Origin: a virus
IMG/VR virus record: IMGVR_UViG_3300034631_000056
Span: 1-41,138 of that record
Reading direction: 5' to 3' (one strand)
Length of the DNA stretch: 41,138 bases
Shown: positions 1 through 41,138 of the stretch, one piece after another
Position numbering within the stretch: position 1 is the first letter of the stretch
Layout: each line of letters begins with the position of its first letter
Position numbers and translations under genes: made by a program
Notes under the pieces: model-generated
What the model was told of the DNA's origin: nothing
The model's database searches: none
What the model saw: the letters and a program-made list of their open reading frames with translations, nothing else

Positions 1-1323
1 ATGACCGCAGAAGTTGCGATCATGAACAAGACGGCGGTTGCGCTTGCGGCGGATAGTGCCGTGACCCTGTCGGTCGGTAGCGACCAGCGTAAGGTGTTCG
101 ACTCCGAGGACAAGCTGTTCGAACTGTCGCGTCGCGACCCGATAGGGGTCATGATCAACAATAATATGCAGTTCATGGAAGCTCCCCTTCCCGTCCTTAT
201 CAAGCGTTACAGGGGAGCGTGCCCGCGCTTTGACCGGGTAGAAGAGGCCGCCCAGGCATTCCTCACCCATTTGATGCAATTTGGCGCCGATTCTCCTGCT
301 GTCGTCGTAGACCGAAATGTTCGTGGTGCCGTGGTGCCCCTGCTCAAATTTCTTGGTGAGCGGGCGGAGAAGAAGCTTGTAGATAGATTATTCGGTCCCG
401 ATGCAGACCCACAAGTTCTTACACAAGCTGGCGGATATGATGAATTCCGGGAGGTTGTGTACCGCGAGCAGGTCGAGGTTGTGCGCCGCTTTGTAGAGGA
501 GGTGCCGGAGACGACGCTGATAGGTCCGCCACCCTCTGATGAACCTGCGGATCTGCAATCCATCATCACGGAGGAGATGGCGAATGTCCGTCCGACCTTG
601 CCAGATAGTCTTCAGGATGAAATTGCCGACTTAGTGCGTCTTTCACTTACACGACGCCTTCTAATGGCGCCTCACACCGGCGTCGTTTTCGCCGGCTTCG
701 GGCGAAACGATCTGTTCCCGACGCTCATCTCATATGAGATTTTCGGGATGGTTGGAGGGCAGCTCCGGGTTTTCCAGACCAATCACGAGGACGTCGATCG
801 CGGTGGAACGCGCGCGAAGGTCATCCCGTTTGCCCAGAAGGAGATGGTCGAGCGGTTCTTGTACGGACTGGATGACGGTATCCAGCGGCGGATCACTGCT
901 TTTTGCAAGGGGGCTGTTCCGCGCATTCGAGAGCGAATCAGCGAGGGCCTGGTTATGGATGAGGGCGATCGAGCGGCTTTCGAGGCGGAGATCATCGCGT
1001 CCGAAGAGGCCTTCTTCAAGGATCTACACGACGAGGCGTTTCAAACCTTGCGCGACCAATCCCAGCTCGAAATCGAGGAGATGGTCGAGTTCATGCCCAA
1101 GGTCGAAATGGGTCGGATGGCTGAGGCGCTCGTTAACCTCACCTCCATCAAGCGACGGGTATCGCGCGGTATGGAGACGGTCGGCGGTCCCATCGACGTC
1201 GCGGTTATATCTCGGTCCGACGGGTTTGTGTGGGTAAAGCGGAAACACTACTTCCCGCCGGAGTTGAACAATCGGTTCTTCGACCGTATGCGCGACCAAC
1301 CACAGCCGTCAGGAGGGCAATGA
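1..1323 (+). CDS. Proteasome-like Ntn-hydrolase candidate, 440 aa
   Basis: No assigned function; I recall similar hypothetical proteins from genomic islands. The N-terminus follows the beta-type proteasome/HslV pattern. If Met1 is removed, Thr2 becomes residue 1, and the Asp of ALAADS (Asp18) falls at mature position 17, the spacing of Thr1 and Asp17 in HslV and proteasome beta subunits. A DKLFEL segment (Lys at mature position 37) could match the conserved Lys33 with a four-residue insertion. The protein is about twice the length of HslV; the C-terminal half is acidic and helical, with no motif I recognise. Base composition is less GC-rich than the phage genes (for example 361-480), suggesting separate acquisition. 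It starts at base 1, so upstream signals are not visible. The downstream 56-codon gene begins one base after its stop. Family assignment is inference; coding status is firm. Confidence 0.8.
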   Translation: MTAEVAIMNKTAVALAADSAVTLSVGSDQRKVFDSEDKLFELSRRDPIGVMINNNMQFMEAPLPVLIKRYRGACPRFDRVEEAAQAFLTHLMQFGADSPAVVVDRNVRGAVVPLLKFLGERAEKKLVDRLFGPDADPQVLTQAGGYDEFREVVYREQVEVVRRFVEEVPETTLIGPPPSDEPADLQSIITEEMANVRPTLPDSLQDEIADLVRLSLTRRLLMAPHTGVVFAGFGRNDLFPTLISYEIFGMVGGQLRVFQTNHEDVDRGGTRAKVIPFAQKEMVERFLYGLDDGIQRRITAFCKGAVPRIRERISEGLVMDEGDRAAFEAEIIASEEAFFKDLHDEAFQTLRDQSQLEIEEMVEFMPKVEMGRMAEALVNLTSIKRRVSRGMETVGGPIDVAVISRSDGFVWVKRKHYFPPELNNRFFDRMRDQPQPSGGQ

Positions 1324-1324
1324 C

Positions 1325-1495
1325 ATGGATATGAGCATCAGTCTCGACGTCCTCGTCCATCGCGAGCTTCCGGCATATGTGAGCCTGGAGTCGGACGATC
1401 GCTTCGCCAAGGTGATCAAGGACACACAAGCCAAGATCGATGCGGCCTTCAGCGATAAGCGCAAGTTTGCGGCTCGCCGGAAGGTCGCAGCCTAG
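1325..1495 (+). CDS. Small hypothetical protein, 56 aa, paired with the Ntn-like gene
   Basis: The ATG follows the stop of the upstream gene by one base (TGACATG), with AGGAGGG about 10 bases before it (around 1312-1318), a strong ribosome-binding site. The product has a short beta-like start (DMSISLDVLVHRELP), then a charged helix, and ends in a very basic tail rich in Lys and Arg. No cysteines, signal peptide or membrane segment. Tight coupling implies a shared transcript and possibly a shared complex with the upstream protein. Function unknown. Confidence 0.6.
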   Translation: MDMSISLDVLVHRELPAYVSLESDDRFAKVIKDTQAKIDAAFSDKRKFAARRKVAA

Positions 1496-1511
1496 AGGCG
1501 CAGAAGCGCGG

Positions 1512-1535
1512 GGTGGGGTGATCGATCACCCCACC
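1512..1535. terminator. Perfect 24-bp palindrome between convergent genes
   Basis: GGTGGGGTGATC (1512-1523) is followed directly by its reverse complement (1524-1535). It lies between the + strand accessory pair (ending 1495) and the convergent integrase gene (stop at 1526-1528), so it would be transcribed from both sides. A bidirectional terminator is the simplest reading, although there is no T-run. Because large serine integrase genes usually lie next to their attachment site, an att-associated role is an alternative. Confidence 0.4.
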
Positions 1536-3109
1536 GTCATCCGTAGCTGATCTACACCGGCGAGGCGGAGCGCTTCGTCGATGCGCTTTACCACCTCGAT
1601 CTCCACGCCGCGCAGCCGCGACGTGGGGGTGACGACGACGTGATCGATCAGCGCACGGAGGCGGGGCATCGCCTCCTCGCCAGCTGGCCCGCTATGGCGC
1701 AGCGCTTCGCCCAAGTCCGCTACAGCCTTCCGGTACTGCTCGGCGATGCCCGGATGCAGAGCGACGACAGGCATCGCCTCGGACGCGGCGAGCTGGGCGG
1801 TGATGCTGTCGCGGCTCGCGCGCGCCTCTCCGAGAGCGGTCCGGATCTCCGCGAACTCGCCCATGCCATCGCTGACGGCGCGGACCAGGCGCTCGATCCT
1901 GGCGACCGCATCGGTAAGCTTGCGCTCCAGCGATCCTCGTTTCCGGCGCGTGTCGGCGGCGAGGCGCTCGCGTTCGCTATGGTAGGCCCGCACGTAAGCG
2001 GAGACGACGTCGGGATCGAGCAGCTGCTCTTGCAAGTGCGCCATCACCCGGCGTTCGTAATTCTCGTGGCCGATCGTCCGGCTGTTCGAGCAGCCACGCC
2101 CGTCCTTCCGGGACGCGCATCCCCAATAGGTGCGATCGGTGCGGATCCAGCTGCCGCCGCATACGCCGCAGCGTCCAAGGCCGGACAGGAGGAACTTGCC
2201 GCGTCGCCGCTGCTCCCGTGGCGTGCCCCTATGCTCGTGGCGGTAAGCCTGGGCGCGCGCCCATGTGTCCTCGTCGACGATGCGCATCTCAGGCACCGCC
2301 CTGACGATCCATTCGCTCTCCGGGTTCGGCCGGATGGTGGTCCGGCGGGTCGCGGGGTTCGTCACCTTGCTCGTGCGGTTGACGATCAGTTCGCCGGCAT
2401 AGAGGCGGTTCGCGAGGATGCCGTTCTGGCGCTTCCAGTCGCCGCGAATCGTCGTCTCGCGCCAGTGCTTGCCGCGGGGCGGCGGCACGCCCTCTGCGTT
2501 GAGCCGCTCCGCCGTGCGCTGGGCGCTGCTCCCCTCGGCGGCTTCGCGGAAGATGCGACGCACGATCTCGGCCTGGTCGGGATCGATCTCGCGCAGGCCA
2601 CGGATGGCGTTGCCGGCGTCGTCGAAGCGGCTGACCCGCCGATAGCCGTAGGCGATGCCGGCCGGCGCGCGACCCTGCTCCACCATGCCCCTCTGACCGC
2701 GGCGGATCCGGGCGCCCAGGTCCTTGCGGAAGCGAGCGTCCATCAGTCCCTTGATGGTGCCGGTGATGTCGTCGACCTCGCCGTCCATCAGCGTGTAGAG
2801 GCGGGCGCCGTGGAATTGCAGCTGTTCGCGGATGGTGAAGCTGTCGCCCTGGTGGCGGGCCAAGCGGTCCGTCGATTCGGCGAGTACCTGGTCGACACCA
2901 CCGGCCGCGACCGCGGCGAGCAGCGCGTTCAAGCCCGGCCGCTGTCCATCACCGATGCCCGCTGCGCCGCTGGTCGCATAGTCGGCGAAGACGTCGACCA
3001 CCGTCCAGCCTTCGCGATCGGCGCGGTCGCGGCACATCGCGACCTGGTCCTCGATCGACCGGGCGTTCTGGAGCTGGCTACTGAAGCGGGCGTAGATGAT
3101 CGTCCGCAC
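1526..3109 (-). CDS. int: Large serine recombinase (phage integrase)
   Basis: 527 aa with a GTG start at 3109 preceded by AGAAGGA. An upstream ATG at 3196 would add 29 basic residues that do not fit the family. Domains in order: resolvase-type catalytic domain (about 1-140) with YARFSS, Ser10 being the likely nucleophile, and conserved STDRLAR (79-85); a recombinase domain (about 150-290); a zinc ribbon with Cys314, Cys317, Cys331 and Cys340; a coiled coil (about 373-425), as in phiC31-type integrases. It would catalyse attP x attB integration without host factors; excision normally needs a directionality factor, for which small genes of the same operon are candidates. It is the last gene of a leftward operon and overlaps a 54-codon ORF. 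Confidence 0.95.
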   Translation of the reverse strand: MRTIIYARFSSQLQNARSIEDQVAMCRDRADREGWTVVDVFADYATSGAAGIGDGQRPGLNALLAAVAAGGVDQVLAESTDRLARHQGDSFTIREQLQFHGARLYTLMDGEVDDITGTIKGLMDARFRKDLGARIRRGQRGMVEQGRAPAGIAYGYRRVSRFDDAGNAIRGLREIDPDQAEIVRRIFREAAEGSSAQRTAERLNAEGVPPPRGKHWRETTIRGDWKRQNGILANRLYAGELIVNRTSKVTNPATRRTTIRPNPESEWIVRAVPEMRIVDEDTWARAQAYRHEHRGTPREQRRRGKFLLSGLGRCGVCGGSWIRTDRTYWGCASRKDGRGCSNSRTIGHENYERRVMAHLQEQLLDPDVVSAYVRAYHSERERLAADTRRKRGSLERKLTDAVARIERLVRAVSDGMGEFAEIRTALGEARASRDSITAQLAASEAMPVVALHPGIAEQYRKAVADLGEALRHSGPAGEEAMPRLRALIDHVVVTPTSRLRGVEIEVVKRIDEALRLAGVDQLRMTVG

Positions 3110-3242
3110 GATCGTGTTCCTTCTGAGGGAGCGCCCGGCGGGCGGCGGCATCATCCCTCGCGGCATGCGCACGCGCAAGCGCCTCGGCGAACGCAATGGC
3201 GGCCGCCTTGTCGGTCGGGATCGAGATGCGCTCGTGCTTCAC
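3078..3242 (-). CDS. Small ORF (54 aa) overlapping the integrase start
   Basis: The GTG at 3242 overlaps the TGA of the preceding gene (GTGA), and the TAG at 3078-3080 lies 32 bases inside the integrase gene, so the frame bridges two genes that otherwise leave a gap of about 130 bases. The product is an alanine/arginine-rich helix starting VKHERISIPTDKAAAIAFAE. Its position suggests it couples integrase translation to the operon. It could be a DNA-binding accessory or excision-factor-like peptide, but nothing in the sequence proves this. Confidence 0.45.
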   Translation of the reverse strand: MKHERISIPTDKAAAIAFAEALARAHAARDDAAARRALPQKEHDRADDHLRPLQ

Positions 3243-3598
3243 AGCGGATCGAAGCCCAGGCGGTAGCGGCGGTCGTTATACTCGACGGCCGACATGCGCC
3301 CCTCACGCTTGTCCTCGCGGCGCCAGCGGGCGAGCAGCCGATCGAGGTCGATGCTGGCGCGATGGCCGAACGTCGACTCGCCGCGCGTGCCGTTACGCGT
3401 GTGGCGCGCCGCCATGAGGAGCGGGGTCGCCACCCGACCGCGCACGGTCATGCGGTTGTTCCAGGCCGTGCGGTGCGCGGGCGAGCAGAACAGCTGCGAC
3501 TCCTGCGCGGGCGTGAAGTGCTTCAGGCACTCCGGACAGGTCCGCTGCCCCTCGCGAGGCGGAACGTCGCCGTGAAAGGGGGCTTGTAACACGGCCAT
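3239..3598 (-). CDS. Zinc-finger-like hypothetical phage protein, 119 aa
   Basis: Residues about 21-40 contain CPECLKHF and FCSPAHRTAWNNR, a CxxC followed by a Cys and His, typical of a small treble-clef or zinc-ribbon finger. The rest is basic and rich in Arg, ending in a tyrosine-containing segment (YNDRRYRLGFDPL). It starts with TAATG overlapping the upstream stop and ends with GTGA overlapping the next ORF. A nucleic-acid-binding role is inferred from the finger and charge; no specific family is recognised. Confidence 0.75.
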   Translation of the reverse strand: MAVLQAPFHGDVPPREGQRTCPECLKHFTPAQESQLFCSPAHRTAWNNRMTVRGRVATPLLMAARHTRNGTRGESTFGHRASIDLDRLLARWRREDKREGRMSAVEYNDRRYRLGFDPL

Positions 3599-4113
3599 TA
3601 TGCCGCCCGCCGCTCCGCTGCCAGCGGCAGGCCGAGCGCCTGATAGATCCAGCCGTCAACGTCGGCCTCGGGCACGTACCGCTGGCACGGTGACCGGCGC
3701 ATCGCGAGGCCGAGGCGGACGATCATCGGGTGCGCGCCGGCTGGTGCGTCCTGGTAGTAAACCAGCGCGGCGGCCAGCTCCGCCCGCTCCTGCAGCACCT
3801 CGTTGATCGGCGCGGCACTCGCGCGTTGCCGCTCCCACGCGGCGGTCTCCCGCAGCTGGCGCATCATGGACACCTGCGGCGCGCCGAAGGGCGCCTCGTC
3901 GCGCTCGCTGGTAGGAAAGGGCGGCAGCGCTGGATCGAGCGCCCAGCGCCACTGCATGACGATCGCGCGCGACGTGGCGATCTTGTCCTCGGCCTCGGCC
4001 GCGTTGAGCTGACCAGCCTCCACCCGCGCGGGGTAGGAGTGCTTGCGCTCCTGCAGCAGCCGGAGTGCTGCCCAGGCGCAGCAGGGCAGGGAGAAGCGCG
4101 GTTCCGGCGTCAC
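3598..4113 (-). CDS. Hypothetical phage protein, 171 aa
   Basis: Not recognised. The N-terminus (MTPEPRFSLPCCAWAALRLL) is followed by amphipathic helical segments that include RKHSYPARVEAGQLNAAEAEDKI in overall pattern, then many Arg and Ala residues. No membrane segment or enzyme motif. It is linked by ATGA to the 198-aa gene upstream (4113-4110) and by TAATG to the gene downstream, so it is clearly part of the integrase operon. Coding status is supported by the overlaps and by lack of stops over 171 codons. Confidence 0.7.
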   Translation of the reverse strand: MTPEPRFSLPCCAWAALRLLQERKHSYPARVEAGQLNAAEAEDKIATSRAIVMQWRWALDPALPPFPTSERDEAPFGAPQVSMMRQLRETAAWERQRASAAPINEVLQERAELAAALVYYQDAPAGAHPMIVRLGLAMRRSPCQRYVPEADVDGWIYQALGLPLAAERRAA

Positions 4114-4706
4114 GGCCGCTCTACCTGTTCAGATGAAGGAGAAGATGCGGAGAGGGATGCGACCACAAAAGCGGGGTCGCGGAACCGGTACAGATCCTTG
4201 CTGGGCGGATACGCGCCCGGCGGGTTGATCTCGGGTCGCGCAAGGCTGGCACGGATCTCGTCGAATGGCAGCTTCCAGCCCTTGCCGGGGCCGCGCTCCA
4301 TCAGGACGAGGATCTGAAAGTAGCTGTCGGCCTTCATCAGCCGATGATGAACGGCGAGTGGCTTGCCGTTCGCCGCCCAATGCTCCGCTTGGTGCATCAG
4401 GATGCCGATTTCCTTGCGGATATAGGCGGCAAGCAGCGCAGCACATTCCCGCTCCACCATCCCCGATGCTTCTACGGTAGTAGGCTTGGGAGAGGCGGCG
4501 AGCGGAATGGTCGGTTCCGGCGTGTTTATCGCCCGAGCCACTTCCTCCATGGCGCTCTCGACCTGCGTCCTATTCGCCGCATAAAGGCGGCCGGTTCCCT
4601 CGTCAGCGCGGTCGATGGCAGAGCGAGCGTGCGAATACAGTACGTCGGCTGCCGCTTCGATCCGCATCGCGCGGTCGATCCACGCTTGCGGCACCAGGCG
4701 CATCAC
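4110..4706 (-). CDS. Hypothetical phage protein, 198 aa
   Basis: Not recognised. It contains a helical N-terminal region rich in Ala, Asp and Glu, a short linker with Pro and Thr, and a central segment (MVERECAALLAAYIRKEIGILM) followed by LMKADSYFQIL. The C-terminal tail is serine-rich. No signal peptide. Start codons at 4706 and 4703 are both possible; the first overlaps the stop of the 68-aa gene upstream as ATGA. Member of the leftward integrase operon. Confidence 0.7.
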   Translation of the reverse strand: MMRLVPQAWIDRAMRIEAAADVLYSHARSAIDRADEGTGRLYAANRTQVESAMEEVARAINTPEPTIPLAASPKPTTVEASGMVERECAALLAAYIRKEIGILMHQAEHWAANGKPLAVHHRLMKADSYFQILVLMERGPGKGWKLPFDEIRASLARPEINPPGAYPPSKDLYRFRDPAFVVASLSASSPSSEQVERP

Positions 4707-4909
4707 TCGCTCCAGCCCGTCGCGAGGTCATACTCCACCTCGTCGGCATCAACGGCGACGAGGCGTTGACCCTCGACCATGATCGCGTCGATCCGGGTGA
4801 CCTTGACCTGCGAGCGCCGAATGCTGCCGTCCGCGAATGGCTCGCGGTGCTCGCCGTGGATGGTGATGCGTCCGCCGGAGCGTCGCGCCGACCAGTTGTG
4901 AATCGTCAT
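4703..4909 (-). CDS. Small hypothetical phage protein, 68 aa
   Basis: The ATG at 4909 overlaps the TGA of the upstream gene (ATGA), and its own stop overlaps the next start. The product starts MTIHNWSARRSGGRITIHG and has the alternating pattern of a small beta-rich domain (RITIHGE, VKVTRIDAIM, RLVAVDADEVEYDLATGW). The frame is open much further upstream, but only this start fits the operon overlaps. Function unknown; similar short proteins occur beside phage regulatory genes. Confidence 0.7.
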   Translation of the reverse strand: MTIHNWSARRSGGRITIHGEHREPFADGSIRRSQVKVTRIDAIMVEGQRLVAVDADEVEYDLATGWSE

Positions 4910-5184
4910 GCCCAGCCCTCCAGGAAGCGGGACGTGGCCGCGAGCAGCTGGCCGACCGCTTCGCGCCGATCGGAATGGAGTTTCTCGTCCGTCAGCTCGA
5001 TCGACAGGATCGACTGCAGCGCGTCGGCTGCGTTCTCCGCCGCTTCGCGATGACGAAGGCCGGCGGCAATGTCGCTGCCCTCGCGCGCGATTTCGACCAT
5101 GTCGACGATGGTGGCGGCCGCGGATGAGGCGGCGGCGAGGATGAGGCGGTTGGCGTTGGTGACGCCTTCGATCAGCTCCCCCAT
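4906..5184 (-). CDS. Small helical hypothetical protein, 92 aa
   Basis: The ATG at 5184 overlaps the TGA of the membrane-protein gene as ATGA. An upstream ATG at 5232 would overlap that gene by 49 bases and is less likely. The sequence is almost all helix: an Ala-rich stretch (ANRLILAAASSAAATIVDMV), then AADALQSILSIELTDEKL and a C-terminal EAVGQLLAATSRFLEGW. No binding motif recognised. Part of the leftward operon. Confidence 0.7.
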   Translation of the reverse strand: MGELIEGVTNANRLILAAASSAAATIVDMVEIAREGSDIAAGLRHREAAENAADALQSILSIELTDEKLHSDRREAVGQLLAATSRFLEGWA

Positions 5185-5447
5185 CAGCCGTGCCTCGCCC
5201 AAAGCGCCACGACCACCGCGACGACGATCCATGCGGCGAGAATGGCGACGACGATGTCGAGCAGATGGAACGGCTCCGCATCTTCCTCCACCATCGGCGT
5301 GAAGCAGATTGGCTCGTGGCGGCGGGGAGGCAGCGGGCGGCGCTGATCGCGGTCGATCGCGGCGAGCTGGCGGATGGTGCCGGTGGTCAGGTCGGGCGGG
5401 CGCTTCCAGGCTGCTCCGCTGGTTTCGGTGGTGATCGGCTGCGACAT
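5184..5447 (-). CDS. Small membrane protein, first gene of the integrase operon
   Basis: 87 aa. Residues 1-60 are polar and basic; residues about 61-84 (LLDIVVAILAAWIVVAVVVALW) form one strong membrane helix followed by a short tail, which suggests a cytoplasmic N-terminus. A good Shine-Dalgarno (AAAGGAG, around 5455-5461) precedes the ATG. As first gene after an operator-covered promoter it occupies a place comparable to the first genes of the lambda pL operon. A superinfection-exclusion role is possible because such proteins are often small membrane proteins, but this is conjecture. Confidence 0.75.
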   Translation of the reverse strand: MSQPITTETSGAAWKRPPDLTTGTIRQLAAIDRDQRRPLPPRRHEPICFTPMVEEDAEPFHLLDIVVAILAAWIVVAVVVALWARHG

Positions 5448-5470
5448 AGTGCGGCTCCTTTCGAATGCCG

Positions 5471-5500
5471 CATATGCGATAGTCGCAAACTTATGGTCAA
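5471..5500 (-). promoter_or_regulatory. Leftward promoter candidate (pL-like)
   Basis: On the - strand TTGACC (5500-5495) fits a -35 element; an 18-base spacer leads to CATATG (5476-5471), a weak -10. Operator 5475-5487 sits inside the spacer and -10, so repressor binding there would block polymerase. It would drive the membrane protein through integrase operon. The -10 is poor, so the exact start is uncertain. Confidence 0.45.
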
Positions 5501-5523
5501 GCGCGAAGTTTGCGACTATCGAA
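5475..5523. promoter_or_regulatory. Paired repressor operators (OL-like) in the divergent intergenic region
   Basis: TGCGATAGTCGCA (5475-5487) and TGCGACTATCGAA (5511-5523) are two copies of one partly palindromic site (TGCGA-N3-TCGCA) in opposite orientation. Together they form a perfect 16-bp inverted repeat (5477-5492 and 5506-5521) separated by 13 bases. The same motif recurs at 6380-6441 beside the repressor gene, so the likely binder is the CI/LexA-type repressor encoded at 5763-6359. They flank the leftward -35 and lie just upstream of the rightward -35. Confidence 0.7.
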
Positions 5524-5525
5524 TA

Positions 5526-5555
5526 TTGACCGACGCACGCTAGCCATGTTCTAAT
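5526..5555 (+). promoter_or_regulatory. Rightward promoter candidate for the 5585 gene
   Basis: TTGACC (5526-5531), an 18-base spacer and TCTAAT (5550-5555, five of six matches to TATAAT) form the best sigma70-like promoter seen in the window. The expected start is near 5562, giving a leader of about 20 bases. Operator 5511-5523 ends two bases before the -35, a position compatible with repression or activation. Confidence 0.5.
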
Positions 5556-5584
5556 TCTGTTCTCATTTTCGAGTCGCGTTGGAG

Positions 5585-5779
5585 ATGGAAGTGGCGTTGC
5601 AATACCGTGTCGTCGCGTTCGGTAGACCTCGGGGTCCTTGGCGGACGAAGCAGAGGGAGGCCGAACGGGACGCGGTAAGCGCCGGACTGGCTGAGGTCGA
5701 CGAGTGGGGGCAGCTGTACCTTGACGGCTGCGCTGCCATCGAGTGGGCGCGTGAGCCGGAGATCAGGTTGAGCGCCTAG
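5585..5779 (+). CDS. Small hypothetical protein in the immunity region
   Basis: 64 aa from the ATG at 5585. A TTG at 5579 and a GTG at 5591 are alternatives, and GGAG at 5581-5584 is best spaced for the GTG. The sequence has a beta start (ALQYRVVAFGRPRGPW), a basic/acidic helix (KQREAERDAVSAGLAEVDEW) and a strand (GQLYLDGCAAIEW). I recall similar short sphingomonad proteins of unknown function. The gene converges on the repressor gene and overlaps its last 17 bases. Because it has its own promoter beside operators, it may be expressed in the lysogen or early after induction. Confidence 0.6.
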   Translation: MEVALQYRVVAFGRPRGPWRTKQREAERDAVSAGLAEVDEWGQLYLDGCAAIEWAREPEIRLSA

Positions 5780-6359
5780 GCGCATCACGCATTGAGTAGG
5801 ACCACACCCGTCCTTCTATCGTGATGGGTTCATCACCAAGGGGTATCTCGCGATGTGCGGGATTGCTGGAGCAGGGGACCAGGCGGGCAGGACCTTCCTG
5901 GTATTCCTTGAAGGTGGTCTCGCCGTCAGCTGTCCTCACGACATAGCGAAATCCGGGCCACAGCTTCTTGTCGTCCGGATCGATAATCACCGTGGCGCCA
6001 TCGCTGACGATCAAGTCCATTGAGTCCCCTTTGACCGTCAAGCCGTAAGCGCGAGGCGGCAGGTCCGCCTCAACGAGGTGGAGCCGGCGTCCGCCGCGCT
6101 GCTCTTGTGGCTGGAAGCTGCCGGCCGGCACGTCACCGAGGAGAGGGATGGAGCGCACCGGAAGTCGTGTGTCCCTGTCCGGCTCGGGGGCGAGTTCGCG
6201 TCTGATCGCATCCATCTCAGGAACTTTGAACTGACGTTTGCCTGCCAGCGCTTTCGACAGATGGTTCTCATCCATCGCGATCGCCTGCGCGAGGTCACGC
6301 TGGCTCATGTTCCGGAGGTTCAACTCCGCCCTGATTTCGTCCGGCGTCATAGCGATCAT
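5763..6359 (-). CDS. cI: CI/LexA-type phage repressor with S24 self-cleavage domain
   Basis: 198 aa from the ATG at 6359 (ATG at 6350 is an alternative). Residues about 5-55 form a helix-turn-helix (MSQRDLAQAIAMDENHLSKAL). Residues about 70-190 are a peptidase S24 domain: predicted cleavage at Ala79-Gly80 in DVPAGS, nucleophile Ser113 in KGDSM, general base Lys151 in TTFKEY. All residues needed for RecA-stimulated self-cleavage are present, so SOS induction is expected. It would keep the lysogen silent by binding the TGCGA-N3-TCGCA sites next to its own gene and at 5475-5523. No clear ribosome site precedes the start, so a leaderless or short-leader transcript from the operator region is possible. 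Confidence 0.93.
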   Translation of the reverse strand: MIAMTPDEIRAELNLRNMSQRDLAQAIAMDENHLSKALAGKRQFKVPEMDAIRRELAPEPDRDTRLPVRSIPLLGDVPAGSFQPQEQRGGRRLHLVEADLPPRAYGLTVKGDSMDLIVSDGATVIIDPDDKKLWPGFRYVVRTADGETTFKEYQEGPARLVPCSSNPAHREIPLGDEPITIEGRVWSYSMRDAPRRST

Positions 6360-6379
6360 GACTGCATCAAGCCGGCCTA

Positions 6380-6441
6380 TGCGATTGTCGCAATGACGAT
6401 TATCGCAAATTGTCGCTTGCTTCTGATCTGCGATTAGCGCA
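6380..6441. promoter_or_regulatory. Three repressor operators (OR-like) between cI and the cro-like gene
   Basis: TGCGATTGTCGCA (6380-6392), GACGATTATCGCA (6395-6407, diverged in its first two bases) and TGCGATTAGCGCA (6429-6441) share the TGCGA-N3-TCGCA pattern of the sites at 5475-5523. Centres are spaced by 15 and 34 bases. They fill most of the 93-bp gap between the divergent repressor and cro-like genes, so both promoters must lie within or between them, as in lambda OR. Confidence 0.75.
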
Positions 6442-6452
6442 AATCGCCCGCC

Positions 6453-6668
6453 ATGCAGACGCAGGCGACCCGCATCATCGACGCACTTGGCGGCACGTCC
6501 GCCGTTTCGCGGCTGACTGAGACTCCGCCGTCCACTGTTCACAGTTGGCGGAAGAACGGCATCCCGCGATCCCGCTTCGCGCATCTTCGTCTGGTTGGGC
6601 AACAGCTGACGCCTCCCATTGATGTCGACGCATTCGTGGGCGGCGAGCCGACGGAGAATGTCGCGTGA
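6453..6668 (+). CDS. Cro-like regulator (carph-isopro/YdaS-type HTH), 71 aa
   Basis: Residues about 6-45 (IIDALGGTSAVSRLTETPPS then TVHSWRKNGIPRSRFAHL) match the small helix-turn-helix class with a GG-T-AV-R start and a V-x-SW-x-NGIP end, used as Cro-like proteins in many alphaproteobacterial prophages. It is the first rightward gene opposite the repressor and starts only 11 bases after the last operator, so it is very probably the lytic switch protein. No Shine-Dalgarno is visible. GTGA links it to the next gene. Confidence 0.85.
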   Translation: MQTQATRIIDALGGTSAVSRLTETPPSTVHSWRKNGIPRSRFAHLRLVGQQLTPPIDVDAFVGGEPTENVA

Positions 6669-7153
6669 CTGCGCCGCGAATCCACACCTCACACCGGACG
6701 GTTTCCGCGTCGTTGCTGCTCACCACGCTCGGGCAGAGCCTCGACGCGATCAAGCGGGAGGACGGCGCCACCTGGGCGGACCTGGACGCGGTCCTCGGCA
6801 AGAGCGACCGCGCGGCGGCTTATGCGGAGGGCAGCGCCGACATGGGCGTCGTGTCCTTCCTGCGCGGCTGCAAGCAATGGGACGGCCGCCTTGCCAACGC
6901 CGTGCTGGCGCTGATCGGCATGCGGCTGGTGCCGGTGCCCGCGGTGCGCGCGACGCGCGAGGACATTCTGTCGCTGCTCGGCCGTCAGTCGAAGGAAGCC
7001 GCAGACCTGACCGGGGTCCTCTGCATGGCGCTGGCCAACGGCCAAGTCGACGCCGTGGAGGCGCGGCAAGGCAGAATCGAGGCCGAGCAGCTGCTCGCTG
7101 TCGTGCTGGCGATGATCGCCGAATTCGAACTCATCGAGAGGGAGGAACAGTGA
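6665..7153 (+). CDS. HTH-like early regulatory protein, 162 aa
   Basis: GTG start overlapping the cro-like stop (GTGA). Residues about 35-70 (WADLDAVLGKSDRAAAYAEG then SADMGVVSFLRGCKQW) look like an XRE-like helix-turn-helix; I recall this segment next to YdaS-type genes in sphingomonad prophages. The second half (residues 95-160) is helical, rich in Ala, Glu and Leu, and may dimerise. It could be a CII-like or replication-control protein; no evidence separates these. Confidence 0.7.
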   Translation: MTAPRIHTSHRTVSASLLLTTLGQSLDAIKREDGATWADLDAVLGKSDRAAAYAEGSADMGVVSFLRGCKQWDGRLANAVLALIGMRLVPVPAVRATREDILSLLGRQSKEAADLTGVLCMALANGQVDAVEARQGRIEAEQLLAVVLAMIAEFELIEREEQ

Positions 7154-7431
7154 TGCGCAAGATGCATCTGACGGCGCGTGCGCCGAACGAAGGCGCCCGG
7201 CTGCTGGCGCGCTGGATCGCACGGCAGGCGCACGGCGCGGTGAACATCGCGGCGGTCGCGCTGCGGCTGGACGTGGTCATCCTAGAGCGGCTGATCGAGG
7301 GCGACCTGATCCCCGGCGACGAGCTGGGCCGCGAGCTGTGGAACCGCGCGGGCATCGACCGCATGGCGTTCCAGCGTCGGCCGCTGTGCGGCTGGTTCGA
7401 GGCGCCCTCGATCGGGAAGCTGGCCGCATGA
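7153..7431 (+). CDS. Small HTH-like protein, 92 aa
   Basis: The ATG at 7153 overlaps the TGA of the upstream gene (TGATG). An in-frame GTG at 7150 is also possible. Residues about 27-66 (HGAVNIAAVALRLDVVILER then LIEGDLIPGDELGREL) resemble a degenerate helix-turn-helix, with a basic N-terminus. The C-terminus has a Cys and two Trp. Likely a regulatory protein of the early operon; not assigned to a family. Confidence 0.65.
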   Translation: MRKMHLTARAPNEGARLLARWIARQAHGAVNIAAVALRLDVVILERLIEGDLIPGDELGRELWNRAGIDRMAFQRRPLCGWFEAPSIGKLAA

Positions 7432-7673
7432 TCGAGCCGGTCTGGACGGGCCTCGATTTCGCGTCCGGGCCGGAGATGAGCGCTGTCGTGGTCATCGATC
7501 ACGACAGCGACGCTGGCGCGTGGGCGCGGGCCATCGAGATCACGCCGCACCTCGCGGCACAAGTTCATGAGATCGCGCGCGGGATTTCCCCCCTGTTGCC
7601 CGCGCGCGTAGGCGAGGCGGCGGGATCCTACCCGCCCGCCGTCTCGCCATTCCAGCCTTGGTGGGCCGCGTGA
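7428..7673 (+). CDS. Small hypothetical early protein, 81 aa
   Basis: The ATG at 7428 overlaps the upstream stop as ATGA. The open frame begins at 7338, but that part lies inside the previous gene. The product starts MIEPVWTGLDFASGPEMSAV and continues with VVIDHDSD, an alternating beta pattern that superficially resembles an RNase H-like first strand (GLDFASGPE), then a helix and a proline-rich tail ending PFQPWW. Too short for a nuclease domain; function unknown. Confidence 0.6.
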   Translation: MIEPVWTGLDFASGPEMSAVVVIDHDSDAGAWARAIEITPHLAAQVHEIARGISPLLPARVGEAAGSYPPAVSPFQPWWAA

Positions 7674-8239
7674 TGGCGACCGCCTATGCCGCACAGGACT
7701 ATGCCGTGGACGAGGGCGTCGTCGCGACAGCCGCGCAGGTGGAAGCCTGGCTGTCTGTCGCGAAGGCGGGCGACCGGTTCGTCTATGGGCCGATGCGCGC
7801 GACGCTGCCACTGGCGTCCAGCGGGCGTCGGCGCATGCTGGAGCTGGCGAACGCCGGCCTCGTGCTGCTGACCCGGCCTCGCCGCGCGGATGTACCCACA
7901 ATGTTCAACTATACCGCCGTCCGCAGCACCGCGGCGCTGCCCGGCGCCAAGCCGGAGGGTCGCCCGGTGCTGTCGGCCATCCGCGACGCGATCGTCGATG
8001 GCGAGATCGAGGCGATCGACCGGTTGCTGCCGGTGCTGGAGCGCTTCGCCAACGCGGGCCGGCCATGCCCAACCGATCGCGACCTCGCCGCGCGCGCTGA
8101 CCTGCCGCGCGAGCAGATCCCGCAGCTGCTAGATGTGCTTCGCCTGGCGAACGCGATACGCGTCTATGCCGCCCCGCCACCAACGAACCGTCGCGTCCAC
8201 ATCGTGGCGACGGGCGCCACGACGGGGATCGCGAAGTGA
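7673..8239 (+). CDS. Winged-helix-like hypothetical protein, 188 aa
   Basis: The ATG at 7673 overlaps the previous stop (TGATG); upstream in-frame starts at 7658 and 7670 are less likely. The first half contains WLSVAKAGDRFVYGPMRATL. The second half (about residues 108-160) has a helical pattern typical of a winged helix: LERFANAGRPCPTDRDLAAR then ADLPREQIPQLLDVLRLANAI, in which an A-x-LPREQIP-x-LL-x-x-L segment would be the recognition helix. Likely a DNA-binding regulator. The name is descriptive only. Confidence 0.65.
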   Translation: MATAYAAQDYAVDEGVVATAAQVEAWLSVAKAGDRFVYGPMRATLPLASSGRRRMLELANAGLVLLTRPRRADVPTMFNYTAVRSTAALPGAKPEGRPVLSAIRDAIVDGEIEAIDRLLPVLERFANAGRPCPTDRDLAARADLPREQIPQLLDVLRLANAIRVYAAPPPTNRRVHIVATGATTGIAK

Positions 8240-8607
8240 GCGGGGCGAGCGCGCGCGAGCTGTTCTCGCGGGTCGAGGCGTATCGTCTTCGCCATGGCGT
8301 CACACTAGCGTCGATCGCGGCTGCGGCGGGCGTGTCGCTGAGCGTGATCGACAAGCTGCGCACGGGGCGGCGCATCAACGATGTGACCTTCGAACGGGTC
8401 ATCACGTTCCTGTCAATTCATCGCGGCGGACACGCGCAGCTGATCAAGGCCGATCGCCAGTTGGATCCGGCGGAAGGGGGCGCCGCAGCCGTCGCGGCCG
8501 CCTGGTCGCGCAGCGGTGCGCCAGCGCGGCCGTGCCCGATCGCGTGCGCTCGCGCGGCAGCTGAGGATCGCCGCGCCCATCACCTGCGGCAGCGGAGGGC
8601 AGCATGA
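8236..8607 (+). CDS. HTH protein, 123 aa
   Basis: GTG start overlapping the previous stop (GTGA). Residues about 12-55 (VEAYRLRHGVTLASIAAAAG then VSLSVIDKLRTGRRINDVTF) form a clear XRE-like helix-turn-helix. The C-terminal half is low complexity, rich in Ala, Arg and Gly, and may be disordered. It overlaps the next gene by ATGA. Fourth or fifth DNA-binding-type gene in a row in this early operon. Confidence 0.65.
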   Translation: MSGASARELFSRVEAYRLRHGVTLASIAAAAGVSLSVIDKLRTGRRINDVTFERVITFLSIHRGGHAQLIKADRQLDPAEGGAAAVAAAWSRSGAPARPCPIACARAAAEDRRAHHLRQRRAA

Positions 8608-8852
8608 GAGAGCGCGACGTCGAGACGATCGTGGCCGAGCGCGCGGGCGTGCTGGCATTCGCGCGGGCGACGTGCACGCAGATCGATGCGCTGAGCGCGC
8701 GCGGCCGGCTGGGTGAGGCCGACGCGGACGCGGTCAAAAATGCAGTCCGCGCCTTCGCGCAGGGCATCGCCACGGGGCTGCACCGCGACGGGCATGATCC
8801 GGCGATGGTGCGCACGCTGATGCGGTCGATCGTGGGGGCGAGCAATGGCTGA
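8604..8852 (+). CDS. Small helical hypothetical protein, 82 aa
   Basis: The ATG overlaps the upstream TGA (ATGA) and the end overlaps the DUF5131 gene by 8 bases. The sequence is almost entirely alpha-helical and charged (RERDVETIVAERAGVLAFAR, then LGEADADAVKNAVRAFAQGI). No motif, membrane segment or signal peptide. Function unknown; coding status rests on operon packing. Confidence 0.65.
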   Translation: MRERDVETIVAERAGVLAFARATCTQIDALSARGRLGEADADAVKNAVRAFAQGIATGLHRDGHDPAMVRTLMRSIVGASNG

Positions 8853-9837
8853 AAACAGCGCCATCGAGTGGACTGATCACACCTTCAATCCATGGATCGG
8901 CTGCACAAGGGTCGGCCCTGGCTGTGACCACTGTTACGCAGCGGATCTGTCGGAGGCGCGGCTTGGCGTGCGCTGGGGGCTTGGGCAACCGCGCCGCCAC
9001 ACCGCCGCCTCCACGTGGAACCAGCCGCGAACGTGGGATCGTCGGGCCGCAAAGCTCCGCATCCGCTACCGCGTCTTCTGCGCCAGCCTCGCGGACGTAT
9101 TCGACAACGAGGTGCCGGCGGAGTGGCGTGCCGAGCTGTTCACGCTGATCCGCGAGACGCCAAACCTTGACTGGCTGCTGGTGACAAAGCGGATCGGAAA
9201 CGCAGACAAGATGGCACAGGCGGCGGGCGGGTGGCCGCAGAATGTCTGGCTCGGAGCGACGATCGTCAATCAGGCGGAAGCAGGTCGCGACATCCCCAAG
9301 CTGCTGGCGGTCGAGGGGCCGCGGTTTCGGTTTCTTTCGATGGAGCCGTTGCTCGGGCCTGTCGACCTTGAGCAGGCATGGCACGGCGAAAGCGCCTTGA
9401 GCAGCGAGTGTTGGGGCGACTGCGCGTGGTGCGAGAAGGGGTACACCCCACTTTGGAATTGCCAGCGCGATTGGAGCGGCGCGCGATACGAGGCGGGTGC
9501 GAAGCAGCGTTCCGGCCTCGACTGGATCATCGTCGGTGGAGAAAGTGGGCCGAACGCGCGGCCTATGCACCCGGATTGGGCGCGGTCGCTGCGCGATCAA
9601 TGCGCCGACGCTGACGTGCCGTTCCTATTCAAGCGGTGGGGCGAATGGGCGCCTTTGCTGTCGGCCGCGACCGTAGACTGGCCTGCTACCAACGTCGCTT
9701 GGCCTGACGGACACGTTGGTGCCGGCTCTCCTCGTGCGAATGGTGGCAAGGGCGAGCAGCTGTACCGGGCGGCGAAGAAGGTCGCTGGACGAACGCTGGA
9801 CGGCGCGCTGCACGACGGGCGGCCTGATCGTGCCTGA
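8845..9837 (+). CDS. Phage Gp37/Gp68 family protein (DUF5131), cysteine-rich
   Basis: 330 aa. Hallmarks of the family: NSAIEWTDHTFNPWIGCTRV at the start, KRIGNADKM, WLGATI, LSMEPLLGP, GGESGPNARPMHPDW and VPFLFKRWGEW near the end. Cys20, Cys27 and Cys30 form a C-x6-C-x2-C cluster followed by Tyr, resembling the iron-sulphur loops of radical-SAM-like enzymes. The reaction is unknown to me, and the radical-SAM link is inference. A second Cys cluster (Cys189, Cys193, Cys196, Cys206) could bind zinc and appears to be an insertion before the GGESG segment. Part of the early operon, overlapping genes on both sides. Confidence 0.9.
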   Translation: MAENSAIEWTDHTFNPWIGCTRVGPGCDHCYAADLSEARLGVRWGLGQPRRHTAASTWNQPRTWDRRAAKLRIRYRVFCASLADVFDNEVPAEWRAELFTLIRETPNLDWLLVTKRIGNADKMAQAAGGWPQNVWLGATIVNQAEAGRDIPKLLAVEGPRFRFLSMEPLLGPVDLEQAWHGESALSSECWGDCAWCEKGYTPLWNCQRDWSGARYEAGAKQRSGLDWIIVGGESGPNARPMHPDWARSLRDQCADADVPFLFKRWGEWAPLLSAATVDWPATNVAWPDGHVGAGSPRANGGKGEQLYRAAKKVAGRTLDGALHDGRPDRA

Positions 9838-10372
9838 CGCTGCCGACATCGCCGCCGAAATAGAGGCCGAGACCGTGGCGCGCGGATTGTCGCGCACGCG
9901 GGTGCAGATCTCCGCCGGTGTCGCGGGCGAGTGCAGCGACTGCGGCCACATGATGCTCCGTCTCGTGGGCGGCATGTGCGCCTTCTGCCGCGACGGCCGC
10001 CTGCCTCCCGACGATTGGGAGCCGCCCGTTTTCAACCTGCCGAGCCCACGAGAGGAACCTGCCGTCATGCCCAAGTCTATCCAGCTGCCTTCCTCTGCGA
10101 TCGAGGCAATCAAAGCGGTCGAAGGGCGCGCACGCGGTCTCGGCACGTCCCAGGGCGAAGCGGCGGCCGACCTGATCGTCGCAGGATCGCAGACGATCGA
10201 TGCCGACAACAGCGTCCGCACGCCGCTTAGCGACTTCGACGTGGAAGAGCTGCTGGCCGAAGTTCGGCTGCGGCTTCTCAGCGCCGCCAGCCCGTCCGTC
10301 GTCGAAGCGCTGACGACACGAGCGGAGACGGCCGAACGGAAGCTCGCACAGGTCCAGGCGGCGTTCGCCTGA
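9830..10372 (+). CDS. Zinc-ribbon early protein, 180 aa
   Basis: GTG start at 9830, overlapping the end of the DUF5131 gene; the frame is open from 9716 but that part is inside the neighbour. Cys35, Cys38, Cys50 and Cys53 (CSDCGHMM then GGMCAFC) form a C4 zinc ribbon. A proline-rich linker follows, then an Ala/Glu-rich helical domain. An internal ATG at residue 80 or so starts MPKSIQLPSSAIEAIK. It could be a DNA- or RNA-binding protein of the replication set; no specific family. Confidence 0.65.
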   Translation: MPDAADIAAEIEAETVARGLSRTRVQISAGVAGECSDCGHMMLRLVGGMCAFCRDGRLPPDDWEPPVFNLPSPREEPAVMPKSIQLPSSAIEAIKAVEGRARGLGTSQGEAAADLIVAGSQTIDADNSVRTPLSDFDVEELLAEVRLRLLSAASPSVVEALTTRAETAERKLAQVQAAFA

Positions 10373-10422
10373 AACTATCGCCCTCGCGGGTGACGAACGT
10401 CGCCGCGTGAGGAACCGGGGGA

Positions 10423-13400
10423 ATGAGGGTGCCAACGACAACGCTGCCGTCCGCCATGGGTCAGGCGGCGCTCCAATACGCGCGCCGGGGCTGGCCGGTC
10501 TTCCCGGTCCGCGAGCGTGACGAGACCGTCCGCATCGGCGGGGCAGGGGGCGAGGAGCGCACGTTCAAGGCCAAGGCGCCCTACACGGGCAAGGGGCTGA
10601 AGGACGCCACCACGCACGAGCCGACGATTGAGGCGTGGTGGCGACAGCACCCGAACGCGCTGATCGGCCTGCCCACCGGCGTCAACGGGTGCTTCGTCCT
10701 CGATTTCGATCCGCGTGTCGAAGAGGACTGCGATCCGGAAACCGGCGAGGTCATCGGCACGCGCGAGTGGACGCTGGAGCAGCTGAAGGCCGACCTGGAA
10801 GAGCAGATGGGCGTGCCGCTGCCGCGCTCGCTGACCGCGATCACGCAGTCGGGCGGCGTCCACGTCTACTTCCGCCAGCCGGCCGACGTCGCTGCCGGCG
10901 CCGAGCCGATCCGGAACCGCGGCAACCTTCCGGCGCACGTCGACGTGCGTGGGCAAGGCGGTTACGTCATCGGTCCGCCTAGCGTGCTGCCGGACAGCGG
11001 GAAGAGCTATCGCTGGATGCGCGACCGCGGCGACTGGCGCGATGATGCCGACATCGCAGAAGCCCCGGCCGAGCTGGTGACGATTCTCCGGTCGAGGAAA
11101 GCCAAGCCCGCGCCCAATCCGCCCGCGACGTCGCCCGAGCGGCGCACGTCGTCGGTGGCCTCGGCCGCGCAGGTCGACGACGCCGTGCGCAAATATGCGC
11201 TGTCGGCGCTCGACGGCGAGTGCCGAGCGATCCGCACGGCCGGTTCCGGCCGGCGCAACGCCCAGCTGAACGAGAGCGCCTTCAAAGTGGCAACGCTGGT
11301 CGCGGCCGGCGCGCTCGACGCCGGCGTCGCGCGTGCGAGCGTCGAGGCGGCCGCGCGCGACAACCCCGGCCGAGATGACGACGGGCAGCTAATGCTCACG
11401 GTCGCCAGCGGCTGGACCGCAGGAAGCGAACAGCCTCGCGATCTCGGAGAGATCGCGGCCACTGCTCGATCCCGCGCCGATCGGCGCCCGGCCGCGCCCG
11501 GCCGCCCCGCACCGCGGGCTGAGCGCCGAAATGACGCATCCTTCCGGGTTGGAAGGGTGGATGGCGTTCAAGTGCTGGACGAGGCGGGGTGGGCGCGCGC
11601 GCGGAAGGTGGCGCAAGCGTGGCTCGTCCGGCGCGCTGAGAACGTCGACCCGACCAAGGAAGCGATCACGCGGTTGGCCTATGGCGTCGGGCGGCGGATC
11701 GCGGCCGAGCTGCTGGACGAACACGACGCCAAGCAGGCGCTGTGGGACGTCTACGAAGGCGTCGCCGACGTCCAGCACGCCGACGTCAACCGCGCGATCG
11801 AGGATGGCATCAACCGCGGCTTCGACCTGGCGCCGATCGCGCTGACGATGAAGTGCCTCGGCTATCCCCTGACCGACTTCGGCATCGCCGAGCGCTTCCG
11901 CGACCGATACGGCGAGGACTTCCGCTTCACCACCGGCAAGGGCTGGCTCGGCTGGGACGGCCGGCGCTGGAAGGTGCTGGATCAGGATGAGAAGACCCCG
12001 CCGGCGGAGGTGATTGCTGCCGTCTTCGAAACCGTGCGTGCCATCCAGGATGAAGCCCGCTTCATCGCCGACACGAAGGTGAAGTGGAGCCTCGTGCGCG
12101 ACGGCAAGGATCAGCGGCTCGATCTCGACGACGACGACAATCCGCACGGCCTCGACCGCTGGATCGCGAAGGGGAAAGGCTGGGAGTTGCTCTCGACCAA
12201 GGTGTCCGTGTTCGGCCGCCAGTCCGAGACGACGGGGAAGCCGGCCGCGGTTGCGCTGCTCGCGCGTCGCTGGCTAACGGTCCCGATCGAGCGCTTCGAT
12301 CACGACAAATACGCCTTCAACGTCGCCAACGGCACGCTGCGCTTCCGCACAGAGGAGGGACCGGACGGTGCGCGCGAGGGCGCCGTCACGCTGTCGCCGC
12401 ACGATCGCGCCGACATGCTGACGAAGCTGTCGCCGGTGACCTACGATCCCGGCGTCGCCTCGCCGCGCTACGACGCCATGTTCGGCTGGGCGCAGCCCGA
12501 CGCCTCGATGCGCCGCTACCTGCACCAGCTCGGCGGCTACGCCCTCACCGGCGACGCGGGCGAGCAGAAGCTCTGGTTCTGGTACGGTCGCGGCCGCAAC
12601 GGCAAGGGCACCACGCTCGACGTGTGGCAGCACGTCGTCGGCGACTATGCGGACAGCATCCCGATCGGGTCGTTCCTCGACCAGGGCATCAAGAAACGCG
12701 GCGACCAGGCGTCGCCCGATCTCGCGAAGCTCGCTGGCGTGCGCATGCTGCGATCGTCAGAGCCGGGGCGGAACGAGAAGCTCGACACCGGCCTGGTCAA
12801 GCTGGTCACGGGCGGCGACCCGCTGCCGGTCCGCATGCTGCACCGCGGGTTCTTCAACCTTCAGCCGCTCTTCAAGCTCATCATCATGGGCAACACGAAG
12901 TTCGACATTCCCGATACCGACGACGGCATCTGGAGCCGAATGAAGCTGATCCCCTGGCTCAGGAACATCGAGAAGCCGGAGCCGGGCGTGGCCAACTGGC
13001 CGGAGAAGGACCCGAACTTGCCGGCGAAGATCATCGCCGAGGAGGCGTCGGGCGTGCTGAACCGGCTCGTCGCCGGCCTGCTGGATTACCTCAGCAACGG
13101 CCTCGTGGAGCCGAAGAGCGTGACCGAGGCCACCATGGCCTATCGGGACGCCAGCGACCCTCTGGCGCGCTTCCTGCGGCTATGCGTCGTCGCGGACGCC
13201 GACACTCGCGTCCAATCGTCGAAGCTGCACGAGGTCTTCGTCGCCTGGTGCAAGGCGGCCGGCGAGCGGGAGTGGTCGAACAAGGGCTTTTCCAACGCGA
13301 TGGCGGAGAAGGGCTATCAGAAGAAGGCCAGCGACGGGATGCAGTGGCTGGGCATCCGCCTCGTGAAGGAGGTGCACGACTTCGTCGATCACGACGGCAA

Positions 13401-13503
13401 GCCGCGGTCGCTGAGCGACGAACCCGTCCTCTCCGATGATCGCACGATGGTCGACGACAACGGCTGGCCGCCGCCCGACGACTTCGGCGACGTGCCGCCG
13501 TGA
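10423..13503 (+). CDS. Prim-Pol primase/polymerase fused to D5-type SF3 helicase
   Basis: 1026 aa. The N-terminal Prim-Pol domain (about 15-215) carries the metal-binding VLDFDP (Asp94, Asp96), SGGVHVYF (143-150, His147) and DVRGQGGYVIGPPS (Asp174, Arg176). After a linker, residues about 480-1000 are a D5_N/SF3 helicase with Walker A-like GRGRNGKGTT (722-731, Lys728) and the FKLIIMGNTKFDIPDTDDGI segment carrying the sensor Asn. The protein can in principle prime and unwind the phage origin by itself. Alternative starts at 10429 (GTG) and 10456 (ATG) exist. It sits directly before a cluster of iteron-like repeats, as expected for an initiator-helicase next to its origin. Confidence 0.95.
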   Translation: MRVPTTTLPSAMGQAALQYARRGWPVFPVRERDETVRIGGAGGEERTFKAKAPYTGKGLKDATTHEPTIEAWWRQHPNALIGLPTGVNGCFVLDFDPRVEEDCDPETGEVIGTREWTLEQLKADLEEQMGVPLPRSLTAITQSGGVHVYFRQPADVAAGAEPIRNRGNLPAHVDVRGQGGYVIGPPSVLPDSGKSYRWMRDRGDWRDDADIAEAPAELVTILRSRKAKPAPNPPATSPERRTSSVASAAQVDDAVRKYALSALDGECRAIRTAGSGRRNAQLNESAFKVATLVAAGALDAGVARASVEAAARDNPGRDDDGQLMLTVASGWTAGSEQPRDLGEIAATARSRADRRPAAPGRPAPRAERRNDASFRVGRVDGVQVLDEAGWARARKVAQAWLVRRAENVDPTKEAITRLAYGVGRRIAAELLDEHDAKQALWDVYEGVADVQHADVNRAIEDGINRGFDLAPIALTMKCLGYPLTDFGIAERFRDRYGEDFRFTTGKGWLGWDGRRWKVLDQDEKTPPAEVIAAVFETVRAIQDEARFIADTKVKWSLVRDGKDQRLDLDDDDNPHGLDRWIAKGKGWELLSTKVSVFGRQSETTGKPAAVALLARRWLTVPIERFDHDKYAFNVANGTLRFRTEEGPDGAREGAVTLSPHDRADMLTKLSPVTYDPGVASPRYDAMFGWAQPDASMRRYLHQLGGYALTGDAGEQKLWFWYGRGRNGKGTTLDVWQHVVGDYADSIPIGSFLDQGIKKRGDQASPDLAKLAGVRMLRSSEPGRNEKLDTGLVKLVTGGDPLPVRMLHRGFFNLQPLFKLIIMGNTKFDIPDTDDGIWSRMKLIPWLRNIEKPEPGVANWPEKDPNLPAKIIAEEASGVLNRLVAGLLDYLSNGLVEPKSVTEATMAYRDASDPLARFLRLCVVADADTRVQSSKLHEVFVAWCKAAGEREWSNKGFSNAMAEKGYQKKASDGMQWLGIRLVKEVHDFVDHDGKPRSLSDEPVLSDDRTMVDDNGWPPPDDFGDVPP

Positions 13504-13522
13504 GGGCTGGCGCGACACATAT

Positions 13523-13781
13523 CCTTCCGGTCCGGAAGGGTGGCGGAAGGGTTCTCGGAAGGGAAAAGCGGCTGATTTCTGCGGCTTCGGAAGGTTCGGA
13601 AGGTTAGCCGCGATGTTGTTCGTATATCATGCGCACATGCGCAGGCGCACGACGAAAACATACGTCAATCCTTCCGATCCTTCCGAACCTTCCATCAGGT
13701 AAGAAAAAGGGCGTTCTTCTAATGAGTTATGGTGAGTTGGATTGCGGAAGGGTTGGTGGCGACGCTTCCGGCGCCGGAAGG
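13523..13781. repeat. Iteron-like CGGAAGG repeat cluster, candidate replication origin
   Basis: The heptamer CGGAAGG occurs in direct orientation at 13533, 13544, 13556, 13588, 13597, 13745 and 13775 (start positions), and as CCTTCCG at 13523, 13670 and 13679, with a CCTTCCA at 13688. Pairs and triplets have a 9-bp period (TTCGGAAGG twice; ATCCTTCCG-type three times), so left and right arrays face each other across a less GC-rich stretch (13604-13669). Two strict palindromes also contain it: 13523-13539 and 13765-13780. The cluster lies straight after the Prim-Pol/helicase gene. Confidence 0.6.
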
Positions 13782-14249
13782 ATGACGTTCACCGACGTCG
13801 AGGACCGGCTTGTCGAGGCGATGCTGACCTGTTGGCGCCACGCGGACCGCGAACGCGGCTGGCAGCGGCTGCGCTCGGCGTGGCCGGAGATCAGCCGTGA
13901 CGTGTTGGCCGGCGACTATGATGCGCGCGGCGGGCTGGACGCTGGCGACCAGCCCACGCTGAAGCCCGCGTCGCTCACCCGGCGCGAGGTGGCGGAGATG
14001 GAGGAGGCGTTCGGCTGGCTCGATGCCGTTGACCCGGCGGACCGCAAGTTGATCGGCCTCGCCGTGGCGCAGCTGGCGGCAGGCAAGCGGGAGATCAGCT
14101 GGATGCGCATGATGCCGCGCCTCGGCCTTGGGCGCGGCGCTGACGGCCTGCGCATGCGCTACGGCCGGGCCATCGCCGCCATCTGCGACCGCGAAAACCG
14201 CAGAAATGCAGGGGACATGCGTGTCAACGGGGTAAATCTGCCGGACTGA
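13722..14249 (+). CDS. DUF6362-like phage protein, 175 aa
   Basis: The segment MTFTDVEDRLVEAMLTCWRH, then GWQRLRSAWPEI, is typical of the DUF6362 family found beside phage primases. The family start could be the ATG at 13782 (155 aa), but that codon directly follows GGAAGG with no spacer; the ATG at 13722 has AAGGG upstream and is used here. The middle (LTRREVAEMEEAFGWLDAVD) and the end (RMRYGRAIAAICDRENRR) suggest a helical DNA-binding protein with sigma-like helices. Its 5' end overlaps the repeat cluster. Confidence 0.7.
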   Translation: MSYGELDCGRVGGDASGAGRMTFTDVEDRLVEAMLTCWRHADRERGWQRLRSAWPEISRDVLAGDYDARGGLDAGDQPTLKPASLTRREVAEMEEAFGWLDAVDPADRKLIGLAVAQLAAGKREISWMRMMPRLGLGRGADGLRMRYGRAIAAICDRENRRNAGDMRVNGVNLPD

Positions 14250-14346
14250 TCATTTTCTTTGTTCGTCTGTCGGGCATTTTCGGCCTATTTCACGTCACGC
14301 TGGGACGGGCCTTCGGGTACGGCACGGCATCCTCTCCTGAACCTCG

Positions 14347-14380
14347 CGAAGGGCGCCCGGCTTCGGCTCGGCGCCCTTCG
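14347..14380 (+). terminator. GC-rich stem-loop before the HNH gene
   Basis: CGAAGGGCGCC (14347-14357) pairs with GGCGCCCTTCG (14370-14380) around a 12-base loop, followed by TGCTTTCG. It lies between the DUF6362 gene (end 14249) and the HNH start (14397), so it could end or attenuate the early transcript. The T-run is short, so termination efficiency is uncertain. Confidence 0.5.
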
Positions 14381-14396
14381 TGCTTTCGAGTATGAT

Positions 14397-14747
14397 ATGG
14401 GCAGGCTGAAAGGACTGGCGCCGCGCCTCGGCTCGTTGCGCCCGCGTCTCGCGCCAGCGCCGCACGATCGGCAGCAGTACGATCGCCAACGCGACGAGCA
14501 GCCTTGGCGGCAGTGGTACAAGACGGCGCGATGGCAGCGGCTCCGCTGGGCGGTGCTGCAGCGCGACCTGTTCACGTGCCAGCGATGCCAGCGGCTCGAA
14601 GGCGAGACCGCAAAGCTGGTGGCGGATCATCGGCGCGCCCACCGCGGAGACGAGGCGCTGTTCTGGGATGAGGGCAACCTCTGGACCCTCTGCAAGCCAT
14701 GCCACGATGGTTGGAAGCAGCGGCAGGAGGCGCGCACGAGATACTAG
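14397..14747 (+). CDS. HNH endonuclease, packaging-associated
   Basis: 116 aa from the ATG at 14397 with GAG six bases upstream; the frame is open from 14259, but that would run through the stem-loop. Motifs: two zinc-binding pairs Cys61/Cys64 (CQRC) and Cys99/Cys102 (CKPC), the HNH core ADHRRAHRG (His78), NLWTLCKPCHD (Asn94, His103). HNH proteins placed just before terminase genes assist cos cleavage in HK97-like phages such as HK97 gp74; the same job is likely here. A YKTARWQRLRWAVLQRD segment precedes the zinc site as in that family. Confidence 0.92.
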   Translation: MGRLKGLAPRLGSLRPRLAPAPHDRQQYDRQRDEQPWRQWYKTARWQRLRWAVLQRDLFTCQRCQRLEGETAKLVADHRRAHRGDEALFWDEGNLWTLCKPCHDGWKQRQEARTRY

Positions 14748-14861
14748 GGGGAGCGACAAGCGGCACGGCTCGCAAGGCCTCCGTCCATGCCGATCGCGGC
14801 GTGGTGGCTCCCCGCCATGGGCCGGCTGCATGGCGCATTGCGTCGCCGCGACCCCATGGCA

Positions 14862-14888
14862 GCCCGGCCGCGTCGACCGCGGCCGGGC
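14862..14888. repeat. Inverted repeat in the HNH-terminase gap
   Basis: GCCCGGCCGCG (14862-14872) and CGCGGCCGGGC (14878-14888) are perfect 11-bp arms around TCGAC. The 227-base gap (14748-14974) holds no gene I can support. It also contains a G-run (14900-14910 region) and a second G-rich stretch (14930-14937). A location between HNH and terminase is where cos sites commonly lie. Confidence 0.5.
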
Positions 14889-14974
14889 ACCCATCGGGAG
14901 GAGGGGGGGGGCGAAAGTCCAGAAGGGGCGGGCCGCTAGACCGCCGTCCCTCCCATTCGGAGATTTTTTTCGCG

Positions 14975-15436
14975 ATGCCGGAAGATTTGGGACGCGACCT
15001 GTTCGGCGACCCGATCGTCCTGGCCAAGGAAGGCCGTGGACGACCGGAACACGCCTGGTCTCTCGAAAGCTCCAACCGGGTGCTGATCGCCTTCGCGCGC
15101 GGCATGACGGTCAAGGAAGCGGCTACCGCGATCGGAGTCTCGGTCCCGACCCTACGGAAGCATTATTTTTCCGAGGTCGCGAAGCGCGACAGCGCGCGCG
15201 TCCGGATGGAGATCACGCAGCTCGCCCGGCTGAACGACGCCGCGGCTGACGGCAACGTCGCGGCCGAGAAGGAGCTGCTGAAGCAGATGGAGAGGGGCGC
15301 CATGATCAGCGGCGCCCGCGCCATGGAGAAGCCGGCCAAGGTGAAGCAGCCGAAGCTGGGAAAGAAGGAGCAGCTGGTCGCTGACGCCGGCACGGCATCG
15401 AAGAGCGGTGAATGGGGTTCGTTGCTGAAGCACTAG
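14975..15436 (+). CDS. terS: Terminase small subunit-like DNA-binding protein, 153 aa
   Basis: Residues about 35-68 (SNRVLIAFARGMTVKEAATA then IGVSVPTLRKHYFSEV) make a helix-turn-helix of the kind that recognises the packaging site. The C-terminal part is helical and lysine-rich, suitable for oligomerisation and large-subunit contact. The start follows GGAG and a T-run. Its 3' end overlaps the large-subunit gene by 25 bases in another frame. Identification rests on the HTH, size and position before TerL. Confidence 0.75.
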   Translation: MPEDLGRDLFGDPIVLAKEGRGRPEHAWSLESSNRVLIAFARGMTVKEAATAIGVSVPTLRKHYFSEVAKRDSARVRMEITQLARLNDAAADGNVAAEKELLKQMERGAMISGARAMEKPAKVKQPKLGKKEQLVADAGTASKSGEWGSLLKH

Positions 15437-17157
15437 CCCGCCGCTTCGCCGAACCGGACTGGCCGCTGTTTGCCTGCCCGGATTGGGCGGAGCGCCTGGC
15501 GCAGCGACGGTCGCTGATCCCGGATGAGTTGCGCGAGCTGCTCGATCAGAAGGAAGCGGCGCGCGCCGTCGCCATCTTCAACAAGCTGCGCCTGCCCGAC
15601 GTGCCGGGTCAGCCCACGATGGCCGAGGCGGCGGGCGAGTGGCAGCGCGATATCGTTCGCGTGCTGTTCGGCACGATCGATCCTGCGACCCGCGTGCGGA
15701 TCTTGCGCGAGATCTTCGCGCTGGTGCCTAAGAAGAACGCCAAGACGACGGGCGGCGCGGCCATCATGGTGACTGCCCTACTGATGAACGAGCGGCCCCG
15801 CGCCGAGTTCGTGCTGGTCGGCCCGACGCAGGAAGTTGCCGACACCGCGTTCCAGCAGGCTTCGGGCATGGTGGAGGCCGACGAGTTCCTGCGCACGCGG
15901 TTCCACGTCGCGGAGCATACGAAGACGATCACAGACCGCCTCACGAAGGCGCGGTTGAAGATCAAGACCTTCGACATGCGGGTGGCGACCGGATCGAAGC
16001 CGGCCGGCATCCTGCTAGACGAGCTGCACCTGATGGCCAGCATGGCGGATGCCGGCCGCGTGATCGGACAGCTGCGGGGCGGCATGATCGCCAACCCGGA
16101 AGCGTTCATGGTGATCATCACCACGCAGTCGGACCGGCCGCCTGCCGGCGCCTTCAAGGCCGAGCTGGATTACGCCCGCGGCATTCGCGATGGGCGGATC
16201 GTCGCTGACGTGGCGACGCTTCCGCTGCTCTACGAGCTGCCCGAAAAGATGCAGCGGGACGGCTCGTGGCGCGATCCGGCGCACTGGCACATGGTGCTGC
16301 CGAACGCGGGCCTGTCGATCACGATTGAGCGCCTGGCCGCCGAGTATCGAGCCGCTCGCGACAAGGGCGACGAGGAGGAGCGGCGCTGGGCGTCGCAGCA
16401 TCTGAACGTGCAGATCGGCCTCGCCCTGCACACTGACCGCTGGATCGGCGCGGACTATTGGGAGCGGCAGAGCGACGCCGGGCTGACGCTGGCAACCCTC
16501 CTCGTGCGGGCTGAGGTGATCGTCGCCGGGATCGATGGCGGCGGCCTGGACGATCTGCTGGGCCTTACGCTGGTGGGGCGCTGTCGGGATACGAAGCGCT
16601 GGCTCGCCTGGTCGAAGGCCTGGGCGCAGCCGATCGTGTGGGAGCGCCGAAAGGAGATCGCGGCCGAACTGGACGGCTTCGTTGAGGACGGCGACCTCGT
16701 GCGGTGCGAGCATCCGACGCAGGACTTGCAGGAAGTCGCCGCGCTGCTCGTGACGGTGCAGGCCGCCGGGCTGATGCCGGAAACGAACGCCATCGGCCTC
16801 GATCCGCAAGGCATCGGCGCGCTGATCGACGAGTGCGTGCAGCAGGGCCTGCCCGAAGAGTTAATGACGTCGGTTTCGCAGGGCTTCAGGCTGAGCGGAG
16901 CGGTGTGGACCGCGGAGCGCAAGCTGGCGGACGGCACCTTCGTCCATGCCAACCAGGCGCTGATGGTCTTCTGCGTCGGCAATGCCCGCGTGGAGCAGCG
17001 TGGCAACGCCGTGCTGATCACGAAGCAGACCGCTGGAAAGGCGAAGATCGACCCGCTGATCGCGCTGTTCAACGCGGTCTTTCTGATGAGCCGCAATCCC
17101 GAAGCGACAGGAGGTGGAATGGACGCGTTCTTGAACCGCCTGGCGGCGGCTGCATGA
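15412..17157 (+). CDS. terL: Terminase large subunit (packaging ATPase/nuclease)
   Basis: 581 aa, the usual length of HK97-like TerL (Terminase_1). The ATPase has a Walker A variant VPKKNAKTT (105-113) and Walker B ILLDELHL (200-207). The nuclease domain begins near AGIDGGGLDDLLGL with Asp375 as a likely metal ligand. It would cut concatemers and pump DNA into the prohead. The start overlaps terS. The deviant Walker A (PKKNAKT in place of GxxxxGKT) is normal in this family. Confidence 0.95.
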   Translation: MGFVAEALARRFAEPDWPLFACPDWAERLAQRRSLIPDELRELLDQKEAARAVAIFNKLRLPDVPGQPTMAEAAGEWQRDIVRVLFGTIDPATRVRILREIFALVPKKNAKTTGGAAIMVTALLMNERPRAEFVLVGPTQEVADTAFQQASGMVEADEFLRTRFHVAEHTKTITDRLTKARLKIKTFDMRVATGSKPAGILLDELHLMASMADAGRVIGQLRGGMIANPEAFMVIITTQSDRPPAGAFKAELDYARGIRDGRIVADVATLPLLYELPEKMQRDGSWRDPAHWHMVLPNAGLSITIERLAAEYRAARDKGDEEERRWASQHLNVQIGLALHTDRWIGADYWERQSDAGLTLATLLVRAEVIVAGIDGGGLDDLLGLTLVGRCRDTKRWLAWSKAWAQPIVWERRKEIAAELDGFVEDGDLVRCEHPTQDLQEVAALLVTVQAAGLMPETNAIGLDPQGIGALIDECVQQGLPEELMTSVSQGFRLSGAVWTAERKLADGTFVHANQALMVFCVGNARVEQRGNAVLITKQTAGKAKIDPLIALFNAVFLMSRNPEATGGGMDAFLNRLAAAA

Positions 17158-18359
17158 ACCTGTGGACGAAGGCCGTCTCGCTGTTCCGGCGGGTGCTGAG
17201 CCTCACGGACCCGGCCGGTTGGTCGCGGGAAGGCCAGAGCCACGCCGGGGAGCCGGTGAACGCAGGTTCGGCGCTGGCACTCTCGTCGGTTTGGGCGTGC
17301 GTGAACCTGCTGGCCGGCACGATCGCCAGCCTGCCGATCGTGGTCTACCGCAGCGATGGGAAGGGCGGGCGCGTCGTCGCCAAGGATCATTGGGCCTATC
17401 GCCTGCTGCACGACAGCCCCAACGCCGATCAGACCGCCGTCGACTTCTGGGAGGGTGCCTACGCTTCGCTGGAGCTGAAGGGCAACGCCGTTGCCGACAT
17501 CGAGCGCTCCGCCGATGGCAAGCGCGTGATCGCGTTGACGCCGATCGCCTGGGACGCGCTGACGGTCACGCGCGATCGGGATGGCACTTTGGTCTATCGC
17601 TGGGCCGATCAGACGCGCCGGCAGGATGACGTGCTGCACATTCGCGGCTTCGGCGGGGCGCCCGAAGGTGGCCTCTCGACGCTGGCGTTCGCCCGCCACG
17701 CCTTCGGCCTGGCGACAGCGATCGACCGGGCGGCGGGTCAGATGTTCGCCAACGGCGTGCGGCCTTCGGGCCTGCTGAAGTTCGACAAGTGGCTGACCGA
17801 CGACCAGGCGCGCACTGCCGAGACGCGGATGCAGGAGAAGTTCGTCGGCACGATGAACGCGGGCAAGCCGATGGTGCTCGAGGGTGGCGTCACCTGGCAG
17901 CAGCTGACGATCAATCCCGAAGACGCGCAGATGCTCCAGTCGCGCGGCTTCTCGGTCGAGGAATGCTGCCGCTTCTTCGGCGTCCCGCCGTTCATGATCG
18001 GCCACAACGAGAAGTCGAGCGGCTATCCGACGAGCCTGGAGCAGCAGGTGCTGACCTTCCAGAAGTTCGCCCTGCGGCGTCGCTTGAAGCGCGCCGAGCA
18101 GGCGATGGAGAAGCAGCTGCTGACCCCGGCGGATCGCGCTGCTGGCATCACGATCGAGTATAACCTCGAAGGCCTGCTGCGCGGCGACAGCACGGCGCGC
18201 TCGGCCTTCTACCAGTCGGCGCTCAACAATGGCTGGATGACGATCAACGAGGTGCGGGCGCTGGAGAACATGCTGCCGGTGCCGGGCGGCGACGTGCCGC
18301 GCATGCAGATGCAGAACGTTCCGATCACCCAGGCGAACGGGCAGCAGGTGGTAAGCTGA
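17154..18359 (+). CDS. Portal protein (HK97 family)
   Basis: 401 aa. Typical features: SALALSSVWACVNLLAGTIA near residue 45, LPIVVYR, WEGAYASLELKGNAVADI (residues about 100-120), VLHIRGFG, and a C-terminal RRLKRAEQAMEKQLLT with YNLEGLLRGD. Twelve copies form the DNA channel and bind TerL. ATGA overlap with terL. The frame is open far upstream in terL; the ATG at 17154 is the only start in good context. Confidence 0.95.
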   Translation: MNLWTKAVSLFRRVLSLTDPAGWSREGQSHAGEPVNAGSALALSSVWACVNLLAGTIASLPIVVYRSDGKGGRVVAKDHWAYRLLHDSPNADQTAVDFWEGAYASLELKGNAVADIERSADGKRVIALTPIAWDALTVTRDRDGTLVYRWADQTRRQDDVLHIRGFGGAPEGGLSTLAFARHAFGLATAIDRAAGQMFANGVRPSGLLKFDKWLTDDQARTAETRMQEKFVGTMNAGKPMVLEGGVTWQQLTINPEDAQMLQSRGFSVEECCRFFGVPPFMIGHNEKSSGYPTSLEQQVLTFQKFALRRRLKRAEQAMEKQLLTPADRAAGITIEYNLEGLLRGDSTARSAFYQSALNNGWMTINEVRALENMLPVPGGDVPRMQMQNVPITQANGQQVVS

Positions 18360-18706
18360 TGATCTACGTCTCGAAAATCCCCTCCGTGGAAGAGGTTCTG
18401 GCTGGCGGCCCGCAGGCGGGTGTTGCTCCGCCTCCTGGCTTCGGCCCGGATGCCGCAGATGGGACGGTCGAGCGTGTCAGTACGGGTGGCGGGTTCTTCT
18501 CGGCCTCCGATCTCCAGTCGACCGGCCCGTCTCGCGACGCCTTCGATGACCTCGCCGACGCGGCGGCAGCATTGAAGGCGGCTCGCGCGGAGAAGGCAGA
18601 CGCGGATGCCGCAGCCTCTACCGCGCGTCAGCGCGCCGACGCCGCTCGCATCGCACTGGAAGAAGCGACGGCAGCGTTCGACGTCGCCAGCAAGAAGGTG
18701 CGGTGA
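18359..18706 (+). CDS. Hypothetical coiled-coil head-region protein, 115 aa
   Basis: Starts by TGATG overlap with the portal stop. Residues 1-55 are Gly/Pro-rich and flexible. Residues about 60-115 form a long Ala-rich amphipathic helix (FDDLADAAAALKAARAEKAD, then ASTARQRADAARIALEEA) that should coil. Position between portal and protease is often occupied by small head-assembly or scaffold-like proteins. Not assigned to a family. Confidence 0.65.
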   Translation: MIYVSKIPSVEEVLAGGPQAGVAPPPGFGPDAADGTVERVSTGGGFFSASDLQSTGPSRDAFDDLADAAAALKAARAEKADADAAASTARQRADAARIALEEATAAFDVASKKVR

Positions 18707-18707
18707 C

Positions 18708-19331
18708 ATGAGGCATCTCGATTTCCCGCTCGACGTGAAGGACGTCGGCGAAGACGGCTCGGTCGAGGGGCTGGCCGCGGCCTACAACAACATCGACCAC
18801 GGCGGTGACATCATCCTGCCCGGCGCCTTCGCGAAGACGCTGAAGGGTCGCAAGTCGCTGCCGATGCTGCTCTATCACGATCAGCGCATGCCGATCGGCG
18901 TGTGGACCGACTTCGACGACACGCCGAAGGGACTCAAGCTGAAGGGGCGCATCACGACGGTCACCGCCGTCGGCACCGACGCTCTTGCCCTGGCGCGCGA
19001 GGGCGCGCTGGCCGGGCTGTCGATCGGCTATCGGTCGGTGAAGGAGCGATACACCGACAGCGCGCGCGAGCTGATCGAGGTGGCGCTGCACGAGACCTCG
19101 CTCGTCGCGATCCCGATGAACGAGCGCGCGCAGCTGACGCGCGTGAAGGACATACTGGCGCACGGCCAACTGCCGTCCGTCCGACAATTCGAGGAGTTCC
19201 TGCGGGATGCAGGTGGCTTCTCGAAAAGCCTTGCCGCGGCAATCGCGAGCAAGGCGACGCCGCATCTTCGGGGGGATCCCGACGTGAAGGCGGATGAAGC
19301 CGCCGAGTTCTGGCGCGGCCTGCTCGGCTGA
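18708..19331 (+). CDS. Prohead maturation protease (HK97 gp4-like, U35)
   Basis: 207 aa. Domain features: VEGLAAAYNNIDHGGDIILP, GAFAKTL, LPMLLYHDQRMPIGVW (catalytic His57), and ALAGLSIGY (catalytic Ser105), followed by LHETSLVAIPMNERA, the acidic segment of the triad region. It cleaves the delta domain of the capsid protein and itself during head maturation. The C-terminal 60 residues are an Ala-rich tail. The start at 18708 lies two bases after the upstream stop. Confidence 0.95.
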   Translation: MRHLDFPLDVKDVGEDGSVEGLAAAYNNIDHGGDIILPGAFAKTLKGRKSLPMLLYHDQRMPIGVWTDFDDTPKGLKLKGRITTVTAVGTDALALAREGALAGLSIGYRSVKERYTDSARELIEVALHETSLVAIPMNERAQLTRVKDILAHGQLPSVRQFEEFLRDAGGFSKSLAAAIASKATPHLRGDPDVKADEAAEFWRGLLG

Positions 19332-19357
19332 TCTCCACCTAATCCAAGGAACACCAC

Positions 19358-20668
19358 ATGCGAAAGTTTGCCCTGCTGGGCAGCGCGATGGCGCTGCTCG
19401 GTCCGATGACCGCTGCCGAGCGCAAGCGCGGCCGCTACATGCGCGGTCCCGAAGGTCACCCGGAATCGAAGTCCGCCGCGGAGCTGGCGAACGAGGCGAA
19501 GGCCGCGTTCGAAGCGAAGCACAACGAGGTCAAGGCCATCGCCGAGAAGGCGCTGGCGGAAGCCGAGAAGGGCATCCCGCTCTCCACCACGGCCAAGGAA
19601 CTCGCTGACCAGACGCTGACCGGCATGAACGAGGCGAAAAGCCGCCTCGACGAGCTGGAGCAGAAGATGGCGAAGCGCGGCCCGGCCGACGCCGATCGCC
19701 CCAAGTCGATCGGCGAGCAGTATGTCGAGAGCGACCAGTTCAAGGCCGCCTTCGCCAACGGCGCCCGGCAGGGTCAGAACGTCGCGATCGAGGTGAAGGC
19801 GATCACCAGTCTGACCACCGATGCGAACGGGTCGGCGGGTGATCTGGTTCGTGCTGAGCGCGTCCAGTCGCCGATGCAGATGCTGCCGAACCGGCAACTG
19901 ACGATCCGCAACCTCATTGCGCCGGGACAGACCGCGTCCAGCTCGATCGAGTACGTGCAGGAGACCGGCTTCACCAACAACGCGGGCATGGTTGCCGAGG
20001 GCACGCTGAAGCCGGAATCCACGCTGAAGCTGGACCTGAAGAACGCGCCCGTTCGCAAGATCGCGCACTGGTTCCTGGCATCGGCCGAGATCCTCGCGGA
20101 CGCGCCGGGCCTGCGGTCGATGATCGACAACCGGCTGCGCTACGGTCTCGCCTTCGTCGAGGACGTGCAGCTGCTGAAGGGTGACGGCACCGGGCAGAAC
20201 CTGGCGGGCATCAAGCCGCAGGCGGCCGACTATGCCGTGCCGGCCGGCCTGACCGGCTACGCGACGCCGACGATGATCGACAAGCTGCGGATCGCGCAGC
20301 TTCAGGTCGCGCTCGCCCTGTATCCGGCGGACGGGCAGGTGCTGCACCCGATCGACTGGGCCATCATCGAGATGATGAAGGACGGTGAGGGGCGCTACCT
20401 CATCGGCAACCCGCAGGGTTCGCTCGCTCCCACGCTGTGGGGCCTGCCGGTCGTGCCGAGCATGGCGCAGACGGTCGGCGAGTTCACCGTGGGCGCGTGG
20501 AAGATGGGCGCGCAGCTCTTCGACCGCGAGCAGTCCGGCGTGCTGGTGTCGACCGAGGATGGCGACAACTTCCGCCGCAACATGGTGACCATCCTCGCCG
20601 AGGAGCGGCTGGCGCTGACGGTCTACCGTCCGGAAGCCTTCGTCGACGGCGCGTTCGCCAACGCGTGA
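19358..20668 (+). CDS. Major capsid protein (HK97 fold) with N-terminal delta domain
   Basis: 436 aa; AAGGA stands eight bases before the ATG. Residues about 35-110 are a charged coiled-coil delta (scaffold) domain, rich in Ala, Glu and Lys, to be removed by the protease; the cut should fall in roughly residues 115-150. The mature HK97 fold has TIRNLIAPGQTASSSIEYVQ, KIAHWFLASAEILAD, LRYGLAFVEDVQLLKGDGTG, GLPVVPSMAQ and the C-terminal LAEERLALTVYRPEAFVDG. Odd: the first 20 residues look like a weak signal peptide (MRKFALLGSAMALLGPMTAA), unusual for a capsid protein and probably removed with the delta domain. Confidence 0.95.
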   Translation: MRKFALLGSAMALLGPMTAAERKRGRYMRGPEGHPESKSAAELANEAKAAFEAKHNEVKAIAEKALAEAEKGIPLSTTAKELADQTLTGMNEAKSRLDELEQKMAKRGPADADRPKSIGEQYVESDQFKAAFANGARQGQNVAIEVKAITSLTTDANGSAGDLVRAERVQSPMQMLPNRQLTIRNLIAPGQTASSSIEYVQETGFTNNAGMVAEGTLKPESTLKLDLKNAPVRKIAHWFLASAEILADAPGLRSMIDNRLRYGLAFVEDVQLLKGDGTGQNLAGIKPQAADYAVPAGLTGYATPTMIDKLRIAQLQVALALYPADGQVLHPIDWAIIEMMKDGEGRYLIGNPQGSLAPTLWGLPVVPSMAQTVGEFTVGAWKMGAQLFDREQSGVLVSTEDGDNFRRNMVTILAEERLALTVYRPEAFVDGAFANA

Positions 20669-20675
20669 AGTCCGG

Positions 20676-20705
20676 CCGGGGCGAGCGGTCGATCGCTCGC
20701 CCCGG
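20676..20705 (+). terminator. Strong stem-loop after the capsid gene
   Basis: CCGGGGCGAGCG (20676-20687) pairs perfectly with CGCTCGCCCCGG (20694-20705) around GTCGAT. No T-run follows and the next gene starts at 20724, so it is more likely a 3' stabilising or partial-termination hairpin that sets capsid expression above that of downstream genes. Confidence 0.6.
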
Positions 20706-20723
20706 CACACCAGGAGAACGGAA

Positions 20724-21008
20724 ATGGCCGAGAAGAAGACCTACGTCGTCTATCGCGCGATGCACGGCGAAGGCCGCGACTACGCGCGCGGCGACGAGCG
20801 CGAGATGACCGAGGCGGACGCCGCCACGCTGGTCAAGTCCGGCGCGCTGGCACTGAAGGGCGAGGTGCCGATGGAGCGCGCCGAGCCGGTGCGCCACACC
20901 TTCGGCACGGCGAAGACCAGCCAGCGCGACTTCGTTCCCGCAATCACCGACGCCGATGTCAGCGACAGCCGCGTCGATGGTCGGCGTTCCCCGGCGCGGA
21001 AGGGCTAA
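20724..21008 (+). CDS. Small head protein candidate, 94 aa
   Basis: AGGAG lies nine bases before the ATG. The product begins KKTYVVYRAMHGEGRDYARG and continues with EMTEADAATLVKSGALALKG, a small beta-plus-helix fold, then a disordered tail with Ser, Arg and Asp. Such proteins often follow the capsid gene as connector or decoration proteins. No family assigned. Confidence 0.7.
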   Translation: MAEKKTYVVYRAMHGEGRDYARGDEREMTEADAATLVKSGALALKGEVPMERAEPVRHTFGTAKTSQRDFVPAITDADVSDSRVDGRRSPARKG

Positions 21009-21011
21009 GCC

Positions 21012-21545
21012 ATGCCCGATATTATCACGCCGGTTCCGGACGCTACGCCGATCGGCGAACTGATCGGCGGCAAGCTGCACGGCTACGTCATCCTGCGCGA
21101 CGCGAACGGCGCCGACATCCTCGGCCTGCTGACCGCCACACCCGCCGCGAACACGCTGGGCGCGCGGCTGAAGGCCATCGCTGACAATACCGATGGCCTC
21201 GAAGGCTTCGTCGATGGGATCGAGGCGCTCATCACCGCAACCAACGCGGCGCTGACGACGCTCAACGGCTACAACGACACGGTCGAGCAGCTTCTCGGCA
21301 CGAACAACACCACCACCGCGCTGACCGCGCCAGCCGACGATCTCTTCGCGATCGTGCCGAGCGACACGGTCGACTTCGCGACTGTGCCGAAAGCGCTATA
21401 CTGCGCCGTCGCCGGCAACGTCGCGCTGCGGGGGGCCGGCAACACCACGATCACCATCCCCGTGGTCGCGGGGCAGATCGTGCCGATCCGCGCCCGGCGG
21501 GTCATGGCGACCGGCACGACCGCCACCATGGTGGGCCTCGCCTGA
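21012..21545 (+). CDS. Spike-base-like head decoration protein, 177 aa
   Basis: The C-terminal part (about 105-177: VPSDTVDFATVPKALYCAVA, then VALRGAGNTTITIPVVAGQI, then RRVMATGTTATMVGL) resembles the head-spike base protein of the Rhodobacter gene transfer agent (RCAP_rcc01079 family). Residues 48-100 form a helical stalk (ARLKAIADNTDGLEGFVDGI, LITATNAALTTLNGYNDTVE) that could trimerise. Likely a fibre or decoration protein on the capsid. Resemblance was judged by eye from memory. Confidence 0.6.
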   Translation: MPDIITPVPDATPIGELIGGKLHGYVILRDANGADILGLLTATPAANTLGARLKAIADNTDGLEGFVDGIEALITATNAALTTLNGYNDTVEQLLGTNNTTTALTAPADDLFAIVPSDTVDFATVPKALYCAVAGNVALRGAGNTTITIPVVAGQIVPIRARRVMATGTTATMVGLA

Positions 21546-22036
21546 TGATCGCGCAGCTGATCGCGCTCGGCGTCTTCTCGGCAGCCGCTCCGCCCACCTC
21601 GGGCGTGGTGAACGTGCCGGACGAGCGGACGGCGCTCGTCGCGCGCGTCCAGGCCAGCGCGGCTATCGCTGCCGGTATCCCGCTCGGCGCCGTCGAGTGG
21701 GAGCAGCCCTACGATCCAGCCGATCACGCGCGCTACGCCTTCAGCTGGGCGACGCTGCTGGAACCGGAAGAGCAGGTGGCGGAGATCCTCGCCATCCGCG
21801 TCTCGTCCGCGGCTGCCGCACTCGGCATCATGGTCGACCAGTCGGACGGCCACTCGCCGCTGATCGATTCGGTGGAGGGCCGGAAAGTCCAGCTGTGGTT
21901 CGTCGTGGCCGAGGCCATGCAGGAGGCGGCCACGTTCCTGGGCGCCGGCGTGAAGATCCCCATCACGATGAAGATCCTCACGACCCTCGGGCAGCGCTTC
22001 GAGCGCACGAACGTGCTGACGGTGCGGCAGCTGTGA
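21545..22036 (+). CDS. Fibre/tail-adaptor-like hypothetical protein, 163 aa
   Basis: TGATG overlap with the previous gene. The pattern YAFSWATLLEPEEQVAEILA, then VQLWFVVAEAMQEAATFLGA and ITMKILTTLGQRFERTNVL resembles the Ig-like adaptor domain of phage proteins with a D-x-x-x-D-W-S-W core and an ending TS-x-GR-x-x-R. Residues 10-20 are hydrophobic (LIALGVFSAAA). If correct it helps attach the spike protein encoded upstream. Family assignment is weak. Confidence 0.5.
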   Translation: MIAQLIALGVFSAAAPPTSGVVNVPDERTALVARVQASAAIAAGIPLGAVEWEQPYDPADHARYAFSWATLLEPEEQVAEILAIRVSSAAAALGIMVDQSDGHSPLIDSVEGRKVQLWFVVAEAMQEAATFLGAGVKIPITMKILTTLGQRFERTNVLTVRQL

Positions 22037-22254
22037 AGATCGACAATGGCCGGCGCGTGTCGCTGGAGATCGAGGGCGTCTTCTCCGGCTTGGCCGGCGT
22101 GCGCGGGCCGTTCGTGTCGTTCATCCCGAACAGGGTGGGCAAGCGGGCCGACGCGGCGCGTGGCGGCATCCTCGACGGCAAGCCGGTCACGCTTAATCCG
22201 ATGAAGGATCCCACGGGACCGTTCTGGACATCGCGCTTCGAGGTGCTGGCGTGA
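22033..22254 (+). CDS. Small head-region hypothetical protein, 73 aa
   Basis: GTG start at 22033 overlapping the upstream TGA (GTGA), ending with a GTGA overlap into the connector gene. Beta-rich (VSLEIEGVFSGLAGVRGPFV, then GILDGKPVTL, FWTSRFEVL). No motif recognised. Coding status rests on overlaps at both ends. Confidence 0.55.
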   Translation: MKIDNGRRVSLEIEGVFSGLAGVRGPFVSFIPNRVGKRADAARGGILDGKPVTLNPMKDPTGPFWTSRFEVLA

Positions 22255-22898
22255 CGATCGAGGAAATGCGCGCGCTGCTCGGCCTCGGTCCCGAGTTCTC
22301 CGACGCCTATGTCGCGAACGCCTACGCCGAATATATCGGCGCGGGCGGCGGGGCTGCCGGCGACGTCGAGCTGATCCCGCTGGCGATCGTGAAAAAGCAC
22401 CTGCGGCTGGAGGCCGACGACGACGCCGAGGACGATCTCGTCGCGCTCTATCTGGCTGCGGCCATCGCGCATCTCGACGGCCGCGACGGCTGGCTCGGTC
22501 GCGCCCTCGTCGAGCGCGTCTACGTGCAGACCTTCGCCGGCTTCGAGTGCGCCGGTCGGCTGCCCTATCCGCCGCTGGTGGCTGTCACCGGCGTGGAGCG
22601 GCGCGAGGGCGACCTCTGGCTGCCGATCGCGGCCGATCAGTGGGACGTGGTCGACGATCGCCTGGTGCCAGTCGCGGGCGGCCGCTGGCCAGCCGGTGCG
22701 GCACGGGTCACGTACCGCGCCGGCTACGACCCGGAGGCCGGGCGCCCGCTGCCGAAGGCGTTGCAGGCCGCCATCCTGATCATGACGGCCGACCTCTTCC
22801 GCAACCGCGGCGAGGTGGCGTCGACCACCACCTCGCGGGTCTCGATGTCCGCATCGGTGGAAGCGCTGCTGTCCCCGTTCCGGATCTGGCGCGTCTGA
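22251..22898 (+). CDS. Head-tail connector (gp6-like), 215 aa
   Basis: GTG start overlapping the upstream stop. IPLAIVKKHLRLEADDDAED and LVALYLAAAIAHLDGRDGWL are the helical start typical of HK97 gp6/gp15-type adaptors, here preceded by about 45 extra residues; a beta region (YPPLVAVTGVERREGDLWLP) and VTYRAGYDPEAGRPLPKALQ, AILIMTADLFRNR follow. It docks under the portal. The frame has no other plausible start. Confidence 0.9.
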   Translation: MTIEEMRALLGLGPEFSDAYVANAYAEYIGAGGGAAGDVELIPLAIVKKHLRLEADDDAEDDLVALYLAAAIAHLDGRDGWLGRALVERVYVQTFAGFECAGRLPYPPLVAVTGVERREGDLWLPIAADQWDVVDDRLVPVAGGRWPAGAARVTYRAGYDPEAGRPLPKALQAAILIMTADLFRNRGEVASTTTSRVSMSASVEALLSPFRIWRV

Positions 22899-23236
22899 TG
22901 ATGGGGCTGGATGCCGGGGAGCTGGACCGCCGGGTGACGTTCTACCGCCGCCCGGTCGATGACGACGGCTTCTCGTCTTCGCCCGGAGCGCCGGTGGAGG
23001 CGGGGAAGCGCTGGGCGAAGAAGACCGACATCGGCGATGCCGAGCGGATCTCCGCAGCGGCGCAGCAGCAGGTGGTCTCGGCACGCTTCCTGCTGCGCTA
23101 CGACGGCTTGACCCGGCAGATCGCGCCGGAGTGGCAGATGGTCTGCGATGGCCTGCGCTACGAGGTGGTCGGGATCAAGGAAGTCCGCGGCACGCGCGTC
23201 GCGGTCGAGATCACGACGTCGGCATTGCGCTCGTGA
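22898..23236 (+). CDS. Head closure/head-tail adaptor, 112 aa
   Basis: TGATG overlap with the connector. GELDRRVTFYRRPVDDDGFS, then VEAGKRWAKKTDI, ARFLLRYDGLTRQIAPEWQM and EVVGIKEVRGTRVAVEIT are the beta-barrel signature of the SPP1 gp16/HK97-type stopper proteins (phage head-tail joining). It seals the head channel. It is followed by a GTGA overlap. Confidence 0.9.
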   Translation: MMGLDAGELDRRVTFYRRPVDDDGFSSSPGAPVEAGKRWAKKTDIGDAERISAAAQQQVVSARFLLRYDGLTRQIAPEWQMVCDGLRYEVVGIKEVRGTRVAVEITTSALRS

Positions 23237-23646
23237 AGACCGGCATGAAGATCGAAGGCTTCGAGGAGGCGGACGCCAACCTCGAAGCCTTGGCCGCGCT
23301 CAGCGACGCCGAGGCGCTGGTGGCGCTTGGGATCGATGCCCTGCAGCCCGTCGCCGACACGGCGCGCGGCATAGTTCGCCGTCGCACCGGGCGGCTGGCA
23401 CAGTCGATCGGCGTGGGCACGCGGCTCAGCCCGCGCCAGGCCGCGCTGAGCGCGCCCGAGCGAGGGACGGTCGAGATCTACGTCGGGCCGGGATCGATGC
23501 CGCAGGCCATCACGGAGGAGTTCGGGACCGTCAACGAGGCCGGGCATCCGTACCTGCGCCCAGCCTGGGACACGCGCCTCGCCGATGTGCTGGCTCGCCT
23601 CCGGCAGGGAGCGGCGACGCGGCTTCAGCGGATCACGAAGGGCTGA
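23233..23646 (+). CDS. HK97-gp10-type neck protein, 137 aa
   Basis: GTG start overlapping the adaptor stop. Typical features: EGFEEADANLEALAALSDAE at the start, ALQPVADTARGIVRRRTGRL (the A-x-x-x-VRRRTG-x-L motif of the family), IYVGPGS, EEFGTVNEAGHPYLRPAWDT. It joins the neck and tail. No anomalies. Confidence 0.92.
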   Translation: MKTGMKIEGFEEADANLEALAALSDAEALVALGIDALQPVADTARGIVRRRTGRLAQSIGVGTRLSPRQAALSAPERGTVEIYVGPGSMPQAITEEFGTVNEAGHPYLRPAWDTRLADVLARLRQGAATRLQRITKG

Positions 23647-23650
23647 CGCG

Positions 23651-24025
23651 ATGGAGGAGGCGTTCCGTGCCGCGCTGCTGGCCTACAACGGGCTGACGGC
23701 GCTCGTCGGCACCCGCATCGACTGGGGTGAGCGGGCGGGGCTGTTGCCGAGCGTTCGCCTTCTGCTGGTCAGCGGCGTGCCGCTCTACACCTACGGCGGC
23801 CGGGTGAGCCTGACGCCGTACCGCGTCCAGGCCGACTGCTTCGGCGCGCGCTACGGCGCCGCCAAGGCTGTCGCCCGCGCCGTCCAGGGCGCCTGCGACA
23901 CGCTGTCGCGCCCAGTCTGGGATGCCTGTTTCGTCGAAGCCGAGCGCGACGATCAGGAGAGGGATGCCGGCGGCACCCTCGTCCATCGCACCTCGCTCGA
24001 TCTTCGCCTCTGGCACCACTCGTAA
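23651..24025 (+). CDS. Tail completion protein (DUF3168), 124 aa
   Basis: The ATG lies four bases after the upstream stop with no strong Shine-Dalgarno (GACGCG). EEAFRAALLAYNGLTALVGT, RIDWG, VSLTPYRVQADCFGARYGAA and HRTSLDLRLWH fit the gp17-like tail terminator family. It caps the tail tube and joins it to the neck. Confidence 0.9.
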   Translation: MEEAFRAALLAYNGLTALVGTRIDWGERAGLLPSVRLLLVSGVPLYTYGGRVSLTPYRVQADCFGARYGAAKAVARAVQGACDTLSRPVWDACFVEAERDDQERDAGGTLVHRTSLDLRLWHHS

Positions 24026-24040
24026 GGAAGGAGTCCCGCT

Positions 24041-24475
24041 ATGCCCGCCACCACGGCCATCACCGGCCTCGGCATCAAGTTCGGCATCAAGGCCACGGCG
24101 AACGCCACGACCTACACCGACGTCGCCGAGGTCTTCGACATCACCCCGCCGCAGGAGATGGACGACGAGATCGAGGCGACGCACTACCAATCGCCGGACG
24201 GATTCAAGGAGTTCATCGGCGGCCTCACCGATCCCGGCGAGTGCACCTTCTCGCTCAACTACGTGCCCGGCAACTCGGCGGAGCAGCTGATCCTGGCCAC
24301 GAAGGCGACGCGCAAGGCGCGCGGCGTCCGGCTGACCTGGCCGAACGGCTACACCTGGACGTTCGATCTGCTGATCCGCGGCTTCCAGCCCACCGCGCCG
24401 CTCAACGATCGGCTGACCGCCGAGGTGACCGGCCGCGTCAGCGGCTCGATCGCGCGCGCCGCGGCCAGCGTCTGA
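24041..24475 (+). CDS. Major tail tube protein, 144 aa
   Basis: AAGGAG is well placed before the ATG. ITGLGIKFGIKATANATTYT, VAEVFDITPPQEMDDEIEAT, YQSPDGFKEFIGGLTDPGEC, WTFDLLIRGFQPTAP form the beta-sandwich of siphovirus tail tube proteins. Hexamers stack to form the tail tube. Next comes the chaperone pair as usual. Confidence 0.92.
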   Translation: MPATTAITGLGIKFGIKATANATTYTDVAEVFDITPPQEMDDEIEATHYQSPDGFKEFIGGLTDPGECTFSLNYVPGNSAEQLILATKATRKARGVRLTWPNGYTWTFDLLIRGFQPTAPLNDRLTAEVTGRVSGSIARAAASV

Positions 24476-24486
24476 GGAACGGGCGC

Positions 24487-24846
24487 ATGGCAAACGCGAT
24501 CAAGGGCGAGGCCAGCTTCCTGGCTGCCGGCAAGACGTGGACGCTCGTCTACGACTTCAACGCCCTGTGCACGATCGAGAGCGAGCTGGCCGTCGACGTC
24601 GCGAGCGTCGGCGACCGGCTCGCCAGCCCCTCCATGATCCGGTCCGTGTTCCGGATCGGGCTGGAGGCGCGTCACGGCGCGATCTCCGACATCGAGGCCG
24701 GCAACCTCATCCACGACATGGGACCGGACGCTGCCGCCGACGTGATCGCGCGGGCGTTCAAGGCGGCCTTCCCCGACGCTGCGGCGAGTGCGGAGGGAAA
24801 GGCTCAGTCGAGGAAGAAGAAGCCTGGGACTGGTCCCGAGCGCTGA
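24487..24846 (+). CDS. Tail assembly chaperone, short form (gpG-like)
   Basis: 119 aa. FLAAGKTWTLVYDFNALCTI, ESELAVDVASVGDRLASPSM, RSVFRIGLEARHG match the GTA-type tail chaperone family (TAC_11). The ORF ends at 24844-24846 after a basic RKKK stretch. The lambda heptamer G GGA AAG occurs in frame at 24795-24801, so a fraction of ribosomes should slip -1 and make the longer fused form. It would coat the tape measure before tube assembly. Confidence 0.9.
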   Translation: MANAIKGEASFLAAGKTWTLVYDFNALCTIESELAVDVASVGDRLASPSMIRSVFRIGLEARHGAISDIEAGNLIHDMGPDAAADVIARAFKAAFPDAAASAEGKAQSRKKKPGTGPER

Positions 24847-25145
24847 CGATCTGGGCGGAGCTGGACCTCGGCTCCCCCGATGCCTTCTGGCGATCCACGC
24901 CGCGGCAGATGCTCCTCCTGGCGGAGGGCAGGCGGCGAGCGGCGGAGGTGTCGCAGCAGGACCGCGCCTGGCTGGCTTGGCACATCGCCGCCTTCCAGCG
25001 CGCGAAGAAGATGCCGCGCCTGTCGGAACTGAGCGGGAAGAAGAAGGCTGCGGTGAAGCGGCGCCGCGGAATGTCGATCGACCAGCTGCAGACGATGGCC
25101 GCGATGTGGGCGGCGGCAACGCCGAAGGAAGGGGGTGACGTATGA
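24487..25145 (+). CDS. Tail assembly chaperone, -1 frameshift fusion (gpG-T-like)
   Basis: Slippage at GGGAAAG (24795-24801, in-frame codons GGA AAG) joins residues 1-105 of the short form to a 114-codon extension read from 24801 in the -1 frame (GSVEEEEAWDWSRAL, then TIWAELDLGSPDAFWRSTPR, QMLLLAEGRRRAAEVSQQDR), giving about 219 aa and ending at 25143-25145. The extension has no credible independent start and ends in an ATGA overlap with the tape measure gene. The W-x-x-x-W pattern and basic end resemble T-domains of other tail chaperones. Confidence 0.85.
24795..24801 (+). promoter_or_regulatory. Programmed -1 frameshift slippery site
   Basis: GGGAAAG in frame as G GGA AAG, the same heptamer used by phage lambda for gpG/gpGT. 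The downstream frame opens for 114 codons. A GC-rich region follows, but I did not identify a stimulatory structure with certainty. Confidence 0.85.
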
Positions 25146-28100
25146 GCCAGGGAGCAGTGATCGGCGCGCTGCGCGGCGTCCTCGTCCTCGATGCCAGCGA
25201 CTGGAGTCCGGCGATCAGCCGCGCGCGCGGCGATCTCAGTGGCCTCCGCGGCGCGCTGCAGGACGTCGCGCGCGTCGTGGAGAGCCTGGGGGAGAAGATG
25301 CGCTCCGCTGGCGTCGGCCTCACCGCTGGCATCAGCGCGCCGCTGGCGGCCGTGGCTGTCACATCGAACAAGGCGGCCAGCAGCTTCGAAGCCGCGATGA
25401 AGACGGTGGAGAGCGCGCTCGGGCGCGTCAGCGGCCGGGAGTTGAAGGCGCTCTCCGATCAGGCGCGCGCGCTCGGTCCCGCCGTGGGGAAGAGCGCCGT
25501 GGAGGCGGTGGAGGGCATGGACGCGCTCGCGCGCGCCGGCCTCAACACGTCGCAGATCCTGGGCGGCGGGCTGAAGAGTACGCTCGACCTCGCGGCGGCC
25601 GGCATGGCGGATGTGGCGCCTTCCGCGGCGCTCGTCACCGACGCGATGGGACAGTTCAAGCTGACCGCCTCGCAGCTGCCCTACGTCGTCGGCAGCGTCG
25701 TCGGCGCGCTCGACGCCAGCAAGTTCGGCTTCGTCGATTTCCAGCAAGCGGTCGCGCAGGGGGGCGGCGCGGCCGCCTCGGCGAGCATGAGCTTCCGCGA
25801 TTTCTCCACCGCCATCGCCGCGACCAGCACGCAGTTCTCCAGCGGCAGCGACGCCGGCACGAGCTTCAAGACCTACCTGTCTCGCCTGGTGCCCGCCTCC
25901 AATGAGGCCGCCGCGGCGATGAAGGCGCTCAACATCAACTTCTTCGACGCGGACGGGCGGATGAAGCCGCTCGCCGATCAGGCCGAGCTGCTGAAGACGG
26001 CCTTCGCCGGGCTGTCCGACGAGACGAAGAAGTCGGCGCTGACGAAGATCTTCGGCGACGATGCGTTTCGCACCGCGCTCGGCCTCATGGAGCAGGGGCG
26101 GCAGGGCGTCGAGCGCCTGCAGGAGACGATCGCGAAGGGTGACGTCGAGGGCAAGATCGCCAAGCGCCTCGAAGGCGAGGCTGCCGCGGCGAACCGCCTG
26201 TCGAACGCGTGGGAGTCGGTGCGCATCTCGATCGGTCAGGCAGGCCTGACCGAACTCATCACGTCGGTGAAGAACGCCTTTGCCAGTATGCTGGAGTCGT
26301 TCGCCGCAGCGCCCCCGCTGATCCTGAAGATCGGCGTGGCCTTCGGCGCCATCGCCGCGGCGGCCGGCCCCCTCCTGCTGGTGCTGACGCAGATCGGCGC
26401 GTTCATCATTCCGCTCGTCGCTGCTCGCTTCGGCCTCCTCGGTCTCGCGCTCAGCGCGCTGGTCAATCCGCTCGGCACCGTCGCCATGCTGGTGGCGCGG
26501 CTCATCACCACCTTCGCGCAGGGCGCCATCATCGCTCGCACCGCGGCGTTGATGGCGGGCCTGCTGTCGCCGATGATCGTGGTGACCGCCGCGCTGACCG
26601 CGCTGACCTACGCCTGGCAGGCCAACGAGGCGCGGGTCGCCGCTTCTCGCGCCGAGCAGGACCGCCTGCGCAACACCATGAACGGCGCGAAGCCAGCGCT
26701 CGACAAGGTGGCGCTCGCGGTCGCCGACATGACCGGCAAGACGGGGGAGGCGGCGAAGGCGGCGCGCGACCATGCCAACGCGCTACTGTCGGAGGCGCGG
26801 GCGGCCGTGATCGCGGCGCAGGCGCTCGCGCGCAAGCGGATCGCCGCGGCGCAGGCGGCCGTCACCGACGCGAAGACGAAGAAGGCCGAGGTGGATGAGC
26901 GCGTGTCGCGCGGCGGCTTCCTGTCGAAGGGCGTCAACGCGGGCGCCCGGATCGAAGCGGTGAACGCGGAGAAGGCGGCGCGGCTGGCGGTGGAGGAGAT
27001 GAACGCCGCTGCCGATGGCTTCCAGCAGGCGAAGAGCGCCTGGTCCGACATGAACAAGGCGATCAACGCGCCGGCCCCCACCGTGCGGACGGTCAGCCTC
27101 GAAGAGGTCAAGGCGCCGAGGACGCCGAAGGTCGCGAAGACGGCGGTGCCGGGCGGCACCTACGCGGCCGAGAACCGCGAGCAGCTGCAGCTCCAGGCCG
27201 ACCTCGATACGGCGCGGGCGCGCGGCGACCGGGCGGCCGAGAAGGCGTTGCAGGATCGCATGGCGCTCTCGCAGCAGATCGAGGCCTATCAGCGCACCGG
27301 CCTGTCGCTCGACCAGGCGCGCGTCGCCGCGCAGCGGGACATGTCCGCCATTGCCACGGCGCGTGGCGAAGCGGTCGCGCGCGAGATCGCCGAGACGCAG
27401 GCGGCCGTGGCCGTCGAGGCCGCGCGGCTCGGCGCCGATCAGCAGGTGATCGAGGCGCTGGAGCGGCAGGAAGAGCTGAAGCGCCGGATCGCCGGCTATT
27501 ACGAGCTGACGAAGAACCTCGCCGAGGCGACCCGGCTGGCCGAGGCCGACCAGGCAAAGATCGACGGCGCGCGAGCGGCGGTGCGCCAGCGCTGGTTCGA
27601 AGACGATGCGCGGGACCGCGCCGTGCAGCTGGCGCAGGCTCGTGGCGACAGCGAAGAGCGCATTCGGCAACTCCAGCGCGAAGTGGAGCTGCGCCAGCGT
27701 GCGCGCGACCTGCAGGGGCAGGGCGTCCCGGAAGCGGATGCCATGGCTCGCGCCACCACGGAGTGGGACGAGGAGAACCGCGCCCGCATGGTCGGCAACG
27801 TCCGCGCGACCTTCCAGGAGGGCATGCGCGCGGCGATGGACGGGAACATCGGCGACTTCATGAAGAACTGGTGGCGTGACCGCGTGGCGAAGGGGATGGA
27901 GGAGGCGATCAACTCGCTCGCCGACCTCGTGTCGCGGCTGTTCTCCAACATCGGCAAGGGCGCCAGCGGCGGATCCTCGGGCGGCGGCATCCTTGGCGCG
28001 CTCGGGTCCGTGTTCGGCTCGATCGCCGGCGCCAAGGGCAAGTCGGGCGGCTTCACCAATGTGCCCGCGTTCAACATCGCCCCGCCGATCGTGGCGCCGA

Positions 28101-28408
28101 TCGACGTCACGTCCTCGCTGCCGGGCTTTGCGACCGGCGGGTCGTTCCGCGTCGGCGGCATGTCGGGGGTGGACCGCAACGTCATCGCCTTCCGGGCCAC
28201 GAAGGGCGAGATGGTGGACATCCGGAAGCCTGGTGCCGACGCCGGCGTCCAGCGCCTGATGGTCGTTCCGTCTCCCTATTTCGACGTCGCCGCTGCCGAC
28301 GCTGCAGCCCCGTCGATCCAGCAGATGGGCGTCCGCGCTGCGGCCGGCGGTAGCGCGATGGCGCGTGCCGACATGGCCCGCTCGGTTCGGCGGAAGATCC
28401 GCCGATGA
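25142..28408 (+). CDS. Tail tape measure protein, 1088 aa
   Basis: ATGA overlap with the chaperone extension. Residues about 80-290 match the TP901-type tape measure domain (AAMKTVESALGRVSGRELKA, LSDQARALGPAVGKSAVEAV, MDALARAGLNTSQILGG). Hydrophobic helices lie at about 385-495 (LILKIGVAFGAIAAAAGPLL, LVNPLGTVAMLVARLITTFA), typical of tape measures that insert into the host membrane. Long helical coiled segments follow (650-890) and the C-terminal part is Gly/Ser-rich. By the usual 1.5 angstrom per residue rule the tail would be about 160 nm long (estimate from family knowledge). Confidence 0.95.
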   Translation: MSQGAVIGALRGVLVLDASDWSPAISRARGDLSGLRGALQDVARVVESLGEKMRSAGVGLTAGISAPLAAVAVTSNKAASSFEAAMKTVESALGRVSGRELKALSDQARALGPAVGKSAVEAVEGMDALARAGLNTSQILGGGLKSTLDLAAAGMADVAPSAALVTDAMGQFKLTASQLPYVVGSVVGALDASKFGFVDFQQAVAQGGGAAASASMSFRDFSTAIAATSTQFSSGSDAGTSFKTYLSRLVPASNEAAAAMKALNINFFDADGRMKPLADQAELLKTAFAGLSDETKKSALTKIFGDDAFRTALGLMEQGRQGVERLQETIAKGDVEGKIAKRLEGEAAAANRLSNAWESVRISIGQAGLTELITSVKNAFASMLESFAAAPPLILKIGVAFGAIAAAAGPLLLVLTQIGAFIIPLVAARFGLLGLALSALVNPLGTVAMLVARLITTFAQGAIIARTAALMAGLLSPMIVVTAALTALTYAWQANEARVAASRAEQDRLRNTMNGAKPALDKVALAVADMTGKTGEAAKAARDHANALLSEARAAVIAAQALARKRIAAAQAAVTDAKTKKAEVDERVSRGGFLSKGVNAGARIEAVNAEKAARLAVEEMNAAADGFQQAKSAWSDMNKAINAPAPTVRTVSLEEVKAPRTPKVAKTAVPGGTYAAENREQLQLQADLDTARARGDRAAEKALQDRMALSQQIEAYQRTGLSLDQARVAAQRDMSAIATARGEAVAREIAETQAAVAVEAARLGADQQVIEALERQEELKRRIAGYYELTKNLAEATRLAEADQAKIDGARAAVRQRWFEDDARDRAVQLAQARGDSEERIRQLQREVELRQRARDLQGQGVPEADAMARATTEWDEENRARMVGNVRATFQEGMRAAMDGNIGDFMKNWWRDRVAKGMEEAINSLADLVSRLFSNIGKGASGGSSGGGILGALGSVFGSIAGAKGKSGGFTNVPAFNIAPPIVAPIDVTSSLPGFATGGSFRVGGMSGVDRNVIAFRATKGEMVDIRKPGADAGVQRLMVVPSPYFDVAAADAAAPSIQQMGVRAAAGGSAMARADMARSVRRKIRR

Positions 28409-29010
28409 GCGTGCTGCTGCCCACTACGCCCAGCCCGACCGATGGGACCGAGCCGTCCTATCTCGACTGGGGTGGCACCCTACGGCCGATCTTCGGCGGC
28501 TCGCTCCAGAAGCTGCGCCGGCTCGGCGACCGGTTCGCGCTGTCGGTGGTCATGCCGCCCATGTTCACCGCGGAGGCTGGCATGCTGTGGGTGGCGCGGC
28601 TGATCGCTGCGCGCCGCGCGGGCGGGGCGGTGCTGCCCTGGCCGCAGCCGGGCTTCACGCCGCCACCCTCGGGTGCACCGCGCGTCGCCGGCGCCGGGCA
28701 GAGCGGCTCGCTGCTGACGATCGAGGGGTTCAGTCCGGTCGACTACGTCGTCCGCGAAGGCCAGTTCTTCTCCATCATCCACGGCGGTCGCCGCTACCTC
28801 CACCAGGCGGCGGAAAGCCGGGCCGCGGTCGATGGTCGAATTACCGCCCTGGCAATCCAGCCCATGCTCCGCATCTCGCCCGCGAATCTCGCCGTCTGCG
28901 AGTTCGACGAGCCGAAGATCGAGGGCATGCTGGGCGGCGACGAACAGACGTGGACGCCCAGCACCGCGCGCACGATCGGCCTGACCTTCAGCATCACGGA
29001 GACCAAATGA
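28405..29010 (+). CDS. Distal tail/tail-tip protein, 201 aa
   Basis: ATGA overlap with the tape measure. LDWGGTLRPIFGGSLQKLRR, LGDRFALSVVMPPMFTAEAG, and SLLTIEGFSPVDYVVREGQF, FSIIHGGRRYLHQA fit a distal-tail-like protein just after the tape measure in alphaproteobacterial siphophages. Beta-rich, with no signal peptide. I know no fixed name for this exact family. Confidence 0.7.
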   Translation: MSVLLPTTPSPTDGTEPSYLDWGGTLRPIFGGSLQKLRRLGDRFALSVVMPPMFTAEAGMLWVARLIAARRAGGAVLPWPQPGFTPPPSGAPRVAGAGQSGSLLTIEGFSPVDYVVREGQFFSIIHGGRRYLHQAAESRAAVDGRITALAIQPMLRISPANLAVCEFDEPKIEGMLGGDEQTWTPSTARTIGLTFSITETK

Positions 29011-29675
29011 GCCAGCTGACGCCGCAGCTCGACGCGAAGCTGCGCACCGATGCGCCGGTCGTCTTCGGCGCAGTGACGGTTTCGCTGCCGGACTATGAGG
29101 TGAACCTGCTCGACGGCTCCGGCGTGCTGGCGTTCGGCGGCCGGACCTACGTCGGAGACGACGCCACCTTCGGCACGATCTCCGAAGTCGAAGACCTGAC
29201 CGATGGCGCCGGCGATAGCGCGCCCGCGTTCAGCATGACGCTGCTGCCGGCGAGCGACGCAGCAGCGGCGACGCTCGCCCGCCCGCAGATGCAAGGCTCG
29301 CCCGTCATGGTGTGGATCGGCGCGGTCGACGAGCTGACAGGCATGGCCGTGCCCGACCCGCACCTGATCTTCGTGGGCGAACTCGACGTGCCGACGCTCC
29401 GATCGTCGGAGCATGGTCGCGCGCTCGACTACGAGGTGACTTCGGTCTTCGAACGACTCTTCGAGGATGACGAGAGCGCGCGCCTGTCGCCCGGTCACCA
29501 CCGCAGCATCTTCCCGAACGAGGCGGGGCTGGATTACGTGACCGGCGTGTCCCAGCCGGTCTACTGGGGCATCGCGGGCAATCCGTCCGCGATCTCCTAC
29601 CAGAACGGCGCCGGGCTGCTCGGCGGGGTTGGCGGCGTCTTCCTCGATCGCATCGCGGAGATGCAGTCGCGATGA
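29007..29675 (+). CDS. Tail-tip/hub-associated protein, 222 aa
   Basis: The ATG at 29007 overlaps the previous TGA; the frame extends upstream to 28365 only inside the neighbour. Beta-rich: VVFGAVTVSLPDYEVNLLDG, VLAFGGRTYVGDDATFGTIS, DYEVTSVFERLFEDDESARL, SPGHHRSIFPNEAGLDYVTG. It sits where lambda encodes gpL-like tip proteins, and a hub role is inferred from position. It could also be a DUF2163-like tail protein. Confidence 0.7.
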   Translation: MSQLTPQLDAKLRTDAPVVFGAVTVSLPDYEVNLLDGSGVLAFGGRTYVGDDATFGTISEVEDLTDGAGDSAPAFSMTLLPASDAAAATLARPQMQGSPVMVWIGAVDELTGMAVPDPHLIFVGELDVPTLRSSEHGRALDYEVTSVFERLFEDDESARLSPGHHRSIFPNEAGLDYVTGVSQPVYWGIAGNPSAISYQNGAGLLGGVGGVFLDRIAEMQSR

Positions 29676-30103
29676 CCGATTCGCTGGTGAGGCGCACGGC
29701 CGCGGCGCAGAAGACGCTCGACACCTGGTCCAAGCGGCCGATGAAGCTGGGGTCTTCCGACTGCGTCCGTATGGCCGCCAGCCACCTGCGGCTGCTGGGC
29801 TACAAGGTGCGGCTTCCGAACTCCGGCTCGTACCGGACCGTGCGGAGCGCCACGAAGGCGCTCCAGGCGGCCGGCTACGCCAGCCTGGAGCAGGCGCTCG
29901 ACGCGCATGGCCTGGAACGGATCGCCCCGGCCGCGGCGATCGTGGGCGACATCCTGATGCTACCCGGCGTCGACAAGCTGGGCGGCCTGACGGTCGCGCT
30001 CGGCAACGGCCGCGTCGTCGGCTGGCACGAGTGCGCGGCCGGCGGAGCGGTGGTGCTGCAGCCTGTCGAATACGTCGCCGCTTGGCGCGCCGAGCCGCGG
30101 TAG
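29672..30103 (+). CDS. Tail cell-wall peptidase-like protein (DUF6950), 143 aa
   Basis: ATGA overlap. Cys31 in SSDCVRMAA and His119 in RVVGWHE are placed as in NlpC/P60-type peptidases, and GDILMLPGVDKLGGLTVALG is the central strand region. In phages this family stands between the hub protein and the J-like protein (lambda gpK position) and would open peptidoglycan during DNA entry. Activity is not proven by the sequence. Confidence 0.8.
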   Translation: MTDSLVRRTAAAQKTLDTWSKRPMKLGSSDCVRMAASHLRLLGYKVRLPNSGSYRTVRSATKALQAAGYASLEQALDAHGLERIAPAAAIVGDILMLPGVDKLGGLTVALGNGRVVGWHECAAGGAVVLQPVEYVAAWRAEPR

Positions 30104-30112
30104 GAGCTGGCC

Positions 30113-33100
30113 ATGTCCAAGGTGGCGAAGACCGCGGCGATGGTTGTCGGCGCGGTGGCCCTGGTCGCGACCGGCGTGGGCGCGGCGATCGGCGCCGGCA
30201 CGATCATCGCGGCAGGTGTCTCGGTCGGTACCGTCGCGACCGTCGCCAACGTGGTGGCAGGGGCGCTGACGATCGCGTCGGCGGTGACCGCGCCCAAGCC
30301 CTCGTCCACCGTGTCCGGCTCGCAGACCAGCTTCTCGGCCAACCCCGATGACGCGCTGCCGCTCGCGATTGGCCGCACGGGGACCGCCGGCAAGATCACC
30401 TACCGCATCGGCTTCGACACGCGCGACGCGGGCGACAATGATCGGCAGGCGTTCGTCGTCACGCTGTCCGTGGGACCGATCGCGGCAATCGAGGGGCAGA
30501 CCGTCGACCAGGCGCCGGTGACCTACTCGGGCACCGGGGCGGCGGTCGGTTCCAACGCGGGATGGATGTGGAGCCGCGCCCAGCTCGGCGCGCTGCCGGA
30601 GGCGTCCGCGCTCGGCTTCGGCACCGGCGCCGGCACGCCGCCCGGCTGGACCAGTCAGCACAAGCTGTCGGGCAAGGCGGCGGTGACCTGGACGCTGCGC
30701 TTCGACACGAAGGGCAAGATGTTCCAGGGCGGCGTGCCGGCGCCCATGTGGGTCGTGCGAGGCATCGCCTGCTACGATCCGGCGAAGGACAGCACCTATC
30801 CCGGCGGCAGCGGACCGCACCGCATGGCCGATCCCGCCGACCGCGCCGCCTACGACGCTGCAATGGACACCTGGGAGTATAGCGAGGATCCGTACCTGCT
30901 CGCGATGCGGTGGGCGCACGGCATCTACCAGCGTGACCGGAGCAACCCGGCGTCGACCTACGAGCGCGTCATGGGGATCGGCGCGCCGTGGGCGATGATC
31001 GACGTCGCCGCCTTCGTGGAAGGCCGCAATCTCGCCCAGGCGAACGGCTGGAAGGCTGGGGGCATCATCTATTCCACGGACGGCAAGTGGGACACGATGA
31101 AGCGCATCCTCCAGGCGGGGATGGGCGAGCCGCTGGCCCTCGGCGCGCGGATCAGCTGCCTGGTCAACACACCGAAGGTCAGCCTCGCCACGATCACCGC
31201 CGATGACGTGGTCGGCGCGGCCAGCGTGGGCGGAACACAGCCGCGGCGCGACCGGATCAACACCATCACGCCGCGCTATCGGCTGGAGGCGAACAACTGG
31301 CAGTTCCTGCCCGGCCCGCCGATCAGCGTGGCGAAGCACGTCACCGAGGATCGCGGCAAGCGGTCGCGGCTTCAGGACTATCCGTTCATCCAATCGACGC
31401 CGCAGGTGGCGACCGCAGTCCGCTACGACATCGAGAACGCGCGCGAGTTCGGGCCAATCGTCCTGCCGCTGAAGCTCGTGTGGATGGGCTTCAAGCCCGG
31501 CGACTGCGTCACGGCGACGCTGCCGGAGCTGGGGCTGAACGCGCAACCCATCCTGCTGCTCAATCGAGACCTTGCCCCGGCAGGCGGCATCGTCACCATG
31601 ACGGCGCGCTCGGAGACGGCTGAAAAGCATCCGTTCGCGTTGGGGCAGACCACCATGCCGCCCGCGACGCCGGGCGTGACTGCACCGCCCCTCGTCCCCG
31701 TGCCGCGTGACGGGGACTGGGCGCTGACCGCGCTGCCGGCAACGGCGCAGCTCGTCACGCCCACGTTGGCGATCACCGGCGCCGCGGCGGCTAACGTCGA
31801 CGGCATCGTCTTTGAGTATCGGGTCTTCGACAGCGGGCAGCTGTGGACGGCAGCGGGCAGTGACGCGGCGACTGCGACCTACCGAGAGATCACCGGACTA
31901 CGTGCAGGGACCGCTTACGAGGTAGCGGTCAGCTACACGAAGCAGGGGATCTCCGGAGACAGGCGTGTCATCGGGCCGGTCACCACGGCGATCGTGTCGG
32001 TGGCAGGTGAGCAGGGCGTGCCCGGTCCTCCGGGTGCCAACGGTCAGACGAGCTACGTGCATTTCGCCTATGCCAACGCGGCGGATGGCTCGGTCGATTT
32101 CACCACAGGCGACGCCGGCGGGCGCTTCTATGTCGGCGTCTACGTCGACTTCAGCCCGGCCGACAGCGATGATCCCGCGGCGTACACCTGGTCGCTTCAG
32201 CGCGGCGCCAACGGCGCGAACGGCATCCCGGGGCCACCCGGGGCCAACGGCCTGCCGAGCTACGTCCACATTGCGTATGCGAACAGCGCGAATGGGCAGG
32301 CAGACTTCCACGTCTCCGACCCGACCGGACGGACGTACATCGGTGTCTATTCCGACCAGACGCTGGCCGACAGCAATGATCCCGCGGCGTACACCTGGTC
32401 GCTGATCAAGGGCGCCGATGGCGTGCCGGGCGCGCAAGGCCCGCAAGGATTGCCCGGCACGAACGGAACGCCGGGCGCGCCGGGCGCTCCTGGGGCCAGC
32501 GGCGCCACAAGCTACGTCCATTTCGCCTACGCCGACAGCGCGGACGGATCGGTCAACTTCACCACGGGTGCGGCAGAGGGGCGCTACTACGTCGGCGTCT
32601 ACGTCGACTTCGTCGAAGCCGACAGCGGCAATCCGGCCTCGTACACCTGGTCCCTGCTGCGGGGCGCGAACGGCGCCAACGGCATCCAGGGTCCGCCGGG
32701 AGCGAACGGGCAGACGACCTACGTGCACGTCGCATATGCGAGCAGCGCGGACGGATCGGTCAACTTCAGCGTCGATGATCCGACCGGCCGGACCTACATC
32801 GGGGTCCGCACCGACTATGTGCTGGCCGACAGCCCCTTCTACGGTGACTACACCTGGTCGCTGATCAAGGGCGCGGACGGTGCGCCGGGCAGCCCCGGCA
32901 GCCCTGGCAGCCCCGGCGCGCCTGGTGATCCGGGTGCACCGGGCGCACCCGGCACCCCTGGCGCGCCGGGTGCACCCGGTCCGCAGGGTCCTTCGGGCGT
33001 CACGGCGCCGAAGCCGGTGCAGATCGGCACGGGCACCAGCAACGGCGAGCAGGTTCTCCTCGCTGTCGGGCAGGCCGTCTCGCTCAGCGCTCGCGTCCGA

Positions 33101-33340
33101 TCGAACGGCACCGTGAATGGCGGAACGGCAACGATCCAGATCCAGATTGCGCCCGCAGGTTCTGGAGCTTGGGTGGTGGTGGCATCCGACACCGAGGATT
33201 TCGGGCCATCCGAGCCTTACACGGTCGCGGTGGACGGCACCTACACGAACAATGGGGCTGCCCGCCTCTTCGACGTCCGGGTGGTCACCAACGCGCCGGG
33301 CGGCGGCGATCCGTCGCGCTCCTACCTTCGCTACTCCTGA
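30113..33340 (+). CDS. J-like tail tip protein with four repeat modules and collagen-like tail
   Basis: 1075 aa. The N-terminus (residues 3-60) is Ala/Gly/Val-rich and hydrophobic. The body (60-540) resembles the baseplate hub/host-specificity protein J family (RDRINTITPRYRLEANNWQF, LPLKLVWMGFKPGDCVTATL). A fibronectin III-like domain follows (about 545-640). Then four modules start at 32051, 32258, 32510 and 32717 (each SYVH or TYVH ... YTWSL), separated by Gly-X-Y collagen-like linkers, with a longer collagen stretch (about 32878-33000) and a final beta domain. It sets tail fibre attachment and host contact. Confidence 0.9.
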   Translation: MSKVAKTAAMVVGAVALVATGVGAAIGAGTIIAAGVSVGTVATVANVVAGALTIASAVTAPKPSSTVSGSQTSFSANPDDALPLAIGRTGTAGKITYRIGFDTRDAGDNDRQAFVVTLSVGPIAAIEGQTVDQAPVTYSGTGAAVGSNAGWMWSRAQLGALPEASALGFGTGAGTPPGWTSQHKLSGKAAVTWTLRFDTKGKMFQGGVPAPMWVVRGIACYDPAKDSTYPGGSGPHRMADPADRAAYDAAMDTWEYSEDPYLLAMRWAHGIYQRDRSNPASTYERVMGIGAPWAMIDVAAFVEGRNLAQANGWKAGGIIYSTDGKWDTMKRILQAGMGEPLALGARISCLVNTPKVSLATITADDVVGAASVGGTQPRRDRINTITPRYRLEANNWQFLPGPPISVAKHVTEDRGKRSRLQDYPFIQSTPQVATAVRYDIENAREFGPIVLPLKLVWMGFKPGDCVTATLPELGLNAQPILLLNRDLAPAGGIVTMTARSETAEKHPFALGQTTMPPATPGVTAPPLVPVPRDGDWALTALPATAQLVTPTLAITGAAAANVDGIVFEYRVFDSGQLWTAAGSDAATATYREITGLRAGTAYEVAVSYTKQGISGDRRVIGPVTTAIVSVAGEQGVPGPPGANGQTSYVHFAYANAADGSVDFTTGDAGGRFYVGVYVDFSPADSDDPAAYTWSLQRGANGANGIPGPPGANGLPSYVHIAYANSANGQADFHVSDPTGRTYIGVYSDQTLADSNDPAAYTWSLIKGADGVPGAQGPQGLPGTNGTPGAPGAPGASGATSYVHFAYADSADGSVNFTTGAAEGRYYVGVYVDFVEADSGNPASYTWSLLRGANGANGIQGPPGANGQTTYVHVAYASSADGSVNFSVDDPTGRTYIGVRTDYVLADSPFYGDYTWSLIKGADGAPGSPGSPGSPGAPGDPGAPGAPGTPGAPGAPGPQGPSGVTAPKPVQIGTGTSNGEQVLLAVGQAVSLSARVRSNGTVNGGTATIQIQIAPAGSGAWVVVASDTEDFGPSEPYTVAVDGTYTNNGAARLFDVRVVTNAPGGGDPSRSYLRYS
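32051..33000 (+). repeat. Four intragenic modules with collagen-like linkers
   Basis: Module boundaries by the repeated SYVH/TYVH start: 32051-32257 (69 aa), 32258-32509 (84 aa), 32510-32716 (69 aa), 32717 to about 33000. Modules 1 and 3 share VDF/VNFTTG, GVYVDF and RGANGANG; modules 2 and 4 share DPTGRTYIGV, LADS and IKGADG. The alternate likeness points to duplication of a two-module unit. Linkers are Gly-X-Y repeats rich in GAP and GSP. Confidence 0.9.
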
Positions 33341-33355
33341 CGGCCTCCGCCGTCA
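33338..33355 (+). terminator. Short stem-loop at the end of the J-like gene
   Basis: TGACGGC and GCCGTCA pair around CTCC, including the stop codon. No T-run follows. It may act as a weak terminator or 3' end hairpin before the lysis cassette. Confidence 0.35.
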
Positions 33356-33383
33356 CACGTCCCCTCAGCAACGGAGAACGAAC

Positions 33384-33560
33384 ATGGCGACGACCAACGC
33401 CGGCGCGGACGCGCCCGAGAAGACCGAGAAGCAGATCGCCGCGGAGGCGCTCGTCGCCCTCATGGCGCCCGGCAAGGCAATCTCGCAGATGAGCGTCAGC
33501 GGCGACGCGGCCGGCGAGCCGACGATCATCGCGATCTACCTGACGCAGCCGGTCGGCTGA
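33384..33560 (+). CDS. Small hypothetical protein, 58 aa
   Basis: GGAG is well placed before the ATG at 33384. The product is a short acidic helix plus beta segment (TEKQIAAEALVALMAPGKAI, then SVSGDAAGEPTIIAIYLTQP). No signal or membrane segment. Between tail and lysis genes; function unknown. Confidence 0.6.
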   Translation: MATTNAGADAPEKTEKQIAAEALVALMAPGKAISQMSVSGDAAGEPTIIAIYLTQPVG

Positions 33561-33561
33561 C

Positions 33562-34098
33562 GTGGACGAGGCCACGCTCGCGGCGCGGGCCGTCGCGAAC
33601 AGCCCCAGCCCCACGGCGCCGGCGGCCTTCAACGGCGTGGAATGGCTGATCGCGCTCAACCTGTGGGCGCAGACCGCGGCGTTCCTGGTCGGCGCGATGG
33701 TGATCTACAAGCTGCTGAGCGACTGGCGGCGGCATCGGCACCGCGACGCCCCCGGCATCTCGCCCGCGCGCGTGTGGCGGGTCACGGGCCTGCTGTTCGC
33801 TACGGGTATCACCCTGCGCTGCGGCGCCGGCGCGCTGGTGCTGTGGGGCTGGGATCCGGAGCAGGCGGAGAAGACCGGCGTGTTCCTCTTCGTCCAGCGC
33901 CTGATCGATCCAATCGCGATCGCCTTCGGCGTGTCCGGCCTGATCGTCTTCGTCCTCTCGCTTCCCGGCATGTTGCAGCAGCTGCGACAGGAGCCGCTGA
34001 CGCTCGATATCTGGGAGCAGTGGCCGATGGTCCGGCGGATGATGGCCGTTGCGGGGCTGTGCTTCGTCGCGGCGGTCGGCGTGACGGTGACGCGATGA
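33562..34098 (+). CDS. Multi-pass membrane protein, holin candidate 1
   Basis: 178 aa, GTG start two bases after the upstream stop. Hydrophobic helices at about 27-50 (WLIALNLWAQTAAFLVGAMV), 73-95 (VTGLLFATGITLRCGAGALV), 117-136 (DPIAIAFGVSGLIVFVLSLP) and 160-177 (MAVAGLCFVAAVGVTVT). The context (next to an endolysin) suggests holin or antiholin. It is longer than most holins, so the assignment is moderate. ATGA overlap with the next membrane protein. Confidence 0.7.
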   Translation: MDEATLAARAVANSPSPTAPAAFNGVEWLIALNLWAQTAAFLVGAMVIYKLLSDWRRHRHRDAPGISPARVWRVTGLLFATGITLRCGAGALVLWGWDPEQAEKTGVFLFVQRLIDPIAIAFGVSGLIVFVLSLPGMLQQLRQEPLTLDIWEQWPMVRRMMAVAGLCFVAAVGVTVTR

Positions 34099-34487
34099 TC
34101 CGGCTGGGGGCAGCCATCCTGACCGCTGCGGCACCGGTGGTGGTGGCTGCGGCCGAAGTCGACAGGGGAACGCGCGTGACCGGTCCTGTGGTGTGGCACC
34201 TGCTCGGCTATCCCTTCGAGGCGGGCAGCATGATCGCGGCGCTGTGCGCCTGCCTGGCAGTGCGCTTCTACGTCGTGCAGCACAGCGCCGGCGCGAACCG
34301 CTGGATGCTCGATATCCCGGTAAGCGCGCTAACCCTCATGTTCACCGCCGGCATCATCGTCACGGCACGGCCGCAGCCGCTGACCGCGCTGCTGTTTGGC
34401 ACGGGACTGGGCGCGATCGGCGCCGGCCTGATCCGCATCGCGAAGAAGCACGTCGATCGCTTCCTGGGCGAGACCACCGGCGGCTGA
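34095..34487 (+). CDS. Membrane protein, holin candidate 2
   Basis: 130 aa. Hydrophobic segments: residues 5-21 (signal-like AAILTAAAPVVVAAA), about 33-60 (WHLLGYPFEAGSMIAALCAC), 74-92 (ISALTL region, IPVSALTLMFTAGIIVTA) and 98-113 (ALLFGTGLGAIGAGLI). The charged C-terminal tail (KKHVDRFLGETTGG) is typical of holins. It lies 25 bases before the endolysin, so it is the better holin candidate; the other may be its antiholin. Confidence 0.7.
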   Translation: MIRLGAAILTAAAPVVVAAAEVDRGTRVTGPVVWHLLGYPFEAGSMIAALCACLAVRFYVVQHSAGANRWMLDIPVSALTLMFTAGIIVTARPQPLTALLFGTGLGAIGAGLIRIAKKHVDRFLGETTGG

Positions 34488-34512
34488 GCCGCCACAGCAA
34501 GGGACATCACCG

Positions 34513-35070
34513 ATGAACGCAACCCTGAAAGTGGGGCCGAAGGCGCTTGCCCTCATGCACCACTTCGAGACCTGCCGGCTAAAGGCGTATCTCTGCCCGG
34601 CGCGCAAGCCAACGATCGGCTGGGGGATGACCTATTATCCCGATGGCCGAAAGGTGAAGCTGGGCGATCAGATCACCCAGGCGCAGGCCGACGCGATGTT
34701 CGCCGAGCTGCTGGAGCGCGACTTCGCCGCGCCGGTCCGGGCGGCCCTTGGGGCGGCGATCGCGTCGGCCGCGCAGTTCGGTGCCATGGTCGCTCTCGCC
34801 TACAATATCGGCATGGGACCGCGAGTGTGGGTGCCCGGTCGAGCAAAGGGGTTTCGCCAGTCCGAAGTGCTGAAGCGCCACAAGGCTGGCGACTTCCTCG
34901 GCGCTGGCGGCAAGAGCGGCCACGAGCCGACGTCGGGCGCGTTCGGTGGGTGGGTGAGGGCCGGCGGCCAAGTCCTCGGCGGCCTCGTTCGGCGCCGGGC
35001 AGCGGAAGCCGCGCTCTATCGCAGCGACTTCGCGAACCTGAAGCGCTTCACGAACGGACAGGTGGCATGA
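34513..35070 (+). CDS. Endolysin, GH24 lysozyme-like muramidase, 185 aa
   Basis: The lysozyme core is at residues 17-45: Glu19 (HFETCRLKAY) and Thr in PTIGWGM, followed by ITQAQADAMFAELLERDF and ALAYNIGMG. The catalytic Asp of T4 lysozyme (Asp20 there) is Cys here (YLCPARKPTIGWG). Related phage lysozymes with YxCP exist, and in T4 lysozyme Cys at that site is known to keep activity, so the enzyme is likely active. No signal peptide, so export depends on the holin. It hydrolyses the MurNAc-GlcNAc bond. Confidence 0.92.
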   Translation: MNATLKVGPKALALMHHFETCRLKAYLCPARKPTIGWGMTYYPDGRKVKLGDQITQAQADAMFAELLERDFAAPVRAALGAAIASAAQFGAMVALAYNIGMGPRVWVPGRAKGFRQSEVLKRHKAGDFLGAGGKSGHEPTSGAFGGWVRAGGQVLGGLVRRRAAEAALYRSDFANLKRFTNGQVA

Positions 35071-35447
35071 CGCGGCTCCTGTCGCCCATCCTGGCCGACT
35101 ACGGTCCCGGCATGGTCGCCTTCTGGTGCCCAGGCTGTGACAGCAGCCATCCTCTTCGTGTCGGGCCGGAGGGTCACGGAGCGGCGTGGGGCTATAACGG
35201 CGATCCTGTCCGACCGACGTTCACGCCCTCCGTGCTGATCCGATCTGGACACCATGTGCCCGGCGAAGAGGGGAAGCGTTGCTGGTGCGACTACAATCGC
35301 GACCAGGTCGAGCGCGGGAAGGAGCCTGCACACTTCACCTGCGGGATTTGCCACTCGTTCGTCACGGACGGGCGCATCCAGTTCCTTTCGGACTGCACGC
35401 ACTCGCTCGCCGGGCAGACGGTTGATCTGCCGGAGTGGCCGAGATGA
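35067..35447 (+). CDS. DUF6527-type zinc protein, 126 aa
   Basis: ATGA overlap with the endolysin. FWCPGCDSSHPLRV, WGYNGDPVRPTFTPSVLI, CHSFVTDGRIQFLSDCTHSL and AGQTVDLPEW are the family signature, with a CPGC-type and a further Cys/His set (CWCDY, CGICHS, DCTHS) able to bind one or two zinc ions. The role in phages is unknown to me; placement between lysozyme and spanin suggests it belongs to the lysis set or is simply carried there. Confidence 0.85.
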   Translation: MTRLLSPILADYGPGMVAFWCPGCDSSHPLRVGPEGHGAAWGYNGDPVRPTFTPSVLIRSGHHVPGEEGKRCWCDYNRDQVERGKEPAHFTCGICHSFVTDGRIQFLSDCTHSLAGQTVDLPEWPR

Positions 35448-35884
35448 CGGCCGCGCTCGCGCTGCTACGCCGCTTCTGGTGGGCGGTCCCGATCGTCGCG
35501 CTGACCGCTCTCCTCTTCATTACCCGCGCCCAGCGCGACGATGCGCGACGCACGCTCCGTAACGAGCGCGCCGCGATGACGGCCGAGATCGACCGGGCCG
35601 ATCGCGAGCGCCTCGCGGCCGAGAAGCGGTACGCCGATCGTCAGACCGCCGCAGCGCTGACCTACGCCGACCGGCTCGCCGCACGCGAGCCGATCATCCT
35701 GCGATCCACCAACACCGTGAGGGAATATGCTGCGACCCCTGCTGGCCGGGCAGTGTGCCTTGGCGCTGACCGCGTGCGCGGGATCGACGCGCTCGATGCC
35801 GAGCTTGCCGACGATCCCGACCCCGCCGGCCGCGGCGACGGCGCCCTGCCAGCCGACGCGCGTGCCGCGCCAGGCGGACGGTAG
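35444..35884 (+). CDS. Rz: i-spanin (Rz-like), 146 aa
   Basis: The ATG at 35444 overlaps the previous stop. Residues 10-27 form an N-terminal membrane anchor (RFWWAVPIVALTALLFIT), followed by a charged periplasmic coiled coil (RDDARRTLRNERAAMTAEID, RADRERLAAEKRYADRQTAA). With the embedded o-spanin it links inner and outer membranes and fuses them at lysis. Confidence 0.85.
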   Translation: MTAALALLRRFWWAVPIVALTALLFITRAQRDDARRTLRNERAAMTAEIDRADRERLAAEKRYADRQTAAALTYADRLAAREPIILRSTNTVREYAATPAGRAVCLGADRVRGIDALDAELADDPDPAGRGDGALPADARAAPGGR

Positions 35885-35987
35885 CGCCACGGCAGCGGAC
35901 GCCGAAGACGCGATCCGGTCCGGCCGCCTCGACCTCGCGGCCTGCGAAGCGAAGCGGCGTCTGCTGCTCGACGCTTGGCCCCGCTGA
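35727..35987 (+). CDS. Rz1: o-spanin (Rz1-like lipoprotein), 86 aa
   Basis: Starts inside the i-spanin gene in another frame (overlap 35727-35884). The signal sequence MLRPLLAGQCALALTACAGS has a lipobox LTAC with Cys17, followed by a proline-rich stretch (MPSLPTIPTPPAAATAP), hallmark of Rz1 proteins. The C-terminus is helical (AEDAIRSGRLDLAACEAKRR). Partner of the i-spanin. Confidence 0.85.
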   Translation: MLRPLLAGQCALALTACAGSTRSMPSLPTIPTPPAAATAPCQPTRVPRQADGSATAADAEDAIRSGRLDLAACEAKRRLLLDAWPR

Positions 35988-36009
35988 CACCTTTCTCGGA
36001 GAACGACCT

Positions 36010-39000
36010 ATGCGACTTGGCTTCGGGCTGGGCGTCACCGCGCCAAGCGTTCTCGCCCGCGTGTCGGCCGTGGCCGAGTTCACGATGACCCAGCTGCCGA
36101 AGGTGAACCGCAACTACCAGCGCACGTCGAGCACCGGCGGCGGTCAGGGCAAGGGTTCGGGTACGATCCCCGTGCAGGTCAACGTCACGACCGCCGGCCC
36201 CATCTTCCGTCGCATCCGCTCGCAGGCCGACGACAGCATCCTTCAGGCCGCGGCCCTCGTCACCAACGCGAATGCCGGCGCGCAGAGCCTGCAGGTTCCG
36301 GCGGACGTGCGGCTCGGTTGGTTCTTCGTCGATCTCGCCCCCACGGCCAACGGCCCGTGGACTCTCGGCACGACGCGCGTCGGCATGGGCGGCGCCAGCC
36401 TGTGGACCGGTCAGTCGCAGATGTCGCGCTCCATCGGTCGCACGTCGGGTGCGAGCGGCACCTTGGCCAGCAACGGCATCACGGTCAGCCCGTATGGCAC
36501 CGTCTACGCCACCTATGCCGACACCCGCACGGTGACGTCCCCGGCATGGGCGGTCCCAGCCGACGGCAGCAACTACGACGCGACAGCGGTGGCTGAGTTC
36601 CTGCGGCTCAAGATCGAGGCGGAGGGCTGCAACTGGAGCGTCATCGGCCACTCGGTCGGCGGGTCGACGATCAACGGCTGGCAGCCGGGCAACACCCACT
36701 TCAACAACCTCCTGCCGATCCTCGCAGAGGAGGGCGGTTTCGAGGAGTGGTGGAGCTACCTCGGCGGCACGGATGCCGGCGCGGGCACGACCGGCGCGGC
36801 CTACAAGACTGGGCTGACCAACGTCTTCAACGAGCTGGTGAATCGGAACCTGCTGCGCGGCTCCAATTTCCGCAAGTACATCGCGGTCGCCGGCACGCGT
36901 CTCGCGGGCGGTGACGGCACGGCGGCACAGGTCACCGCGCTGCGCGTGGCCGGCAAGGAGTGGGCGGCGGAGAACGGCGGCATCTATCTGGAGCCGCACG
37001 ACATCACCCTGCTCGACGACGTCCATCAGGACCAGGCGGGCGGCGTCACGCTGGCGCGGCACCTATACCGGGCGATGACGACTAGCGATGTCGGGCCGAC
37101 CATCACGGGCGGCACGCGTTCGGGAACCGTCATCACGATGCCGGTGCAGCACGTCTCCGGTGCGACGGCGCTGGTCCGCAGCGGCAATCCGGGTGGGCGC
37201 TTCGCGGTCTACACGGCGGGCACGCTGACCAGCGCGCTCGCGCTGGCCTCGACCGACCCGGTTGTCGTGTCGGCCAACAGCATCACGCTCAACCTCGCTG
37301 CGGACCCTGGCAATGCCGCCGCGCTCGACGTCTATGCGCTGCGTCATCCCGATCCGTCGGGCACGACCGCGCAGTCGAGCATGGTCTACGACAACCGCAA
37401 CCCCGAAGGGTTTGCCAACGGTCGCCACCTCCAGCCGACGCACACGCCAGTCCAGATAGCGGCGCCGGGAGGCAGCGGTTCGCCGGTGGCACCGGATGCG
37501 CCAACGATCTCGGCGGCTCCGGGTAATACGCAGAACACGATCTCTTTCACGGACGGCGCCTCGAACGGCGGCGCGACGATCAGTGCGCGTCCTCTCTACC
37601 GCAGCACCACGCAGGGTTTTACGCCCAGCTCGGGCAATCTGGTCGCCGCCAATCCGACCTACCCCTACGTCGACAGCGGCCTGACGAACGGCACGACCTA
37701 TTACTATCGGGCGGGTGCCACCAACACCGCCGGTACGACGCTGTCGGGAGAAGTCTCGGCAGTGCCGACGGCCGGGGCGGTCACCGGAGGGTTGAACGAC
37801 ACCTTCACCGACAGCGATGGCGTAGCGCTCTCGGCGCACACGGGCGAGAGCGGCCATACCTGGTCCACCACGAACGGCAACGACGCAACGATCCGCAATG
37901 GACGCGTGATCCCGAACGCGGTGGCCTGCAACCTGCTCAGCAGCTACGTTCCCACGGATGTGGTGCAGACGATCGTCGCCGAGATGGTCGCCGTCAGCGC
38001 GCTGGCGCAGAACACGCTGGTTCGCTTCCGCATCCAGAGCGACACCACCTACTACTACGCCGGGAAGGTGAACCCCAGCACCAACAAGTGGGTGATCGGC
38101 TACACCATCAACGGCACGACTAACAACGCAGCTATAAGCACAGCCGACATCCCGAACACCGTCGGTGCCAACTACACGGTGCGCGTTGAGGATGCCGGCG
38201 TGGGCGGGGTCATCCGCCTGTTCATCAACGATGTGCAGGTGGCGCAATTCACCGACAATCAGGCGGCGCTCAACACCAAAGGCCGGGTCGGTCTCCGCTA
38301 CAGCTTGGCGGGGATCTCGCAGACGACGGGTATGCAGGTCACCTCGCTGCGGGTGACGTCGCCTACGCCGGCCGACACCACTGCGCCGACCGTCACGTCA
38401 AGTCCGAGCGGCACGACGCCGGAGAACCAGGCGTACAGCACCACGCTGACTGCCAACGAGCCGGTCAGCTGGTCGCTCCGTAGCGGCGACGACACGGCGC
38501 AGTTCAGCCTGAGCGGAGCGACCCTGTCGCTGCCGGCGAAGAACTTCGAAGCGCCGACCGACGATGGTGCGAACAACACCTATGTCGCCCGCCTGCGCGC
38601 GACCGACGCTGCCGGAAACTTCACGGACTTCGCGCACACCGTCGCCGTGACGGACGTGGCGGAGGGGAGTGCGCCGCAACTCGCCACGGCGACGTCCTCG
38701 TCGGGTGCATCGGAGCCGGAAATCATCGGCGTTCCAGAAGGTGGGCAGAACTGGCGGTTCTCGCTCGGTCGCTGGAACCCTGACTACCCGGTCGACAGCT
38801 TCGAGATGCGGCTGGAGACGGTGGAGGCGACGCCGGTTGTGCTGATCCCGTGGGGCGCGCCGCAGGACAGCGGCTCGATCCCCGATCAGGTGGGCAACAC
38901 GCTGCGGCTGCGCGTGCGGGCTACCAACGCCAATGGCACCACGGAGGCGGTCAGCGCCAGCTTCGGCCCGATCGGCCCGGCGGGCGACGTGCTGGTCCTC

Positions 39001-39651
39001 GCGTTCGCGTTCAACACGGTGGGCGGGATCGTCAGCGACAGCCCCTTCAGCATCGAGGAGATTGTTGCCCAAGACAACGTCGCGCTCGGTGCGGAGTACC
39101 TGTACGTTCCAGACCGGGCCGCACCGACGACCGGCCCCGTCAACACCAATCCCGGCATGGAGGGCCTGCGCTGGGGCGTGGGCGGCGGCAACATCGCGGC
39201 GGCGGTCATCCGCCCCGTCAACACGCCGCAGAGCGACCGCCTCCGTGGCCGCTGGGGCGGCAACGTCCAGCCGTCAAGCTTCTGGTGCGCGATCGAAGTT
39301 CCCGAAATCGGCGTACCGTACAAGCTGTATATCGGCACGCGCGTCAGCAGTTCGGCGGTCGTCACGCACTACGGCCTGCGCGATGGGGCCAACAACGGCC
39401 CGATCTTCCCGAACGTGCCCGCGCCGGGGTCCGCGCAGACCGCCCAACAGGTGCGCGACGCCGCGGGCAACGTGATTACGCCGGAACAGTGGCTCGGGAC
39501 CGCGGCGTCCGACAACACCTTCGCTGATGCGAAGATGGCGGGCACGTACATCGAGTTCACGCCGACCACCAACGTCGTGTATTTGAGCGGCTACACTGCG
39601 GGCACTCCGCACATCAACTTTGGGGCGATCTTCAAGAAGGCGGTGGCATAA
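36010..39651 (+). CDS. Receptor-binding protein with SGNH esterase domain, 1213 aa
   Basis: GGAG before the ATG. Residues about 100-355 are an SGNH/CE-type esterase domain: block I WTGQSQMSRS (nucleophile Ser136), VIGHSVGGSTINGW (213-224), GGTDAG (252-257), and DDVHQDQAGG (Asp336, His339) as the D-x-x-H block. Then a fibronectin III-like domain (about 493-592), a LamG-like sandwich (about 596-790), an Ig/cadherin-like domain (about 795-890) and a C-terminal beta domain. Tail fibres of this design deacetylate surface glycans. It follows the lysis genes, an unusual place for a fibre gene in lambda order. Confidence 0.85.
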   Translation: MRLGFGLGVTAPSVLARVSAVAEFTMTQLPKVNRNYQRTSSTGGGQGKGSGTIPVQVNVTTAGPIFRRIRSQADDSILQAAALVTNANAGAQSLQVPADVRLGWFFVDLAPTANGPWTLGTTRVGMGGASLWTGQSQMSRSIGRTSGASGTLASNGITVSPYGTVYATYADTRTVTSPAWAVPADGSNYDATAVAEFLRLKIEAEGCNWSVIGHSVGGSTINGWQPGNTHFNNLLPILAEEGGFEEWWSYLGGTDAGAGTTGAAYKTGLTNVFNELVNRNLLRGSNFRKYIAVAGTRLAGGDGTAAQVTALRVAGKEWAAENGGIYLEPHDITLLDDVHQDQAGGVTLARHLYRAMTTSDVGPTITGGTRSGTVITMPVQHVSGATALVRSGNPGGRFAVYTAGTLTSALALASTDPVVVSANSITLNLAADPGNAAALDVYALRHPDPSGTTAQSSMVYDNRNPEGFANGRHLQPTHTPVQIAAPGGSGSPVAPDAPTISAAPGNTQNTISFTDGASNGGATISARPLYRSTTQGFTPSSGNLVAANPTYPYVDSGLTNGTTYYYRAGATNTAGTTLSGEVSAVPTAGAVTGGLNDTFTDSDGVALSAHTGESGHTWSTTNGNDATIRNGRVIPNAVACNLLSSYVPTDVVQTIVAEMVAVSALAQNTLVRFRIQSDTTYYYAGKVNPSTNKWVIGYTINGTTNNAAISTADIPNTVGANYTVRVEDAGVGGVIRLFINDVQVAQFTDNQAALNTKGRVGLRYSLAGISQTTGMQVTSLRVTSPTPADTTAPTVTSSPSGTTPENQAYSTTLTANEPVSWSLRSGDDTAQFSLSGATLSLPAKNFEAPTDDGANNTYVARLRATDAAGNFTDFAHTVAVTDVAEGSAPQLATATSSSGASEPEIIGVPEGGQNWRFSLGRWNPDYPVDSFEMRLETVEATPVVLIPWGAPQDSGSIPDQVGNTLRLRVRATNANGTTEAVSASFGPIGPAGDVLVLAFAFNTVGGIVSDSPFSIEEIVAQDNVALGAEYLYVPDRAAPTTGPVNTNPGMEGLRWGVGGGNIAAAVIRPVNTPQSDRLRGRWGGNVQPSSFWCAIEVPEIGVPYKLYIGTRVSSSAVVTHYGLRDGANNGPIFPNVPAPGSAQTAQQVRDAAGNVITPEQWLGTAASDNTFADAKMAGTYIEFTPTTNVVYLSGYTAGTPHINFGAIFKKAVA

Positions 39652-41138
39652 TGGCACAGGGCTTCACCACGCAAGGCAACCGCAAGGTCATCACTGTCAC
39701 TACGCTCGCGCAGCTACGAGCGGCTTACATCGTGGCGACCGGAGGCACGGTTATCCGCCAAACGGCGGTTGACCCCGATGTGACGACGATCAACCGCACG
39801 CTCACCTTCGCGCTCCAGAAGGGCCGGGCGGGTGTTTCGATCGAGTTCCATCCGCAGCAGACGATGCGGATCATCCTGAAGCCCGGCCGCCACAACCTCG
39901 AACTGATTTACGGGCGCGCGTCGGCGGACGACGTCATCGGCAACGCGGCCACGGCGACCTACGCGGTCGAGGCGGAGTCCGGGGCGTCGCATTTCGCCAT
40001 CCGGGGGATGGTGCTGGGCCAGAGCAACAAGCACTTCGTCGCCGACAACTGCACCGACTTCGAAATCACGGACTGCCTGCTCGAATGGACGCGAGTGGAC
40101 AGTTGTCAGATCGTCCGGTGCCGCCGGTTCACGCTGGCCCGCAACTACGGGCGAGACACGACCATCAAGAGCCGCAAGCTGCGCTGGTTCAACGACGGGC
40201 GTCAGCCGGTCGATGATGCCAACTCCGATAACGCGACCGACGCCGGGCCGATCGGCTGGGCCGACGCCGATCACAGCGACCTGTTCCAAATCCGCAACTA
40301 CGATCAGAGCAACATCGTCACGGAGGACGTGGCGGTCCTCGACAACGATGTGTGGATGCAGGGGGCAGGCATCGTCTCCTTCGGCAATTACAGTAGCGAC
40401 GGCTTCAAGGTGCGCCGGATGCTGGTGGCGGGTAACAAAATCCGCTGCACCGATAACCGGGCCGTGTTCATGGACGGCGAGGACATCGAGGTCCGCGACA
40501 ACGAGGTGGGCACGCATCCCATCGCGGGTCGAGCGGGATCAGGCACGCTCGGCATCACCGTCATCCGCCGGCCCGACGTGGCAGCGTCGCGTGTCCGCGG
40601 CGGTCGCAACACGCTCGCCAACACCGGGTATCCCGACACGCCCGGCGTGGAGCCTGATGGACCGCTGGGGTTCACCGACGCGAGCAATGCCGCGGGTATG
40701 CTTGGCGGCCCCACGATCACCGGCGATGCGGTGGTGGCGCCGGCCATCCCGCGACTGGAACTCGGACGCCTCGGCTGGGCAACCAAGAACATCACGCGCC
40801 CGGCTTTCACCGCTTACACTGGTGTCCCGGTCATCGCGGCGGAGCCTCGCATCTACCACACCAACCAAGGCGCGATGAAGTTGCAGACGCGCCCGGCGGC
40901 GGTGGTTGGCGGCTGGGCCACTGGCAATCTCGGCAAGACCAAGGGTAACGGCAGCGAGACCTACGATGTCGAGTGGCGCCGCGGCGGCCCCACCGGGCAA
41001 CTGCTCTCCACCTCGCGCATCTACCAGTTCCAGCAGGCCGACGTTGGCGTCGGCGTGGTGTACGGTGTCCGTCCGACGAACGGCAACGGGCCTGGCGTGT
41101 TCGCGTGGAGCGCGCTGGAGACGGTGGTGTCCGCGTAG
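39651..41138 (+). CDS. Beta-helix tailspike, 495 aa
   Basis: The ATG overlaps the stop of the previous gene (TAATG). A short N-terminal part is followed by a right-handed beta-helix pattern (FAIRGMVLGQSNKHFVADNC, TDFEITDCLLEWTRVDSCQI, VTEDVAVLDNDVWMQGAGIV, RMLVAGNKIRCTDNRAVFMD) typical of pectate-lyase-like tailspikes that cleave or bind polysaccharides. The C-terminus (400-495) is a beta domain, perhaps the trimer cap. It ends exactly at the window edge, so the right end of the element is not seen. Confidence 0.8.
   Translation: MAQGFTTQGNRKVITVTTLAQLRAAYIVATGGTVIRQTAVDPDVTTINRTLTFALQKGRAGVSIEFHPQQTMRIILKPGRHNLELIYGRASADDVIGNAATATYAVEAESGASHFAIRGMVLGQSNKHFVADNCTDFEITDCLLEWTRVDSCQIVRCRRFTLARNYGRDTTIKSRKLRWFNDGRQPVDDANSDNATDAGPIGWADADHSDLFQIRNYDQSNIVTEDVAVLDNDVWMQGAGIVSFGNYSSDGFKVRRMLVAGNKIRCTDNRAVFMDGEDIEVRDNEVGTHPIAGRAGSGTLGITVIRRPDVAASRVRGGRNTLANTGYPDTPGVEPDGPLGFTDASNAAGMLGGPTITGDAVVAPAIPRLELGRLGWATKNITRPAFTAYTGVPVIAAEPRIYHTNQGAMKLQTRPAAVVGGWATGNLGKTKGNGSETYDVEWRRGGPTGQLLSTSRIYQFQQADVGVGVVYGVRPTNGNGPGVFAWSALETVVSA

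Follow-up and report, generated by a model that had tools for sequence, protein, structure and literature searches.

A viral DNA of 41,138 bases (hereafter the window, meaning the whole stretch analyzed) carries a dense cluster of CGGAAGG heptamers between a gene for a primase-helicase and the genes for DNA packaging, which raises the question of what function these repeats serve and which protein reads them. The original prediction saw in them a likely iteron-type replication origin, with the primase-helicase and the neighboring DUF6362 protein as the proteins to test for binding. The features of the locus are as follows:

10423-13503, plus strand: primase-helicase, the presumed initiator, with Prim-Pol, D5_N and Pox_D5 domains (PF09250, PF08706, PF03288; PHROG 1156, DNA primase)
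11540-11556: inverted pair CCTTCC-GGGTT-GGAAGG in the linker of the primase gene between its Prim-Pol and D5 parts
13159-13362, plus strand: C-terminal winged-helix domain (about residues 913-980), presumed to bind the origin (AlphaFold2, Foldseek)
13523-13562: outer-left cluster, CCTTCCG at 13523 and CGGAAGG at 13533, 13544 and 13556, mostly kept in relatives
13563-13587, plus strand: conserved spacer GAAAAGCGGCTGATTTCTGCGGCTT, a block near-identical among relatives
13588-13603, plus strand: inner-left array, two CGGAAGG copies at 9-bp spacing
13604-13669: 66-bp core (50% GC), at whose center lies the alternating, GC-rich tract GCGCACATGCGCAGGCGCAC
13670-13694, minus strand: inner-right array, three CCTTCC copies at 9-bp spacing
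13722-14249, plus strand: neighboring DUF6362 gene (PHROG 6836), likely start ATG at 13722
13745-13781: outer-right cluster, GGAAGG, CTTCC and GGAAGG, within the 5' end of the DUF6362 gene
14259-17157, plus strand: HNH endonuclease, TerS-like and TerL packaging genes (context)

Half of the exact CGGAAGG/CCTTCCG copies in the whole window (10 of 20) fall within 13501-13790, namely those starting at 13523 (minus strand), 13533, 13544, 13556, 13588 and 13597 (plus), 13670 and 13679 (minus), and 13745 and 13775 (plus). With the one-mismatch copies CCTTCCA at 13688 and GCTTCCG at 13764-13770 counted in addition, these bear out the ten heptamers initially claimed. At the density of the remaining window, 290 bp would be expected to contain 0.07 copies (Poisson P ~8e-19), and 2000 dinucleotide shuffles of the repeat region yielded at most two copies each. 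The 9-bp period ascribed to the repeats is kept strictly by the inner groups (13588/13597 and 13670/13679/13688), whereas those of the outer-left cluster are spaced by 10-12 bp. Both palindromes that had been called perfect are present, but only CTTCCGGCGCCGGAAG at 13765-13780 is without qualification, the other, CCTTCCGG-T-CCGGAAGG at 13523-13539, having an unpaired center base. The less GC-rich stretch of 66 bp was recovered exactly as the core at 13604-13669: its GC content is 50% against ~65-69% around it, and in 34 of 35 loci the core falls below the average for its locus, though that of the window is not AT-rich in absolute terms, being only moderately less GC-rich and holding a GC-rich tract. 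The first repeat lies 20 bp past the primase stop codon, an adjacency that is the same in relatives; the placement right after the Prim-Pol/D5 gene stands, except that the third cluster (13745-13781) lies inside the DUF6362 frame. The region presents two facing repeat sets around a core, the arrangement expected of an iteron origin. The 5' end of the DUF6362 gene (13722-13781) itself appears iteron-shaped, encoding GR...S...GR residues, and the homologues in loci L084 and L085 are without that stretch.

Protein searches of IMG/VR and GTDB recovered 27 close relatives, some of which represent the same phage in both collections. They are Sphingomonas prophages and viral contigs, and all the named host genomes are of Sphingomonas. 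Sphingomonas corticis 36D10-4-7 carries a prophage that is 96% identical. Absence of the repeats from relatives with a homologous primase-helicase had been named at the outset as the observation that would speak against an origin; all 27 carry them. Moreover, all 27 share the layout of the gap: the outer cluster is followed by a pair of copies at 9-bp spacing, then by the less GC-rich 66-bp core and by two or three copies in the facing orientation, again spaced by 9 bp, and in every one of them the third cluster extends into the next gene. The spacer block and the GC-rich alternating tract of the core are likewise kept in 27 of 27.

The primase-helicase is a protein of 1026 aa, and its C-terminal winged-helix part is modeled by AlphaFold2 with a pLDDT of 94-98. 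Foldseek matched this part to the RFX DNA-binding domain and the ASFV PrimPol, with a weaker match to the origin-binding domain of phage P4 (1ka8), all of these structure matches being weak by E-value; a profile of the primase C-terminus gave a weak alignment to 7ola, a DNA primase. On its predicted domains, therefore, the protein couples an SF3/D5 helicase to a C-terminal winged helix, as expected of an initiator. Downstream of it, the genes follow in the order DUF6362, HNH, TerS-like protein, TerL, portal and capsid. Just 5' of the primase gene lie those for a DUF5131 protein and a DksA-like zinc-finger protein (8845-9837 and 9716-10372 of the window). Rfam gave only a sub-threshold match, ending at 13513 just 5' of the repeats, and a search of a plasmid collection with the DNA returned no match. 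GC skew was uninformative: its sign is unchanged at 13.6 kb, and nearly all genes are on one strand.

To decide between the two candidate binders, we turn to covariation between repeats and proteins. Across 14 phages, similarity of the repeat motif correlates with similarity of the D5 protein (Spearman rho 0.64-0.71), and on the same 14 phages the values are 0.13 for TerL, 0.04 for TerS and 0.13 for DUF6362; in larger subsets the correlation of the motif with TerL and TerS rises up to ~0.37. The D5 signal persists in partial tests (0.57-0.71, P=0.0002), including a partial Mantel test of the D5 C-terminus given TerL (0.63, P=0.0002). The value for DUF6362 given D5 is 0.07 and not significant. 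As the D5 C-terminus given the AAA part also yields a non-significant 0.07, covariation leaves the C-terminal domain and the remainder of D5 indistinguishable as the source of specificity. DUF6362 is, furthermore, missing from 25 of the array loci checked. Because the repeats covary with D5 and these 25 arrays occur without DUF6362, the primase-helicase is likely to be the repeat binder on the comparison of sequences, repeat specificity matching the initiator by covariation only. Of the two proteins originally put forward, the primase-helicase is hence retained, and DUF6362, which the motif does not track once D5 is accounted for, is rejected as the binder.

Facing arrays of 9-bp period also occupy the gap in more distant phages with D5 helicases, but the repeat sequence is different. 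The repeat is GGGACG in RcapNL, GGGCCTGA in Pthi1, GGGGAAGAT/GGGAGGATA in Pan4, GGGAGGCTA in AmM-1, GGAAGG in Mae-JY04, and GGACAGCTA in RR1-A (L040), where the array lies two genes further downstream; loci on viral contigs supply many further repeat types with the facing geometry. By an automatic rule that misplaces a few, the inner copies face each other at a distance of 58-106 bp in 35 of the 47 loci measured. A strict test for facing arrays was positive in 13.8% of the windows lying <=1 kb past the D5 stop versus 0.34% elsewhere in the same loci, and 33 of 77 loci passed it. Many far D5 relatives showed no array and several others showed one only by eye; near the primases of the actinobacterial phages Dismas and Kurnik, no array was seen within the short gaps inspected. 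In L059, L108, L111 and L040, other genes or stretches separate D5 from the array, and direct adjacency of the two is thus not strictly required. Certain phages whose records name Microcystis, Nostoc or Pseudanabaena as host (PP395637, PP395642, PP395635, ON968455) carry primases or terminases that most resemble those of the Sphingomonas-type prophage, and their true hosts may be associated alphaproteobacteria.

Since searching by D5 would be circular, we also scanned by DNA pattern alone, independently of D5, for facing GGAAGG arrays of the form GGAAGGNNNGGAAGG-N50-80-CCTTCCNNNCCTTCC. The scan matched 54 contigs, in 49 of which a D5 helicase gene ends 72-197 bp upstream of the array; in 4 others the stored stretch does not include the D5 side of the array. 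The remaining one, L133, is a true exception, with facing GGAAGG arrays at 7549-7648 and no D5 match in its 41 kb viral record. The next gene after the L133 array codes for a RadC-like protein and is followed by one for DUF3560.

The related inverted pair that had been noted inside the primase gene is indeed present at 11540-11556, and it recurs at the matching place in most relatives: of 14 family members, 10 have two intact half-sites and the remaining 4 an intact and a degenerate one, and in the relatives L003-L028 the pair lies ~1.9-2.0 kb upstream of the D5 stop. The protein sequence of the linker around it is otherwise poorly conserved, and the site is encoded by the rare codons GGA-AGG, a codon pair whose expected share of Gly-Arg is 0.0017 from codon usage. 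The retention of half-sites in a variable linker by means of rare codons therefore suggests selection acting on the DNA. The pair looks like a further site for the initiator; most simply, it might be a second site of control.

Taken together, the repeats, their fixed geometry, the linkage of the arrays to D5, the covariation of repeat and D5, the modeled winged helix, and the shared layout and location of the annotated A2 rep_origin and the P4 crr support the original interpretation. Hence, we posit, with a probability of roughly 0.88 and on comparative sequence evidence, that 13523-13781 is a replication origin with iterons, akin to those of P4, SaPI and A2, to which the primase-helicase encoded next to it binds. 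Under this proposal, the winged helix at the C-terminus of the Prim-Pol/D5 protein would bind the CGGAAGG iterons, and the facing inner arrays, with a period of 9 bp that is nearly one helical turn, would place a pair of hexamers on the 66-bp core in head-to-head orientation. Melting of the core and outward movement would then fall to the SF3 helicase (D5) domains, and the Prim-Pol domain would prime synthesis for extension in both directions by the host polymerase. The outer clusters and the pair at 11540-11556 would be further initiator sites, probably tuning occupancy or copy number.

The location of the arrays ahead of the HNH-TerS-TerL genes could alternatively point to a cos packaging site, in which the repeats would be sites for the terminase small subunit around a cohesive-end cut. 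RcapNL, which has the same gene order, even has a 26-nt 3' cohesive overhang annotated within the corresponding gap; its record (JQ066768) carries identical 26 bases at 1-26 and 40464-40489 under that label. This annotation is, however, at odds with a survey of R. capsulatus phages that lists RcapNL as circularly permuted (PMC8601537). The element also does not travel with the terminase genes: no facing array comparable to these lies upstream of HNH in TerL relatives without D5 (Nsp-JY10, Rivra, LagS-V1, two Bradyrhizobium phages and PseuP_224), and on the 14 phages above the motif follows neither TerS nor TerL. Further, the arrays of A2 and P4 are annotated as replication elements, and a likelier cos is the G-run GGGGGGGGTCGAAAGTC conserved between HNH and TerS in several relatives. 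Such G-runs occur 1249 (L003), 1344 (L004), 1302 (L009), 1309 (L018), 1273 (L028) and 2107 bp (L066) past the D5 stop, and also in Nsp-JY10 (L037); no exact GGGGGGGGTCGAAAGTC was seen in the window. The contig of L066 stops 42 bp from where its G-run begins, and several contigs end in or near HNH. We accordingly reject a cos site as the main function of the arrays and consider this explanation very improbable.

Iterons often serve as operators too, and the array precedes the late operon; it might, therefore, be an operator array for transcriptional control of that operon, bound by DUF6362 or the primase. A promoter and terminator scan of the region, nevertheless, found neither a sigma-70-like promoter nor a terminator, a structure search with the DUF6362 model gave no meaningful match, and the lack of DUF6362 from 25 array loci and of any tracking of the motif by it given D5 weighs against this proposal as well. 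We regard it as improbable as the primary role, while autoregulation on top of origin function may occur. A different kind of origin is conceivable from the precedent of pRN1, in which the Prim-Pol initiator depends on a stem-loop that lies downstream of its gene, as has also been proposed for the Bordetella phage BIP-1 (PMC4234260). The facing arrays would then be the arms of a long stem-loop rather than binding sites, and as single-stranded DNA the region does fold better than shuffled sequences (z -3.85). Yet, the pRN1 type is a large stem-loop without iterons, and here iterons are present: the unit also occurs in tandem, in the outer clusters and inside the primase gene, none of which a hairpin needs, and the motif covaries with D5. 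Moreover, the corresponding gap of the phage BPP-1 has an iteron layout with two 9-bp units facing two. A purely structural origin is hence highly unlikely, and we favor the iteron origin bound by the primase-helicase.

An origin of this type is already known, and the more interesting part is the shared geometry combined with the turnover of the repeats across phages. We tentatively suggest that D5-type phages, from those of Alphaproteobacteria to those of Firmicutes, might keep one fixed geometry, with facing arrays of 9-bp period ~60-105 bp apart, even as the repeat turns over quickly with the initiator to give many mutually exclusive initiator-origin codes; the Sphingomonas family might in addition have a conserved initiator site within the gene of the initiator itself, acting as a control or looping site like the second element of P4. 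For the many phages that encode a D5 helicase, the comparison yields a simple rule by which to locate the origin. It also supplies natural pairs of initiator and iteron that differ widely in sequence, and these make a joint change of specificity in winged-helix initiator and origin testable.

Among known systems, the Lactobacillus phage A2 (AJ251789) has an annotated rep_origin (32208-32717) directly after its D5-type primase gene. As in the window, facing copies, here of ACGGGAGGAT, surround a core ~65 bp wide and outer copies are present; the repeat sequence differs, however, the core is strongly AT-rich, and neighboring copies are spaced by 8 and 12 bp rather than 9. Comparably, the crr of phage P4, required in cis for replication, adjoins the alpha gene, and its type-1 repeats at 4314/4323 (9 bp) face those at 4366/4384. 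The alpha protein combines primase, helicase and a C-terminal winged helix, the last of which is predicted in the window's initiator. Unlike in the window, the P4 crr contains a 120-bp unit in two copies, and the ori of P4 is a separate element distant from crr. The primase domain of P4 is of the TOPRIM type, unlike the Prim-Pol of the window (PMC4234260). The SaPI Rep/ori is likened to the window from its published description. Its ori, according to Ubeda et al. in 2007, reportedly comprises two iteron sets flanking a core. The SaPI iteron origin lies directly downstream of the helicase gene and is recognized by the C-terminal domain (PMC7581432). Finally, pRN1, BIP-1 and BPP-1 share with the window the Prim-Pol, SF3 helicase and winged helix, as well as an origin 3' of the gene, though the putative origin of pRN1 and BIP-1 is in the literature a stem-loop without iterons (PMC4234260). 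In BPP-1, a close relative of BIP-1, we found two exact TTGCCTCGT units 9 bp apart (26607 and 26616) facing two ACGAGGCAA units (26693 and 26702) across 68 bp (AY029185, 26607-26710), downstream of the Prim-Pol gene, ~480-570 bp past the primase and beyond bbp28. This offers a new reading for phages in which a stem-loop origin had been proposed for the Prim-Pol initiator on the basis of the BIP-1 sequence.
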